A DNA stretch of 64,000 nucleotides from Rhodococcus sp. Leaf278 (GTDB taxonomy: Bacteria > Actinomycetota > Actinomycetes > Mycobacteriales > Mycobacteriaceae), in contig NZ_LMRR01000001.1 in NCBI RefSeq assembly GCF_001426085.1, forward strand, positions 311,539 to 375,538, written 5' to 3'. Every line of letters begins with the position of its first letter. Within the stretch, counting starts at the first letter, position 1. A model generated the notes under the pieces. It was not told the origin of the DNA and searched no databases. It worked only from the letters and a program-made list of their open reading frames with translations. This document shows positions 1 through 64,000 of the stretch, in pieces. The translations under genes were made by a program, and so were the position numbers.

Positions 1-128
1 AGGCTGCACGACGGTACGTACGACGAGTCCTCGAGCAACTTGAACCGCTCGATCGTCAGCGTCAGTGCAGCGAGCAACCCGATCGCGCTGAAGACGGTGA
101 ATACTGCAGCGCCTGCGCGTGTTCTCAT
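1..128 (-). CDS. Vitamin K epoxide reductase family protein (VKOR), partial
   Basis: Only the first 42 codons are inside the window; the gene runs off the left edge. The visible protein begins MRTRAGAAVFTVFSAIG, continues into a hydrophobic segment, and then reads ERFKLLEDSSYVPSCSL, the start typical of actinobacterial VKOR proteins, including the first conserved Cys. VKOR enzymes are membrane proteins that reoxidise a DsbA partner and pass electrons to quinone. The ATG lies 19 bp after the stop of the DsbA-like gene on the same strand, the gene pairing seen in mycobacteria (Rv2969c-Rv2968c). The family is inferred from this short N-terminus and the neighbour. Confidence 0.8.
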   Translation of the reverse strand, partial: MRTRAGAAVFTVFSAIGLLAALTLTIERFKLLEDSSYVPSCS

Positions 129-147
129 GTCGGTTACCGGTTGCTGC

Positions 148-900
148 TCAATTACCGGCTGCTGCAGCGGCGGCGAGGATGTTGTCCGGAGTCGGGTTCG
201 AGACGTCGGTGCCGTTGACGCGCACGCTCGGTGTTCCGTTGATGCCCTCGCCGATGACGGACTGCGTCTGGCTGGTGACCCAATCGGTGTAACTGCCGTC
301 GGTGATGCACGACGCGGTGGCGGGGGAGTCGGCACCGGCGGAGGCGGCGATCTCGACGAGCTTGTCGTCGGTCAATCCGGTGCCGTTCTCGGCGGGCTGT
401 TCCGCGAACATGGCGTTGTGCCAGTCCATCCAGCTGTCCCGGTCGTTCTCGGCAACACAGATCGCAGCACTCGCGGCACGCGTCGAATACATCGTGCCGT
501 TCGAGAAGCGGTCGAGAATGGAGATGGGCCGGTAGTCGACCGCGACGTTGCCCGCGTCGGCCACTTGCTGCAACGTCGAACCGCTGATGGACTCGAAGTT
601 CTTGCACGCCGGGCACTGGAAGTCCTCGACGACGCTGATGACGGTGGTGGCGTCGGGATTACCGAAGCGAATGGCACCGTTCTCGGTCAGCGACGTGGGT
701 GTCAGCTGCGTACCCGGTGTCGAGTTGGCGGAGGGTGACGCCTCGCCCGACGTCGAATCCTTGTTGACGATGAACAGAGCGATCGCAGCAACGAGCGCGA
801 TCAGAACGACAGCGACGACGATCTGGATGAGAGTGCGGCGATTCTTGTCGCCGTTCTGCATTGCCCTGATGTCTTTCGATGCCTTGTTGCTCGTGTTCAC
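148..900 (-). CDS. Membrane-anchored DsbA-like thioredoxin-fold oxidoreductase
   Basis: The 250-residue protein has a short cytoplasmic N-terminus, one membrane segment (about residues 24-46), a Ser/Thr/Pro linker, and an extracytoplasmic thioredoxin fold of the DsbA/DSBA_2 type. The active-site motif is CPAC at residues 96-99 and the likely cis-proline loop is INGTPSVRVNG near residue 220. It should introduce disulfide bonds into exported proteins and be recycled by the VKOR encoded directly downstream. The start is GTG at 900 with no clear ribosome-binding site; TAGACT six bases upstream could be a -10 box for a leaderless transcript. An in-frame ATG at 861 is an alternative start. Confidence 0.88.
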   Translation of the reverse strand: MNTSNKASKDIRAMQNGDKNRRTLIQIVVAVVLIALVAAIALFIVNKDSTSGEASPSANSTPGTQLTPTSLTENGAIRFGNPDATTVISVVEDFQCPACKNFESISGSTLQQVADAGNVAVDYRPISILDRFSNGTMYSTRAASAAICVAENDRDSWMDWHNAMFAEQPAENGTGLTDDKLVEIAASAGADSPATASCITDGSYTDWVTSQTQSVIGEGINGTPSVRVNGTDVSNPTPDNILAAAAAAGN

Positions 901-906
901 GCGGCC

Positions 907-934
907 AGTCTAGGCAGGGCAACCTGAGTGTCAG
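907..934 (-). promoter_or_regulatory. Candidate promoter of the dsbA-like/VKOR pair
   Basis: Read on the minus strand, CTGACA (934-929) and TAGACT (912-907) are separated by 16 bp, and the GTG start follows six bases later, fitting a leaderless transcript. The -35 box falls inside the 16-bp tandem repeat that overlaps the end of aroQ. It is a motif match only. Confidence 0.3.
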
Positions 935-978
935 ATGAGAGCAGTATCAGATGAGGGCAGTATCAGATGAGAGCAGCC
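931..978. repeat. Three tandem 16-bp repeats at the 3' end of aroQ
   Basis: The unit TCAGATGAGAGCAGTA occurs at 931-946, 947-962 (one base different) and 963-978 (last two bases different). The third copy contains the aroQ stop codon, so the two upstream-of-dsbA copies look like a duplication of the last bases of aroQ into the intergenic space. Each copy reads CTGATA or CTGACA on the minus strand. Confidence 0.8.
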
Positions 979-1397
979 AGTCTCTCGATGGCGAAGCGGT
1001 ATCCGTCGATGCCGAGTCCGGCTATGACGCCGCTGGCGATCGGTGACACGAAGGAGTGGTGCCGAAATTCCTCGCGGGCGTGCACGTTGGAAATGTGCAC
1101 CTCGATGATCGGTACCTCCGGAATGACGAGTGCGTCGCGCAGTGCCACCGAGGTGTGTGTCAGTCCGCCGGGGTTGATGACGATGCCCGACGCCACCCCA
1201 CGGGCCTGGTGGATCCAGTCGATGATCTGTCCTTCGTGGTTCGACTGTTCCGCGTTCACGGTGAGTCCGTGGTCGGCGGCGGTCTTCTCGCACAGGGCGA
1301 CGACGTCGGCGAGGGTGGCGTGGCCGTAGACCTCGGGCTGGCGGGTACCGAGCATGTTGAGATTCGGACCGTTGAGCACCAGCACCTGCTTGGCCAT
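963..1397 (-). CDS. aroQ: Type II 3-dehydroquinate dehydratase
   Basis: The 144-residue protein catalyses dehydration of 3-dehydroquinate to 3-dehydroshikimate in the shikimate pathway. The type II signature is clear: [19 protein letters not shown] near the N-terminus (with the active-site Tyr in VYG), the [12 protein letters not shown] segment, and [19 protein letters not shown]. Length is normal for the dodecameric type II enzyme. The ATG at 1397 gives [11 protein letters not shown]; an in-frame GTG at 1409 would add four residues. It stands alone, divergent from the MFS gene at 1470, rather than beside other aro genes. Confidence 0.95.
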
Positions 1398-1469
1398 GAC
1401 GTCACTCACTTTCTTGCTGGGCGAACTACCGAGTCGATCATTTCACAGCGTGGTTGACACAATCGTCCC

Positions 1470-2759
1470 GTGACTACAGGGAGAACCGTCTGGGTGGTGT
1501 GGGGTGTCGGTGTCTTCGCATACGTCATCGGGGTGCTCCATCGAACGTCGTTCGGAGTCGCGGGGCTCAGCGCTGCAGACCGATTCTCGGTCTCGCCGTC
1601 ACTGCTGTCGTCGTTCGTGGTGTTGCAGGTGATCGTGTATGCGGCGATGCAGATCCCGGCCGGAGTGCTGTTGGATCGGATCGGTTCGCGCAGGATGATC
1701 GCCGCGGGCGCGCTCATCATGGCGTCGGCGCAGATCACGCTCGCACTCACCGAGTCGCTCCCGGTCGCCGTGGCCGCTCGCGCGTTCGTCGGCGTGGGCG
1801 ATGCTCTCACGTTCATCTCGGTGTTGCGGTTGGTGCCGCGCTGGTTCTCTCCGCGGCGGGTGCCGATCGTTTCGCAGCTGACCGGTCTGCTCGGCCAACT
1901 CGGGCAGGTGCTCTCGGCGGTCCCGTTCCTGATTCTGTTGAACGGGCCGGGCTGGACGTTCGCATTCGGCAGTGCGGCCGCCCTCGGGCTACTCGCCCTC
2001 GTGTTGGTTCTGGCGCTGGTCAGAGATCGCCCCGACTCGGACACGGCACCGGAACCCGACCCCACGTCACTGCGGCAGACGCTCGCCTCCATCGCGGAGG
2101 TGTGGCGACGCCCCGGCACTCGGCTCGGCTTCTTCTCCCACATGGGCAGCCAATTCTCGATCACGGTGTTCGCACTGCTGTGGGGTGTGCCGTATCTGAC
2201 GTCGGCGCAGGGCCTGTCTGCGCCGACGGCCGGAGCGTTGCTGTCGGTGTCGGTGGCGGCCGCGGTGGCGGCGGGCATCGTGTTGGGTCTGCTCACGGGG
2301 CGTTACCCGATGCGACGGTCGTGGTTGGTGCTGGCGATCATGGTCAGTAACGCCGCGATGTGGGCCATCGTGCTGTCGCTTCCCGGCCCTGCGCCGCTGT
2401 GGTTGCTGGTGCTGCTCGTGGTGGTGATCTCGGTAGGCGGCCCCGGTTCGGTGATCGGTTTCGACCTCGCCCGCACCTTCAATCCGAGCGCCAATCTGGG
2501 GACGGCTCAGGGAATGGTGAACATCGGTGGGTTCTTGGCGTCTCTGTTGGTCATCGCGGCGATCGGCTGGATTCTCGACGCGATGGGCGGCTACACCTTC
2601 GACAGCTTCCGCGTCGCCTTGCTCGTTCAGTTCCCGGTTTGGATCGTCGCTATCACCGGAGTTCTGCTGACGCGCCGCAAGACCAGGCGAGTGCTCGCGG
2701 CGGAGGGAATTCACCCACACACGATGCGTGAGGTCCGAGACCGGATTCGCGGCAAATAA
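1470..2759 (+). CDS. Major facilitator superfamily transporter
   Basis: The 429-residue protein has about 12 hydrophobic helices and an MFS-type loop (LLDRIGSRRMIAAG) between helices 2 and 3. It lacks the long periplasmic extension of drug-type DHA2 proteins, so it is probably a 12-helix permease of the general MFS_1 type. Substrate cannot be told from the sequence. The GTG start at 1470 begins MTTGRTVWVVWGVGVFAYVIGVLHRTSFG; the conserved HRTSFGVAG stretch in helix 1 is seen in actinobacterial MFS proteins of unknown substrate. It is divergent from aroQ across about 70 bp. Confidence 0.88.
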   Translation: MTTGRTVWVVWGVGVFAYVIGVLHRTSFGVAGLSAADRFSVSPSLLSSFVVLQVIVYAAMQIPAGVLLDRIGSRRMIAAGALIMASAQITLALTESLPVAVAARAFVGVGDALTFISVLRLVPRWFSPRRVPIVSQLTGLLGQLGQVLSAVPFLILLNGPGWTFAFGSAAALGLLALVLVLALVRDRPDSDTAPEPDPTSLRQTLASIAEVWRRPGTRLGFFSHMGSQFSITVFALLWGVPYLTSAQGLSAPTAGALLSVSVAAAVAAGIVLGLLTGRYPMRRSWLVLAIMVSNAAMWAIVLSLPGPAPLWLLVLLVVVISVGGPGSVIGFDLARTFNPSANLGTAQGMVNIGGFLASLLVIAAIGWILDAMGGYTFDSFRVALLVQFPVWIVAITGVLLTRRKTRRVLAAEGIHPHTMREVRDRIRGK

Positions 2760-2851
2760 ACCTTTGCTTCAGCGGAGTTCTGCGAGCATGCTGGTGGTCC
2801 GAATATCGTTGTAGGACACAAGCAAACGCTACGTAAAGGTGCACTAAAGAG

Positions 2852-4543
2852 ATGGTAACCGAGCGAGAAGTGACTCCCGTGAGCGGCGAATATTCGCACC
2901 GTGAGATCATGACCATTCTGTCGGGCCTGATGATGGGCATGTTCCTTGCTGCCCTCGACCAGACCATCGTGTCGACGTCCGTGCGCACCATCGCCGACGA
3001 TCTCAACGGGTTCTCGGTTCTGGCCTGGGTGACCACGGCCTACCTCATCACCTCGACGGTCTCGACCCCGCTCTACGGCAAGCTCTCCGATCTGTACGGG
3101 CGCAAGCCGTTCTTCATGACGGCCATCTCGATCTTCGTCGTGGGGTCCATGCTGTGCGGCATCGCGACGTCGATGTACGAGCTCGCCGCCTTCCGTGCGA
3201 TCCAGGGCCTGGGTGCGGGTGGTCTGATGTCGATGGCACTGGCCATCATCGGCGATATCGTGCCGCCGCGTGAGCGAGCCAAGTACCAGGGCTACTTCCT
3301 GGCCGTCTTCGGCACGTCCAGTGTGCTCGGGCCGGTGATCGGTGGGCTGCTCGCCGGGCAGTCGTCGATCCTCGGAATCACCGGTTGGCGTTGGGTCTTC
3401 TACATCAACGTGCCGCTCGGCATCATCGCACTCGTCGTCGTGTGGCGGGTGCTGAACCTGCCGGTGTACCGACGCGAAGCGCGCGTCGACTGGTGGGGCG
3501 CAGTACTTCTGAGTGTCGGGCTCGTACCGCTGCTCATCATCGCCGAGCAGGGTCGTGTGTGGGGTTGGAGCTCGCCACGAGCGTTGCTGTGCTTCGGAAT
3601 CGGCATCGTCGGGGTCATTGCGTTCGTGCTCGCCGAGATCAAGATGGGCGACGACGCCTTGATCCCCATGCGGTTCTTCCGGAACCCGTTGTTCTCGTTG
3701 TGTATTGCCGTCAGCGTCATCGCCGGTGCAGCAATGTTCGGTGGCATTTCTCTACTGCCGCAGTATCTTCAGGTCGTCAAGGGATCCTCGCCCACTCTGG
3801 CCGGCTACCAAACCCTCCCGCTGGTGGGTGCACTGATGATCGCGTCGATCGTGTCGGGTCGAATGATCTCGAAGACGGGACGTTACAAGATCTTTCCGAT
3901 CGTCGGCACCGCGTTGATGGCCATCGCCATGTTCACCTTCCACTACGTCCACGCCGATACTCCGCTGTGGCAGACCATGGTCGTGATGGGTGTGTTCGGC
4001 CTCGGTCTAGGTTCGATGATGCAGCCGCTGACACTGGCCATCCAGAATGCGATGCCGCCGAAGGACATGGGTGTATCGACTTCTGCCGCAACGTTCTTCC
4101 GCCAGATCGGTGCGACGGTGGGTGTTGCGGTGTTCCTGTCGATGCTCTTCACGCAGCTGACCCCGAAGACCGGTGATGCGCTGATTGCCGCGAGCTCGAC
4201 GCCGGCGTTCCAGCAGGCGGTGCAGACTGCGGCGAGCAGTCCCGATCCACTGGAATCCGGTTTCGCCCGGGCCATCGCGTCGGGTGACGCCTCGGTCGCC
4301 GGTAGTGCGTTGCAGGACAGCTCGTTCATTCAAAAGCTTGAACCTGCATTAGCCGAACCGTTCCGAATCGGGTTCTCCGATGCCATGGACTACGTGTTCC
4401 TGGCCGTGTCGATCCTGATGGTCATCGGGTTCGTGCTCGTGCTCTTCCTGAAAGAGGTTCCGCTGCGCACGATGTCAGGGCTGGCCGCCGCTCAACAGCA
4501 GCGAGACGAAGAAAAGGCGAACGAGACCGGGCCCGTCCTGTAA
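2852..4543 (+). CDS. DHA2-family (EmrB/QacA-like) MFS multidrug efflux transporter
   Basis: The 563-residue protein has about 14 membrane helices. Helix 1 carries [16 protein letters not shown] (the D-Q-T-I motif of DHA2 drug/H+ antiporters), motif A is [13 protein letters not shown], and motif C is [17 protein letters not shown] long extracytoplasmic loop (about residues 430-500) precedes the last helix. The likely role is proton-driven export of hydrophobic or cationic compounds. A TetR regulator lies tail-to-tail 48 bp away and may control it. The ATG at 2852 follows a weak AAAGAG ribosome-binding site. Confidence 0.9.
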
Positions 4544-4591
4544 ATCCGGTGAGTTGCGATGCGGGCGTACAGGCCAGTCGGTGAGAGGTGT

Positions 4592-5275
4592 TCAGCTTTT
4601 CGGAGTGTTTCCGAGGCCGTCGAACAGGACGTCCAACCCCCGGTTCAGTTCGTGGGCACCGTCGTATTCCGTGATGAGCGAGGGTATGACGGACATGATG
4701 GGAAAGTCATCGATCGGCAGTCTGCGCAGCGCAAGGCTCAACCGGTCCACCGTCTCGTCCGGATGATCTGTCGTCTCTTGGGTCTCGCTGAGCACGTGTC
4801 CGCGTAGCAGGGACATCAGTAACCGGTAGGCAGAGAGTGCCTCGGGCACGGTGAATCCGGAGGTGGCCAAGAGGCTCAGGATGCCCTCGAGTGATACCAA
4901 CGACCTTGTGGTCCCCAGTCCGAGTGGCGTCGCCCGGGGCCGAGTCGCCAGCAGAACCGCCGCCCGCGGGTGCTCGAGGGCCAGCTCGCGGTAGTGCCGA
5001 GCGAAGATGGTCAGCTGACGTCTCCAGTCGGTGTCCGACCCGTCCACCGCTACGAGTCCCCCGAGAATCGAATCGGCAATTGCATCGAGGAGCGCCTCTT
5101 TGGTGGCGACGTATCGATACACGGTCATGGGGTCGCGGTCGATCGACACGGCCAAGCTGCGGATGGTCAGGCTGTCGAGTCCGGTGTTGTCGATGATGGA
5201 CAGGGCAGCTGATACGACGTATTCGCGGTCGATTCTGTCGCGTGGAGGTTGATTGAGTCGGTCCGAGGGTGTCAT
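4592..5275 (-). CDS. TetR-family transcriptional regulator
   Basis: The 227-residue protein has an N-terminal TetR helix-turn-helix (about residues 18-65, with LTIRSLAVSIDRDPMTVYRYV ending in the recognition helix) and a TetR_C-type ligand-binding C-terminus (WRRQLTIFARHYRELALEHPRAAVLL). It converges on the DHA2 exporter gene, so exporter control is a reasonable guess; the ligand is unknown. An AACAA-AC-TTGTT inverted repeat 62 bp upstream of its ATG could be an autoregulatory operator. Confidence 0.88.
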   Translation of the reverse strand: MTPSDRLNQPPRDRIDREYVVSAALSIIDNTGLDSLTIRSLAVSIDRDPMTVYRYVATKEALLDAIADSILGGLVAVDGSDTDWRRQLTIFARHYRELALEHPRAAVLLATRPRATPLGLGTTRSLVSLEGILSLLATSGFTVPEALSAYRLLMSLLRGHVLSETQETTDHPDETVDRLSLALRRLPIDDFPIMSVIPSLITEYDGAHELNRGLDVLFDGLGNTPKS

Positions 5276-5681
5276 GAATGCTTCACCATTTTCGGTAAAT
5301 CAGGTAAGCGGCACGCCGATCGGCTTTCGGCTGACAAACAAACTTGTTGTTCACCAACGTCTTTCGCTTGACCTGTGACCCTACACGTGGTCAGCTGTAG
5401 CTCTACACCGTAGAGATACGGAGAAACTCTTTTCTGCGAAGTGGGCATGAGCCTTCGCTGGTCTTTCACTCCTTTCGCCCGGTTGCAGACAGTCGACCGG
5501 CGATCCGCTGATGTACAGAATGTGCGAGACCTCGACGCCCCTGGAGATTTCCAGTGAATATCGTCGACCGTCGCCCAATCTCCGAAGCACAGTCGAATCT
5601 CGTCGGGGGAATCGATGCACACAATTCGTTGTGAGACAACAATTCTCATGCGAATCCCCCTCCAGCAGATCGGTACACATC
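5276..5681. promoter_or_regulatory. 406-bp divergent intergenic region with several inverted repeats
   Basis: This gap separates the TetR gene (minus) from the DUF3494 gene (plus) and has no convincing gene. It holds three short inverted repeats: AACAA-AC-TTGTT at 5337-5348, TGACC-N8-GGTCA at 5376-5393, and CTCTAC-ACC-GTAGAG at 5401-5415. These are plausible binding sites for the TetR protein or another regulator of the surface module. No conserved riboswitch structure was recognised. Confidence 0.35.
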
Positions 5682-7148
5682 ATGTACGCTCCGCAACACC
5701 GCCCTGCGTCCTCCACCTCTCGACGCAAGGGCTCTGCGTTTATTCCTCTCGTCGGCACCGTAGCGCTGGCAACCAGCGCGCTCATGCTGGTCAACGCGTC
5801 GGCGGCCGACGCTCAAGCAGCTGCAGTCGTCGTTCCCACCGTCAACCTCGGTGCAGCAGATCCGTACGCAATACTTGCCGGCTCCACCGTGACCGACGCG
5901 GGCGGATCTGCCATATCCGGATCCGTGGGTGTGAGCCCGGGTGACGGGCAACCTTCCAGCGTCAGCGGCTTGCTGCAAGGCCAAATTACCAACGGCGTCA
6001 TCGACGACAAGAACGAACGGGCTCGGAACGCGAAAGCCGCTCTGCAAGTTGCGTATACCGATGCTGCCAACAGGTCGGGTCCCGAACTGGTCCCAGTCGA
6101 GCTAGGGGGCACCACGCGGTATGCCGGTCTGTACAAGGGCGACACACTCGGACTGACCGGTCCTCTACCACTGACGCTCGACGCCCAAGGAAACTCCGCT
6201 GCCGTCTTCATTTTCCAAGCTGGATCCACTCTCATCACCGGGTCGAACAGCAGTGTCTCCCTGATCAACGGGGCCAGCCCGTGCAACGTGTTCTGGCAGG
6301 TCGGAAGCTCGGCCACTCTCGGTACCGACACAGATTTCGTCGGCACGGTCATGGCACAGGCGTCGATCACTGCGACCAGGGATGCCGATGTGCGCGGACG
6401 GCTTCTGGCTCTGACCGGCGCAGTCACCCTCGACTCGAACACGATCAGCAATGCAGAGTGTGGGATCACCGAGCCTCCGGTGACCACGACTCCTCCGGTG
6501 ACCACGACTCCTCCGGTGACCACGACTCCTCCGGTGACCACGACGCCTCCGGTGACAACGACCCCTCCAGGTGACGGTGGCGGCACACCGGGCGATGGCG
6601 GCGGTACACCGGGCACCCCGGGTGACGGTGGCGGCACACCGGGCACACCGGGCGATGGCGGCGGTACACCGGGCACCCCGGGTGACGGTGGCGGAACGCC
6701 GCCGATCGTCATCGAAGTACCCCCGATCCCAGGCCTGCCTCCGATTCCCGGCATCACGATCCCGACGATTCCGGGTATCCCCAACGTGCCTGAGCAGCCG
6801 AACACCCCGGGCGTGCCTGAGCAGCCGAACACCCCGAACACTCCCAACACCCCGAACACTCCCAACACCCCGAACACTCCCAACACCCCGAACACCCCGA
6901 ACACCCCGAACACCCCGAACACCCCGAATCAGCCCAACCAGCCGACCACACCCGGTGGCCCGGATCAGCCGGGTACGTACAACCCGGGTGGGCAGATCAC
7001 ACAGATTCCCAACGGCGGTGTCGATACCGGTGACGGCAGTACGGTCACGCAGTCGACCAACTCGGCGGCCGTGACGATGTGGACTCTTTTCGCTCTACTC
7101 ACTGTCGGCGCGGTGTCGGTCACGTTGATGACGCGTCGTCGGCGCTGA
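5682..7148 (+). CDS. DUF3494 ice-binding-like surface protein with repeat stalk and C-terminal sorting tail
   Basis: I start the protein at ATG 5682 (488 residues) because it gives a basic N-terminus and a signal peptide ending near ASAADAQA; the frame is open further upstream. Residues about 48-265 form a DUF3494 domain (LGAADPYAILAGSTVTDAG, SGSVGVSPG, FIFQAGSTL, NVFWQVGSSATLG, ADVRGRLLALTGAVTLDSNTI), a beta-solenoid fold used by ice-binding proteins and some surface adhesins. A low-complexity stalk follows: PPVTTT repeats, GDGGGTPGTP repeats, a proline-rich stretch, then eleven NTP triplets. The C-terminus has IPNGGVDTGDGS, a membrane helix and RRRR, the layout of a sortase substrate. The sortase gene starts 3 bp after its stop. 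Ice binding itself is not shown. Confidence 0.85.
   Translation: MYAPQHRPASSTSRRKGSAFIPLVGTVALATSALMLVNASAADAQAAAVVVPTVNLGAADPYAILAGSTVTDAGGSAISGSVGVSPGDGQPSSVSGLLQGQITNGVIDDKNERARNAKAALQVAYTDAANRSGPELVPVELGGTTRYAGLYKGDTLGLTGPLPLTLDAQGNSAAVFIFQAGSTLITGSNSSVSLINGASPCNVFWQVGSSATLGTDTDFVGTVMAQASITATRDADVRGRLLALTGAVTLDSNTISNAECGITEPPVTTTPPVTTTPPVTTTPPVTTTPPVTTTPPGDGGGTPGDGGGTPGTPGDGGGTPGTPGDGGGTPGTPGDGGGTPPIVIEVPPIPGLPPIPGITIPTIPGIPNVPEQPNTPGVPEQPNTPNTPNTPNTPNTPNTPNTPNTPNTPNTPNTPNQPNQPTTPGGPDQPGTYNPGGQITQIPNGGVDTGDGSTVTQSTNSAAVTMWTLFALLTVGAVSVTLMTRRRR
6474..6570 (+). repeat. 18-bp coding repeats (PPVTTT)
   Basis: Five near-identical 18-bp units and a diverged sixth encode Pro-Pro-Val-Thr-Thr-Thr in the stalk of the DUF3494 protein. 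Differences are synonymous single bases, suggesting recent expansion by slippage or unequal recombination. Confidence 0.9.
6571..6696 (+). repeat. Gly-rich coding repeats (GDGGGTPGTP)
   Basis: Nested repeats of a GGTGACGGTGGCGGCACA-type unit encode GDGGGTPGTP blocks. Two larger blocks alternate GGCGATGGC and GGTGACGGT variants, so the array seems to have grown in multi-unit steps. Confidence 0.85.
6828..6926 (+). repeat. Eleven tandem 9-bp coding repeats (NTP)
   Basis: Eleven consecutive 9-bp units AACACCCCG or AACACTCCC encode Asn-Thr-Pro, directly before NQPNQP. Because the unit is a multiple of three, copy-number change would alter stalk length without a frameshift. Confidence 0.9.
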
Positions 7149-7151
7149 TCT

Positions 7152-7835
7152 GTGAAAGCCGTAGCCAGGGAGTACGCACCTCCGGCTGAATCTGCCCGCA
7201 CCACGATCCTTTCCCGGGTCGTGGTGCGGGCAGTAGCCGCTGCCTGCTTCATGCTCCTGTTGTTTCTTACCGGTTGCGAAACGCCTTCGGACGAAGCGCC
7301 TCCGGAGCGCACTGCACCGTCGTCGGCCATGTCTACGCAGGCACCGGATACTTCTACCGATGAGGTTGCAGCGCAGGCAAATTCATCGGTGGCCGGGTCA
7401 CCTCCCGCCCGTATCGACATTCCGGCGATCGACGTCGACTCCGACGTGATGGATCTGGGTCTTCGTTCGGACGGTTCGATGGAAGTTCCGCCGGGTGGTT
7501 TTCCCGCGGGCTGGTACACGGGGTCGCCGATCCCTGGCCAACTGGGGCCGTCGATCCTTGCCGGACACGTGGATTGGGGCGGCAGCCCGGGAGTCTTCTA
7601 CCGACTCCGGGATCTCGCGCAGGGTGACGACGTCACCGTCACGGACCAGAATGGCGGTACGGTTCGCTTCGTCGTCAGCGCGGTGGAGCAGTATCCGAAA
7701 GACTCGTTTCCCACCGACAAGGTCTACGGCGACATCGATCATCCCGGCCTGCGTCTGATCACCTGTGGCGGACAGTTCGACTCGGATATCTCGAGTTACG
7801 ACGACAACATCGTCGTGTACGCCGATCGCGTCTGA
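7152..7835 (+). CDS. Class F-type sortase, possible lipoprotein
   Basis: The 227-residue protein starts at GTG 7152, 3 bp after the DUF3494 gene. A hydrophobic N-terminus ends in LFLTGC (Cys42), which fits a lipobox, though it may be a simple anchor. The sortase fold covers about residues 85-227: RIDIPAIDVDSDV at the start, catalytic His139 in ILAGHVDW and catalytic Cys205 in RLITCGG, as in actinobacterial class F enzymes. I see no arginine between Cys205 and the final strand (VVYADRV), where sortases usually place the catalytic Arg; Arg226 is the only candidate after the Cys. Its natural substrate is most likely the upstream protein. Confidence 0.88.
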   Translation: MKAVAREYAPPAESARTTILSRVVVRAVAAACFMLLLFLTGCETPSDEAPPERTAPSSAMSTQAPDTSTDEVAAQANSSVAGSPPARIDIPAIDVDSDVMDLGLRSDGSMEVPPGGFPAGWYTGSPIPGQLGPSILAGHVDWGGSPGVFYRLRDLAQGDDVTVTDQNGGTVRFVVSAVEQYPKDSFPTDKVYGDIDHPGLRLITCGGQFDSDISSYDDNIVVYADRV

Positions 7836-7937
7836 CCGAGCTCCCTCGCTCACAGCAACCTCGCAGGCTGCTCCCAGCCGGACCGGCGGTCCATCGCACA
7901 TTCTCGTAGTCGACAACTTCGACGAACAGGATCTGCG

Positions 7938-10001
7938 ATGACCGCCCAAATCGACCGACCGGCCGCGATGCCCCCGTCGCATGCCCGCCAGCCGTCCAGG
8001 CAGGATCGGGGGTGGTATCGCCGCCGACACCTGCTCGGGCTTCTTGTTCTGCTCGCGGCCACCGCAACGCTGTACCTGTGGAACCTGACCGCCAGTGGCT
8101 ATGCGAACACGTTCTACGCCGCGGCGGTGCAGGCCGGTACCAAGGACTGGACTGCGTGGTTCTTCGGATCACTGGATTCCGAAAACTTCATCACCGTGGA
8201 CAAGCCTCCGGCCGCGCTATGGGTGATGGGACTGTCGGCCCGTCTGTTCGGGTTCTCGAGCTTCAGTCTGCTGCTTCCCCAAGCCCTGATGGGTGTCGCC
8301 GCGGTGGCGACGGTGTATGCCGCGGTCAAGCGAGTCGCGAATCCCACCGCCGGCTTGCTCGCCGGCTTCACGCTGGCGTCGGTTCCTGCCGCTGCGCTGA
8401 TGTTCGACTTCGACAACCCCGACGCGCTGCTGGTTCTCCTCATGACGCTCGGCGGCTACTTCGTCGTGCGGTCTCTGCAGACCTCGGCCGGTCGACGGGC
8501 CGCCATGTGGCTCGCCTTCGCCGGCGTGGCGTTGGGATTCGCGTTCCTGACCAAGATGCTGCAGGGCTTGTTGGTACTACCAGCCTTCGGGTTGACGTAT
8601 CTGGTTGCCGGACACGCACAATTGCGCGCCAGACTGCTGCATCTGATCGGTGCGTTCGCGGCATTGGTCGCCGCCGCCGGCTGGTGGGTGGTGGCGGTTC
8701 AGCTGTGGCCGGAAGGTGCGCGCCCGTACATCGGCGGGTCCACCGACAACACCGTGATGGATCTGGTGCTCGGATACAACGGTCTCGGCCGAATCTTCGG
8801 TAACACCGGGGGAGGCGGGGGCGGGGCACCGGGCGGATTGAATTCCGGTGCAGCCGGATCGAGCTTCGGCGGGTCGACCGGCTTGGATCGATTGTTCGGC
8901 AGTGAGATGGGAATCCAGATTTCGTGGCTGATCCCTGCGGCATTGGTGGCAATGGTCTTCGGTCTGATCGCTCGGGGACGAGCACCGCGGACCGACCTGC
9001 TGCGTGCATCCCTGATTCTGTGGGGCGGTTGGTTCCTGGTGACGGCGCTGATCTTCAGCTACATGTCCGGCACGATCCACCCGTACTACACGGTTGCGCT
9101 CGCTCCTGCACTTGCGGGCATGATCGGAACCGGCGGCTACGCACTCTGGCTTCGACGCGAATCAATATGGGCCAGAGCAGGTATGGCGACGATGATGCTT
9201 GCGGCGGGTGTCTGGAGCTGGGTGCTGCTGCATCGCAACGCGGACTGGCTGCCGGCCTTGAAGTGGATCCTGTTGGTGGGAACCGTTGTTGCGGCCGTGA
9301 TGATCCTGCTCGCCGGGCGGTACCGAAAGCTCACTGCGGCAGCACTGATCCTCGGAGCAGTGGCCGGTCTCGGCGGTGGCGCGTCGTATGCCATCGCTAC
9401 GACGACGAACGCGCACAGCGGATCCGTCCCCACCGCAGGCCCGACCGGTGCAGTCAGCGACAGCGGCATGGGCGGGATGCCGACCGGTGGGATGCCGAGT
9501 GGAGCAGTGTCGGGCGACGCAATGCCGGGCGATGATGCGGGCATGCCTGCTGATGCTGCCGATCTCCCAGCAGGCTTCGGCACCGGCACTCTGCCCGGCG
9601 GTATGTCCAGCATGGGCGGTGGCATGGGCGGTGGCATGGGCGTTGAGACCAACGAGGAGTTGACGGCTCTGCTCGAGTCCACAACGACGAGATGGTCTGC
9701 TGCAGTGAACGGTTCGCAGTCTGCAGCGGGGTACGAGCTTTCGTCCGATACCGCGGTGATGGCGATCGGCGGCTGGAGCGGCGATCCCGCACCCTCGCTC
9801 GACGAGTTCATCGAGTACGTCTCCAATCACGAAGTCGCGTACTACGTATCCGGAGGCATGGGTGGTGGAATGGCACGCGGGGTCATGGGCGGCGACTCGA
9901 CGAGCACCTCCTCGCAGATTCAGGAGTGGGTCGAGGCGAACTTCACCGCCAGCACTGTCGGCAGTGCGACGGTGTACGACCTCAGCACTTACACCGGCTG
10001 A
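7938..10001 (+). CDS. Glycosyltransferase family 39 (PMT_2/ArnT-like) membrane protein
   Basis: The 687-residue protein is a GT-C type transferase using polyprenyl-phosphate sugars. The first periplasmic loop contains WFFGSLDSENFITVDKPPAALWVMG, the acidic motif typical of the PMT_2 family, followed by about ten membrane helices. Two insertions are low-complexity: a Gly-rich stretch near residue 295 and a Gly/Met-rich linker (repeated GGMP and GGGMGGGMG) near 510-570. A soluble C-terminal domain (ELTALLESTTTRWSAAVNG through VYDLSTYTG) is characteristic of the actinobacterial subgroup. It follows the sortase gene on the same strand after 102 bp and may glycosylate surface proteins or lipids; this is an inference from context. 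Confidence 0.88.
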   Translation: MTAQIDRPAAMPPSHARQPSRQDRGWYRRRHLLGLLVLLAATATLYLWNLTASGYANTFYAAAVQAGTKDWTAWFFGSLDSENFITVDKPPAALWVMGLSARLFGFSSFSLLLPQALMGVAAVATVYAAVKRVANPTAGLLAGFTLASVPAAALMFDFDNPDALLVLLMTLGGYFVVRSLQTSAGRRAAMWLAFAGVALGFAFLTKMLQGLLVLPAFGLTYLVAGHAQLRARLLHLIGAFAALVAAAGWWVVAVQLWPEGARPYIGGSTDNTVMDLVLGYNGLGRIFGNTGGGGGGAPGGLNSGAAGSSFGGSTGLDRLFGSEMGIQISWLIPAALVAMVFGLIARGRAPRTDLLRASLILWGGWFLVTALIFSYMSGTIHPYYTVALAPALAGMIGTGGYALWLRRESIWARAGMATMMLAAGVWSWVLLHRNADWLPALKWILLVGTVVAAVMILLAGRYRKLTAAALILGAVAGLGGGASYAIATTTNAHSGSVPTAGPTGAVSDSGMGGMPTGGMPSGAVSGDAMPGDDAGMPADAADLPAGFGTGTLPGGMSSMGGGMGGGMGVETNEELTALLESTTTRWSAAVNGSQSAAGYELSSDTAVMAIGGWSGDPAPSLDEFIEYVSNHEVAYYVSGGMGGGMARGVMGGDSTSTSSQIQEWVEANFTASTVGSATVYDLSTYTG

Positions 10002-10095
10002 CACCGACCGAACAGAACGACGCCCAGAAGGCACAGCTGTTCCACCGCAGACACGTCGACTGCGGTGGAACTTCTGTGTGCTGACCCGAGATCGA

Positions 10096-11970
10096 TCAGA
10101 AAGGCGGGGGATCATCGTCGGGTGCTGATGTAGGTACCGGAGCGGGCAGCGGCTGGACAATCTCGAGGCTCGAGGCATCCGCCTGCATCGCTTCACCTCT
10201 GGGCCTGCGGTATACGACGGGCAGATTGCTCATGTCTGCGAGTTGGGTCGTTCCGGGAACAGTGATCGCTGTGGTGCCGGCGTTCGAGAGCCAGAACTCG
10301 ACGCCATCGGCCAGCATCACGGGAGTCCACAAACCCATGGTCTTGAGGCTGTGGTGATAGCGGCACAGACAATGCAGATTGGAGTCGATGGTCCACCCGC
10401 CGTTCGCAGGATCGCGATGAAAGTACGGCACGATGTGGTCGATTTCGCATTGCCGAGCCGGGACGTCGCAGCCCGGATGTCGGCAAGTGCGATCGCGGTA
10501 CCGAATGCGTTCTGCGAGTGCGGTACTGGGCCGATAAACAAGCGCTCCGGGTGGTGGCGGCACGAGACCGCCGTGACCGTCCGGATACAGCGCGAACCCG
10601 AGTGAGGGATCGGCGGCAATCGCCGCTTCGAGTTCGGCTACGAAGGTGTATGTGCCGCGATACGGCGTGGCGACACAGTTGTTCCGCGGTGGACGCGGGG
10701 CATTCTGCGGACGAGGCGGTCGAGGCGGTCGAGGCGGTCGAGGAACTGCACCGCCCGTTCGGCGACGTCCACGCCCCAGTGCGTGAAACACCATGTGTGA
10801 GGGCTTGATAGAGCAGCTACCCCTGGTCTCGGTGTCCGACGGTGCAGACGTGCTTTCGGACGCGGACTCTGCAGTGTCGGACTCCGTAGTGTCGGATCCT
10901 GCAGTGTCGGTTTGTTGTGTGTCGGTCCGGTCTGTCTGCTCGACACCATCCGTTGCGGTGCCCTCCTCCACGTCGAGGTTGATGAGCGATTCCAAGTCTT
11001 CGCCGTATCCGAGGGTCTCGGCCAGATTGCGGGCTTCGGTAAGGAGGATCTGCCAGTGCGCGTTGTCGGCCAATTCTCGGGCGTACTCGGCATCGATGGT
11101 GCCGTGGCCGGCCAGGTGAGCAGGATTGGACAGCAGACCGGCGAGAGTGGCGAGGTCGACCGTGATGACCGTGAGCGGCGTGCGCCGATCTGGGCGCGCG
11201 GTGTCGGCCGTGCAGGGGTTGTCGTCATCGGGTTCGCACATGCATGCCATCGATGACTCCTGATGCAGCAGAGCAACATACGCTGCGGCACGCTTCTGTC
11301 CTCGAGTACGTGGATCGTGTCGGCAGACGGTGGCGGCCATCTCGTTGATGAGTTGCCAGGCAGCGGCGGCGTCGGCGGCAGTGAGGTCGGCCTTCAGCGT
11401 CGACAGCACATCTTTGTCGATGTAAGTGACATTGGTGTGCCGTTCCAAGTCCTTGCGTAGAGCGGCAGCCTGCTCGGGTGCGATGCGGTACATGATCGAC
11501 CAGATTTCGGTCGCGAGCGGACCGGGCGACAGGCGTCGGGCAGCGCACAGAATCTCGCCTTGGACAGCTGCCGCCGCGTCGTGCGTCAGATTATGGGTGC
11601 AGCGGTATATCGCGCGGACGCGAGGCAGATCGAGTTCGCCTGCTTCGAACGCGGCGGCGACGGCGGGAAGCCGAAGCCGAAGGTCCATCCCGACCTCGGC
11701 GTACGTGTTCGCGACGGTCTTCGAGCAGCCCAGAACGTGTGCAATTTCGGAGGCTGCATAGTTGCCCGCATCTTGAATGACGTCACCGACGAGCACGTTC
11801 TGATGAATGCACATGTCCCAGATGGCGGCGGCCAGAGCGACCTTGCGTGCGCACGCTTGATTCTCCAGAATCGTGACATCCCGAATCTCGGCCAACGAAG
11901 CAGGCGCGATGTACGGCTTCGATTGCGGCCCGAGATAGGCCGCGAATCGGCTGCGCGCAGATGTGGTCAC
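10096..11970 (-). CDS. DUF222 (13E12 repeat family) protein with C-terminal HNH endonuclease domain
   Basis: I start at GTG 11970 (624 residues), where GGGGGCGAAG lies at normal spacing; the open frame extends upstream but crosses a probable promoter. The N-terminal two thirds is DUF222 (for example DLPRVRAIYRCTHNL), then an acidic Thr/Ser/Asp linker (TDTQQTDTAGSDTTESDT), a Pro/Arg stretch, and an HNH domain around residues 490-545 with CRHPGCDVPARQCEIDHIVPY and NLHCLCRYHHSLK. The family is multicopy in mycobacteria and rhodococci, and its nuclease role is unproven. A LexA-type palindrome lies 37-52 bp upstream of the start, suggesting DNA-damage induction. Confidence 0.88.
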   Translation of the reverse strand: MTTSARSRFAAYLGPQSKPYIAPASLAEIRDVTILENQACARKVALAAAIWDMCIHQNVLVGDVIQDAGNYAASEIAHVLGCSKTVANTYAEVGMDLRLRLPAVAAAFEAGELDLPRVRAIYRCTHNLTHDAAAAVQGEILCAARRLSPGPLATEIWSIMYRIAPEQAAALRKDLERHTNVTYIDKDVLSTLKADLTAADAAAAWQLINEMAATVCRHDPRTRGQKRAAAYVALLHQESSMACMCEPDDDNPCTADTARPDRRTPLTVITVDLATLAGLLSNPAHLAGHGTIDAEYARELADNAHWQILLTEARNLAETLGYGEDLESLINLDVEEGTATDGVEQTDRTDTQQTDTAGSDTTESDTAESASESTSAPSDTETRGSCSIKPSHMVFHALGRGRRRTGGAVPRPPRPPRPPRPQNAPRPPRNNCVATPYRGTYTFVAELEAAIAADPSLGFALYPDGHGGLVPPPPGALVYRPSTALAERIRYRDRTCRHPGCDVPARQCEIDHIVPYFHRDPANGGWTIDSNLHCLCRYHHSLKTMGLWTPVMLADGVEFWLSNAGTTAITVPGTTQLADMSNLPVVYRRPRGEAMQADASSLEIVQPLPAPVPTSAPDDDPPPF

Positions 11971-12006
11971 TGTGTCTTCGCCCCCCGGCAGATGTTCAGC
12001 GATTAA

Positions 12007-12022
12007 TAGAACGTACGTTCGA
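12007..12022. promoter_or_regulatory. LexA/SOS-box-like palindrome
   Basis: TAGAACGTACGTTCGA matches the mycobacterial SOS box TCGAAC-N4-GTTCGA at all defined bases except the second. Its core GAACGTACGTTC is a perfect 12-bp palindrome. It lies just upstream of the DUF222-HNH start, in the position of an operator. Some 13E12-family genes in M. tuberculosis are known LexA targets. Confidence 0.7.
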
Positions 12023-12158
12023 TAGTACTGGCGTGTGAACGATCCGTCAAACTCAATTACTTTGCAATGGATAAGGATTGGCGTGCAACTGCCTATACAC
12101 CCACCCACCGACAACACCGTTTGACCCTGACACCGCGTCAGGCTTCAGGATGGTGGAC

Positions 12159-12674
12159 ATGACCGAGAACTACCCCGCCTTCGAGGTGAGCCCAGTACCG
12201 ATTCCGGGCCCACACACCGCCGCGCCCGAGCTGTTTCGTGGCTTGTACGGCATGCCGATGTTCGTCACCGTCCCCACCGCGAATCTCGCCGAATCGACCG
12301 AATTCTGGACCCGAGCTCTCGGTTTCTTCGAACTCTTCACAATTCCCGGTCAATTGGTTCATCTGCGCCGCTGGGTGTTTCAGGATGTTCTGCTCGTGCC
12401 GACGGAGCGGTCGGCCGGACTGCCGGCAATGACGGTGAGCTTCGCCTGCGTCCTCGACCAGCTCGATTCCATCGCCCAGGCCTGCGCCCAAATCCGACCC
12501 GGCTCGGCTACCGGGCCGCACACTCGACTGTGGAATTCCGTCGAGCTCGAGATCCACACTCCGGAGAATGTGCAGGTCATCATGACAGCGGCACGGCCGT
12601 ATGATCCGGACAGCGCTGAAGCGGCAACCCTCCGAGCAGTAGGCATCGAACCGACGGAACACGGCGGACCCTGA
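12159..12674 (+). CDS. VOC superfamily (glyoxalase/bleomycin-resistance fold) protein
   Basis: The start is taken at ATG 12159, 8 bp after AGGA, giving 171 residues; ATG 12150 is possible. Residues about 30-150 show a VOC beta-alpha-beta pattern: MFVTVPTANLAESTEFWTRALGFFELF, LRRWVFQDVLLVP, and a C-terminal WNSVELEIHTPENVQVIMTA. Metal-ligand residues (His/Glu) are only partly recognisable, so lyase, dioxygenase or binding roles cannot be separated. It diverges from the DUF222 gene and converges on the ASCH gene. Confidence 0.75.
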   Translation: MTENYPAFEVSPVPIPGPHTAAPELFRGLYGMPMFVTVPTANLAESTEFWTRALGFFELFTIPGQLVHLRRWVFQDVLLVPTERSAGLPAMTVSFACVLDQLDSIAQACAQIRPGSATGPHTRLWNSVELEIHTPENVQVIMTAARPYDPDSAEAATLRAVGIEPTEHGGP

Positions 12675-12676
12675 CT

Positions 12677-13075
12677 TCACACGAGGGTGAATCGCTCCAG
12701 CACCACCTGAGTGTCGTCGTTTACCGTGAAGTTCGGATCTCCCAATTCCGCGCGAACCTCGGCCGACTGCCAGAATCTTTCGTGTCCGGCTCGCCACTGC
12801 GCCACATCGGCGTACCCCTCACCCTCGTCAAGGGCATGTCGCAGCGAAACATCTTTCAGCGCAACGATATCGACACCCGTGGTCTCGGTGACTCCGACCA
12901 CGACACCCGCCGAATCCACCACCGCGCCGAGCTCGCCGACTCTCGGCAGCTCCTCGTCGGTGTACTGAACCAACAGGCTTGCCGTGCTGGTCTTCGCGCC
13001 GGACAGCACGGCCGCAACCAGCGTGTCTCGAAGTGGGCCGGGGTAGGCGAACTCGACTATCGGCAGATCCGTCAC
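12677..13075 (-). CDS. ASCH domain protein
   Basis: The 132-residue protein is almost entirely one ASCH domain (EFAYPGPLRDTLVAAVLSGAKTSTA, DSAGVVVGVTETTGVDIVALKDVS, HERFWQSAEV, VVLERFTLV), a PUA-like beta-barrel expected to bind RNA or modified nucleotides; a bacterial homologue is an N4-acetylcytidine amidohydrolase. The start is GTG at 13075. It lies 7 bp downstream of the EEP lipoprotein gene and is probably co-transcribed with it. Confidence 0.85.
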   Translation of the reverse strand: MTDLPIVEFAYPGPLRDTLVAAVLSGAKTSTASLLVQYTDEELPRVGELGAVVDSAGVVVGVTETTGVDIVALKDVSLRHALDEGEGYADVAQWRAGHERFWQSAEVRAELGDPNFTVNDDTQVVLERFTLV

Positions 13076-13082
13076 TTACTCA

Positions 13083-14165
13083 TCATAGTTCGAGATCTGC
13101 CCACACCAGTCGGTGGTCCGAGGGGTGCTCGGCCTGGTTCGGCCAGTACACCTGGGAGTCGACCACGGTGAGATCGTCGGACGGCAATACGTAGTCCACG
13201 CGAAGGTCACCCGGCTTCGGATCCGCAAAATCGGCTGTGTCCGTCCCGTGTTCGTCGGACACAGGCGCGGGATCCTGAACGCGGGGCAAATCCAGAACCT
13301 GCGCAATGGAACCGGCCACCGAGTCCCCGTCGACCGGATCACTGTTCTGATCGCCCAGCATGACGAACGACGCTCCTTCGTCGAGTCCGCCGCGCACGCC
13401 CTTGTCGTCGTACAGGTAGTCCGCACCCGAGATGTAGTCGGCACTCAGTCGGATCTCGTCGTGATTACGTTTGCCGTTGCGATTCTCAGGTCCATCGAAC
13501 GACGGGGGAGTGGGGTGCGAGGCGAGAACGTGCAGCGTCTTGCCATTCACGTCGATCGGCACGTCCCAGTGCGATTTGCTGGACAATCGCAGCGCGTCGG
13601 ACGCCTCTCCGTAGTAGTCACGCGGCAGCAGGGAATCCGGCATGTCCTTCCACAGAAAGTTCTGGAACGTGCGCACCGATTCGGTGTCGATCGGATACTT
13701 CGAGTACACGACCATGCCGTACTGACCCGGAAATTGGCCGAATCCCCAGGCATCGCCCGGGCCGCCGAGCTTGCCGTCCTTGTCGAGGTCGAGTCCGGAG
13801 TCGACCCCGGTGTTCACGGGGGCCGTGAACCAATATGGGTACTGCTTGTCCAGATAGTTGTCGTTGAACAGTTTCACCGCATCGTCACCCGAGTAATCGA
13901 ACTCGTTGACCAACAACACATCCGGCGAGTTCGCGGCGATCACATCGGCTGCCGCGCGGGCCTGAGCGTTTTCGCCCTGCAGGTCGGTCACCAGCTGCCC
14001 GGCTGCGGATCGATTGAGGCTGGCGTTGAATGTCGCCACCCGAATGCTCGACGGTTCGTCGGGGGTCGGGTCTGCAGGAGACGGATCCGCAGAAGAGCAG
14101 CCGGCAGTCATGAAGGCGAGGGTAACGGCGACGGCTGCGAGTCTCGGCATTTTCACATTCCGCAC
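13083..14165 (-). CDS. Endonuclease/exonuclease/phosphatase-fold lipoprotein
   Basis: The 360-residue protein has a lipoprotein signal peptide ending TAGC (Cys23), a short Asp/Pro spacer, then an EEP catalytic domain: VATFNASLN, DVLLVNEFD (metal-binding Glu), VLASHPTPPSFDG, MLGDQNSDPVDGDS (D-x-N motif), DYVLPSDDL and the terminal SDHRLVWADL. It is a surface-tethered phosphodiesterase or nuclease-like hydrolase; the substrate could be extracellular DNA, a phospholipid or a phosphosugar. GTG 14165 is the first start; ATG 14150 would shorten the n-region. The gene is divergent from the Atu-like operon. Confidence 0.87.
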   Translation of the reverse strand: MRNVKMPRLAAVAVTLAFMTAGCSSADPSPADPTPDEPSSIRVATFNASLNRSAAGQLVTDLQGENAQARAAADVIAANSPDVLLVNEFDYSGDDAVKLFNDNYLDKQYPYWFTAPVNTGVDSGLDLDKDGKLGGPGDAWGFGQFPGQYGMVVYSKYPIDTESVRTFQNFLWKDMPDSLLPRDYYGEASDALRLSSKSHWDVPIDVNGKTLHVLASHPTPPSFDGPENRNGKRNHDEIRLSADYISGADYLYDDKGVRGGLDEGASFVMLGDQNSDPVDGDSVAGSIAQVLDLPRVQDPAPVSDEHGTDTADFADPKPGDLRVDYVLPSDDLTVVDSQVYWPNQAEHPSDHRLVWADLEL

Positions 14166-14184
14166 CGTAGAGACGGCAAGCGAA

Positions 14185-14221
14185 CGTAAGGTTACGAATT
14201 AACAAGCAAGCGTGCTTGCTT
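14185..14221. promoter_or_regulatory. Palindromic operator candidate in front of the Atu-like operon
   Basis: AAGCAAGC (14204-14211) and GCTTGCTT (14214-14221) are perfect inverted arms around GT. A second inverted repeat, CGTAA-GG-TTACG, lies at 14185-14196. The site is between two divergent genes, 39 bp from one start and 30 bp from the other, so an operator fits better than a terminator despite the T-run that follows. The TetR protein encoded at the end of the operon is the obvious candidate ligand. Confidence 0.55.
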
Positions 14222-14250
14222 TTTTCTCGTGCCTTTGTGAAGCTGGACCC

Positions 14251-15063
14251 ATGGCAGACCTCGACACACTCGTCGGCGACCTCCGTGCCGAGGGCGACGA
14301 CCTCGATGCGCTCGTCGCCCAACTGACATCGGAGCAGTGGGCGGCACCGACACCGGCCGAGGGCTGGACGATCGCGCACCAGATCGCACATCTGTCGTGG
14401 ACCGATCACGTCGCGGAGCGAACCACGTCCGCAGCATCCGGCGATACCGCGGCCAAGGAGGAGTTCGCGCTCACTCTGAAGAAAGCGTGGGAGAACCCCA
14501 CCGGGTTCGTCGACGAGGCTGCGGAGGAAGAAGCCCGCAATCCCGAACTGTTGAGCGCATGGCGAACCCGCCGTCGAGCCATGACCGATGCTCTCGTGCA
14601 GGTGCCGCCCGGAACCAAGATCGACTGGTTCGGACCGCCGATGAGTGCGGCGTCCATGGCCACAGCGCGATTGATGGAAACGTGGGCCCACGGCCAGGAT
14701 GTCGCCGACGCATTGGGCGTCACGCGCGTTCCCACCGACAGAATCCGCGGAGTCGCTCATATCGGCGTCCGCACGAGGGATTTCGCCTACGCCGTCAACC
14801 AGCAGACTCCTCCCACCGACCCGTTTCGCATCGAACTCACCGCGCCGTCGGGCGAGCTATGGACCTGGGGACCCGAGGATGCTGCGCAACGCGTGACTGG
14901 CCCGGCCCTCGACTTCTGCCTCCTCGTCACCCAGCGCGCTCATCGCGACAACCTCGACATCCGTGCAGAGGGACTCGACGCCGCACACTGGCTCACCATC
15001 GCCCAAGCCTTCGCAGGCCCTCCGGGAGTCGGCCGTACACAGTCGGGACGAGAGCACGCATGA
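14251..15063 (+). CDS. TIGR03084-family DinB-like metal-binding protein
   Basis: The 270-residue protein belongs to the mycothiol-dependent maleylpyruvate isomerase/DinB superfamily. The N-terminal four-helix bundle includes [16 protein letters not shown] (first metal-ligand His) and a later [15 protein letters not shown] with the second His, followed by the C-terminal wHTH/SCP2-like half ([16 protein letters not shown]). Members are small-molecule thiol-dependent isomerases or transferases; here a role in the downstream CoA pathway is inferred only from position. ATG 14251 is chosen over the upstream in-frame start because the latter lies inside the palindrome. The stop overlaps the next start (ATGA). 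Confidence 0.82.
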
Positions 15064-16754
15064 CCGTACGAATCGGCAACTGCTCGGGCTTCTACGGGGA
15101 CCGTCTTTCAGCCATGCGCGAGATGCTCGAGGGCGGCGAACTCGACTACCTCACCGGTGATTACCTCGCCGAGCTGACGATGCTCATCCTCGGCCGCGAC
15201 CGGATGAAGGACGCGACTCGTGGCTACGCCAAAACCTTTCTGCGCCAGGCCGAGGACTGCCTCGGACTGGCACTCGACAAAGGCGTCAAGATCGTTGCCA
15301 ACGCCGGTGGTCTGAATCCACGTGGCTTGGCCGAGGCGCTGGAGAAACTCGACTCCGGTGCGAAAATCGCGTACGTCGACGGCGACGACCTTCTCGGCGG
15401 AGCTGCCGAACTCGGCCTCGGTAACCCGCTGACCGCAAATGCCTACCTCGGCGCGTGGGGCATCGTGGAATGCCTGAACTCCGGTGCCGACGTCGTCGTC
15501 ACCGGGCGCGTCACCGATGCCAGCGTGATCGTGGGACCCGCTGCGGCGCACTTCGGTTGGACGCCGACCGATTACGACGCCCTGGCCGGTGCCGTCGTCG
15601 CGGGCCACATCATCGAGTGCGGAACTCAGGCGACCGGCGGCAACTACTCGTTCTTCACCGAGATCGCCGACATGTCCCGTCCCGGGTTCCCCATCGCCGA
15701 GATCGAGTCCGACGGTTTGTCCGTCATCACGAAGCACGAGGGCACCGGCGGTGCCGTCAGCGTCGGTACCGTGACCGCTCAGCTGCTGTACGAAATCACC
15801 GGCGGGCGTTACGCGAACCCTGATGTCACCGCGCGGATCGACTCAGCGATCCTGACGCAGGAATCCAGCGATCGGGTCTCCATCGCCGGCGTGACCGGCG
15901 AAGCGCCGCCGCCCACCTACAAGGTCTCGCTCAATGCACTCGGCGGTTTCCGCAACGAATTCACGATGGTGCTCACCGGCCTCGACATCGAGGCCAAAGC
16001 TGCACTGGCACAGCGTCAATTCGAGTCCTGGCTCCCCGCACGGCCAACCGAACTCGAATGGACGCTTGTGCGCACCGACAAGCCGGACGCCGAGACCGAG
16101 GAGACGGCCAGCGCTTTGCTGCGCTGCGTTGCCCGCGACAGCAACCCCGATGCCGTCGGACGTCAGTTCTCTGCGGTTGCAGTCGAACTCGCACTGGCCA
16201 GCTACCCCGGATTCTCGGTGACTGCGCCGCCGGGAAACGGAGCGCCGTACGGAGTATTCACGGCAGGATTCGTCGACGCGGCCCAGGTGCCGCACATCGC
16301 GCATCTCGCCGACGGTTCCGAAAGCATCATCGCTCCGTCGACAGAAACGCGGGCATTGGAGCCCCTCGACGAACCGACGCTCCCCGCACCGAGAGCAGAC
16401 GAAGCGACCATCCGACTCCCGCTCGGAACCATCGCGGCCGCCCGAAGCGGCGACAAGGGCGGCAATGCCAACGTCGGGGTCTGGGTCCGCACCGACGACG
16501 AATTCTCCTGGCTCGTCCACGCATTGACGGTCGACAGACTGAAGCAGATGTTGCCCGAGGCGGAGAAACTCACCGTCACCCGACACGTGCTGCCCAATCT
16601 GCGGGCCGTGAACTTCGTCATCGACGGCATCCTCGGCCAAGGCGTGGCATCGCAGGCCAGATTCGATCCACAGGCCAAGGGGCTCGGTGAATGGCTGCGG
16701 TCGCGGCACATCGACATCCCCGAAACACTCGCTTACAAGGGAGCACTCGTATGA
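15060..16754 (+). CDS. AtuA-like acyclic terpene utilisation protein (DUF1446)
   Basis: The 564-residue protein has a large N-terminal DUF1446 domain ([66 protein letters not shown]) and a C-terminal AtuA-type domain ([22 protein letters not shown]) that in some organisms is a separate small subunit. AtuA is required for citronellol/geraniol catabolism in Pseudomonas but its reaction is not established. Context next to a carboxylase and acyl-CoA dehydrogenases supports a related CoA pathway. ATG 15060 overlaps the previous stop by 4 bp and its own stop overlaps the next start. Confidence 0.88.
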
Positions 16755-17899
16755 GTATCTGGACGACGCCCGAGCGTCAGCAGCTTCGGAAGACCGTGCG
16801 CAGCTTCGTGGAGCAGGACATCGCGCCGCACATGAATCAGTGGGAGACCGACGGAGAGATTCCGCGTGAGCTGCACAAGAAGGCGGCAGCTCTCGGTCTG
16901 ATCGGTGCCGGCTTTCCCGAGGAGGTCGGTGGGGACGGCGGAGATCTGGCCGACGCGGTCGTGATCTGTGAGGAGATGCACCAGGCCGGTGCGTCCGGGG
17001 GACTTTTCGCATCGCTGTTCACCAGCGGAATTGCGTTGCCGCATTTGGTTGCAGCACGCGACGCCGACCAGATCGAGAAGTGGGTGCGGCCCACGCTGGC
17101 CGGAGAGAAGATCGGCTCGCTCGCGATTACCGAGCCGGGCGGCGGTTCCGATGTCGGCCACCTCAGGACGAAGGCGGTCAGGGACGGCGAGCACTACGTC
17201 GTCAATGGATCCAAGACGTACATCACCTCGGGCTGCCGAGCAGACTTCGTCGTCACTGCGGTTCGCACCGGAGGAGACGGTGCGGCCGGTGTCTCGCTGC
17301 TCGTCATCGAGAAGGGCACACCCGGATTCGAGGTCACCAGCAAGCTCGACAAAATGGGCTGGCGCGCATCCGATACTGCTGAGCTCTCGTTCGTCGACGC
17401 CCGAGTGCCGGTGAGCAACCTCGTCGGTGCGGAGAACAGTGGGTTCGCGCAGATCGCACAGGCATTTCTCACCGAGCGCATCGCCCTCGCCGCCCAGGCC
17501 TACGCCAGCGCGCAGCGCTGCCTCGATCTGACTCTGCGTTGGGTCCGCGATCGGGAAACGTTCGGAAAACCGCTCATCGCACGGCAATCCGTACAGAACA
17601 CCGTCACCGAGATGGCCCGCAAGATCGACATCGCCCGCGTCTACACCCGCTCCCTCGTCGAGAGATCGATGGAGGAGGACGCCGACTTCATCGCCGAGGT
17701 CTGCTTCGCGAAGAACACCGCCGTCGAATCCGGAGAGTGGGTCGCCAATCAAGCGGTGCAACTCTTCGGCGGACTCGGCTACATGCGCGAGAGCGAAGTC
17801 GAACGGCAGTACCGCGACATGCGCATCCTCGGTATCGGCGGCGGGACCACAGAAATTCTCACCGGACTGGCCGCAAAACGATTGGGGTACCAGGCATGA
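16751..17899 (+). CDS. Acyl-CoA dehydrogenase (first of two in the operon)
   Basis: The 382-residue flavoprotein has the usual N-terminal helical, middle beta and C-terminal helical domains. LAITEPGGGSDVGHLRTKAVRDG is the FAD/substrate-binding signature, YVVNGSKTYITSG follows, and the C-terminus QLFGGLGYMRESEVERQYRDMRILGIGGGTTEI has the Glu-containing loop of the short/branched-chain group. It should form an alpha,beta-double bond in a CoA thioester, handing electrons to ETF. Both ends overlap neighbouring genes by ATGA. Confidence 0.92.
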   Translation: MSIWTTPERQQLRKTVRSFVEQDIAPHMNQWETDGEIPRELHKKAAALGLIGAGFPEEVGGDGGDLADAVVICEEMHQAGASGGLFASLFTSGIALPHLVAARDADQIEKWVRPTLAGEKIGSLAITEPGGGSDVGHLRTKAVRDGEHYVVNGSKTYITSGCRADFVVTAVRTGGDGAAGVSLLVIEKGTPGFEVTSKLDKMGWRASDTAELSFVDARVPVSNLVGAENSGFAQIAQAFLTERIALAAQAYASAQRCLDLTLRWVRDRETFGKPLIARQSVQNTVTEMARKIDIARVYTRSLVERSMEEDADFIAEVCFAKNTAVESGEWVANQAVQLFGGLGYMRESEVERQYRDMRILGIGGGTTEILTGLAAKRLGYQA

Positions 17900-19494
17900 G
17901 CGTGCTGAAGTCCACCCTCGACACCGCGTCGGAGCAGTATTCCGGTGCCACCGAGGCCATGCACACCAAGCTGGCCGAGATCGACGCCGAGCACTCGAAG
18001 GCTCTGCTCGGCGGGGGTCAGAAGTACGTCGAGCGCCACAAGAAGCGGGGCAAGCTACTTGCCCGTGAACGCATCGAGCTGTTGATCGACGAGGATTCCG
18101 CCTTTCTGGAACTGTGTCCACTTGCAGCCTGGGGCAGCGACTTTCCCGTCGGAGCCAGCACCGTCATGGGTATCGGCGTGGTGTGCGGCGTCGAATGCCT
18201 CATCGTCGCCAACGATCCGACCGTCCGCGGCGGGGCGAGCAACCCGTGGACCCTCAAGAAGGGGTTCCGCGGCAACGACATCGCCACGCAGAACCGGCTT
18301 CCGGTCATCTCCTTGGTCGAGTCCGGTGGAGCCGATCTACCGACGCAGAAGGAGGTGTTCATCCCCGGCGGTCGAATGTTCCGTGATCTGACGCAGCTGT
18401 CGGCGGCGGGCATTCCGACGATCGCGTTGGTGTTCGGTAACTCCACTGCCGGCGGTGCATACATCCCCGGAATGTCCGATCACGTGGTCATGATCAAGGA
18501 GCAATCAAAGGTGTTCCTCGCCGGGCCACCGTTGGTCAAGATGGCCACCGGTGAGGACTCGGACGACGAGTCGCTCGGCGGTGCCGAGATGCATGCTCGA
18601 AAGTCAGGTTTGGCAGACTATTTCGCCGTCGACGAGCAGGATGCGATCCGTATCGGACGCAGCATCGTCTCGCGGCTGAACTGGAAGAAGAAGGGCCCGG
18701 AGCCGCGCGCCGAGATCATCGAGCCGCTGGCCGACCCCGAGGATCTGCTCGGCATCGTCCCCACCGATCTGAAGATCCCGTTCGATCCTCGCGAGGTGAT
18801 CGCCCGCATCGTCGACGGCTCCGATTTCGACGAGTTCAAGCCCATGTACGGCGGCTCGCTCGTCACCGGATGGGCCGAGCTGCACGGCTATCCCATCGGC
18901 ATCCTGGCCAATGCCCGCGGTGTGCTGTTCAGTGAGGAATCGCAGAAGGCGACGCAGTTCATTCAGCTCGCCAACCGCTCGAACACCCCACTGTTGTTCC
19001 TTCACAACACCACCGGCTACATGGTCGGCAAGGAATACGAGGAAGGCGGGATGATCAAGCACGGCTCGATGATGATCAACGCCGTGTCCAACTCGACGGT
19101 TCCGCACATCTCGATCCTGCTCGGTGCCTCCTACGGTGCCGGTCACTACGGCATGTGCGGTCGCGCCTTCGACCCGCGGTTCCTGTTCGCCTGGCCGTCG
19201 AGCAAATCCGCAGTCATGGGTGGCGCGCAACTCGCCGGTGTCATCTCCATCGTCGGACGTGCCGCCGCCGAGGCCCGTGGCCAAGCATTCGACGCCGAGG
19301 CCGACGCCGGAATGCGCGCGATGATCGAAGCGCAGATCGAAGCCGAGTCGCTGCCCATGTTCCTCTCCGGACGCCTCTACGACGACGGTGTCATCGACCC
19401 TCGTGATACCCGCACGGTAGTGGGAATGTGCCTGTCGGCCATTGCCTCTGCCCCGATCGAAGGCACCGCCAACTTCGGTGTCTTCCGGATGTGA
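17896..19494 (+). CDS. Acyl-CoA carboxylase beta subunit (carboxyltransferase)
   Basis: The 532-residue protein has the two crotonase-like carboxyltransferase halves: ERHKKRGKLLARERIELLIDE and the ISLVESGGADLPTQKEVF segment in the first, and FLHNTTGYMVGKEYEEGGMIKHGSMMINAVSNS plus the biotin-contacting GASYGAGHYGMCGRAFDPRF region in the second. The pattern resembles methylcrotonyl-CoA and geranyl-CoA carboxylases more than propionyl-CoA carboxylases, since the GKEYEEGG and YGAGHYGM stretches are typical of that group. It pairs with the alpha subunit 4 bp downstream. ATG 17896 overlaps the previous stop. Confidence 0.92.
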   Translation: MSVLKSTLDTASEQYSGATEAMHTKLAEIDAEHSKALLGGGQKYVERHKKRGKLLARERIELLIDEDSAFLELCPLAAWGSDFPVGASTVMGIGVVCGVECLIVANDPTVRGGASNPWTLKKGFRGNDIATQNRLPVISLVESGGADLPTQKEVFIPGGRMFRDLTQLSAAGIPTIALVFGNSTAGGAYIPGMSDHVVMIKEQSKVFLAGPPLVKMATGEDSDDESLGGAEMHARKSGLADYFAVDEQDAIRIGRSIVSRLNWKKKGPEPRAEIIEPLADPEDLLGIVPTDLKIPFDPREVIARIVDGSDFDEFKPMYGGSLVTGWAELHGYPIGILANARGVLFSEESQKATQFIQLANRSNTPLLFLHNTTGYMVGKEYEEGGMIKHGSMMINAVSNSTVPHISILLGASYGAGHYGMCGRAFDPRFLFAWPSSKSAVMGGAQLAGVISIVGRAAAEARGQAFDAEADAGMRAMIEAQIEAESLPMFLSGRLYDDGVIDPRDTRTVVGMCLSAIASAPIEGTANFGVFRM

Positions 19495-19498
19495 AGCC

Positions 19499-21502
19499 AT
19501 GACCGTAACCTCCGTCCTCGTAGCCAACCGCGGCGAAATCGCCCGCCGTGTCTTCACTACCTGCCGCGCCGAGGGCATCGACACCGTCGCGGTATTCGCC
19601 GACGCCGACGCCAACTCCCCGCACGTGCGTGAGGCCGATGCGGCCGTGCGATTGCCCGGCAACAGCTCGAGCGAGACCTACCTTCGTGGTGAGCTCGTTA
19701 TCGCCGCTGCAGTACAGGCCGGGGCAGACGCGGTGCATCCGGGCTACGGCTTCCTCTCCGAGAACGCCGATTTCGCGCAGCAGGTCCAGAATGCCGGCTT
19801 GACGTGGATCGGACCGCCGGTCAAGGCGATCGAACTGATGGGCTCGAAGGTCGAGTCCAAGAAGATGATGGCCGACGCCGGAGTGCCGGTACTGACGCAG
19901 CTCGATCCCGAGTCGGTCACCGAGAACGAACTTCCGGTGCTCATCAAGGCCTCCGCGGGTGGCGGTGGGCGCGGCATGCGGATCGTGCGCAGCCTCGACA
20001 CACTGCAGTCCGAAATCGAGGCAGCGGGTCGAGAAGCTCTGTCGGCGTTCGGTGACGGAACGGTGTTCGTCGAGCGCTACATCGAGACCGGCCGGCACAT
20101 CGAAGTACAGGTCATGGCCGACAGATTCGGCACCGTGTGGACCGTGGGCGAGCGTGAATGTTCGATCCAGCGTCGTCACCAGAAGGTCGTCGAAGAAGCG
20201 CCGTCACCACTCGTCGAACGCATAGACGGTATGCGCGAGAAGCTCTTCCATGCGGCGACGCTGGCCACCGAGGCCATCGGCTACGAGGGCGCGGGCACCG
20301 TGGAATTCCTCGCCGACGAGAAGGGCAACTTCTTCTTCCTCGAGATGAACACCCGTCTGCAGGTCGAGCACCCGGTCACCGAATGCACGACAGGTCTGGA
20401 TCTGGTCTCGCTGCAGATTCGGGTGGCAGCGGGGGAGCGTTTGCCCGCCGAGCAGCCGGCGACGCGCGGTCACTCCATCGAAGTTCGCCTGTACGCCGAG
20501 GATCCGGCTCAGGATTGGCAGCCGCAGAGCGGTGCCGTGCATCGATTCGAGATTCCCGGTGCGCAGTTCGAGGTGTTGGACAAGGCGAGCAGGAGTGGAG
20601 CCCGCGGAACGACCCGGGGATACATCCGAGTTGATTCCGGCGTCGAGTCCGGCAGTGTGGTGAGCACTCATTACGACCCGATGCTCGCAAAGGTCATCTC
20701 GTTCGCGCCGACGCGAGACCAGGCAGCGAACCTGCTGGCGAAAGCACTGCAGCGAGCCACCATTCACGGCCTGAAGACCAACCGAGATCTGTTGGTCAAC
20801 ATCCTGCGGCACCCTTCGTTCCTGGCCGGCGACACCGACACCGCCTTCTTCGACACCCACGGCCTCGATGTGCTGTCGCTACCGATCGCGCAGGGCCGCG
20901 GCGTGGAGCTGTCGGCTCTCGCAGCAGCTCTGGCCGACGCGGCGAACAACGTCGAGCGAGCCCGGGTGAATCGAGGGCTCCCGGGCGGGTGGCGCAACCT
21001 GCGGTCGCAGCCGCAGCGCAAGACATACGACGACATCACCGTCGAATATTCCATCGGACGCAGCGGACTCACCTCCGCGGTAGATGGGGTCACGCTGGAT
21101 GGCGTCGAACTCGTCGAGCACACGCCGACCTCGGTGACGTTGGATGTCAACGGTATTCGACGTACCTTCGCGGTGAGCAGCTATGGGTCGGATGTATTCG
21201 TCGATTCTTCGCTCGGGCCGGTCCGTCTGGTCCGCGCCCCGCGGTTCACCGACCCCAGCGACGAGGTGGCTGCGGGATCGCTACTGGCGCCGATGCCGGG
21301 CAGCGTCGTCAGAATCGCTGCTGCGCAGGGCGATACCGTCACCGCCGGTCAGCCCATCCTGTGGCTCGAGGCGATGAAGATGGAACACACGGTGACCGCA
21401 CCCGCGGACGGTGTCCTTACCGAACTGAACGTGCAGCAAGGTCAACAGGTCGAAGTCGGCGCAGTTCTGGCCGTGGTCTCAGAAGGAGCAGAGCAAGCAT
21501 GA
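19499..21502 (+). CDS. Acyl-CoA carboxylase alpha subunit (biotin carboxylase plus BCCP)
   Basis: The 667-residue protein contains an N-terminal biotin carboxylase (VLVANRGEIARRVF, the ATP-grasp glycine loop KASAGGGGRGMRIV, and FLEMNTRLQVEHPVTE), a middle BT-like region, and a C-terminal biotinyl domain with EAMKMEH, where the Lys near residue 627 is biotinylated. It carboxylates biotin with bicarbonate and ATP and delivers it to the beta subunit. The ATG at 19499 was chosen because it follows the beta-subunit stop by 4 bp and gives the canonical start; an in-frame upstream start lies inside the previous gene. Confidence 0.93.
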   Translation: MTVTSVLVANRGEIARRVFTTCRAEGIDTVAVFADADANSPHVREADAAVRLPGNSSSETYLRGELVIAAAVQAGADAVHPGYGFLSENADFAQQVQNAGLTWIGPPVKAIELMGSKVESKKMMADAGVPVLTQLDPESVTENELPVLIKASAGGGGRGMRIVRSLDTLQSEIEAAGREALSAFGDGTVFVERYIETGRHIEVQVMADRFGTVWTVGERECSIQRRHQKVVEEAPSPLVERIDGMREKLFHAATLATEAIGYEGAGTVEFLADEKGNFFFLEMNTRLQVEHPVTECTTGLDLVSLQIRVAAGERLPAEQPATRGHSIEVRLYAEDPAQDWQPQSGAVHRFEIPGAQFEVLDKASRSGARGTTRGYIRVDSGVESGSVVSTHYDPMLAKVISFAPTRDQAANLLAKALQRATIHGLKTNRDLLVNILRHPSFLAGDTDTAFFDTHGLDVLSLPIAQGRGVELSALAAALADAANNVERARVNRGLPGGWRNLRSQPQRKTYDDITVEYSIGRSGLTSAVDGVTLDGVELVEHTPTSVTLDVNGIRRTFAVSSYGSDVFVDSSLGPVRLVRAPRFTDPSDEVAAGSLLAPMPGSVVRIAAAQGDTVTAGQPILWLEAMKMEHTVTAPADGVLTELNVQQGQQVEVGAVLAVVSEGAEQA

Positions 21503-22659
21503 GTTTCATCGAAACCGAAGAGCAGAAGGGGCTGCGCAACGCGGTCTCGTCACTGGGCAAGCGCTACAACTACATCGACTACGTGTTGCCCAAAGCGCGC
21601 AAGGGCGAGCCGCTGACCGAACTGTGGAACGAGGCGGGCAAGCTCGGCTTCCTCGGCGTCAACCTGCCCGAGGAGTACGGCGGCGGCGGGGCAGGCATCT
21701 ACGAACTCGCGCTCGTGCAGGAGGAGTTGGCCGCGCACGGAGCCGGTCTGCTGTTGGTCGTCGTCAGCCCGGCCATCTGCGGCACCATCATCGGCAAGTA
21801 CGGCACGGTAGACCAGAAGCAGGAGTGGCTCACCGCTCTCGCCGACGGGTCCAAGATCATGGTCTTCGGGATCACCGAGCCCGACGCGGGATCCAACTCG
21901 CATCAGATCACCACCACCGCGCGCCGTGACGGCGACGAGTGGATTCTCAAGGGCAACAAGATCTACATCTCCGGTGTCGACCAGGCCGACGCGGTATTGA
22001 TCGTCGCCCGCACCGAGGATTCCAAGACCGGCAAGCTCAAGCCGGCCCTGTTCATCGTGCCCACCGACGCTCCGGGACTGCAGAAGACGCAGATGGAGAT
22101 GGACATCGTCGAGCCCGATCACCAGTTCGTACTGTTCCTCGATGACGTCCGGTTGCCCGCCGAGGCACTCGTCGGCGAGGCCGACGCCGCCCTGATGCAG
22201 CTGTTCGCCGGCCTGAACCCCGAGCGCATTCTCGGTGCCGCGATGGCTGTCGGTATGGGTCGCTACGCTCTGGACGCGGCGGTCAAATACGCCAACGAGC
22301 GGACGGTCTGGAAGACGCCCATCGGCGCACACCAGGGCTTGGCGCACCCGCTGGCGCAGTGCAAGATCGAGCTGGAGTTGGCGAAATTGATGATGCAGAA
22401 GGCAGCGGTGCTCTACGACTCCGGCGACGATTTCGGTGCCGCCGAGGCCGCGAACATGGCCAAGTATGCCGCCGCCGAGGCCAGTATCAAGGCGCTGGAT
22501 CAGGCGATCCAGACCCACGGCGGTGCCGGCTTGAGCAGTGAGTACGGCCTGGCGGCGATGCTCGGAGCTGCCCGCATCGCCCGCGTCGCGCCGGTGAGCC
22601 GGGAGATGATCCTCAACTTTGTCAGCCAGCACTCGCTCGGACTGCCCAGGAGCTACTGA
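21499..22659 (+). CDS. Acyl-CoA dehydrogenase (second in the operon)
   Basis: The 386-residue protein has the ACAD fold: VFGITEPDAGSNSHQITTTARRDG (FAD signature), WILKGNKIYISG, and C-terminal QAIQTHGGAGLSSEYGLAAMLGAARIARVAPVSREMILNFVSQ. The last segment lacks the Y-x-x-E type loop of the first ACAD and resembles long-chain or AtuF/LiuB-associated relatives, so the two enzymes probably act on different intermediates. ATG 21499 overlaps the carboxylase stop; its own stop shares one base with the next start. Confidence 0.9.
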   Translation: MSFIETEEQKGLRNAVSSLGKRYNYIDYVLPKARKGEPLTELWNEAGKLGFLGVNLPEEYGGGGAGIYELALVQEELAAHGAGLLLVVVSPAICGTIIGKYGTVDQKQEWLTALADGSKIMVFGITEPDAGSNSHQITTTARRDGDEWILKGNKIYISGVDQADAVLIVARTEDSKTGKLKPALFIVPTDAPGLQKTQMEMDIVEPDHQFVLFLDDVRLPAEALVGEADAALMQLFAGLNPERILGAAMAVGMGRYALDAAVKYANERTVWKTPIGAHQGLAHPLAQCKIELELAKLMMQKAAVLYDSGDDFGAAEAANMAKYAAAEASIKALDQAIQTHGGAGLSSEYGLAAMLGAARIARVAPVSREMILNFVSQHSLGLPRSY

Positions 22660-23411
22660 TGGCCGTTCTCGCCGAGAACTCCGCGAGCACGGCGTATTTG
22701 ACGTTGGATTCGCCGGAGAACCGAAATGCGTTGTCCTCGGTGTTGGTCGACGAGCTCAGCGCCGGCCTCGTCGCCGCGGCCGAAAACGATGACGTCAGAA
22801 CGATCGTGCTCGGCCACACCGGCACGACGTTCTGTGCGGGAGCCGATCTCCGAGAAGCGGGATCATCACCGGAACTTCGCACCCGGCAGATGCTCGACCT
22901 GATGCGGTTGATCATCGACACTCCCAAACCCGTCGTCGCGCAGATCGACGGGCACGTGCGAGCAGGCGGGATGGGACTCGTCGCGGCCTGCGATGTCGCG
23001 GTCGCCGGCCCGGAGAGTTCGTTCGCGTTGACGGAGGTTCGCCTCGGCCTCGCCGCGTCGGTCATCTCGGTGGCCGTGCTGCCGCGATTGAGCTCCCGAG
23101 CAGCGAGTCGGTACTTGCTCACCGGGGAGACGTTCGACGGTGCCACGGCCGAATCGATCGGCCTGATCACCGTGGCCGATGCCATCCCAGCGGCTGTGGT
23201 GGCCGACTACATGATCATGTTTCGGAAGTGCTCGCCGCAGGGCTTGGCCGAGTCGAAGCAGCTCACCACGGCTGCCATCAGGCGCGAGATCGACGAGCGG
23301 GGAACGGCCGTCGCCGAGCAATCGGCCAGGTTGTTTGCATCGGACGAGGCCCGAGAGGGGATGATGTCCTTTCTGGAGAAGAGACCTCCGTCCTGGGTCC
23401 TCGAGAAGTAG
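22659..23411 (+). CDS. Enoyl-CoA hydratase/isomerase family protein
   Basis: The 250-residue crotonase has LDSPENRNALSSVLVDEL, GTTFCAGADLREAGS (first oxyanion-hole region) and IDGHVRAGGMGLVAACDVAVA (second). The catalytic Glu of true hydratases is expected near FALTEVRLGLAA, where a Glu is present. Hydration of the carboxylated enoyl-CoA, in the manner of methylglutaconyl-CoA or isohexenyl-glutaconyl-CoA hydratase, is the expected step, inferred from operon content. Start and preceding stop share one base. Confidence 0.9.
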   Translation: MAVLAENSASTAYLTLDSPENRNALSSVLVDELSAGLVAAAENDDVRTIVLGHTGTTFCAGADLREAGSSPELRTRQMLDLMRLIIDTPKPVVAQIDGHVRAGGMGLVAACDVAVAGPESSFALTEVRLGLAASVISVAVLPRLSSRAASRYLLTGETFDGATAESIGLITVADAIPAAVVADYMIMFRKCSPQGLAESKQLTTAAIRREIDERGTAVAEQSARLFASDEAREGMMSFLEKRPPSWVLEK

Positions 23412-23434
23412 GGCGGGCGAGAAGGAGTAGGGAA

Positions 23435-24067
23435 ATGGTGATGGCGCGCGAACCCAAGCAGGACCGCAGCAGGGTGACGCGTCAGCGACTGCTCGAGGCG
23501 ACAATCGACTCACTTGCCGAGCAGGGCTGGGTCGCAACCACGGTCGGTGTCGTCGCCGAGCGCGCCGGCGTCTCACGCGGCGCGACCCAACATCATTTCC
23601 CGACGCGTGAGGACCTCATCACCGGGGCCCTCGAGTACATGTTCGACACCCGAATGGACGACGCGCGGCGCGAAGCCCAGGACATTCCTCCGGGTCCAGG
23701 ACGGACGAAGCTCGTCGTCGAGCGGCTCGTCGAGTACTACACCGGGCCGATGTTCAAAGCGGCACTGCAGGTGTGGACGGCCGCTTCCGCAGATCCCGAG
23801 TTGCGCGATCGAATCGTGCCCCTCGAAGAACGGTTCGGCCGCCGTGCCCACCAGATGGCCGTCGAGAACCTCGGTGTCGACGACAACGATCCCGTCACTC
23901 ACCGCCTCGTGCAGGCGACACTCGACCTCGCCCGTGGCCTCGGACTCGCGGATGTGCTCACCGACGATGCGCGACGACGCGTCGAAATCGTCCGCACATG
24001 GGCCGACGTTCTCGATGCCTCGCTGGGCGCGCGGCACTCCGTCGTCGCCGGTTCGGTAGCGGGCTAG
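23435..24067 (+). CDS. TetR-family regulator of the Atu-like operon
   Basis: The 210-residue protein has an N-terminal TetR domain (RVTRQRLLEATIDSLAEQGW through AERAGVSRGATQHHFPTREDLI) and a helical effector-binding C-terminus. AAGGAG at 23422-23427 sets the ATG at 23435; ATG 23441 is a second option. Being the last gene of the operon, 23 bp after the hydratase, it probably represses the operon through the palindrome at 14204-14221, with an acyl-CoA intermediate as inducer. Both points are inference. Confidence 0.9.
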   Translation: MVMAREPKQDRSRVTRQRLLEATIDSLAEQGWVATTVGVVAERAGVSRGATQHHFPTREDLITGALEYMFDTRMDDARREAQDIPPGPGRTKLVVERLVEYYTGPMFKAALQVWTAASADPELRDRIVPLEERFGRRAHQMAVENLGVDDNDPVTHRLVQATLDLARGLGLADVLTDDARRRVEIVRTWADVLDASLGARHSVVAGSVAG

Positions 24068-24115
24068 ACCTCACTGGCTCTGCAACGCCGCCGAACCTGT
24101 GCTTGAGTCTGGCGG

Positions 24116-25531
24116 GTGACTTCCGATATCGCACGCGTGCACCGCGGCCACATTTTTCACGTCGCAGGCTCGCCCACCGTGCTCGACGCTGCCGCATCGT
24201 TGGTGTCGATTCCCGACGGCGCGCTGGTGGTCTCCGCCGAGGGCGTCATCGAGTTCTGTGGCGAGTTCGATTCTCTTCCAACGCAATACGCGCGTAGTGA
24301 AATCGCTGATCACCGTCCCGGGTTTGTCCTGCCAGGATTCGTCGACACCCACATTCACTTTCCGCAGACCTATGCCGGTGATTCCTACGGCGGCGGGCAG
24401 CTTCTCGAATGGCTGAACACGTGCATCTTCCCGTCCGAGTCGCGTTTCGTCGATCCCGAGTTCGCCGACGCGGCCGCCAGGGACTTCTGCGCCGCCCGCA
24501 TCCGGGCCGGGACCACGCAGGCGATGGTCTTCGGCTCGGCCTTCCCACACGCACAGGATTCGCTGTTCTCCGAAACGAGGAAGCACGGACTACGCATCGT
24601 CAGTGGACGCGGGGTCCAGACCACCGGCCCGGCGTCGGCGCAGGCCTTGATCACCGGTGAGGACGAGGCCATCCGGCTGGTCTCGGAAGAAATCGAGAAA
24701 TGGCACGCGGTAGATACCGGCGACGTCGACACGGCGATGGTGCACGTGGCCGTCGTCCCGCGGTTCTCGCTCTCGGTGACGATCGAGACGCTGAAGAATC
24801 TCGGTGAGCTCTACGACTCCGTCCGCGCGCGGGGCGTCTACTTCCACACGCACCTCAACGAGAACAACCGGCCGGGCACGGGCGAGATCGATGCCACCAA
24901 GAACGCCTACGGGGTGGACACCTACCTCGACACCTACGACGGCAAGTTTCTGCCGGGCTCGCAGGTCGGCGGTAAGAGCTTCCTCGGCAAGCGGACCATC
25001 CTGGCCCACGCGGTGCACTGCCAGGACGTCGAGCTGGCACGGATGGCCGAGACCGGCACCTCCATCGCGCACTGTCCTACGTCGCAGCAATTCCTGGGCT
25101 CGGGCACGATGCCGTGGAAGCGCACCGTCGCCGCAGGAATGAACATCGCCATCGGGTCCGACTTCGGCGGCGGTGACGAGTGGTTGCTACCGCAGGTGCT
25201 CGCCGATGCCTTCAAGGTGCACATCTCCGAACCGAGAGACGACGGGTTGTCGCTGCACCCGGCGGAATTGCTGTTCACCGGAACCCTAGCCGGGGCGCGT
25301 GCCTTGGATATGGAGAACCGGATCGGCAACTTCGACCCCGGCAAGGAAGCCGATTTCGTCGTCGTCGATCCGTCCGCCTGGCCGCAGTTGGCGGCTGCGA
25401 TCGACCACGGTGTTCGCGCCGAGGACGCCGACTTGGCCCGAGACCAGACCTTGTTCGCCCTCCTGATGGCCATGCGCGAGCCTGCCATCGTCGGCGTGTA
25501 TGTCCAGGGACGCGCACTGCACGGCACATGA
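24116..25531 (+). CDS. guaD: Guanine deaminase
   Basis: The 471-residue amidohydrolase converts guanine to xanthine and ammonia in purine salvage or breakdown. Zinc-site and family motifs are PGFVDTHIHFPQT, YFHTHLNENN, ILAHAVHCQD, SIAHCPTSQQFLGSGTMPW and IGSDFGGGDEWL, all typical of GuaD rather than of cytosine or chlorohydrolase relatives. The GTG at 24116 lies just upstream of a conserved N-terminus. It is not accompanied by other purine catabolic genes in this window. Confidence 0.92.
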   Translation: MTSDIARVHRGHIFHVAGSPTVLDAAASLVSIPDGALVVSAEGVIEFCGEFDSLPTQYARSEIADHRPGFVLPGFVDTHIHFPQTYAGDSYGGGQLLEWLNTCIFPSESRFVDPEFADAAARDFCAARIRAGTTQAMVFGSAFPHAQDSLFSETRKHGLRIVSGRGVQTTGPASAQALITGEDEAIRLVSEEIEKWHAVDTGDVDTAMVHVAVVPRFSLSVTIETLKNLGELYDSVRARGVYFHTHLNENNRPGTGEIDATKNAYGVDTYLDTYDGKFLPGSQVGGKSFLGKRTILAHAVHCQDVELARMAETGTSIAHCPTSQQFLGSGTMPWKRTVAAGMNIAIGSDFGGGDEWLLPQVLADAFKVHISEPRDDGLSLHPAELLFTGTLAGARALDMENRIGNFDPGKEADFVVVDPSAWPQLAAAIDHGVRAEDADLARDQTLFALLMAMREPAIVGVYVQGRALHGT

Positions 25532-25564
25532 CTGGATGACCGTCCGATTGATAGGTTCACTGCG

Positions 25565-25593
25565 ACGTCGAACTGCTGTAAACGTCGAACTGC
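25565..25593 (+). repeat. Two 12-bp direct repeats upstream of the DUF3558 pair
   Basis: ACGTCGAACTGC occurs at 25565-25576 and 25582-25593, a 17-bp period, 28 bp before the first DUF3558 start. This could be a paired activator site or a chance duplication. Confidence 0.4.
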
Positions 25594-25620
25594 AGGATCG
25601 GACAACACGCGAAGGACGGC

Positions 25621-26142
25621 ATGAAGCGAGTGGCCCTGGTGATCACCGCAGTCGCCGCGCTTCTCGCGGGCTGCGGTAGTTCCGATACCGACGCTGCCGA
25701 TACCTCGACCGAGGCAACGCCGACGACCACCGGCGCCTACGAGCCCGGTCCGTTCTTCGGTGAATGCGGATCGATCACCGACGCCGAGGTACAGACGGCG
25801 TTCGGAGCCGGACCGTTCGGTCAGATCACCCGCAACTCCGTCGGCTGCCAATGGGAAACCGTGGGCTTCGGTGGGCCCGGTGTCAGCTTCTCCTGGTATC
25901 GCGGTAGCCCCATCGGCCGCGAGCGCGCAGGCTCCGAGCTGATCGGCCGGCCGGCCAAGGACATCGAGATCGACGGGAATCCCGGGTTCGAGGCCGAGCA
26001 GGGCGCGCTGTGCGAGATCGGAGTGCAATTCGGCGACGACTTCTTCCACTGGTCCATCACGTACTCCGACTCACCGGCGGCGCGTCCGCCGTGTGATGTC
26101 GGAAACGAACTCGCGACACTGACCGTGGAGCGCAAGCAATGA
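25621..26142 (+). CDS. DUF3558 lipoprotein, first of a pair
   Basis: The 173-residue protein has a lipoprotein signal ending LLAGC (Cys18) and a Thr/Asp-rich tether, then a DUF3558 domain with the family's paired cysteines (FFGECGSITDAEV, NSVGCQWETV, GALCEIGV, RPPCDVGNELA). DUF3558 proteins are surface lipoproteins found mainly in actinomycetes; their function is unknown. Its stop overlaps the next start by ATGA, so the two are translationally coupled paralogues. Confidence 0.82.
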   Translation: MKRVALVITAVAALLAGCGSSDTDAADTSTEATPTTTGAYEPGPFFGECGSITDAEVQTAFGAGPFGQITRNSVGCQWETVGFGGPGVSFSWYRGSPIGRERAGSELIGRPAKDIEIDGNPGFEAEQGALCEIGVQFGDDFFHWSITYSDSPAARPPCDVGNELATLTVERKQ

Positions 26143-26681
26143 CGCCGCAAACATCGAGAACGAGACGAGTGATCGCGGCCGCCGCGACCCTGCTACTTGC
26201 AGCCGGCTGCTCCCAGACGGTCGAGGGCACGCCCCGCCCGGCGAGCTTCGGCGGCTCGGGAGGCGAAGAATTCACCAAGTTGTTGACCGAGTGCGACGCC
26301 GTCTCCGAGGACCAGATCACCGAGACCGTCGGTGCGGACCTCATCGCCCAGGGATTCCTCGGGGCCATCTGTAGGTGGGATCTCGTGGGGTCCGCGGGCA
26401 CGGTGAAGGTGACGTTCAACTGGTTCGAATCCGGCACCCTGGCGGCCGAGCGTGCCGCCGACGAGAAAATGATGTACACCGTCAGCGACACAACAGTGCA
26501 GGGCCGCAAGGCAATACAGGCCCAGCGTCCGAACGATTCCGCGTCGTGCGGAGTCTCGGCCGGTGCGGATCAGGCGGGCATCTTCGGGTGGTGGGTGCAG
26601 TATCGACCGGATGTCGCCGGCCCCGATCCCTGTCAGGCCGCGGCGAAGCTGGCTGACCTCACACTCAACCTGAGCAGATAG
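26139..26681 (+). CDS. DUF3558 lipoprotein, second of a pair
   Basis: The 180-residue protein has a lipobox LLAAGC and a DUF3558 domain with cysteines matching its neighbour (LLTECDAVSEDQI, LGAICRWDLVG, DSASCGVSAG, GPDPCQAAAKLADLTLN). The four-Cys spacing and a shared FNWFESG/FSWYRGS stretch show it is a diverged tandem duplicate. Function unknown. Confidence 0.82.
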   Translation: MTPQTSRTRRVIAAAATLLLAAGCSQTVEGTPRPASFGGSGGEEFTKLLTECDAVSEDQITETVGADLIAQGFLGAICRWDLVGSAGTVKVTFNWFESGTLAAERAADEKMMYTVSDTTVQGRKAIQAQRPNDSASCGVSAGADQAGIFGWWVQYRPDVAGPDPCQAAAKLADLTLNLSR

Positions 26682-26706
26682 GTTGCGTATCGGGGCGAAG
26701 GGTGTT

Positions 26707-26736
26707 TTGACCCGAGGCCGCGCCGCCGGGTATCGT
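26707..26736 (+). promoter_or_regulatory. Promoter of the str operon
   Basis: TTGACC (26707-26712) and TATCGT (26731-26736) are 18 bp apart, a good SigA-type pair about 240 bp upstream of rpsL. The rest of the 294-bp gap contains no gene I recognise and would form a long untranslated leader. Confidence 0.6.
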
Positions 26737-26975
26737 TATGGGTCGTGTCCGGCCTGGCCGGACCGTTTGTGTGCCTATGCGAGGTACAGCCGTGCGCACG
26801 TTCGCTCGAAGAGCGCGCAACCGGCTGGACGTGTGGGGGTATGCGACACACCCGACCGCGGGGTGCAAGAGACCCGCGACAGCAGTACTGGAGCAGGCGC
26901 AGTACCGGGTGAGGAGCAGTGTTCTCTTGCTCCAACTGCTAGATCCCTGTTTATCGACACGAAGAAAGCCGGTTT

Positions 26976-27350
26976 ATGCCAACGATCAACCAGCTGGTCC
27001 GTAAGGGACGCACCGACAAGGTCGCGAAACTGAAGACCGCTGCCCTCAAGGGCAGTCCCCAGCGCCGTGGCGTGTGCACTCGCGTGTACACCACCACCCC
27101 CAAGAAGCCGAACTCCGCTCTCCGTAAGGTCGCGCGTGTTCGCCTGACCTCCTCGGTCGAGGTCACCGCATACATCCCCGGTGAGGGTCACAACCTGCAG
27201 GAGCACTCGATGGTGCTCGTTCGCGGCGGTCGTGTGAAGGACCTCCCGGGTGTGCGTTACAAGATCATCCGCGGCTCGCTCGACACTCAGGGTGTCAAGA
27301 ACCGCAAGCAGGCTCGCAGCCGCTACGGAGCCAAGAAGGAGAAGAGCTGA
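26976..27350 (+). CDS. rpsL: 30S ribosomal protein S12
   Basis: The 124-residue protein is a full-length S12 of the decoding centre: [45 protein letters not shown] (the lysine region where streptomycin-resistance substitutions occur; here the wild-type KKPNSALRK) and [16 protein letters not shown] (second such site, with the usual KDLPG). It opens the str operon, 1 bp upstream of rpsG. Confidence 0.98.
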
Positions 27351-27351
27351 T

Positions 27352-27822
27352 ATGCCACGCAAGGGCCCAGCACCCAAGCGGCCGCTGATCAACGATCCGG
27401 TCTACGGATCCCCGTTGGTCACGCAGCTCGTCAACAAGATTCTTCTCGACGGCAAGAAGTCGACCGCCGAGCGCATCGTCTACCAGGCGCTCGAGCAGGC
27501 TCGCGAGAAGACCGGCACCGACCCCGTCGTCACGCTCAAGCGTGCACTCGACAACGTCAAGCCGGCCCTCGAGGTTCGCAGCCGTCGCGTCGGTGGTGCC
27601 ACCTACCAGGTGCCCGTCGAGGTTCGTCCCGGCCGCTCCACCACGCTGGCACTGCGCTGGCTGGTCACGTTCTCGCGCGCTCGTCGCGAGAAGACCATGG
27701 TCGAGCGTCTGGCGAACGAGTTGCTCGACGCCAGCAACGGCCTCGGTGCCGCTGTGAAGCGTCGTGAGGACACTCACAAGATGGCCGAAGCCAACAAGGC
27801 GTTCGCCCACTACCGCTGGTGA
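27352..27822 (+). CDS. rpsG: 30S ribosomal protein S7
   Basis: The 156-residue protein is the small-subunit head assembly protein, length exactly normal. It begins [40 protein letters not shown] and ends [18 protein letters not shown] 27352 lies one base after the rpsL stop; the longer open frame upstream is inside rpsL. Confidence 0.98.
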
Positions 27823-27917
27823 TCTCCTCGCTCGGGCGGTATTCGGAACTATCCGATACCGCCGGAGCGTTGATCAGCTCAGGCAATACCTCTTCCAACA
27901 CCAAGGCGGGTTAACTC

Positions 27918-30020
27918 GTGGCACAGGACGTGCTGACCGACCTACTCAAGGTCCGCAACATCGGCATCATGGCCCACATTGATGCCGGCAAGACCACCAC
28001 TACCGAACGCATCCTCTTCTACACCGGTATCTCCTACAAGATCGGTGAAGTTCACGATGGCGCAGCCACCATGGACTGGATGGAGCAGGAGCAGGAGCGT
28101 GGCATCACGATCACCTCTGCTGCCACGACGTGCTTCTGGAACGACAACCAGATCAACATCATCGACACCCCCGGTCACGTCGACTTCACCGTCGAGGTGG
28201 AGCGTTCGCTCCGCGTCCTCGACGGCGCTGTCGCAGTGTTCGACGGCAAAGAAGGTGTCGAGCCGCAGTCCGAGCAGGTCTGGCGTCAGGCCGACAAGTA
28301 CGACGTGCCGCGCATCTGCTTCGTCAACAAGATGGACAAGCTCGGCGCGGACTTCTACTACACCGTGCAGACCATCATCGATCGTCTCGGTGCCAAGCCG
28401 CTGGTCATCCAGCTGCCCATCGGCGCAGAGAACGACTTCGAGGGCGTCATCGACCTCGTGCAGATGAAGGCGCTCGTGTGGAGTGGCGAGACCAAGCTCG
28501 GTGAGAAGTACGAGATCCAGGAGATCCCGGAAAACCTCAAGGAGCGCGCAGACGAGTACCGCACCATGCTGCTCGAGACCGTGGCCGAGTCCGACGAAGC
28601 GCTTCTGGAGAAGCACTTCGGCGGCGAAGAGCTCACGATCGACGAGATCAAGGCTGCCATCCGCAAGATGACGGTCAACAGCGAGCTGTACCCGATCCTG
28701 TGTGGATCCGCGTTCAAGAACAAGGGCGTTCAGCCCATGCTCGACGCGGTCATCGACTACCTCCCGTCACCCCTCGACGTTGCCGAGACCATCGGACACG
28801 CCGTCGGCGACGAGGAGAAGGAGATCACTCGCAAGCCGTCCGCAGACGAGCCGTTCGCAGCTCTCGCGTTCAAGATCGCGACGCACCCCTTCTTCGGCAA
28901 GCTGACCTACGTCCGGGTGTACTCGGGCAAAGTCGACTCCGGCGCTCAGGTCATCAACTCGACCAAGGGCAAGAAGGAGCGTCTGGGCAAGCTCTTCCAG
29001 ATGCACTCCAACAAGGAGAATGCGATCGCGACCGCGTCTGCCGGTCACATCTACGCCGTCATCGGCCTCAAGGACACCACGACGGGTGACACGCTCTGCG
29101 ATCCGCAGAACCAGATCATCCTCGAGTCCATGAGCTTCCCGGACCCGGTCATCCAGGTGTCGATCGAGCCGAAGACCAAGTCCGACCAGGAGAAGCTGGG
29201 AACAGCAATCCAGAAGCTCGCCGAAGAGGATCCCACCTTCTCGGTGAAGCTGGACGAGGACACCGGCCAGACCGTCATCGGCGGCATGGGCGAGCTGCAC
29301 CTCGACATCCTCGTCGACCGTATGCGTCGCGAGTTCAAGGTCGAGGCCAACGTCGGCAAGCCGCAGGTCGCGTACCGCGAGACCATCCGCAAGACGGTCG
29401 AGAAGCACGACTACACGCACAAGAAGCAGACCGGTGGCTCCGGCCAGTTCGCGAAGGTCATCATCAAGCTCGAGCCTTTCGAGGGCGAAGACGGCGCGAC
29501 GTACGAGTTCGAGAACAAGGTCAGCGGTGGTCGTGTGCCCAGGGAGTACATCCCCTCGGTCGACGCTGGTGCTCAGGACGCCATGCAGTACGGTGTTCTC
29601 GCCGGATACCCGCTGGTCAACGTCAAGGTCACACTGCTCGACGGTGCGTACCACGACGTCGACTCGTCGGAAATGGCCTTCAAGGTCGCCGGCTCACAAG
29701 CGTTCAAGGAAGCCGCCCGTAAGGCCAGCCCCGTCATTCTCGAACCCGTCATGGCCGTTGAGGTCATCACGCCCGAGGATTACATGGGTGAGGTCATCGG
29801 CGACCTGAACTCCCGCCGTGGTCAGATCCAGGCCATGGAGGAACGCAGCGGTGCCCGTATCGTCAAGGCACTGGTTCCGCTGTCGGAGATGTTCGGCTAC
29901 ATCGGAGACCTTCGGTCGAAGACGCAGGGCCGCGCTAACTACTCCATGGTCTTCGATTCGTACGCAGAAGTTCCCGCGAACGTAGCGAAGGAAATCATCG
30001 CGAAGGTCAACGGAGAGTAA
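27918..30020 (+). CDS. fusA: Elongation factor G
   Basis: The 700-residue GTPase catalyses ribosomal translocation. The G motifs are [15 protein letters not shown] (P-loop, near residue 18), [10 protein letters not shown] (switch I), DTPGHVDF and NKMDKLGAD; domains II-V are complete to [19 protein letters not shown]. It starts at GTG 27918, 95 bp after rpsG. Confidence 0.98.
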
Positions 30021-30030
30021 TTCTCTTCGT

Positions 30031-30097
30031 TTGCTGGACCACGCTCGACCTGTAATAAGTAACAACACATACGCGTGCTTGCCCCGCAGGGGTACGC
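30031..30097 (+). promoter_or_regulatory. Possible tuf-specific promoter and leader hairpin
   Basis: TTGCTG (30031-30036) and TAATAA (30053-30058), 16 bp apart, lie in the 102-bp fusA-tuf gap. A small hairpin with CCCC-GCA-GGGG at its tip and GCGT/ACGC at its base (30073-30097) follows. An internal promoter for tuf is common but is not proven here. Confidence 0.35.
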
Positions 30098-30122
30098 ACA
30101 GATCAGTCCAGGAGGACACACA

Positions 30123-31313
30123 GTGGCGAAGGCGAAGTTCGATCGGACGAAGCCGCACGTCAACATCGGCACCATCGGTCACGTTGACCACGGTAAGACG
30201 ACGCTGACGGCTGCAATCACCAAGGTTCTGCACGACAAGTTCCCGGACCTGAACGAGGCATCGGCTTTCGATCAGATCGACAAGGCTCCGGAGGAGAAGG
30301 CTCGTGGTATCACGATCAACATCTCCCACGTCGAGTACCAGACCGAGAAGCGCCACTACGCGCACGTCGATGCACCGGGTCACGCCGACTACATCAAGAA
30401 CATGATCACCGGCGCGGCTCAGATGGACGGCGCAATCCTGGTCGTGGCAGCTACCGATGGCCCGATGCCGCAGACCCGCGAGCACGTGCTGCTCGCCCGC
30501 CAGGTCGGTGTTCCTTACATCCTGGTCGCACTGAACAAGGCCGACATGGTCGACGACGACGAGATCATCGAGCTCGTCGAGATGGAGGTCCGCGAGCTCC
30601 TCGCTTCGCAGGAGTTCGACGAGGACGCACCGGTCATCAAGGTCTCCGCACTCAAGGCACTCGAGGGTGACGAGAAGTGGGGCGAGTCGGTTCTGGAGCT
30701 CATGCAGGCCGTCGACGATTCGGTTCCGGACCCCGTCCGTGAGACCGACAAGCCGTTCCTCATGCCCGTCGAGGACGTCTTCACCATCACCGGTCGTGGC
30801 ACCGTGGTCACCGGACGTATCGAGCGCGGCTCGGTCAACGTCAACGAAGAGGTCGAGATCGTCGGCATCCGCCCCGGCTCGACCAAGACCACCGTCACCG
30901 GAATCGAAATGTTCCGCAAGCTGCTCGACTCGGGTCAGGCAGGCGACAACGTCGGCCTCCTCGTTCGTGGCATCAAGCGCGAAGACGTCGAGCGTGGACA
31001 GGTCATCATCAAGCCCGGCACCACGACTCCCCACACGGAGTTCGAGGGCAACGCCTACATCCTCTCGAAGGACGAGGGCGGCCGCCACACGCCGTTCTTC
31101 AACAACTACCGCCCGCAGTTCTACTTCCGTACCACGGACGTTACGGGCGTTGTGACCCTTCCCGAGGGCACCGAGATGGTCATGCCCGGTGACAACACCG
31201 AGATGTCCGTCACGCTGATCCAGCCGGTCGCCATGGATGTCGGCCTCCGTTTCGCAATCCGTGAGGGCGGTCGTACCGTCGGAGCCGGTCGCGTCACGAA
31301 GATCGTCAAGTGA
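30123..31313 (+). CDS. tuf: Elongation factor Tu
   Basis: The 396-residue GTPase delivers aminoacyl-tRNA to the ribosome. P-loop [26 protein letters not shown] (switch I), DAPGHADY and NKADMVDD are present, and the protein ends [18 protein letters not shown] at 30110-30116 fixes the GTG start at 30123 ([14 protein letters not shown]); earlier in-frame starts are leader. It closes the str operon and is followed by a strong terminator. Confidence 0.98.
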
Positions 31314-31336
31314 TCTAGTTTCACCCTGCTGTACCG

Positions 31337-31372
31337 AAGCGGCACTCACCCGAAAGGGTGGGTGCCGCTTTT
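31337..31372 (+). terminator. Intrinsic terminator of the str operon
   Basis: A 15-bp stem with one T-G wobble (AAGCGGCACTCACCC with GGGTGGGTGCCGCTT) closes on a GAAA loop and runs into TTTT, 23 bp after the tuf stop. Confidence 0.92.
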
Positions 31373-31398
31373 GCGTGTGTGCGGCTCCGTCGCCCGTG

Positions 31399-31443
31399 TC
31401 AATGGACCCTTGCACCGCTCGGACGTATGCAGTGGTTCATTCA
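31399..31443 (+). repeat. ATCAATG-type palindromic element, long-loop subtype (copy A1)
   Basis: Arms TCAATGGACC and GGTTCATTCA enclose a 25-nt loop starting CTTGCACCGCTCGGACG. Loop and arms match copies B1 and B2 downstream of glyA almost base for base. It lies between the tuf terminator and the convergent minus-strand membrane-protein gene. Confidence 0.8.
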
Positions 31444-31480
31444 CGCGATCGAGGTGGCCACCCAGAAGCACTCCCGTTGG

Positions 31481-31529
31481 GATCAATGTGGGTTTCAGTC
31501 GGTCAGAGTGCAACAAAGGCGCATTGATC
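31481..31529 (-). repeat. ATCAATG-type palindromic element, short-loop subtype (copy A2)
   Basis: GATCAATG and CATTGATC ends enclose imperfect inner arms (TGGGTTT / AAAGGCG) and a 19-nt loop whose minus-strand reading is GTTGCACTCTGACCGACTG. It is in opposite orientation to copy A1, 37 bp away. Confidence 0.8.
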
Positions 31530-31556
31530 CGGACCGGGGGAGGGTGGCGGCGGGAG

Positions 31557-31937
31557 CTAGTCTGTCGGCGACGCGAATGGGCTGATGCCGGCACTGATCG
31601 GTGCCGCGATTGCAGCAACTACCGCGATGGACCCCCAGAAGGTCTGCGAGTCCAGCATCAGGCCGCCGGCCAGACCGCAGACGGCAACGACGACGCCGCA
31701 ACCGCAGAGCAGCGCTGATCCCACAGCGGCATGTGCCAGCTCGGGGGTGCGGCGCCCTTTGAGCCAGATCATCGTTCCGGTCGCCGCGAACACCAGAGGG
31801 ACGTAGAAGTAGAGCGAACTGTCACCGAGTGTCGAGGCGAATGCGGCAATCACCAGCACCGCTCCGAATGCCACGGGGACCGCGAGAGGCGTTCCGCCGG
31901 ACCATCGCTCGAACCTATTGCGCGTCGAAGCCGTCAT
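31557..31937 (-). CDS. Small four-helix membrane protein
   Basis: I start at ATG 31937 (126 residues, MTASTRNRFERW) because the longer open frame upstream overlaps the preceding gene. The protein is nearly all hydrophobic: helices near PLAVPVAFGAVLVIAAFA, SLYFYVPLVFAATGTMIWL, AHAAVGSALLCGCGVVVAV and FWGSIAVVAAIAAPISAG. I do not recognise a family. It lies 7 bp after the AmaP-like gene on the same strand, so it is probably part of the same envelope-stress cluster. Confidence 0.7.
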   Translation of the reverse strand: MTASTRNRFERWSGGTPLAVPVAFGAVLVIAAFASTLGDSSLYFYVPLVFAATGTMIWLKGRRTPELAHAAVGSALLCGCGVVVAVCGLAGGLMLDSQTFWGSIAVVAAIAAPISAGISPFASPTD

Positions 31938-31944
31938 GACAACA

Positions 31945-32499
31945 CTATCCCCGCTTGTCGACGTGCAACTGAATGCGGGTAGCAACATATGTACCAGCGA
32001 GAGATTCAGCGACGAACGCAGCGCGAGACTCGGCTTCGGCAGTGAATCCGACGACATCGAAATCTGCTGCGACATAGACCGATACAGCGATGGTGGGCAT
32101 ACCGCGATCATCGATCGCAGTGCCGCGAGCGCGTCGAACCCCGGGGAACCGAGCCAACTCAGCGGCCACGCCCGACGCGATTGCACTCAGGTCCACATGC
32201 GCCGAGAAGTGCGGCTCCTCGATGACGCTCGCCGTGCCGGTTCGGCGGGGAGAAAAATTGCCCACGAGCAGAAGCAGTCCCACCACAGCGGCCACCGCGA
32301 CGACGATCACCAGTGTCGGCACCCACCACCCCTGCTGCGGCAACTCGGCAATACGCGCACGATCGAAGCGAGACAACATCTCTCGCGCCCACGGAACGTC
32401 GTAGTGCCAGGCAAGGGCGAAGCCGCCACCGGCCACGAGCACGACCCCGGCGACGACGGCGAGAAGCCGATCCACCCCGGCGACGAATGTCTTCATCAC
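31945..32499 (-). CDS. AmaP-like alkaline-shock membrane anchor protein
   Basis: The 184-residue protein has two N-terminal membrane helices (residues about 8-30 and 60-80) and a C-terminal cytoplasmic domain (HFSAHVDLSAIASGVAAELARFPGVRRARG, MPTIAVSVYVAADFD) like those of AmaP proteins, which tether Asp23 to the membrane in Firmicutes. The GTG at 32499 overlaps the stop of the Asp23-like gene (GTGA); ATG 32496 is the alternative start. Annotation rests on topology plus neighbour. Confidence 0.65.
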   Translation of the reverse strand: MMKTFVAGVDRLLAVVAGVVLVAGGGFALAWHYDVPWAREMLSRFDRARIAELPQQGWWVPTLVIVVAVAAVVGLLLLVGNFSPRRTGTASVIEEPHFSAHVDLSAIASGVAAELARFPGVRRARGTAIDDRGMPTIAVSVYVAADFDVVGFTAEAESRAAFVAESLAGTYVATRIQLHVDKRG

Positions 32500-33437
32500 G
32501 AGACCCTTGTCGGCTGCGCTACCGAATGTCGAACCTTCAGCCCGCGCCCAGCCGCGGCGACGGACAGGACCGGAGCGAGCGCTTCACGGACTGCAGCGTC
32601 GACACTGTCGACTTCGAAACCAGGATCGCGCTCCACCCGCACGTCGATCTTCTTCCGCGTGACGACGGTGTGGGCGTCCGTGACGCCGCGGGTGGACTGC
32701 GCTGCAGCACTGCACAACCGAGCGATATCGGTGGGTGTCGCCCACACGGTCGGAGCCCCGCCGCCCAGGCCGGAATGTGTTCTCGTGCGCGGCTTCACTC
32801 CGGCGAACACCAGCGATAATCCGACGACGACGGCACCGATCGCCGCGGCGATCATCCAACTCTGCCAGTGCAATCGGGACACCCAGCCGATCCCGTCGGC
32901 GATCCACGGACTGCCGCCGATGCTCCCGTTCGCGATGAAGAACTCGCGGCCCGCAACGAAGGCCACGCCCAGCAGCAACAATCCGAACAGCAGCGCCACC
33001 GGCATCGCGGCCGGTCCTGCCGTGGGTGGACGGGGTGAAACAGTCTGCGAAACATCGGCTTTCGCCACCGGTGCGGACCCGCTGTCGAGGATGGTGTCGG
33101 ATACCAGCACGTTCACCCGATGCACGTGCAGACCCGTCATCGTCGCCAGTGCCGCTTCGACCGCTGCATGCACCGCCTCGGTGACCTCGGTGATCTGTGA
33201 CGGCCACCGGACACCGATGTAGAGGTTGACGGCAACAGTGTCCGCGCCGAGGGTGACATCGGCGCGGGGGAGCTCTCGCCCGGTCAGTCGCGAGAGCCCG
33301 CCGGTGGTGCGGGTGACCCGAGGGTCTTTCAAGGCCGCGGCGATGGCGGTGCGAGAGATGGCCCGATCCTTTATTTCCACGCTGCCGCGCGAGCCGGGGT
33401 CGTCGCTGACCTCGTCGGATGCAGCCTGCGTCGTCAC
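32496..33437 (-). CDS. Asp23/Gls24-family protein with DUF6286-like membrane C-terminus
   Basis: The 313-residue protein starts at GTG 33437, seven bases after AAGGA. Residues about 20-115 are an Asp23/Gls24 envelope-stress domain (GSVEIKDRAISRTAIAAALKD, RADVTLGADTVAVNLYIGVRWPSQI). A Pro/Ala linker, two membrane helices (about 150-172 and 200-225) and a C-terminal DUF6286-like domain (TPTDIARLCSAAAQSTRGVTDAHTVVTRKKIDVRVERDPGFEV) follow. In many actinomycetes these two parts are separate genes, so this looks like a fusion. The first gene of a three-gene minus-strand cluster. Confidence 0.75.
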   Translation of the reverse strand: MTTQAASDEVSDDPGSRGSVEIKDRAISRTAIAAALKDPRVTRTTGGLSRLTGRELPRADVTLGADTVAVNLYIGVRWPSQITEVTEAVHAAVEAALATMTGLHVHRVNVLVSDTILDSGSAPVAKADVSQTVSPRPPTAGPAAMPVALLFGLLLLGVAFVAGREFFIANGSIGGSPWIADGIGWVSRLHWQSWMIAAAIGAVVVGLSLVFAGVKPRTRTHSGLGGGAPTVWATPTDIARLCSAAAQSTRGVTDAHTVVTRKKIDVRVERDPGFEVDSVDAAVREALAPVLSVAAAGRGLKVRHSVAQPTRVS

Positions 33438-33553
33438 CGAGAATCCTTTGCGCCGGTCGCGGCTCGCTCTGGTGCGGCTCGCGCTCCACAACTGTAGTGA
33501 CGACCGACCTCGGATGCCGTCGTGGGAGTAATTGTTCCTGGCATACTGCGACT

Positions 33554-34783
33554 GTGTCGGAAATAGTGCGGGTGACCGCGTCGGATATCGCGTCGGCCGA
33601 GGAGCTGCTGGAACCGGTCATGCGACGGACTCCGGTGGTGGCCTCGCGGATTCTGTCGGATCTGACCGGCCACGAGGTGCGCCTCAAGTGCGAGAACCTG
33701 CAGCGAACGGGGTCCTTCAAGCCACGCGGGGCCTACAACCGCATCGCCAGGCTCGACGCCGAACAACGCGCCCACGGGGTGGTCGCGGCCAGCGCCGGGA
33801 ACCACGCACAGGGGGTCGCCTGGGCCGCGTCGCAAGTGGGAATCGAATCGACGGTGTTCATGCCTGTCGGGGTGTCGCTGCCGAAGCTGGTGGCCACCAA
33901 GGCATACGGAGCGACGGTGCACCTGGTGGGCAGTACCGTCGACGAAGCTCTGACGTCTGCACGGGAATTCGCCGACCGCACCGGGGCCACGCTCATTCAC
34001 CCGTTCGACCACCTCGACATCGTCGCCGGACAGGCGACTCTCGGAACCGAACTGCTGCAACAGATGCCGGACGTCGGCACCATCGTGATTCCCACCGGCG
34101 GCGGCGGACTTCTGGCGGGTGTCGCCGCAGCGGTCAAGCTGACGAAGCCGGACGTCAGAGTCGTCGGAGTGCAGGCCGAGGGCGCGGCCGCGTGGCCGGC
34201 GTCGTTGAAGGCAGGTCATCCGATCGCGTTGACGTCGATGTCCACGATGGCCGACGGCATCGCCGTCGGACTCCCCGGATCGGTGCCCTTCGATCATGTA
34301 CAGGGCTGGGTCGACGACATCGTCACCGTCAGTGAGGACGCGCTGTCGCGCGCCTTGGTGCTGTGCATCGAGCGCGCCAAACTCATCGTCGAACCAGCGG
34401 GCGCGGCAGCGGTGGCGGCGTTGATGACGCACTCGGCCGAGCAATTGGGCCTGACCGGCTCGGTATGCGCCGTGCTGTCCGGTGGAAACATCGATCCGCT
34501 GCTGCTCACCCACGTCATCACGCACGGTCTCCGGGCGGGTGGACGCTATCTCGCTGTGCGCGTCACTATTTCGGACCGGCCGGGTGGACTCACCGGAGTG
34601 CTCGGGGTGGTGCGCGACGCCGGCGCAAGTGTGGTCGACGTCGTCCACTCGCGCACGGGTGGCCGGCTCGGCCTCGAGGAAGTCGACGTGATGTTGACCG
34701 TCGAGACGCGCGGACCCGATCACCGAGGCTCGGTACTCGAAGCCCTCGGTGCGGCGGGATACGCGGTGCACGTCGAGAACTGA
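33554..34783 (+). CDS. ilvA: Threonine ammonia-lyase with C-terminal ACT-like domain
   Basis: The 409-residue fold-type II PLP enzyme converts threonine to 2-oxobutanoate for isoleucine synthesis. PLP lysine is Lys56 in QRTGSFKPRGAYN; the phosphate-binding loop is IPTGGGGLLAGVAAAVK. Residues about 330-409 form a small ACT-like regulatory domain (VRVTISDRPGGLTGVLGVVRDAGASVVDVVHSR), shorter than the double-ACT of biosynthetic E. coli IlvA, so both biosynthetic and TdcB-like assignments remain possible. GTG 33554 is the chosen start; GTG 33566 is close behind. Confidence 0.88.
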   Translation: MSEIVRVTASDIASAEELLEPVMRRTPVVASRILSDLTGHEVRLKCENLQRTGSFKPRGAYNRIARLDAEQRAHGVVAASAGNHAQGVAWAASQVGIESTVFMPVGVSLPKLVATKAYGATVHLVGSTVDEALTSAREFADRTGATLIHPFDHLDIVAGQATLGTELLQQMPDVGTIVIPTGGGGLLAGVAAAVKLTKPDVRVVGVQAEGAAAWPASLKAGHPIALTSMSTMADGIAVGLPGSVPFDHVQGWVDDIVTVSEDALSRALVLCIERAKLIVEPAGAAAVAALMTHSAEQLGLTGSVCAVLSGGNIDPLLLTHVITHGLRAGGRYLAVRVTISDRPGGLTGVLGVVRDAGASVVDVVHSRTGGRLGLEEVDVMLTVETRGPDHRGSVLEALGAAGYAVHVEN

Positions 34784-34857
34784 TCTCCCGGGCCGCACAG
34801 GTGGCACTGGTACCTTGATCAGCGACCTGGACCAGGACATCGGTGGGAGATATTTGC

Positions 34858-37800
34858 ATGGCTCGGCTCGTCGCGATCGTCTCTGCTCTCCTGGGCATTC
34901 TGCTGACGATCTCGATACCGCTGTTGCCGATCGAGCAGCAGCAGTCGTCGTTGACCTGGCCGCAGGGCGACACCGTCGGCAACGTCGAAGCTCCTCTTGT
35001 CGGCTACACGCCGATCAGTGTCGACGCGACCGTCCCGTGTGACGCCGCGGCCAGGCTTCCAGGCGGCGGGCTACTGCTGTCCACCTCGCCCAAGGGATCG
35101 CCCGACGCCTATCGATACGGTCTTGTCGCGGAAGTGACCGGCGGTGAGGCGTCGCAACTGAAGGTGACGCTGCGAGATTCGGTTCTTCTCGAGAAGCCGG
35201 TCTCCGAACTGAGCCCATCGACTGCGGGCGACTGCTCGTTGACGATCACCTCCAACGGCACTGCGACAACCGTCGGACTGACCGGCGAAGAGACCGTGAC
35301 GCGCGACGGCGATGTCCGGCCACAGCTGGTCGGCGTCTTCAGTGATCTCGAGGGCAGCGTTCCCGGTCTGCAGCTGCAGGCCGAGCTGGACAGCCGCTTC
35401 TCCTCGACGCCGAGCGTCCTGAAGTGGTTCGCGATGATCGTCGGTGTGCTCGCTACCATCGTCTCGCTGGTAGCGCTGCACCGGCTGGACCTGTCCGACG
35501 GCAGGCGCGCCCGACGCTTCCTGCCGCGTCGCTGGTGGACCTTCGGGCCGGTCGACGCGGTGGTGATCGGAACGCTGCTGGTATGGCACATCATCGGCGC
35601 GAACACCTCCGATGACGGCTATCAACTCGGCATGGCCCGCACGGCGGATCATGCCGGGTACATGGCCAACTACTTCCGGTACTTCGGTGTGCCCGAGACA
35701 CCGTTCGGCACACCGCTGTACGACATGTTCACGCTCATGTCGCACGTGTCGACGGCCAGTGTCTGGATGCGGTTACCCACGCTGATCTGTGCCGTCGTCG
35801 CGTGGCTCGTCATCAGTCGTGAGGTGATCCCGCGTTTCGGTGCCGCGGCTCGTGCGTCGAAGACTGCGCTGTGGACCGGTGGTCTGGTGCTGCTCGCATT
35901 CTGGTTGCCGTACAACAACGGTCTGCGACCGGAACCGTTCGTGGCGATCGGTGTGCTGCTCACCTGGTGCTCGGTGGAGCGATCCATCGCGACCCGCAGG
36001 TTGCTCCCCGCAGCGGCGACAATTCTGATCGCGGCCTTGACGGTCACCTGCGCACCCTCCGGTTTCATCTGTTTTGCGCCGCTGATCGCCGGAGCCCGAC
36101 CGGTTCTGCAGATCGTCGTCGCACGAGCACGGCAATTCGGCACTACAGCGCTGGGCGCGGCAACACTGCTGGCTCCGTTGGTGGCGTCGGGCACGGTGGT
36201 GCTGGTGTTCGCCTTCGGCAACCAGACCGTGGCGGGCATGCTCGAGATGCAGCGGGTGCACACTATTGCCGGGCCGAGTCGGGCCTGGTTCGACGAGTAT
36301 CTGCGCTATCAGTGGTTGATGAACATGGACATCGACGGCTCGCTCGCACGCCGGTTCGGGGTGTTCGTCATGATCGTGTCGCTGATCGCGGTAGTCGTCG
36401 CGATGCTGCGCAAGGGCGGCAAGATCCCTGGCACCGCAACCGGTCCCGCGCGTCGGATCGTCGGTATCACCGTCGGGTCCATGGCGCTGATGATGATCAC
36501 CCCCACCAAGTGGACTCACCATTTCGGAGTGTTCGCCGGTCTGGCCGCCTCGGTTGCGGTCCTGGCGGCCGTGGCGACCGGCGCGGCAGTGCTGCGCTCG
36601 CGGCGTAATCGACTGTTGTTCGCTGCCGCTGTGTCGTTCCTGATGGCCGTCGCGTTCACCGGAACCAACGGCTACTGGTACGCCTCGGCATGGGGAGTTC
36701 CGTTCTGGGACAAGCCGATTCTCGTCGCAGGCCTGGGTATCTCGACGATGTTCCTCGGACTGACGCTCCTGCTGCTGCTCGCGTCCGTGTGGTTCCATCT
36801 CCGCGCGCCGTACGTCAGCTCCGACAAGCCGTTGGCGCGATGGTGGTCGGTGCCGCCGATCGCCGTCGCGGCCGCATTGATGGTGCTGCTGGCCGTGGCG
36901 TCGATGGCCAAGGGCGCTGTGGCGCAGTGGCCGTCGTACTCGATCGCCAAATCGAACCTGTCGGCTCTGGCCGGAAACACGTGCGGTCTGGCCAACGAGG
37001 TGCTGCTGGAAACCGACCCCAATGCCGATGTGCTGCAACCGGTCAGCGGGGACGCGTTCACCGCACTCGGTGCCGAGAACGACGGGTTCACCCCCGACGG
37101 CGTGGCGCGCGACCTCACCGCGGACAAGGAGTCCTCGGCGTCGGGCACCTCGAACACCGTCGATACCGAGGAACAACAGCAGCCGACGTCGACCACCGCA
37201 GCCGGAACCGGTGGCAGCGCACTGCCGTTCGGTCTGGACCCTCGAGAAGTCCCGGTGCTCGGCTCGTTCGGATCCGACACGCCCGCCACGTTGACCACCG
37301 GCTGGTATTCGCTGCCGGCAGATCCGGGCGATCTGATCTCCATCGCCGCTGCCGGACGCATCCGCTCGGTGGATTCGGACGGCATCGTCACGTACGGCCA
37401 GAGCCTCGAGCTGGAGTACGGAGTCGACGGTCGCGCGCAGGGGCGAGTGACGCCGATCGACATCGGCCCGACGCCGTCGTGGCGCAACCTGCGAGTTCCG
37501 ATGGATCAGATTCCGGCCGGTGCCAACACGATTCGCCTGGTGCTCTCCGACACCGATCGCGATTCGGACCAGTGGCTCGCGGTCACCCCGCCGCGAGTAC
37601 CGCGCACCCAGACACTGAACGACGTCGTCGGGCGGGAGACTCCCGTGCTGCTGGACTGGGAGGTCGGCTTCAACTTTCCGTGCCAGCATCCGTTCGACCA
37701 TCGCTTCGGCGTCGCCGAGGTGCCAGAGTACCGAGTGCTCCCCGACCGCAGCGGTGCTGTCATCACCAATGCGTGGCAGGACCATTACGGCGGCGGGCCG

Positions 37801-37989
37801 CTCGGGTGGATCGACATCGTGGCCTCGGCCCGCACCATCCCGTCGTATCTGAAAGACGACTGGGACCGTGACTGGGGATCGATCGAGCGGTACACCCCGT
37901 ACGACGACACGGCCGAGTCGGCGGATATCACCACCACCGAGGTGCAGCGTTCGGGCCTGTGGACGCCGGGGCTGATCAAAACCGGTTAA
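34858..37989 (+). CDS. Emb-family membrane arabinosyltransferase
   Basis: The 1043-residue GT-C enzyme transfers arabinose from decaprenyl-phospho-arabinose to arabinogalactan or lipoarabinomannan. The GGGAG ribosome-binding site sets ATG 34858. The N-terminal extracytoplasmic domain (QSSLTWPQG through LQAELDSRFS) precedes about 13 membrane helices; NTSDDGYQLGMARTADHAGYMANYFRYFG holds the catalytic Asp pair of the Emb family. The C-terminal carbohydrate-binding region ends RDWGSIERYTPY and SGLWTPGLIKTG. It is a single emb gene, with none of the usual galactan/arabinan neighbours, between ilvA and an ABC exporter. EmbA, B and C cannot be told apart from sequence alone. Confidence 0.93.
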   Translation: MARLVAIVSALLGILLTISIPLLPIEQQQSSLTWPQGDTVGNVEAPLVGYTPISVDATVPCDAAARLPGGGLLLSTSPKGSPDAYRYGLVAEVTGGEASQLKVTLRDSVLLEKPVSELSPSTAGDCSLTITSNGTATTVGLTGEETVTRDGDVRPQLVGVFSDLEGSVPGLQLQAELDSRFSSTPSVLKWFAMIVGVLATIVSLVALHRLDLSDGRRARRFLPRRWWTFGPVDAVVIGTLLVWHIIGANTSDDGYQLGMARTADHAGYMANYFRYFGVPETPFGTPLYDMFTLMSHVSTASVWMRLPTLICAVVAWLVISREVIPRFGAAARASKTALWTGGLVLLAFWLPYNNGLRPEPFVAIGVLLTWCSVERSIATRRLLPAAATILIAALTVTCAPSGFICFAPLIAGARPVLQIVVARARQFGTTALGAATLLAPLVASGTVVLVFAFGNQTVAGMLEMQRVHTIAGPSRAWFDEYLRYQWLMNMDIDGSLARRFGVFVMIVSLIAVVVAMLRKGGKIPGTATGPARRIVGITVGSMALMMITPTKWTHHFGVFAGLAASVAVLAAVATGAAVLRSRRNRLLFAAAVSFLMAVAFTGTNGYWYASAWGVPFWDKPILVAGLGISTMFLGLTLLLLLASVWFHLRAPYVSSDKPLARWWSVPPIAVAAALMVLLAVASMAKGAVAQWPSYSIAKSNLSALAGNTCGLANEVLLETDPNADVLQPVSGDAFTALGAENDGFTPDGVARDLTADKESSASGTSNTVDTEEQQQPTSTTAAGTGGSALPFGLDPREVPVLGSFGSDTPATLTTGWYSLPADPGDLISIAAAGRIRSVDSDGIVTYGQSLELEYGVDGRAQGRVTPIDIGPTPSWRNLRVPMDQIPAGANTIRLVLSDTDRDSDQWLAVTPPRVPRTQTLNDVVGRETPVLLDWEVGFNFPCQHPFDHRFGVAEVPEYRVLPDRSGAVITNAWQDHYGGGPLGWIDIVASARTIPSYLKDDWDRDWGSIERYTPYDDTAESADITTTEVQRSGLWTPGLIKTG

Positions 37990-38044
37990 TCTCTACGCGT
38001 TCGGAAGTCCTTATACCGACAGTGGAAGAAACGGGGAGAGGGCC

Positions 38045-39013
38045 ATGGCGAACGCTATAGAAGTAGAGGATCTGGTACTTCGGTACGGAAAGAACGTCGC
38101 GCTCGACGGAGTCGATTTCACCGTTCCCGAGGGCACGGTGCTGGGTGTGCTCGGCCCCAACGGTGCCGGCAAGACGACGGCTGTCCGTATTCTGGCCACG
38201 CTGCTCAAGGCAACGTCCGGTTCGGCGAAGATCTTCGGTCTCGACGTGCTGAAGCAAGCGAACGAGGTACGCAGCACGATCGGTCTGACCGGTCAGTTCG
38301 CAGCCGTGGACGAGTATCTGACCGGATACGAGAACCTCGAGATGGTCGGACGACTGTTCGGCCTGCGCAAGGCGGAGGCGAAGAAGCGTGCCGAGGAATT
38401 GCTCGCGCGATTCGACCTGGAATACGCACGCGATCGCACCGCCAAGCAGTACTCGGGCGGTATGCGTCGGCGGCTCGACATCGCGGCCAGCCTGATCGGT
38501 CGACCACGGGTGGTGTTCCTCGACGAACCCACCACCGGCCTCGATCCGCGCAGCCGAATCACCATGTGGGAGTTCATCGCAGACCTCGTGCGCGACGGTA
38601 CGACCATTCTGTTGACCACGCAGTATCTCGAAGAGGCCGATCGGCTGGCCGATTCGATCATCGTGCTCAACAAGGGCAAGATCATCGCCCGCGGCACGGC
38701 AGACGAGCTCAAGGCCCAAACCGGCGGCGAGCGACTCGAATTCGTGCTGACCGACCGATCCCAGGCCGATCGTGCCAAGGAGATCCTCACCCCGCTCGGC
38801 GTCGAGCCGCCCACCTTGGACGAGCAGGTGGGACGCATCGTCATGCCGGTCAACGGTGGATCCAAGGATCTGTCCTCGGCGCTCGGTCACCTCGAAGCGG
38901 CGGGGATCGGGGTGGTCGACGTCGGTCTGCGTCGGCCGAATCTCGACGATGTGTTCCTGAGTCTGACCGGTCAGTCCACCGGTGAGCCCGAGACGGCGGA
39001 GGAAGAGAAGTGA
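38045..39013 (+). CDS. DrrA-type ABC exporter ATP-binding protein
   Basis: The 322-residue ATPase has Walker A LGPNGAGKTTAVRILATLL, signature YSGGMRRRLDIAASLIGRP, Walker B VVFLDEPTTGLDPRSRITMW and the switch His replaced by TTQYLEEADRLAD, as in daunorubicin-resistance (DrrA) ATPases. The C-terminal 90 residues are the family-specific regulatory extension. It forms an exporter with the permease encoded next; the GTG of the permease overlaps its stop. GGGGAGAG precedes the ATG. Substrate unknown. Confidence 0.92.
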   Translation: MANAIEVEDLVLRYGKNVALDGVDFTVPEGTVLGVLGPNGAGKTTAVRILATLLKATSGSAKIFGLDVLKQANEVRSTIGLTGQFAAVDEYLTGYENLEMVGRLFGLRKAEAKKRAEELLARFDLEYARDRTAKQYSGGMRRRLDIAASLIGRPRVVFLDEPTTGLDPRSRITMWEFIADLVRDGTTILLTTQYLEEADRLADSIIVLNKGKIIARGTADELKAQTGGERLEFVLTDRSQADRAKEILTPLGVEPPTLDEQVGRIVMPVNGGSKDLSSALGHLEAAGIGVVDVGLRRPNLDDVFLSLTGQSTGEPETAEEEK

Positions 39014-39804
39014 GCAACGTTCTCCTGGATTCCGCGATCATCACCAAGCGAAATCTGATCAAGCTCAAGCGAGTTCCCGATCTGCTGTTCTTTGCAGCGC
39101 TGTCGCCGATCATGTTCGTGCTGCTGTTCGCTTACGTTTTCGGCAGTGCGATCGACGTGCCCGGCATCGACTACAAGAGCTTCCTGATGGGTGGCATCTT
39201 CGTACAGACGATGATCTTCGGGTCCTCTCTCACCGGGTCCTCGCTCGCCGAGGATCTGCAGAAGGGCGTGATGGACCGGTTCCGATCGTTGCCCATGGCG
39301 CGCTCGGCAGTGGTCATCGGGCGTACCGCGGCCGACGTAGGAAACAACATCGTCACCATCACGATCATGTCGATCACCGGACTCATCGTGGGCTGGCGCA
39401 TCACATCGTCGTTCTTCGACGCCCTCCTGGGGTACGTACTGCTGCTGTTGTTCGCGTACTCGATCTCGTGGGTGATGGCCTTGGTGGGCCTGACCGTACG
39501 TTCGCCCGAGATCTTCAACAACGCGTCGTTCATCGTGGTCTTCCCGCTGACGTTCATCGCGAACACGTTCGTGCCGATCGACAACTTTCCGAGCGTGCTC
39601 AAGACCATCGCGGAATGGAACCCGATCTCGTCGGTGACGTTGGCGGTACGCGAGCAATTCGGCAACACCAATCCGATGGCACCGCCGCCGGAGGTGTGGC
39701 CACTGCAGAATCCGGTGCTCTACACCTTGATCTGGGTTGTGGTGATGCTCGTGGTGTTCGTGCCGTTGTCGGTGCGCAAGTACCAGAAGACGATGACCGC
39801 CTGA
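39010..39804 (+). CDS. DrrB-type ABC exporter permease
   Basis: The 264-residue integral membrane protein has six predicted helices and the ABC-2 permease pattern (LKRVPDLLFFAALSPIMFVLLFAYVFG, DRFRSLPMARSAVVIGRTAAD, FVPIDNFPSVLKTIAEWNPISSVTLAVREQFG), like DrrB. It starts at GTG 39010, overlapping the ATPase stop, and its own stop overlaps the GH114 gene start (ATGA), so the three form one unit. Confidence 0.9.
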   Translation: MSNVLLDSAIITKRNLIKLKRVPDLLFFAALSPIMFVLLFAYVFGSAIDVPGIDYKSFLMGGIFVQTMIFGSSLTGSSLAEDLQKGVMDRFRSLPMARSAVVIGRTAADVGNNIVTITIMSITGLIVGWRITSSFFDALLGYVLLLLFAYSISWVMALVGLTVRSPEIFNNASFIVVFPLTFIANTFVPIDNFPSVLKTIAEWNPISSVTLAVREQFGNTNPMAPPPEVWPLQNPVLYTLIWVVVMLVVFVPLSVRKYQKTMTA

Positions 39805-40610
39805 TGCGCACCGCGGCGGCGGGAGCATGGCTGCTGGCCGCCGCGGTAGCGATCGGGGGATGCAGTTCCGAACAGCCACACACCGACCCGACACGGACCG
39901 ACCCGACACGGACCGAACGATTCGACTACCAACTCGGTGCGGCGTACGACGCACCCGGAGGGCTCGATACCGTCGTCCGCGATGCCACCGCCGAGCCGCT
40001 GCCCGGCGCACTGTCGATTTGCTACGTCAACGGTCTGCAGACTCAACCCGGTGTCGAGTGGAACCCGGATCTACTGCTGCGCGATGCGGGCGGTGAACTC
40101 GTGGTCGATCCGGATTGGCCCGACGAGCACATTCTCGACCCGGGTACACCCGAGAAGCGTACGGCGATCGACGCGGTCATCGGGCCGATCATCGAAGGCT
40201 GCGCTGTACGGGGATTCGACGCCGTCGAAATCGACAATCTCGACAGCTGGACCCGGTTCCCGGAGTCGATCGACGAGGATTCGGTACTCGCACTGGCGCG
40301 CGTGTACGCAGACCGTGCCCACGCGTCGGGCATCGAGATCGCGCAGAAGAACACCCCGGACGGAGCCGGGCGGATCAGGGACGACGTCGGATTCGATTTC
40401 GCCGTTGCCGAGGAGTGTCTCGCGTACGACGAATGTGGTTCGTACACTTCGGTATACGGTGCGCGGGTGTACGACATCGAGTACACCGACAACCTCTCGG
40501 AGCCGTTCGATCGGCTGTGTGCCCGCCAGGATCGACCGGCCGTCACGATACTGCGAGATCGCGGCCTGGTGTCCCCGTCCGATCCGTCGTACGAGTACGA
40601 ACAGTGCTGA
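39804..40610 (+). CDS. GH114 (endo-alpha-1,4-polygalactosaminidase-like) lipoprotein
   Basis: The 268-residue protein has a lipobox (AIGGC, Cys20) and a short tether with repeated DPTRT. The TIM-barrel domain has the GH114/TM1410 features: SICYVNGLQTQPGVEW (strand 1), GFDAVEIDNLDSW with the likely catalytic Asp, GIEIAQKNTPD, FAVAEECLAYDECGSY and YDIEYTDN. Family members cleave alpha-1,4-linked galactosamine polymers in fungi and bacterial exopolysaccharides. It is coupled to the exporter operon and may trim a surface polymer; this is inference. Confidence 0.82.
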   Translation: MRTAAAGAWLLAAAVAIGGCSSEQPHTDPTRTDPTRTERFDYQLGAAYDAPGGLDTVVRDATAEPLPGALSICYVNGLQTQPGVEWNPDLLLRDAGGELVVDPDWPDEHILDPGTPEKRTAIDAVIGPIIEGCAVRGFDAVEIDNLDSWTRFPESIDEDSVLALARVYADRAHASGIEIAQKNTPDGAGRIRDDVGFDFAVAEECLAYDECGSYTSVYGARVYDIEYTDNLSEPFDRLCARQDRPAVTILRDRGLVSPSDPSYEYEQC

Positions 40611-40678
40611 GTCACTCGGACGACAGCACCCCCGGCCGCTGAGCGTCCGGGGGTGCGTCACATCTTCGCTGAGCAGGC

Positions 40679-41173
40679 TTACGTGTGGTACGGCTCCGCG
40701 CTCACGAGCGTGACCTTCATGGTCTTGCCGTTGGGCAGCGTGTACTCACGGGTGTCGCCGACCTTGGCGTCGATGAGCGATCCGCCCAGCGGCGACGCGG
40801 GGGAGTACACCTCGAGCTTGCTGTCGCGGGCACCTTCCTCGCGGGTGGCGATGAGGAACGTCTCGGCGTCGGACTCGTCGCCGTCGTAGTAGACCTTGAC
40901 GACCGAGCCGGGCAATGCAACGCCGGACTGGGTGGGTGCCTCGCCGACCTTCGCGTTGTTGAGCAGCTCCTGCAGCTGACGAATGCGTGCTTCCTGCTGG
41001 CCCTGCTCCTCGCGCGCAGCGTGGTAGCCGCCGTTCTCCTTCAGATCGCCCTCTTCGCGACGCTCGTTGATCTCGGCGGCGATGACGGGGCGATTGGAAA
41101 TGAGCTGGTCGAGTTCGCTCTTGAGCCTGTCGTGTGATTCCTGGGTCAGCCAGGTCACCTGGGTCTCGGTCAT
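40679..41173 (-). CDS. greA: Transcription elongation factor GreA
   Basis: The 164-residue protein rescues backtracked RNA polymerase by stimulating transcript cleavage. The N-terminal coiled coil includes the tip [21 protein letters not shown] with the acidic D-x-x-E residues, followed by the C-terminal FKBP-like domain ending in [23 protein letters not shown] sits upstream of the ATG at 41173; the longer open frame is leader. Its place beside DUF4307 and mca matches mycobacteria. Confidence 0.95.
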
Positions 41174-41335
41174 CTCGATCACTCCCTCGTAGTCGGAATC
41201 TCGATATCGATTCCGTTTTCTGAGCAGGTAGGGCACGCAACGAACAGGGGACTCCAATGGTTGGATCCCCTTGGTCGGCCCGCATCCTGGAGCCGTCGTC
41301 ATCGTTCGCAGGTGAACCCTGCCCGCAATGCAGCA

Positions 41336-41366
41336 ATACACGGCACCTGTTACGGCGGCCGTGTAT
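41336..41366 (-). other. Hairpin in the greA leader
   Basis: ATACACGGC (41336-41344) and GCCGTGTAT (41358-41366) are perfect 9-bp arms around 13 nt, between the DUF4307 stop and the greA start. No T-run follows on the minus strand, so it is not a classic terminator; it may be a leader structure. The remainder of the 224-bp gap shows nothing else. Confidence 0.45.
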
Positions 41367-41397
41367 GACCCGAGCTTACCACGAACAGGCAGTTCGC

Positions 41398-41838
41398 CTA
41401 TCGGGCTCGTAAATACTCGGGAACATCGAGGCTGCAGCCGTAGACGTCGCCGACGGCAGGCGCAGACGACGTCGTCACCTCGGTGGTCAGCTCCACGGTG
41501 CCGGACGCGGACTCCGGCGGGATGTAGACCTCGCGTCTGCCGGTCTCGGAACCGTCGCGCGAACGGACACGGACGATGCACACGGCCGGTTGCTCGGGAT
41601 CCTGCCGGGTGACGCTGAAACGGATGGACATCGTGGAGTCGTCGACGATGTCGAACGACAGCTGGCTGCCTTCGATGGGTTTGACGGAGAACTTGGAGTA
41701 CGCGTAGTAGGCCACGCCCAGTCCGACCAGCAGGACCAGGGCCACGAGTGCGATCTTCGTCGCACGTTTCGGGGCCCGCCGAATTCCGCTGGGACCGGAA
41801 CCCGACGGGTACCTACCTGCGGGAAGTGCGTTGGTCAT
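41398..41838 (-). CDS. DUF4307 membrane protein
   Basis: The 146-residue protein has one membrane helix ([23 protein letters not shown], residues about 27-50) and an extracytoplasmic beta-rich DUF4307 domain ([44 protein letters not shown]). Two cysteines (PAVCIV, YGCSL) could form a disulfide. Function unknown; it matches Rv1081c in position between greA and mca. GAGAG sets ATG 41838; GTG 41844 is an alternative. Confidence 0.85.
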
Positions 41839-41941
41839 GGCCACTCTCGGGGTCGGTTCGGGGGTGCCGCTGGGGGCCTGTCGGCGTCAGGTGGAACTAT
41901 AGGGCAGGCAAGAACCAGGCGAATCCGAGGTGAGGAAGAAC

Positions 41942-42817
41942 GTGTCCGGACTGCGGCTCATGGCAGTACATGCCCATCCCGACGACGAGTCCAGCAAAGG
42001 TGCTGCGACGACGGCTCGCTATGCGGCCGAAGGGCACGACGTACTGGTCGTCACTCTCACTGGTGGCGAGCGGGGCGACATTCTCAATCCCGCAATGGAC
42101 ATTCCGGGAGTGCACGAGCGTATCCACGAGGTTCGGCGCGAAGAGATGGCCGAGGCCGCTCGCGTGCTCGGCGTCCAGCAGACCTGGCTCGGTTTCGAGG
42201 ACTCCGGTTTGCCCGAGGGAGATCCGCTACCGCCTCTTCCGGAGGGTTGCTTCGCGCTGGTGCCGTTGGAGGTCTCCACCGAGGCGCTGGTCAAGGTGGT
42301 TCGCGAGTTCAAGCCGCACGTTATCACCACCTACGACGAGCGCGGCGGCTACCCGCATCCCGATCACATCCGCTGCCACGAGGTCTCGATGGCGGCATGG
42401 GAGGCAGCGGGCGATCCCGAACGCTTCCCCGACGCGGGTGAGCCCTGGACTCCGCTCAAGCTGTACTACTCCCACGGGTTCATCCGTAAGCGCATGCAGC
42501 TGTTCCACGATTGGTTCATCGACCGCGGTGAGGAGAGCCCGTTCGTCGACTGGCTGAAGCGATGGGACGGCCAGCGCGACGAGATCATCGGCCGCATCAC
42601 CACCCAGGTGACCGTCGGTGACTGGTTCGAGCAACGCGACGACGCGCTCCGAGCGCACGCGACGCAGATCGATCCCAACGGATCCTTCTTCGCGGTGCCG
42701 CTGGACGTCCAACGCAAGTTGTGGCCCACCGAAGAGTTCGAGCTGGCCCGTACCCGGGTGACGACCTCGCTGCCCGAGACGGATCTGTTCGCCGGAATCG
42801 AAGAGACCGACCGGTGA
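41942..42817 (+). CDS. mca: Mycothiol S-conjugate amidase
   Basis: The 291-residue zinc amidase cleaves mycothiol S-conjugates, releasing mercapturic acids for export and recycling GlcN-inositol. LmbE-fold zinc ligands are [11 protein letters not shown] near the N-terminus and [11 protein letters not shown] in the middle; the C-terminal half matches Mca rather than MshB. AGGA upstream fits GTG 41942, while GTG 41930 has a poorly spaced site. It is divergent from DUF4307. Confidence 0.95.
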
Positions 42818-43085
42818 TCGTCTCCTTTCTCGCCCAGCAGCCCACCGGCCCCGAGTTCGGCAAGTCCTCGCCGATCGGGCTGGTGATCCTGGTGGCGTTG
42901 TTGGTCGGAACAGCCTTGCTGATCTGGTCGATGAACAAGAAGATCAAGCGGCTGCCCGCCACGTTCGAGCAGGAGGATCCGACGTTGGATCAGGCGCTCG
43001 ACGAGGGCACCGATCGCGGCGGAATCGCCACCACCACCCCACCGGAACAGAGTCCGGCAAAACCTGCCGCAACCGACGAGACCTG

Positions 43086-43086
<1 letters not shown>
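42814..43086 (+). CDS. Small membrane protein next to mca
   Basis: The 90-residue protein has a single membrane helix ([21 protein letters not shown]), a basic juxtamembrane KKIKRL and an acidic, then Pro/Thr-rich tail. It is in the place of Rv1083 and its function is unknown. The GTG start overlaps the mca stop, and its stop overlaps the next ATG, so it is translationally coupled on both sides. Confidence 0.85.
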
Positions 43087-45110
<2,024 letters not shown>

Positions 45111-45195
45111 CGAAGCTCGTCGATGCTTTTGCCCGAGAACAGTATGGTTGCGGGAACTTGTTCGGCCTGGGGCGGAAACTTCTAGCAGTGGATCG

Positions 45196-46146
45196 ATGGT
45201 GCGTGTGATGAGCGAAGGCGTCACCAGGAGCAGTGTCGTGAGCGACGGCATCCTCGACGAGGCGATCACCGACGAGCAGCGTGCGGCCGTGGCAATTTTC
45301 GTTGCCTGTGTCCCGATGGCAGCCATGGTCCACTCGATGCAGTTCGAGGTGGTCGGTGCCAACGGACTGTGCGAAGAGGTACTCGACTGCCCGGTGGCGA
45401 GCATGGTCGGTCGGCCCGTGGCCGATTTCGTACCTCTCGGGGATCGCGCGTCGGCCAAGCAGATGGCGGCGCAGCTCGAACACCGTTACCCCGCGACCGG
45501 CTCACCCGATGTCGTGCGGCCGATCGGTGCCCTGCGACGAGTACGGCGAAGCGACGGTGAGGTCGTCTCGTGCTGGATGCACGTCGGGATCTCGACCATC
45601 GCCGGTCGGCGGTTCATCGTCGCATTGCTCGACCTGGTGAACCCCGTCGTCGACGACACCGTGCACTGGCGCGACCGCGCCGAACGCGACGATCTGACCG
45701 GTCTGCTGCGCCGCGGTCCGCTGTTGGCCCATGTCGACGAATGGGTCGTGGCCGGTCGTCCGGTCGCCCTGGCGTTCGTCGATGTCGATCGATTGAAGTC
45801 GATCAACGATTCGCATGGTCATGCTGCCGGGGACGCTGTCCTCGAGGCAGCGGGTCGTCGACTGCAGCAGTGGTCGCCGCGTGGCAGCATCGTCGGGCGA
45901 TATGCGGGTGACGAGTTCGTGTTCGCGGTGACGGACGGGGTCGGCGGTACTTCGTTCGACGGCGCGAGACTTGCGGAATCGGTACGGTCCGCTATCTGCA
46001 GTGAACCGGTGCCGTTCGGATCTCGATTGCTCGGGGTGTCGGTGAGCGTGGGAGTAGCGGTGCGAGAGCCCGAAGAATCGAGCGAGCGCCTCATCCAGCG
46101 GGCCGACGAACTGATGTACCGAGACAAGGCGTCCCGACCCACCTGA
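45196..46146 (+). CDS. PAS-GGDEF diguanylate cyclase-like protein
   Basis: The 316-residue protein has an N-terminal PAS-type sensory region (PMAAMVHSMQFEVVGANGLCEEVLDCPVASMVGRPVADFVP) and a C-terminal GGDEF domain: RDDLTGLLRRG, LAFVDVDRLKSINDSHGHAAGD and the A-site RYAGDEFVFAV. AGDEF rather than GGDEF is found in active enzymes, so cyclic-di-GMP synthesis is plausible. No RxxD inhibitory site precedes it. The start is uncertain: ATG 45196 or 45208. It is inserted between DUF255 and hemolysin III genes, which are adjacent in mycobacteria. Confidence 0.85.
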   Translation: MVRVMSEGVTRSSVVSDGILDEAITDEQRAAVAIFVACVPMAAMVHSMQFEVVGANGLCEEVLDCPVASMVGRPVADFVPLGDRASAKQMAAQLEHRYPATGSPDVVRPIGALRRVRRSDGEVVSCWMHVGISTIAGRRFIVALLDLVNPVVDDTVHWRDRAERDDLTGLLRRGPLLAHVDEWVVAGRPVALAFVDVDRLKSINDSHGHAAGDAVLEAAGRRLQQWSPRGSIVGRYAGDEFVFAVTDGVGGTSFDGARLAESVRSAICSEPVPFGSRLLGVSVSVGVAVREPEESSERLIQRADELMYRDKASRPT

Positions 46147-46152
46147 GGGTGC

Positions 46153-46818
46153 TCAGAACAGAACGAGCCAGACCGCGATCAGGTGGCAGGTCGCCGCCAA
46201 TACCGTTGCGGCATGGAAGAACTCGTGATGGCCGAATGTCGTCGGCCAAGGATTGGGCCATTTGGTTGCGTACAGCACGGCCCCGACGCTGTAGAAGATT
46301 CCGCCGACGAGCAGCAGTAGGAACGGTGCAAAGCCGACGTGGTCGATCAGGGCGGGCGCAACCGGAACGATCGCCCAGCCGAGAACGAGATACAGCGGTA
46401 CACCGACCCAGCGGGGAGCCGTGGGCCACAACATCTTCAGAGCCACTCCGGCGAAGGCCCCGAGCCACACGACGATCAGCAATGTGCGTCCGGTGGAGGC
46501 GGGCAGGCCCAACACGGCGAACGGGGTGTAGCTGCCGGCGATGAAGAGGAAGATCATCGAATGATCGGCGCGCTTCATCCAGATCTGCGACGCCGCGGTC
46601 TTCCACGACACGCGGTGGTACGTGGCACTGACTCCGAAAACCCCGCAGACGGTGATGGCATACACGCCCGTCGCCAGGCCCGCGCTCACCGAGACCATGC
46701 TGAACGCAAGCGTGACGAGCGTGATCGCACAGACCACCGCCACGCAGAACGCGTACAGGTGAATCCAACCGCGCATACGAGGTTTGACGGGTATCTCGTC
46801 GAGTCCGAACATCGTCAT
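46153..46818 (-). CDS. Hemolysin III/PAQR-family membrane protein
   Basis: The 221-residue protein has seven hydrophobic helices and the PAQR metal-site motifs: SATYHRVSW, KRADHSMIFLFIAGSYTP and FGHHEFFHA. These Asp/His residues bind zinc in the family, and hydrolase activity on ceramide-like substrates is known only for eukaryotic adiponectin receptors. Bacterial function is uncertain. GGGAGG precedes the ATG at 46818. Same place as Rv1085c. Confidence 0.88.
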   Translation of the reverse strand: MTMFGLDEIPVKPRMRGWIHLYAFCVAVVCAITLVTLAFSMVSVSAGLATGVYAITVCGVFGVSATYHRVSWKTAASQIWMKRADHSMIFLFIAGSYTPFAVLGLPASTGRTLLIVVWLGAFAGVALKMLWPTAPRWVGVPLYLVLGWAIVPVAPALIDHVGFAPFLLLLVGGIFYSVGAVLYATKWPNPWPTTFGHHEFFHAATVLAATCHLIAVWLVLF

Positions 46819-46930
46819 GTCGATTGCCTCCCGTGCCGCAGTCCGAACCTACGCAACCGTAGGTTCAGACGCTACTGTACCGTCCGCCCGCCCGCAGACG
46901 TCGGCGTAAGGTGATCCCGCAGTGCCGAAG

Positions 46931-46985
46931 GAGCAGCGGTGACGGGAACAGTGGTGACGGAGCAGTGGTGACGAAGCAGTGGTGA
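46931..46985 (+). repeat. 14-15 bp degenerate repeats before the cis-prenyltransferase
   Basis: Four copies of a GCAGTGGTGACGGA-like unit (GGTGA steps at 46938, 46953, 46967 and 46981) cover the leader and first codons of the next gene. Each contains GTG, so several potential start codons stack here, but upstream ones meet a stop codon or are out of frame. Confidence 0.6.
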
Positions 46986-47761
46986 TCATTCCGCAGAAGG
47001 TGCGCGGCGTTCTCTACAACGTCTACGAGCGGCGGCTACTGAGCCAGCTCGAAGGCGTGCAGCACCCGCGACACGTCGCGGTGATGTGCGACGGCAATCG
47101 CCGCTGGGCGCGTGAGAACGGGTTCACCGACGTCGCACACGGACACCGCATGGGGGCTCTGAAGATCGCCGAGATGCTCGGCTGGTGCGACGCCGCCGGA
47201 ATCGAGATGGCCACCATCTACCTGCTCTCCACCGAGAACCTCCGCCGGGAAGCCGACGAACTCGATTCGCTGCTCGATATCATCACCGACGTCGTCGAGG
47301 AGATCTGCGGGCCGGAGATGAACTGGGGCGTCAAACTCGTCGGCACCCTCGATCTGCTGCCCGCCTCCACCTCGCGCCGTCTGAAGGAAGCGGCCGCGCT
47401 CACCGAGGGACGGACAGGAACACACGTCAACGTTGCCGTCGGATACGGCGGTCGGCAGGAAATCGCCGATGCCGTGCAGTCACTGGTGAGCGAGAAGATC
47501 GCCGAGGGTGTGACCGGAGACGAGCTGATCTCCTCCATCAACGTCGACGGCATCGACAGTCACCTCTACACCTCCGGCCAGCCCGATCCCGATCTCGTCA
47601 TCCGTACCTCGGGCGAACAGCGACTCTCCGGGTTTCTGCTGTGGCAGAGCGCCTATTCGGAAATCTGGTTCACCGAGGCCTACTGGCCCGAATTCCGACG
47701 TGTCGACTTCCTGCGCGCGTTGCGTGACTTCGCGGCCAGACACCGTCGTTTCGGTATCTGA
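46979..47761 (+). CDS. Isoprenyl (cis-prenyl) transferase, Rv1086-like
   Basis: The 260-residue enzyme condenses isopentenyl diphosphate with an allylic primer in Z configuration. Family regions are present: HVAVMCDGNRRWARENG (catalytic Asp), IYLLSTENLRR, VAVGYGGRQEI, and RTSGEQRLSGFLLWQSAYSEIWF. By position after hemolysin III it corresponds to Rv1086, the short-chain enzyme making Z,E-farnesyl diphosphate for decaprenyl phosphate synthesis. Chain length cannot be fixed from sequence alone. The start is GTG 46979. Confidence 0.88.
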   Translation: MVIIPQKVRGVLYNVYERRLLSQLEGVQHPRHVAVMCDGNRRWARENGFTDVAHGHRMGALKIAEMLGWCDAAGIEMATIYLLSTENLRREADELDSLLDIITDVVEEICGPEMNWGVKLVGTLDLLPASTSRRLKEAAALTEGRTGTHVNVAVGYGGRQEIADAVQSLVSEKIAEGVTGDELISSINVDGIDSHLYTSGQPDPDLVIRTSGEQRLSGFLLWQSAYSEIWFTEAYWPEFRRVDFLRALRDFAARHRRFGI

Positions 47762-47807
47762 CGTGCACGACTGGACCGTCTGGTCATTCCGCAGGCTTCA
47801 CTCCTGC

Positions 47808-47823
47808 TCGTAGCCTGCTACGA
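47808..47823. terminator. Hairpin between convergent cis-prenyltransferase and coaA genes
   Basis: TCGTAGC-CT-GCTACGA is a perfect 7-bp hairpin inside the 84-bp gap between the two convergent stop codons. CCGCAGG (47789-47795) and CCTGCGG (47838-47844) can pair around it. Its core TCGTAGC-YY-GCTACGAA also appears in the larger palindrome after phoH2. Confidence 0.5.
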
Positions 47824-47845
47824 ACTTCCGTTCACGACCTGCGGT

Positions 47846-48769
47846 CTACAACTTTCGCAGGCGCAGCCTGTTGATCGTATGGTCGTTGTCCTTGCGCAAC
47901 ACCATGGTCGCGCGCGGCCGGGTCGGCAGGATGTTCTCCACCAGGTTCGGCAGGTTGATCGAATGCCACAGATCCTCCGCGGCGATCTGCGCGTGGTCGT
48001 CGGACAGGCCGGCGTAATGGTGGAAATGCGAGGACGGATCGGTGAACGACGTCTTCCGTAACGCGAGAAAGCGTTTGACGTACCAGCTCTCGATGTCCTC
48101 GATGCGCGCGTCGACGTAGATCGAGAAGTCGAACAGATCCGAGACCATCAATCGCGGTCCGGTCTGTAATACGTTGAGCCCCTCCACGATCAGGATGTCG
48201 GGTTGCCGGACCATGTGGTACTGGCCCTTGACGATGTCGTACGAGACGTGTGAATAGACCGGCGCGCCGACCTCCTCGGTACCGGATTTGACCTCGGTGA
48301 CGAACCTGAGGAGTTTGCGCCTGTCGTAGCTCTCGGGAAAACCCTTGCGGTGCAAGATTCCTCGACGCATGAGCTCGGCCGTCGGATACAGGAATCCGTC
48401 GGTGGTGACCAGGTCGACCCGCGGATGATGGTCCCACCGGGCCAGGAGTGCTTGCAGCACACGGGCTGTCGTCGACTTGCCGACGGCGACGCTGCCCGCG
48501 ACACCGATGACGAAGGGGACCTGACGATCGGGATGCTTTTCGCCGAGGAAGGTCGCAGTCGCTGCGAAGAGCCGCTGCCGGGCCGCGACCTGGAGGTGGA
48601 TCAAACGCGCCAGGGGTAGGTAGACCTCGGCCACCTCGTCGAGGTCGATCTGTTCACCGAGACCGCGCAGCCCGATCAGCTCTTCCTCGGTGAGCACCAA
48701 GGGCGTGGATTGGCGCAGCGTGCGCCACTGCACACGGTCGAACTCGACGTACGGGCTGGACTCACTCAC
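47846..48769 (-). CDS. coaA: Type I pantothenate kinase
   Basis: The 307-residue kinase phosphorylates pantothenate in the first committed step of CoA synthesis. P-loop [42 protein letters not shown], and [31 protein letters not shown] match CoaA. GAGGGGAG sets the GTG at 48769 ([12 protein letters not shown]), agreeing with the start region of the M. tuberculosis protein; the upstream open frame runs through a long hairpin. Confidence 0.95.
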
Positions 48770-48782
48770 GCGCGACTCCCCT

Positions 48783-48824
48783 CGTGCGCCTTTTGCGTAC
48801 TTGGGGGTACGCAAAAGGCGCACG
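48783..48824. other. Perfect 18-bp inverted repeat in the coaA leader
   Basis: CGTGCGCCTTTTGCGTAC (48783-48800) and its exact inverse (48807-48824) enclose TTGGGG. The hairpin begins 14 bp before the coaA start, just 5' of its GAGGGGAG ribosome-binding site, in a divergent promoter region. It could be a leader structure or a dispersed palindromic element. Confidence 0.85.
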
Positions 48825-48913
48825 ATGAGTCCGGAAGTCGCATGGCTTCAGATTGTGCTCGGTCGCTGACGTTCGCGCACGGGCGGGGTCGTTCGCCGTA
48901 CTAGGGTTCGGGT

Positions 48914-50110
48914 ATGGATGCTGCTTCCCTCGTTCGTGAATACCTGCTGCTGGGCCTGAGTTTCGACCGGCTCGAAGACGGATTCGTCGACGCGTACACC
49001 GGCGATCCCGAGTTGCGTCGCATCACCGAGAACGCCCCGGCACCCGAGCCTCGTGAGCTGGTCCGTCGAGCACAGACACTGCGGGCGGAGCTCGGCAACG
49101 TCGATCTGACGCCCGAGCGCACGACGTTCCTCGACGTCCACCTCCGCGCACTCGAATGCTCCGCGCGCAAGTTCGCCGGCGAGGACATCGGCTTCGTCGA
49201 CGAGGTGTACGCGTACTTCGACGTCCGCATCGCCGCGGGCGATCAGGACCAGTACCTGCAGGCCCACCGCAAGATGGACGAGGTCCTCGCCGGGCCGGGT
49301 TCGTTGAGCGAACGGTTGATCGCCCATCGCCGCGCTGACGTCATCCCCGCCGACCGCCTGCAGGACTGCGTCGAAGCGTTCTCCTCCGCGCTACGCGACC
49401 GCGTCCGCGCCGAGTACGCGTTGCCCGACACCGAGAAGGTCACCTACGAGGTCGTCGGCGACAAGCCCTGGTCCGGATTCAACTATTACCTCGGCGACTT
49501 CCAGTCCACCGTCGCGATCAACTCCGACATCGAGCAGCAGATGGCCAATCTGCCGCACCTCATCGCGCACGAGTCGTACCCCGGCCACCACACCGAGCAC
49601 TGCCGCAAGGAAACCGGGCTCGTCGGTGCAGGGCAGCTCGAGCAGACTCTGTTCGTGGTCAACACTCCGCAGTGCCTGATGGCCGAGGGACTGGCCGACC
49701 ATGCTCTCGGGGCGATCGTCGGCGAAGGCTGGGGCGCGTGGGCGCAGGAGATCTATGCCGACCTCGGACTGCGCTTCGACGGTGAGAAGGCCGAGCGACT
49801 CTCTGCTGCGTCGAGCCAGTTGTTGGGGGTTCGTCAGGACGCCGCGCTGTTGCTGCACGATCAGCACAAGAGCGAGGACGACGTGGCCGCTTACCTGGAG
49901 CGGTGGTCGTTGGCATCGCCGCAGCGCGCCCGGCACAGCCTGCGCTTCCTGTCCTCCCCACTGTGGCGGGCGTACATCAGCACCTACGTCGAGGGCTACA
50001 AGCTGTTGGCCGGTTGGCTGGATCAGGGAACGACCGTCAGCGAGCGCGCGCAGCTGTTCGGCAGGCTCCTCGACGAGCCACTGACACCGGGCGCAGTACG
50101 CGTCTCGTAA
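48914..50110 (+). CDS. DUF885 family putative metallopeptidase
   Basis: The 398-residue protein carries [18 protein letters not shown], the HE-x4-GHH zinc motif of DUF885 proteins, with [31 protein letters not shown] supplying the downstream Glu. No signal peptide is seen, so it is probably cytoplasmic. It is shorter than the usual 550-600 residue members. Its substrate is unknown. It lies between coaA and glyA, which are adjacent in M. tuberculosis. Confidence 0.82.
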
Positions 50111-50157
50111 ACTGGGCCTCGCCCCTCTCATTCTGCTGTCCCTTGGAGACTTTCGTT

Positions 50158-51441
50158 ATGACTGACGTCAACAACCTGTCACTGGCCGAACTCGATCCCG
50201 AGGTCGCCGAGGCGATGGCCGGTGAGCTGGGACGTCAGCGTGACACGTTGGAAATGATCGCGTCGGAGAACTTCGTTCCTCGTGCGGTTCTGCAGGCCCA
50301 GGGCAGCGTCCTGACCAACAAGTACGCCGAGGGTTACCCCGGACGTCGCTACTACGGCGGTTGCGAGCACGTCGACATCGTCGAGGATCTCGCACGCAAC
50401 CGCGCCAAGGAACTCTTCGGTGCCGAGTTCGCCAACGTGCAGCCGCACGCAGGCGCGCAGGCGAACGCCGCTGTGCTGATGGCGCTGATCAACCCGGGCG
50501 ACAAGATCATGGGCCTCGATCTCGCGCACGGCGGCCACCTCACCCACGGCATGAAGCTCAACTTCTCGGGCAAGCTCTACGAGGTCGAGTCCTACGGCGT
50601 GTCGAAGGAAGACCACCGCATCGACATGGACGAGGTGCGGAAGCAGGCCATCGCAGCCAAGCCGCAGGTACTCATCGCCGGCTGGTCCGCGTACCCGCGC
50701 CACCAGGATTTTGCGGCCTTCCGTTCCATCGCCGACGAGGTCGGAGCGCTGCTGTGGGTCGACATGGCGCACTTCGCTGGACTCGTCGCAGCAGGGGTGC
50801 ACCCCTCGCCCGTGCCCTACGCCGACGTCGTCTCCTCCACCGTGCACAAGACCCTCGGCGGACCCCGCTCCGGCATCATCCTGGCCAAGAAGGAATGGGC
50901 CAAGAAGCTCAACTCCGCAGTGTTCCCCGGACAGCAGGGCGGGCCGCTGATGCACGCCATCGCCGCCAAAGCCGTCGCCTTCAAAATCGCGGCGACGCCG
51001 GAGTTCAAGGAGCGCCAGGAGCGCACCCTGCTCGGTGCCTCGCTGCTCGCCGAGCGCCTCACCGGTGCCGACGTCGCCGACAAGGGTGTCTCGGTCCTCA
51101 CCGGCGGCACCGACGTCCACCTGGTACTCGTCGACCTGCGCAACTCCGAGCTCGACGGCCAGCAGGCCGAAGACCTGCTGCACGAGGTCGGGATCACCGT
51201 CAACCGCAACGCTGTGCCCTTCGACCCGCGTCCGCCGATGGTCACCTCGGGCCTGCGCATCGGCACTGGTGCACTGGCAACTCGCGGATTCGGTGAGGCC
51301 GAGTTCACCGAGGTCGCCGACATCATCGGTACCGCGCTGGCTACGGGTCAGGCCACCGACGCTCTCAAGGAACGCGTCGTGAAACTGGCGCAGAGCAAGC
51401 CGCTGTACGAGGGCCTCGAGGACTGGGGATTGCTGGGCTGA
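50158..51441 (+). CDS. glyA: Serine hydroxymethyltransferase
   Basis: The 427-residue PLP enzyme interconverts serine and glycine while loading tetrahydrofolate. [36 protein letters not shown] is the family N-terminal block, and [16 protein letters not shown] holds the PLP-binding Lys. Start ATG 50158 follows TTGGAGA. Two clusters of palindromic elements begin 39 bp after its stop. Confidence 0.97.
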
Positions 51442-51480
51442 CCCTGGTTCACCGGCCTACCCTCGCCCGCCCGGTCCGCG

Positions 51481-51525
51481 TCAATGGACCGTTGCACCGC
51501 TCAGACGTATTCAGTGGTTCATTCA
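51481..51525 (+). repeat. ATCAATG-type palindromic element, long-loop subtype (copy B1)
   Basis: TCAATGGACC and GGTTCATTCA arms around a 25-nt loop starting GTTGCACCGCTCAGACG. It differs from copy A1 (31399) at only a few positions. Confidence 0.85.
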
Positions 51526-51544
51526 CGCAGCATGCTGGTCTGCG

Positions 51545-51589
51545 TCAACGGACCGTTGCACCGCCCAGACGTATGCAGTGGTTCATTGA
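51545..51589 (+). repeat. ATCAATG-type palindromic element, long-loop subtype (copy B2)
   Basis: TCAACGGACC and GGTTCATTGA arms around the loop starting GTTGCACCGCCCAGACG, a direct repeat of B1 with a 64-bp period. The right arm here restores the TCAATGAACC complement. Confidence 0.85.
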
Positions 51590-51609
51590 TTCACACCCAC
51601 CCCGGTCGG

Positions 51610-51656
51610 ATCAATGTGGCTTTCAGTCGATCTGAGTGCAACAAAGCCACATTGAT
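51610..51656 (-). repeat. ATCAATG-type palindromic element, short-loop subtype (copy B3)
   Basis: Perfect 14-bp arms ATCAATGTGGCTTT (51610-51623) and AAAGCCACATTGAT (51643-51656) enclose a 19-nt loop; on the minus strand the loop reads GTTGCACTCAGATCGACTG. It is the best-formed copy and is inverted relative to B1 and B2. Confidence 0.9.
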
Positions 51657-51946
51657 TCACCCGGGGAGGGCACTTTCAGCACAGGCTGCCGGCCGACCTG
51701 GGGCGACGTCGACGTAACGCGTTGTTCACCGACACGCCAGACACTTAGCGAGCCGAACCTGGGTTTCGGCGGTACCGTCGGCAGTAACAGGCAGCGGGGA
51801 AGTTGCCTGTGCGGGAGGTTCTGATACGTGACTGAGCTAGTGAGCGCGAGAGGGCCGGTACCCGGTCCTCGTGTCACCTGACACATCGGACCCGACCGGC
51901 CGAGCGACAGAGTTTGCGCGGTGCCGCGCAGACGTAGGAGCCCCAC

Positions 51947-53272
51947 GTGACCACTTCACGCTCCGTTTCCGCCCCTCTTCGGACATTCGTGCTCGATACC
52001 TCGGTCCTGCTGTCGGATCCGTGGGCAGTCATCCGGTTCGCCGAGCACAATGTGGTACTTCCGTTGATCGTGATCAGCGAGTTGGAGGGCAAACGCCACC
52101 ATCACGAACTGGGATGGTTCGCGCGGGAATCCTTGCGCATGCTCGACGACCTTCGCGTCGAATTCGGCCGACTCGACCAGCCGGTTCCCATCGGAACATC
52201 AGGTGGCACACTGCAAGTCGAGCTCAATCACACCGATCCTTCGGTGCTTCCCGTCGGGTTCCGTACCGACTCGAACGACTCCAGGATCCTCGCGTGCGCC
52301 CTCAACCTGGCGGCCGAGGGCAAGGATGTGGTGTTGGTCAGCAAAGACATCCCGCTGCGCGTCAAGGCCGGTGCTGTCGGGCTTCCCGCCGACGAGTACC
52401 ACGCTCACGATGTGGTGCCGTCCGGCTGGACCGGCATGACCGAGCTCGACGTGCCGTCCGATGCCGTCGACACGCTGTTCAACGACGGCGTCATCGACCT
52501 GGCCGAGGCGCGAGACCTACCGTGCCACACGGGAGTTCGACTGCTGGCCGGACGGCAGAGTGCGCTGGGCCGCGTCACGCCCGACAAGCAGATTCAGCTC
52601 GTGCGCGGTGAGCGAGAGGCGTTCGGTCTGCACGGTCGTTCGGCGGAACAGCGAGTGGCGCTGGATCTGCTGCTCGACGAGAGCATCGGCATCGTCTCGC
52701 TCGGTGGAAAGGCAGGCACCGGTAAGTCCGCTCTGGCGCTGACCGCCGGTCTCGAGGCAGTCCTCGAACGTCGCTCGCATCGGAAAGTTGTTGTCTTCCG
52801 GCCTCTGTACGCCGTCGGCGGCCAGGAGCTCGGCTATCTCCCCGGCAGCGAGAGCGAGAAGATGGGGCCGTGGGGTCAGGCGGTGTTCGATACCCTCGAA
52901 GGGCTCGCGAGCCCGGAGGTCATGGAGGAGGTCATCGCCCGCGGAATGCTGGAAGTGTTGCCACTGACGCACATTCGTGGTCGATCGCTGCACGATTCCT
53001 TCGTCATCGTCGACGAGGCGCAGTCCCTCGAGCGCAACGTGCTGCTGACGGTCCTGTCCAGGCTCGGTAGCGGCTCACGCGTCGTACTCACCCATGACGT
53101 CGCGCAGCGAGACAACCTTCGTGTCGGGCGGCACGACGGCGTAGCTGCCGTCATCGAAAAGCTGAAGGGGCACCCGCTTTTCGCGCACATCACGCTCACC
53201 CGTAGCGAGCGTTCACCGATCGCCGCACTGGTGACGGAGATGCTGGAAGAGTTCGGTCCGTCAGGAGCCTGA
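51947..53272 (+). CDS. phoH2: PhoH2-type PIN domain-PhoH ATPase
   Basis: The 441-residue protein has an N-terminal PIN ribonuclease domain ([19 protein letters not shown]; acidic residues continue at [16 protein letters not shown] and [14 protein letters not shown]) and a C-terminal PhoH ATPase ([21 protein letters not shown] near residue 254; [17 protein letters not shown]). Mycobacterial PhoH2 is an RNA helicase-RNase. TAGGAG precedes GTG 51947. Downstream is a long palindrome. Confidence 0.93.
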
Positions 53273-53280
53273 GCGCTGCG

Positions 53281-53330
53281 CCCACGTGCACGGAACTTCG
53301 TAGCCCGCTACGAAGTTTCGTGCACGTGGG
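53281..53330. terminator. 24-bp palindrome between convergent phoH2 and the epoxide-hydrolase-like gene
   Basis: CCCACGTGCACGGAACTTCG begins a 24-bp arm (53281-53304) that pairs with 53307-53330 with one mismatch around a 2-nt loop. It starts 8 bp after the phoH2 stop and ends at the last base before the stop codon of the opposite gene, so it could end both transcripts. No T-run is present. Confidence 0.7.
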
Positions 53331-53738
53331 TCACCGGCCGGTCAGCGCTCGAAATACCGCTCGCGCAACACCTTTGAGAAAATCGGTAGTGTCGAAGTAA
53401 TCTCGCCACACGGCCACTTTGCCGTCGCGCACCTCGAATGTGCCGCACACCCAGAATTCGATTCTGATTCGACGCCAGATCAGGGCGTCGGTTCGCTCGG
53501 TGAGAACGATGTCTCCATCGGCCGCGATGTTGTGCATGACGACATCGAATCCGAAGGTCGGTTCGGCCAGCAGCGACAGGAATCTGCCGACGTTCGAGGT
53601 GCCGCGCACCTTCGGAAGCCCCACGTTGTGCCACACGACGCGATTGTCGAGTAAAGCCAGTGCGCGATCGGTGTCGCGAAGCCTCAACGCGTCGAACAGA
53701 TCTTCCACGATCTTCGTTGCCTGCTGTGTGTCTGTCAC
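53331..53738 (-). CDS. Limonene-1,2-epoxide hydrolase (LEH/EphG-like) family protein
   Basis: The 135-residue NTF2-like protein resembles M. tuberculosis EphG: VVWHNVGLPKVRG, VVMHNIAADGDIVLTERTDAL, IEFWVCGTFEVRDGKVAVWRDYFDTTDF. The Arg and two Asp residues of the LEH catalytic triad (LTERTDAL, WRDYFD) are present, supporting hydrolysis of an epoxide, perhaps of a fatty acid or sterol. The start is GTG 53738. It does not occur at this place in M. tuberculosis. Confidence 0.82.
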   Translation of the reverse strand: MTDTQQATKIVEDLFDALRLRDTDRALALLDNRVVWHNVGLPKVRGTSNVGRFLSLLAEPTFGFDVVMHNIAADGDIVLTERTDALIWRRIRIEFWVCGTFEVRDGKVAVWRDYFDTTDFLKGVARAVFRALTGR

Positions 53739-53958
53739 TTGGTGAATCGCCTCAATTCGTCGACGTCGAAGATGTCCATTGTGACCGTGTTCGACTCGGA
53801 TGTCTCACGAGAGAGTGCCACCATCGCAGAGCGGTGACTCCTGGGAATACCGTCCGCAACGGCCGAGGACAGACCTGCATCGACCTGGCCTTTGGGAGAA
53901 TTCACAGAGGTCAGGGGCGCGACGTCGGGCGCTTGGGCGCAGGCGCTACGGTTATCGC

Positions 53959-54816
53959 ATGTCTACGAACCTGTCCGACGGTGATCTGCTGGTCCGTTTG
54001 GAGCCCGCGGTCGAAGAGAATCTACGACGCCATATCGAGGCCGCGAGCGACTGGCACCCCCATGACCTCGCGCCGTTCGACGACGGCAAGAACTTCGCGT
54101 TCCTCGGCGGCGAGGACTGGTCGCCCGAGCAGTCGCACCTCAGTGATGTCGAAATCCTGGCCTCGACGGTCGCAGTCCTGGTGGCCGACAACCTACCGGC
54201 CTACCACCGCGAGTTGGCTCACGCGCTCACCGGCCTCGGGGCCTGGTGGAAGTGGACCGGCCGGTGGACGTCGGAGGAGAACCGACAGTCGATCGTGCTG
54301 CGTAACTACCTGGTGCTGACCCGCGCCGTCGATCCGGTGGCACTCGAGCGTGTCCGGATGGAACACATGACCCTCGGCTACGACGCGCCGAGTCATCATC
54401 TGCTCGACATCCTGGCCCACTTCGCCATCGAGGAAGCTGCCGCCGCGCTGCGTCACCGCAACACCGTCGCTCTCAGCAAGGATCCCGTGCTGGCTACCAT
54501 CCTCGGCAAGATCGCCGACGACGACGCCCTGCAGTCGACGTTCTACGTCAACATCCTGAACGAGGCCTTTGCCGTTGTGCCGGACCAGGCCGCGCGCGCA
54601 ATCGCCGACCGCGTGAACGGGTTCGCGATTCCGGTCGTCGACCTGCCCGAGCGCGGTAACAGCACCGCTGCACTCGCCGAAGCCGGCATCTACGACGCCG
54701 ACCAGGAACGCGAGAAGGTGTTCAAGCCCCTGCTCGCCGAGTGGAAGATCTTCGATCGCACCGATCTGGGCGAGGACGGACTGAAGGCACGCGAGGAACT
54801 CGCACACCTGGCCTGA
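53959..54816 (+). CDS. DesA-like acyl-ACP desaturase-family protein with degraded diiron site
   Basis: The 285-residue protein matches DesA1/DesA2 along its length (FDDGKNFAFLGGEDWSPEQ, DNLPAYHRELAHALTG, WWKWTGRWTSEENRQSIVLRNYLVLTRAVDP, WKIFDRTDLGEDG). Of the six diiron ligands in plant and mycobacterial desaturases, four appear changed: the Glu before DNLP is Ala (VADNLP), EENRH is EENRQ, and DExxH is DDALQ (Glu to Asp, His to Gln). Two Glu remain. A true oxygen-activating desaturase is therefore doubtful. Location near phoH2 and fum agrees with desA2 (Rv1094). TACGGT seven bases before ATG 53959 suggests a leaderless transcript. Confidence 0.82.
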   Translation: MSTNLSDGDLLVRLEPAVEENLRRHIEAASDWHPHDLAPFDDGKNFAFLGGEDWSPEQSHLSDVEILASTVAVLVADNLPAYHRELAHALTGLGAWWKWTGRWTSEENRQSIVLRNYLVLTRAVDPVALERVRMEHMTLGYDAPSHHLLDILAHFAIEEAAAALRHRNTVALSKDPVLATILGKIADDDALQSTFYVNILNEAFAVVPDQAARAIADRVNGFAIPVVDLPERGNSTAALAEAGIYDADQEREKVFKPLLAEWKIFDRTDLGEDGLKAREELAHLA

Positions 54817-54842
54817 GGTTCGGCCCCATTCGAAAGCGCCCG

Positions 54843-54910
54843 CCCCCGGCGGATCAATGCGACATTGTTGCAGTCAGAGTGACTGAAACAGACATTGATC
54901 CAACCGGGGG
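54843..54910 (+). repeat. ATCAATG-type palindromic element within a GC-clamped hairpin (copy C1)
   Basis: Outer arms CCCCCGG (54843-54849) and CCGGGGG (54904-54910) flank inner GGATCAATG and CATTGATCC arms and the loop GTTGCAGTCAGAGTGACTG. The element sits between the desA-like and fumarase stop codons and is a good candidate for a two-way terminator. Confidence 0.85.
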
Positions 54911-54948
54911 CGGGCGCGTTCAGCGGTCCGGCGAGGCGAACGGGGAAG

Positions 54949-56352
54949 CTAGTCCTTGACCTTCGCCATCGCGAGGACGTCGAGGCGCTTGTCGAGCTCA
55001 GCCTCGCTGAGCTTGTCGCCGATCAGTCCGCGGTCGATGACCGTCTGACGGATCGTCTTCTTTTCCTTCAGCGCCTGCTTGGCGACGGCGGCCGCTTCCT
55101 CGTAGCCGATCGCGGAGTTCAACGGCGTCACGATGGACGGCGATGACTCGGCGAGGGTCTTGAGGTGATCGACGTTCGCAACCAAGCCGCTGACGCACTT
55201 GTCGGCGAAGAGCACCGAGACGTTGGCGAGCAGCTTGAACGACTCGAGGACGTTGCGCGCCATCATCGGGATGTAGACGTTGAGCTCGAATGCACCCGAT
55301 GCGCCACCGAATGCCACCGCGGCGTCGTTGCCGATGACCTGTGCGGCGACCTGCGTAACAGCCTCGGGCAGAACGGGATTGACCTTGCCGGGCATGATGG
55401 AGCTGCCGGGCTGCAGGTCGGGGAGGGCCAACTCGCCGAGTCCGGTGAGCGGTCCCGATCCCATCCAGCGAATGTCGTTGGCGATCTTGGTCAGTGACAC
55501 CGCGATGGTGCGCAGTGCGCCCGATGCCTCGACGAGTCCATCGCGTGCGGCCTGAGCCTCGAACGAATCCTTGGCTGCGGTGAGTGCATCGATGCCGGTC
55601 GACTTGACCAGTTCCGCAACAACTTTCGGGCCGAAGCCGTCGGGTGCGTTGAGGCCGGTGCCGACGGCGGTGCCGCCGATGGGCAGCTCACCCAGTCGGG
55701 GCAGGGTGGCCTCGACGCGCTCGATGCCTGCCTCGATCTGACGGGCGTAGCCGCCGAATTCCTGGCCGAGGGTGACCGGTACGGCATCCATGAGGTGGGT
55801 GCGGCCGGACTTCACGACGGTCTTCCACTCGACCGCCTTGGCGGCGAGTGCCTCGTGTAGGTGCTTCAGGGCGGGCACCAGTGAGGTGACGGCTGCCTCG
55901 GTCGCAGCGACGTGCGTGGCCGTCGGGAAGGTGTCGTTGGAGGACTGCGACATGTTCACGTGGTCGTTGGGGTGCACCTCGACGCCTGCAGCCTTGGCGA
56001 TCGACGCGATGACCTCGTTGGCGTTCATGTTGGAGCTGGTGCCCGAGCCGGTCTGGAAGACGTCGATCGGGAACTGGTCGTCGTGCTTGCCGTCGGCGAT
56101 CTCGGTGGCCGCCGCGATGATTGCGTCGGCCAACGTGCCGTCGAGCAGACCCAGGTCCTTGTTGACCTGTGCGCAGGCTGCCTTGAGCAGGCCCATCGCG
56201 CGGATCTGAGTGCGCTCGAGCGGGCGGCCCGAGATGGGGAAGTTCTCCACCGCACGCTGCGTCTGGGCACGCCAGAGAGCGTCGATGGGGACGCGAACCT
56301 CTCCCATGGTGTCGTGTTCGATCCGGAACTGCTGTTCGTCTGTCTGCGTCAT
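54949..56352 (-). CDS. fumC: Class II fumarate hydratase
   Basis: The 467-residue enzyme interconverts fumarate and malate in the TCA cycle. The fumarase/aspartase signature [17 protein letters not shown] is present, along with [12 protein letters not shown] and [21 protein letters not shown] full-length class II protein, not the iron-sulfur type. It and glpX are on the same strand 32 bp apart, the order of Rv1099c-Rv1098c. Confidence 0.97.
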
Positions 56353-56384
56353 GAGCCTTACTTTGCCAGTCGTGGTTTCGGGGA

Positions 56385-57425
56385 TCAGAAGGACGGTGCC
56401 TGGCCGGATTCGTCGGCGTCGAAGTCCACCGAGGAGTATTCGCGCAGCTTCTCGAGGCGGTGGTAGGCGTCGATCATGCGTACGGTGCCGGACTTCGATC
56501 GCATGACGATGGACTGGGTGTGCGCGCCGCCGCCTGCGTAACGAACGCCGCGCAGCAGGTCACCGTCGGTGACACCGGTGGCGGTGAAGAAGACGTTCTC
56601 ACCCGAGACGAGGTCCTTGGTGTCGAGGACGCGGTCCAGGTCGTGGCCCGCGTCGATGGCCTTCTGCTTCTCGTCGTCGTCCGTGGGTGCCAGACGCCCC
56701 AGGATGGCACCGTCCATGCATCGCATCGCGGCGGCGGCAATGATGCCCTCGGGCGTGCCGCCGATTCCGATGAGCATGTCGGTGCCGGAGTCGGGACGGG
56801 CGGCAGCGATGGCACCGGCAACGTCACCGTCGGAGATCAACCGGATGCGGGATCCGGCGTCGCGCACCTGCTGGATCAGTTCGGCGTGCCGCGGGCGATC
56901 GAGGATGCACACCGTGACGTCCGACGCGGATCCCTTCTTGATCTTGGCGATCCGAGCGATGTTCTCGGCGACCGGGACGGTGATGTCGATGACGTCGGCG
57001 TAATCGGGGCCGACGGCGATCTTCTCCATGTAGAAGACGGCGGAGGGGTCGAACATCGCGCCACGCTCGGCAACGGCGAGAACCGAGATGGCGTTGGGCA
57101 TGCCCTTGGCCATCAGCGTCGTTCCGTCGACGGGGTCGACAGCGAAGTCGACGTCGGGACCGTTGCCGTTACCGACCTCTTCGCCGTTGTAGAGCATCGG
57201 CGCTTCGTCCTTCTCGCCCTCGCCGATGACGACGACGCCGCGCATCGAGACAGAACTGACCAACTGCCGCATGGCGTCGACTGCTGCTCCGTCGCCACCT
57301 TCCTTGTCGCCGCGACCGACCCAGCGACCCGACGCGAGTGCACCGGCCTCGGTGACGCGTACGAGTTCGAGTGCGAGGTTGCGATCTGGCGCCATGGCGC
57401 GAGTGGACTCGGTGCTGGCCGTCAT
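56385..57425 (-). CDS. glpX: Class II fructose-1,6-bisphosphatase
   Basis: The 346-residue phosphatase dephosphorylates fructose 1,6-bisphosphate for gluconeogenesis. [23 protein letters not shown] holds the metal-binding aspartates; [18 protein letters not shown] and [17 protein letters not shown] are GlpX family blocks. In actinomycetes this is normally the main FBPase. Start ATG 57425, well conserved. Confidence 0.96.
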
Positions 57426-57560
57426 CGGTTTGTAGCCTCCTGGTTGGTGGGGTGTTACCCAGGCGCGATTATCTCACTTCTGTGATGTCTGCGGTGGGGT
57501 CGGGTCGACTGTGAGGTACGCGCCGACCGAGCACTGCCGCGCAGAGGGGATACTGGAGAT

Positions 57561-58133
57561 GTGGCGAACAGCAAACCCCGGATTCTCAACAACAACCGCG
57601 ACATGGTCTGGTCGCTCATTCCGCTGGTCATTGCGTGTTTGCTGATCGCAGGCGTGGCCAGCCAGTGCTCGCTGAGCCCGGGCGGCCCCAAGCAGGGGCC
57701 AATTCCTAATTTCGACGTGAACACGGCGTTGCAGTACGACGCGCCGGAAATCGGCTTCCCGGTGCGTAATCCGAGTGTTCCCGAGGGCTGGACGCCCAAC
57801 TCGGGCAGTCGCGCGACCATCTCCGGCGACAACGGCGGAGCGGTGTCGACTGTCGGATACATCACCGGCACCGGTGCCTACTTGCAGCTGACCCAGTCCT
57901 CGGCGACCGAGGAACAGCTGGTTCCGTTCGTGGCCGGAAGTGAGACGGCGTACGCGTCGGGCGCGCAGAACGTGTCGGGTCGGGACTGGGTGGTCTACGG
58001 CGAAGAAGGTTCCCGAAACTACTGGGTCTCCGACTTCGGTGACGTCCGAATACTGCTGGGCGGCACCGCAAGCACCGAGGACTTCACCACTCTCGCGTCG
58101 ATCCTCGAGGTCACCGAACCGCTCGCTCCCTAG
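57561..58133 (+). CDS. DUF4245 membrane protein
   Basis: The 190-residue protein has an N-terminal membrane helix ([19 protein letters not shown]) and an extracytoplasmic DUF4245 domain ([52 protein letters not shown]). Its function is unknown; it matches Rv1100, divergent from glpX. The start is GTG 57561. It converges on xseB with a 4-bp overlap of stop regions. Confidence 0.88.
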
Positions 58134-58387
58134 CTGTCCTTCTCGGTGCTCGCGAGCGCGGTCTCGATCCGCTTGCGCGCGCCGGCAAGCTGTTCCTCGC
58201 AGCGCGCCGCCAGCTGCTCACCGCGTTCCCACAAGGCCAGCGACGCATCGAGATCGAGCCCGCCCTGCTCGAGAATCCGCACCACCCCCACCAGTTCGTC
58301 GCGAGCTTCCTCGTAGCCCAGTTCCGATACCGGCTTGTCTTCGTTCTCGCTCATCGAATCTCCCTCTGCCGTTTCACTCGGCATCAT
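58130..58387 (-). CDS. xseB: Exodeoxyribonuclease VII small subunit
   Basis: The 85-residue helical subunit pairs with XseA to degrade single-stranded [57 protein letters not shown] is the full family block. ATG 58387 overlaps the xseA stop as ATGA; ATG 58354, with a better GGGAGA ribosome-binding site, would give 74 residues. Confidence 0.93.
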
Positions 58388-59661
58388 TTCACTCGGCCCA
58401 TCACTGCGGCGGTGACGGCACCGTCGGCCACCCGCACTCTGATCTGTGTACCCGGCGGCGCGTCGTCGACCGAACGCAGCACTTGGGGATCGGAGCCCGC
58501 CACCACCCGCTGCACGACGGCATAGCCCCGAGCAAGTGTGGCAGCCGGTCCCAGTGTCGACAGCCGCGCCCGCAGATGTTCGACGAGCGTGTCCTGGGTG
58601 GTGAGTTCGCGTTGTACATCGCGTCGGGCCGCCTCGGTCAGGCGTCGGACTTCCTCACGTCGCTGCTCGAGTGCGGCGAGTGGATCTGCCAACACCGGTC
58701 GGTGCCGGAGCATATCGAGGCCACGTGCTTCGCGATCGACCCAGTTACGCAGGGCAGCAGCGCTTCTGGACTTCAGCTCCGACACCAGCGCTTGCTCGGC
58801 GACGGCGTCGGGAACCACGATTTTGGCGGCATCGGTGGGAGTTGCGGCGCGCAGGTCTGCGACGTGGTCGCTGAGCGGACTGTCGGGCTCGTGGCCGATC
58901 GCGCTGACGATCGGTGTGGTGGCCCTGGAGATGGCGCGACACAGAGCCTCGTCCGAGAACGGCAGCAAGTCCTCGACGCTGCCGCCGCCGCGGGCCAGGA
59001 TGATGACGTCGACAGCGGGGTCGTCGTTCAGGTCCTTCAGTGCGTCCAGAATCGCCGGCACCGCCTGGGGTCCTTGGACCGGAGTGTTACGTACCTCGAA
59101 TCGAACAGCAGGCCAACGCCTCTGGGCGACGGTGAGGACGTCCTTCTCGGCTGCGCTGGCCCGGGCGGTGATGAGTCCGATGGTGCCGGGCAGAAACGGC
59201 AACGGTCGCTTCAGGCGTGGGTCGAACAACCCCTCTGCAGCGAGCAGGGCTCGGAGTCGTTCGATGCGGGCGAGAAGTTCGCCGACACCGACAGCGCGAA
59301 TGTCGGTGGCGCGCAGCGAAATGGTTCCGCGCCCGGTGAAGAACGACAGTTTTCCGTAGAGAATGACGCGTGCGCCCTCGGTCAGCGGAACAGGCGAGCG
59401 ATCGAGTAGCTGCGGTGAACATGTCACCGACAACGACATGTCGGCCGACGGATCTCGCAGTGTCAGAAAGGCAGTGCGGGTGCCGGGTCTGGCGTTGATC
59501 TGCGTGAGCTGCCCCTCGACCCAGATGCTGCCGAGTTTGTCGATCCAGCCGGCGACCTTCATGGCGACGGTACGCACCGGTAACGGCTGTTCGGCGGAAC
59601 TCGCGGCAGCCTGAGTGGAACCAGGCTGGGTGGGACCGGACTGGGTTGGGGGAGTGCTCAC
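58384..59661 (-). CDS. xseA: Exodeoxyribonuclease VII large subunit
   Basis: The 425-residue nuclease subunit begins with an OB-fold ([40 protein letters not shown]) and continues to the catalytic domain ([55 protein letters not shown]) and a coiled coil. GTG 59661 overlaps the stop of the upstream gene (GTGA); a longer open frame upstream is an overlap artefact. xseA and xseB overlap too. Confidence 0.95.
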
Positions 59662-60269
59662 TTGGCCTTGGCTGTGGTGATTCGGTTGGCCAGCATCGTC
59701 TGGAACGGTGCGCGGGCGAGCGTGTCGTTCTCGTAGTCGAGCAGAGCCTCCAGGTCTTCGACCGAGAGAGTGCGCAGCCGCGCGCGCAGTTGTGCCAGTG
59801 CGAGGGTGTCGAAGTCGATCATCTCGACAATCTCGGGCTTGTCGACGGCCGGCGCTCGCTTGGCCGAGGTGTCCTGCACGGGCTCGTCCAGCGGAGGCGT
59901 CGAGTACAACGCGAAGCGGCCGTTGGCAGCGACCGGCTCGGCCACGGGCGCATCGGGTACGTCGACGTCGTCGGTGATCACAGGGGTGATCACAGGGGTG
60001 TCGACGGCATCGTCCTCGTCTTCGTCGAAGGAGGCCCACGCGGGCTGCTCCTCGCGCGGAGTACCGACGACCGGCAGAGTGGCGATGATCAGATCGCCCT
60101 TGATGGCCAGTGCCGTCACCTGCTGCTGGAATCGCATACCGCGCGCCAGCGCTTCACTGACAACCGTCATCGGCAGCATGAGGGCGGAACCGGGAAGCTT
60201 GCGAGCCTCTTCGACCACGGTCACTGCGACGCCAGCGGCCACGCGAGCTGCAAAGGGGACTCGAGTCAT
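59658..60269 (-). CDS. Lipid droplet-associated-type protein (Rv1109c-like)
   Basis: The 203-residue protein has an amphipathic N-terminal region ([56 protein letters not shown]), a variable acidic middle and a conserved C-terminus ([51 protein letters not shown]). Mycobacterial and rhodococcal homologues associate with lipid droplets; biochemical role is unknown. ATG 60269 is preferred over GTG 60275. It starts the unit that continues to xseA and xseB. Confidence 0.8.
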
Positions 60270-60331
60270 GTCCACAAGAGTGCCCGAAGTCGTGAATTTT
60301 GGGTAGCCGACAGGCTGGAGACGCAGCGAGG

Positions 60332-60424
60332 TGCATGAGTGGAGCCTGCGGAACGACCTTGTTGCATGAGTGGAGCCTGCGGAACGACCTTGTTGCAGGA
60401 GTAGAGCCTGCGGAACGACCTTGC
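60332..60424. repeat. Three tandem 31-bp repeats upstream of ispH
   Basis: Units begin at 60332, 60363 and 60394 with TGCATGAGTGGAGCCTGCGG as the first 20 bases and GAACGACCTTGT as the rest; the third has two changes. They fill the divergent space between the lipid-droplet-type gene and ispH and end 26 bp before the ispH ATG. Tandem head-to-tail order without unique spacers rules out CRISPR. Confidence 0.9.
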
Positions 60425-60450
60425 TGCTGCCCTACACGTATCCTGGAGTC

Positions 60451-61458
60451 ATGTCTTCGGCCGTTCCTTTGAATCTTGGTATCGCACAGTCCGCCGGCGC
60501 GAGTAAGTCCGCGTACGCCGGGGGTAAGCGAGTGCTTCTCGCGGAACCCCGTGGCTATTGCGCAGGCGTCGATCGTGCGGTCGAGACCGTCGAGAAAGCC
60601 CTGGAACAGCACGGTGCGCCGGTGTACGTGCGCAAGGAGATCGTGCACAACAAGCACGTGGTCGAGACTCTGTCCGATCGCGGCGCGGTGTTCGTCGAAG
60701 AGACCGACGAGGTGCCCGAGGGTTCCTTGCTCGTGTTCTCGGCGCACGGCGTCTCACCGGCCGTGCACACCTCTGCGGCAGAGCGGAACCTGCGCACCAT
60801 CGACGCCACCTGCCCGTTGGTGACCAAGGTGCACCAGGAAGCGAAGCGATTCGCGCGCGACGACTACGACATTCTTCTCATCGGCCACGAGGGTCACGAG
60901 GAGGTCGAAGGCACCGCAGGAGAGGCTCCCGAGCACATTCAGCTGGTGGACGGCCCCGAATCTGTCGCCAACGTCACCGTCCGGGACGAGAACAAGGTGA
61001 TCTGGTTGTCGCAGACCACGCTGAGCGTCGACGAGACGATGATGACGGTCGCCAAGCTGCGCGAGCGATTCCCGACGCTGCAGGACCCGCCGAGCGACGA
61101 CATCTGCTACGCCACCCAGAACCGTCAGGTCGCGGTGAAGGCGATGGCTCCGGAATGTGATCTGGTGATCGTCGTCGGCTCGAAGAACTCGTCGAACTCG
61201 GTGCGTCTGGTCGAGGTTGCCCTCGGTGCCGGCGCACGGGCGAGCTACCTCGTCGACTACGCCAAAGAGATCGACCTGGCCTGGCTCGACGGGGTCGAGA
61301 CCATCGGCATCACCTCGGGTGCGTCGGTGCCGGAGATCCTGGTGCAGGGCGTCATCGACCTGTTCGCCGAGCACGGATACGCCGACGTGCAACCGGTCAC
61401 CACGGCCAACGAGACGCTGGTGTTCTCACTTCCTCGCGAACTTCGTCCGGCTCGCTAG
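60451..61458 (+). CDS. ispH: 4-hydroxy-3-methylbut-2-enyl diphosphate reductase
   Basis: The 335-residue iron-sulfur enzyme makes isopentenyl and dimethylallyl diphosphate in the last MEP-pathway step. Three cluster cysteines are in [31 protein letters not shown] and [15 protein letters not shown], and the E(T)N-type [10 protein letters not shown] segment follows. ATG 60451 is used although GGAG is only two bases away, so the transcript may be leaderless or start slightly later. Confidence 0.96.
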
Positions 61459-61496
61459 GAACTGAAGCCGCGACCGTCGACCCCCGCGGGACTCGT

Positions 61497-62639
61497 TCAG
61501 TCCGTGTGGCGGTCGCGGTAACGAACCTGCGGCACCGGATGCGGCGGAATGTCGTCTCGATGGGCACCAGGCAGCGAGTGGTTGCCAGGAGCCTGATCCG
61601 CGTCGAGCGGTGAGGTGGTCCTTCTGGGTGAAGTGGTCTGGGGAGTGGCGACGGGCCGGGGACCGGTGGTGTACGGCGCGGGGACCTCGCGAGGAGGCTC
61701 GACCTGGGCCGACCGCTGGCGGCGAGGCTCCGTCGAGTACCGGGATTCGCCCGACTGCGGCCGCTGTGTCGACCGGGCCTGAGGCTGCTGAGGCTGAGCC
61801 TGTGGGTATTGCGGGCGCTGGTACTCGGGCTTCTGGTGCTCCGACCTGGCGCGCTCCTGCCGAGGTGAGTCGGTTCCGGAGTGTCGACTTGGCGGCGCTG
61901 GTACCGCCCTGGACGAGCGTCGCTGGCCGGCGCTCGGATCCACGGCCCGTGACGCGCGCGGGTTCGGACCGGAACGAGGGTCGGTGCCTCTTCGTCCTAC
62001 GTACGGCTCGGACACGATGTCGGTGGCCTCGGTAGCGGACACGCCGCTGCGATCGGGCGACGGGGTAGCGCGCCTGCGGGTGCGTTCGGGGCGCTCTTCC
62101 TGAGCCCGGCGCTGCGCACGGGTGAGCTTGTCGTCGCCGGTCTTCGGGCTGCGTCGAACGGCACTCTCGGCCTTCTGGCTGCGCCGCAGGGTGGGGGCAT
62201 GGGTGTTCTGCCGCTTGAGCACGATGCGCAGTGCTCCGAGTCCGACGGCCACGACGGTACCGAGCAGCATCAGCGGAAAGCGATTGACCAGCGGAATCGC
62301 GACGTTGAGAATGATGTCCTTGAGGCTGGTACCGGCGTTGTCGGTGAAGTATTGGTACGACAGCGGTACGGCGACGAACAGGATCAGCGGGGCTTGCACC
62401 ATCGCGGTGAACAGTCCGCGGTAACGAACGAGCACTACGGCAGCGATGCAGCCGAGGATGTAGAAGAACGCGAACGCGCCTGTCAGTTCGGTGCCGCGGG
62501 CGGCATCGATGAGGAACCCGAGGAAAGTGAGTCCTGCGGCAATCGCGACGGCACCCCAGGCGGGCACACCGGGCAGAGTCGCGAGGATGGATCGGTGATC
62601 CAGCGGTACCCCGGATCGGGCACGTTGGGAGGTAGACAC
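61497..62639 (-). CDS. DUF6542 membrane protein with long charged tail
   Basis: The 380-residue protein has four membrane helices in residues about 25-140 (GAVAIAAGLTFLGFLIDAA, AFAFFYILGCIAAVVLV, MVQAPLILFVAVPLSYQY, MLLGTVVAVGLGALRIVL) and then a 240-residue Arg/Pro/Ser/Gln-rich tail with no fold visible. It corresponds to Rv1111c next to ispH; function unknown. The tail would be cytoplasmic or bind nucleic acid or cell wall; this is a guess. Start GTG 62639. Confidence 0.8.
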   Translation of the reverse strand: MSTSQRARSGVPLDHRSILATLPGVPAWGAVAIAAGLTFLGFLIDAARGTELTGAFAFFYILGCIAAVVLVRYRGLFTAMVQAPLILFVAVPLSYQYFTDNAGTSLKDIILNVAIPLVNRFPLMLLGTVVAVGLGALRIVLKRQNTHAPTLRRSQKAESAVRRSPKTGDDKLTRAQRRAQEERPERTRRRATPSPDRSGVSATEATDIVSEPYVGRRGTDPRSGPNPRASRAVDPSAGQRRSSRAVPAPPSRHSGTDSPRQERARSEHQKPEYQRPQYPQAQPQQPQARSTQRPQSGESRYSTEPRRQRSAQVEPPREVPAPYTTGPRPVATPQTTSPRRTTSPLDADQAPGNHSLPGAHRDDIPPHPVPQVRYRDRHTD

Positions 62640-62659
62640 CCCTCGAGGTTAGCCGTAGT

Positions 62660-63826
62660 TCAGCCGACTGCATCGTCGACATGACCGAAGTCGTGGCGGT
62701 AGCGGGACGAATCGGACAGTGTGGGGCGGCCGTCCACCCGACCGATCGTCACCGGCTCGGCGTCGAACAGCTCGAGTTCGTGCAGTTTTCTCGCCGTCAC
62801 GCTCACCCTGGAGTCGACCGATCCGACGGTGGAGTTGAACGAGTCCACGGCCTTGCCGAGATTGGCCCCGAGCTTGTCCAGGTGCGTCGACACGACTCCG
62901 ATGCGGGTGTACAGCTCGCGCCCCAACTGCTGAATGCGCGCCGCGTCCTCGGCCAACGATTCCTGCTTCCAGGTGTAGGCCACCGTGCGCAACAGCGCGA
63001 CCAGGGTGGTGGGGGTGGCCAGGATCACGTTCCTGCCGAAGGCGTACTCGAGCAGTCCGGTGTCGGACGTCAGTGCTGCGTCCAGAAACGGGTCGCCGGG
63101 AACGAACAGCACGACGAATTCCGGCGTCGGCTCGAACGCCTCCCAGTACGCCTTGTCGGCCAACTGATCGATGTGGGTTCGCAGCTGTTTGGCGTGACGA
63201 CGCAGGTTCTTCTCGCGAGCGCCCGGGTCCTCGTCCTGAGCGGCATCGAGATAGGCCGCAAACGGCACTTTGGCGTCGACGACGATCTGACGACCGCCGG
63301 CGAGCCGGACGACCATGTCCGGTCTGATGCCGTCCTTGCTGACCTGGGTGTCGAAATCGCAGTGCTTGAGCATGCCGGCGAGTTCGACGACCCGCTCGAG
63401 CTGAATCTCGCCCCACCGTCCTCTGATCTGCGGTGCGCGCAGCGCCGTCACCAGCTGACCGGTTTGGGTGGACAGATGCATCGACGCTCGGTGCATGCCG
63501 GTGACCTGCTCGGACAACCCTGCGTACGCCCGGATCCGGTTGTGCTCGACTTGCCGGACGTGCTCGGACAATGCATCGACGGCGTCATGCAACGGCTCGA
63601 CCAGGTGCGAGACCTGTTGCCCGATCACGGTGGAGTTGCGTCGAGCGGAATCCTCGTTGACCGCACTGAGCGACTGCCGAAGCATGCCTTCGTGCTCGCG
63701 CAGAGCAGCCAGTTGCGCCTCCGCCCGGACAGCTCTGTCTCCCATCCGCGAGGCGTGCAGCAACCAGCCCACTACCGCTCCGATGCCGAGGGCGACGAGC
63801 AGGCCGAGCGCCGTGAGAATGTTCAT
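62660..63826 (-). CDS. rmuC: DNA recombination protein RmuC
   Basis: The 388-residue protein has an N-terminal membrane helix (LTALGLLVALGIGAVVGWLL), a coiled-coil region, and a RmuC nuclease-like domain: IRGRWGEIQLERVVELAGMLKHCDF, RPDMVVRLAGGRQIVVDAKVPFAAYL, EFVVLFVPGDPFLDAAL and GRNVILATPTTLVALLRTVAYTWKQESLAEDA. RmuC limits DNA inversions and may act on branched DNA. ATG 63826 starts the helix. Confidence 0.9.
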   Translation of the reverse strand: MNILTALGLLVALGIGAVVGWLLHASRMGDRAVRAEAQLAALREHEGMLRQSLSAVNEDSARRNSTVIGQQVSHLVEPLHDAVDALSEHVRQVEHNRIRAYAGLSEQVTGMHRASMHLSTQTGQLVTALRAPQIRGRWGEIQLERVVELAGMLKHCDFDTQVSKDGIRPDMVVRLAGGRQIVVDAKVPFAAYLDAAQDEDPGAREKNLRRHAKQLRTHIDQLADKAYWEAFEPTPEFVVLFVPGDPFLDAALTSDTGLLEYAFGRNVILATPTTLVALLRTVAYTWKQESLAEDAARIQQLGRELYTRIGVVSTHLDKLGANLGKAVDSFNSTVGSVDSRVSVTARKLHELELFDAEPVTIGRVDGRPTLSDSSRYRHDFGHVDDAVG

Positions 63827-63962
63827 GGAGCCGATGATGCAGTACGGCACCGACAAGTTCGGTCGGGCAACACTGTGGGTCAACTCTGTGGGTCGATGCT
63901 CACGTCCGACAGGCCGACAAGCCTCGAATAGTTTGTCGGTGGCACCCGATAGCGTCGTTCCC

Positions 63963-64000
63963 ATGAGAATCCTGCACACCTCGGACTGGCACATAGGTCG
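63963..64000 (+). CDS. sbcD: SbcD-like exonuclease subunit, first codons
   Basis: Only 12 codons and a partial one fit: MRILHTSDWHIGR, the exact opening of SbcD metallophosphoesterases (first metal motif S-D-W-H). It runs off the right edge and is divergent from rmuC across 136 bp. SbcCD processes hairpins and palindromes in DNA. Confidence 0.8.
   Translation, partial: MRILHTSDWHIG

Follow-up and report, generated by a model that had tools for sequence, protein, structure and literature searches.

The stretch of DNA analyzed here (the window, 64,000 nucleotides of a contig of Rhodococcus sp. Leaf278) carries six copies of a palindromic element, distributed over three intergenic loci. One locus lies behind tuf, one between glyA and a phoH-like gene, and the third is the convergent gap between desA and fumC; the genes beside the copies were named by their Pfam domains. 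All six copies put forward in the original prediction were located, and the features at the three loci are as follows.

31337-31370, plus strand: hairpin of tuf resembling a terminator, with TTTT after it; lies upstream of the elements and is given as context, not as a family member
31398-31444, plus strand: long-type 47-nt element behind tuf
31482-31528, minus strand: short-type 47-nt element behind tuf; exact ends and loop match
51480-51526, plus strand: long-type 47-nt element between glyA and phoH; first of a pair 64 bp apart
51544-51590, plus strand: long-type 47-nt element between glyA and phoH; second of the pair
51610-51656, minus strand: short-type 47-nt element between glyA and the phoH-like gene; exact ends and loop match
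54836-54852, no strand: left GC-rich arm flanking the desA-fumC element, from sequence and fold
54853-54899, plus strand: short-type 47-nt element in the convergent desA-fumC gap, within complementary GC-rich arms
54900-54917, no strand: right GC-rich arm flanking the desA-fumC element, from sequence and fold

The original prediction gave all copies the ends ATCAATG...CATTGAT and divided them into two subtypes by the length of the loop, 19 nt in one of them. The ends and the quoted short loops are exact in the three short-type copies, but the ends are not exact in the three long-type copies, of which two have GTCAATG...CATTCAC and one has GTCAACG...CATTGAT, with loops that start GTTGCACCGCTCAGACG, GTTGCACCGCCCAGACG and CTTGCACCGCTCGGACG. 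The division by loop length itself was abandoned, because all six copies are 47 nt long with positions 22-26 reading TCWGA or a one-base variant of it (CCAGA, TCGGA), so that short and long copies have an equal layout. In this layout two 21-nt arms flank a centre, usually TCWGA, and each arm is a small palindrome, SAATG-N3-CWTTC. A single 47-nt layout with at least four stem types thus replaces the two subtypes, and the supposed 19-nt loop corresponds to the inner part, conserved and non-complementary, of one subtype. With up to three mismatches, the long-loop 23-mer had three matches in the window and the 47-nt layout four (catching four of the six copies), against 0.00 expected for each, whereas the short-loop 19-mer alone was weak, with five matches against 2.23 expected.

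In the genome as a whole, exact ends at the distance of the element were found at 13 places and the reversed pattern at none. A covariance model built from 12 of these 13 copies gave 50 rows at E ≤ 1; as 20 rows repeat a place on its opposite strand, these amount to 30 places, all except one exactly 47 nt. A pattern based on sequence only found 28 places. The family had been expected to recur in related genomes, and it does so in many copies. This short-type covariance model matched 21 of 37 genus genomes (Rhodococcus/Rhodococcoides) at E ≤ 0.01, and at E ≤ 1e-4 it matched nine of 151 genomes at the level of the taxonomic family, seven of these nine in other genera; the full layout, with near-perfect 21-nt arms around TCWGA, became apparent from matches outside the genus and from those in its divergent members. 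A pattern fixed solely at the TCWGA and SAATG-N3-CWTTC positions, with up to two mismatches allowed, matched 66 of 301 family genomes from seven of 31 genera, while its reversed control matched none; across the phylum it matched only the window's own genome among 296. Six genus genomes (G001, G002, G005, G012, G013, and G016) had no match to this pattern. Matching genomes have from 1 to 65 copies at up to two mismatches; G199, which is not among the 37 genus genomes, has 42 by the pattern, and G027 reaches 91 if three mismatches are allowed.

Known sequence families gave no name to the element. The 183-bp stretch at 51478-51660 had no match in plasmid or phage collections at E ≤ 1e-5, and Rfam 15 had none above its gathering score at the elements of the window or of nine loci, the latter yielding just microRNA hairpin models far below their gathering scores. 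No description of the family was found in the literature, a weak absence because the scope was open-licence PMC only and most matches were seen at listing depth.

A count of arm pairing in elements selected partly by pairing is biased, and was replaced by one on a set chosen by sequence alone (178 distinct elements, reduced to 64 representatives), with column shuffles as control. Among the positions that the pattern leaves free, pairing in the 64 representatives was 0.83 against 0.42 shuffled at positions 1-2, 0.50 against 0.30 at positions 8-10 (maximum of 1000 shuffles 0.385), and 0.57 against 0.42 at positions 16-21 (maximum 0.495), and at position 12 it just equaled the shuffle maximum (0.562), although such shuffles overstate significance because the element sequences are related. 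Sliding the partner by one or two columns reduced all pairing to 0.11-0.39. When 15 representatives that are more distant from each other were used, pairing at positions 1-2, 8-10, and 12 was still above every shuffle, whereas at positions 16-21 it stayed below the shuffle maximum (0.556 against 0.578).

The short subtype gave a different result, as no covariation of inner arm positions was found among its 69 distinct copies. The pair 8-40 was Watson-Crick in 18 of the 69, fewer than the 28.9 of the shuffles, pairs 10-38 and 11-37 were not above shuffles, and positions 15-18 are conserved yet mostly non-complementary to positions 30-33. From these two pairing tests, the proposal that the inner stems vary while pairing is partly kept holds for the family, across its subtypes, and fails for the short subtype for which it was made. 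Recognition of a hairpin in the short subtype would accordingly rest on the outer 7 bp and TTT/AAA, because the inner positions do not covary. Compensatory stem changes were seen not only across subtypes but also between orthologues, as in L040 and L055, where ATCAATG/CATTGAT is set against ATCGATG/CATCGAT. With further copies present in relatives as well, neither of the two outcomes that would have refuted the original prediction came about. The copy concerned is kept with the same flanks in seven genomes (L006, L032, L033, L036, L040, L053, and L055); in the L006 group it lies ~50 bp before an apparent start codon and seems to be on the 5′ side, unlike most copies. A further observation on the short subtype is that positions 8 and 40 have C opposite A in 37 of the 69 distinct copies.

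Predicted folding was uneven, with two of the four folded window stretches weak (z -1.6 to -3.5). For the element at 31482-31528, z was -1.6 (minus strand) and -3.5 (plus strand), and that at 51480-51526, folded alone, had z -1.6. Strong folds were obtained for 51610-51656 with its GC-rich flanks (z -7.2 on one strand, -6.2 on the other) and for 54853-54899 with its GC-rich arms (z -9.1 and -9.9).

To determine the genomic context of 117 non-redundant elements, genes were predicted in the fetched loci by a simple finder based on codon usage. Convergent gaps hold 57 of them, tandem gaps 46 and divergent gaps eight, with five at a locus edge and one inside a predicted gene; these counts include orthologous copies repeatedly and elements chosen partly by pairing. 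The elements favor gene 3′ ends, with a median distance of 48 bp, and 37 of the 46 in tandem gaps are nearer the end of the upstream gene. For comparison, gaps of at least 60 bp number 14 tandem, 11 divergent, and 6 convergent in the window, and 120 tandem, 47 divergent, and 80 convergent in the element-bearing loci (the element-bearing gaps included), such that the convergent bias is smaller relative to gaps of the same loci (80 of 247) than relative to those of the window (6 of 31). Elements in doublets have preferred spacings of 60, 64, 74, and 90 bp (9, 11, 16, and 6 of 67 doublets, respectively), and in G027 arms form tandem arrays with a 30-bp period. A rule that doublets have C at their outer and G at their inner ends is not claimed, as it was fully held in just 10 of the 67.

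The desA-fumC slot was compared in 37 genomes (36 relatives and the window), by eye and then by script. A palindrome of the family occupies the same slot in 30 of the 37, and 26 of these 30 are exactly 47 nt; those of G033, G022, and G030 are 49, 51, and 53 nt, respectively, through extra AC or GT loop units, and that of G008 is interrupted by an insertion sequence. The script found 28 of the 30, missing the window's copy (too few pairs) and the interrupted one, and gave one unrelated match each in G008 and G005. In G035 the slot is taken by a terminator-like hairpin of the ordinary kind, and six other genomes carry a longer insert without any element. Four stem types share this one site: short in five genomes, TTGCAC in nine, GCAAC in six, and CATACGA in ten. 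In G023 a short-type unit is followed by a remnant, CATTCACGCGTTCAGGGG, which is the right end of the older TTGCAC type of its relatives. A small tree of ~200 coding bases from 26 of 31 genomes (G004, G006, G008, G031, and G036 being dropped by a length filter) placed the short type at two positions nested within the TTGCAC-type clade. Exchange between strains could explain one of these two placements, and more generally homologous recombination between strains could be the source of type swaps at a single site. As a separate observation, the insertion inside the palindrome of G008 (L168) is IS3-like (HTH_Tnp_1, rve).

Between glyA and phoH, elements were counted by eye in 21 of 25 genomes (24 of the 36 relatives and the window); G014 and G032 are without an element, and in G004 and G025 the hairpin is an ordinary terminator-like one. 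Of the 14 genomes of the window's clade, the window included, six have the short type and eight do not. In all eight genomes of the GCAAC and CATACGA groups that have an element at both loci, the stem type at glyA-phoH equals that at desA-fumC. A clean target-site duplication was not found, the nearest at glyA-phoH being just an imperfect CATCCGcG / CACCCGGGG. In G006 (L213) a smaller palindrome, AGATGGCTTGAATCTGACATTCAAGCCATCT, lies centrally in the CATACGA-type element of this slot, either as a nested insertion or as a rebuilt centre.

The tuf locus was recovered from 30 of the 37 genomes and was readable in 29. All 29 have a GC-rich terminator-like hairpin directly behind tuf, followed by at least three T in 28 (the exception is G036). 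Elements come after this hairpin in 15 of the 29 by script; degraded CATACGA-type copies were recognized by eye only in G006, G019, G028, G029, and G032, G027 has a single arm, and eight genomes (G004, G010, G011, G017, G018, G025, G031, and G036) have no element in the tuf stretch that was read. It is unlikely that the element serves as the terminator of tuf. At none of the three window loci did a strict scan find a terminator-like site that has a T-run, at a threshold that also missed the tuf hairpin. Together with the hairpin that all 29 genomes keep, eight of them without an element, this supports the original view that these are not plain terminators.

In several respects the family resembles REPINs, which are doublets of REP sequences that form a hairpin (Bertels and Rainey, 2011; PMC3116915). 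The available text of that paper describes two inverted small palindromes at a fixed distance, with constrained spacer length and hairpin capacity and with compensatory changes, as well as tandem clusters and intergenic copies, all of which have their likeness here. The combination of inverted ends and a complementary spacer that marks a REPIN was found across the subtypes, but not at the inner positions of the short subtype. Differences are that the unit here is 47 nt, compared to GI doublets in SBW25 with 16-mer starts 71 bp apart, and that copies are fewer than the 101 GI doublets aligned in that part of the work (PMC3116915). REPs, for which more than 100 per genome are given in the text available (PMC2817692), likewise exceed the copy numbers here (1 to 65, and 91 in G027). 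The GTAG/CGTC REPs, as described in the portion of Di Nocera et al. (2013; PMC3733652) to which we refer, also lie mostly between convergent or unidirectional genes near 3′ ends and occur as singles, dimers, and clusters, and the CGTC REPs also lack a dedicated transposase. However, no unpaired GTAG or CGTC tag marks the elements here: among 364 ends of 182 elements, GTAG was found just once (offset -7), the variant GTGG at no more than 12 ends at one offset (-4), and CGTC at 34 ends (offset -1), three of its bases there belonging to the long-type arm. The arms are 21 nt rather than the 8-9 bp stems of CGTC REPs (PMC3733652), and the 47-nt unit lies outside the 20-40 nt palindrome length of GTAG/CGTC REPs, single arms being shorter palindromes. 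In its available text the same paper (PMC3733652) does not mention Rhodococcus, Actinobacteria, or Mycobacterium by those names, although untagged REP-like families in M. tuberculosis and others are mentioned. RepRanger (PMC12306157) tabulates REP counts for three Actinomycetota genomes including an Arthrobacter; its text contains none of the terms Nocardia, Mycobacteri, Corynebacteri, RAYT, and Rhodococcus, and the likeness to it is by description only.

The usual mover of REPs is scarce. A RAYT-type Y1 transposase (PF01797) was identified in one of the 37 genus genomes and was absent from the other 36; among 14 other element-bearing genomes it was found in five and was absent from nine, including G199 despite its 42 copies. 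Each search also matched the domain in five control genomes out of 14, including E. coli. Unlike genomes with REPINs, the majority of the searched genomes with elements are thus without a RAYT, and we rejected the RAYT/REP system with its Y1 transposase as the mover on this distribution. Recognition by a transposase, one of the original suggestions, is an inference, the usual candidate being missing from nearly all genus genomes searched. The BIMEs of enterobacteria are mosaics of palindromes with regular spacing and alternating orientation, and in this they are similar to the elements here, from which they differ in sequence, spacing, and host group.

We propose that the family works like a REPIN yet stands outside the tagged-REP families; it is not classed with the tagged-REP/RAYT families because the tag, the length, and the association with RAYT were each sought and are not those of the elements, and an untagged, RAYT-free, REPIN-like family is proposed because RAYT and the GTAG/CGTC tag are both missing. 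Our preferred explanation, to which we assign a probability of roughly 0.6, is that the dispersed 47-nt palindromes are small mobile elements of the REP/REPIN kind, recognized as hairpins and copied behind genes by an enzyme that is probably not a RAYT. The form recognized would be the hairpin in single-stranded DNA. An enzyme acting in trans, likely other than the usual RAYT, would copy the elements and place new copies into sites behind genes, and copies may be kept where a hairpin behind a gene is tolerated or substitutes for a terminator. In favor of this explanation are the copy numbers and distribution, the pairing of arms across subtypes, the position behind genes, the presence and absence at orthologous sites, the differing stem types and the remnant in the desA-fumC slot, and the doublet spacings and arrays. 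Against it count that no transposase was identified and no clean target-site duplication was seen, that recombination could account for the type swaps, that inner arm positions of the short subtype do not covary and two folds are weak, that the convergent bias shrinks relative to gaps of the same loci, that plasmids and phages gave no match, and that copy numbers are low for REPs.

The strongest alternative, though an unlikely one, is that the elements are bidirectional terminators or stabilizers of RNA 3′ ends, the RNA hairpin being selected and gene conversion homogenizing the copies within a genome. Like intrinsic terminators, the elements are hairpins at gene ends and have slots in common with them: the bias toward convergent ends and toward the 3′ side in tandem pairs, the desA-fumC slot, which has a family palindrome in 30 of 37 genomes and an ordinary terminator-like hairpin in G035, the strong folding of two window loci together with their flanks (z -6.2 to -9.9), and the pairing of arms across subtypes would all be expected. 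A terminator role is possible at some loci, such as desA-fumC. However, the elements differ from intrinsic terminators in having no T-run and a fixed length of 47 nt and, at tuf, in being extra to a terminator-like hairpin, after which they come and which eight genomes have without them. Nor does the explanation fit the weak folds (z -1.6) of the long type and of the minus strand behind tuf, the inner positions of the short type, which show no pairing constraint, or the eight of 117 copies in divergent gaps.

Less probable still is that the elements are binding sites in double-stranded DNA, in which the arm SAATG-N3-CATTS is the dyad of a dimer and two dyads 30 bp apart, ~three helical turns, constitute one site that the tandem arrays of 30-bp period extend. 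The dyad is evident within arms, as G7-C11 was present in 148 left and 128 right arms of 153 and A4-T14 in 138 and 136, although T6-A12 was present in just 71 and 70 and positions 3-7 had belonged to the selection of the elements. Consistent with such sites, GAATGNNNCATTC is above its reversed control in the genus (95 vs. 0 in G027; controls 0 to 3). But the free positions between the half-sites covary across 30 bp, which a protein binding the duplex would not need, and the GCAAC stem type is without the inner CATTC half. An origin as MITEs of an ordinary DDE insertion sequence with shared ends would account for the inverted ends, the small size, and the presence and absence at orthologous sites, but is improbable to a slightly greater degree, given that glyA-phoH has no clear target-site duplication and that the arms are themselves palindromic and change type at constant length; no insertion sequence with these ends was encountered incidentally.

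If the elements are mobile units of the REP/REPIN kind, they may tentatively be read further, as a RAYT-free REPIN system with a constant geometry (47 nt, 21-nt arms) in which one sequence type gives way wholesale to another at fixed places in the genome, although we would sooner doubt this extension than rely on it. Were it true, the end of a convergent gene pair would be refilled repeatedly by whichever hairpin type is active in the lineage, and a hairpin-specific enzyme new to science would be required in actinobacteria of the Rhodococcus group. The means by which REP-like palindromes are spread when a dedicated transposase is lacking has been named as an open question for CGTC REPs (in the text of PMC3733652 that we cite). 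The Rhodococcus-group family offers a case in which RAYT is nearly always absent and species differ in the presence, type, and number of elements at the same three loci. As the stem types act as natural tags, these differences make both the mover and any role in termination directly testable. The family also allows intergenic palindromes, up to tens of them in each genome, to be annotated.

Several other features were encountered at these loci. In G022, G023, and G033, ~4 kb separates two long-type copies behind tuf from a short-type copy; the window's genome is without that ~4-kb stretch and the second long-type copy, and the break lies between hairpins. Another repeated hairpin, distinct from the family and containing GGCTCCGCCCCCAGTGGC, lies behind tuf in G017 (L250) and G010 (L258); G010 has it in tandem. 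Lastly, within desA, on the opposite strand (54277-54344, minus), there is a match to the Rfam family ASdes, a small RNA family of tuberculosis, with a score of 55.2 bits.
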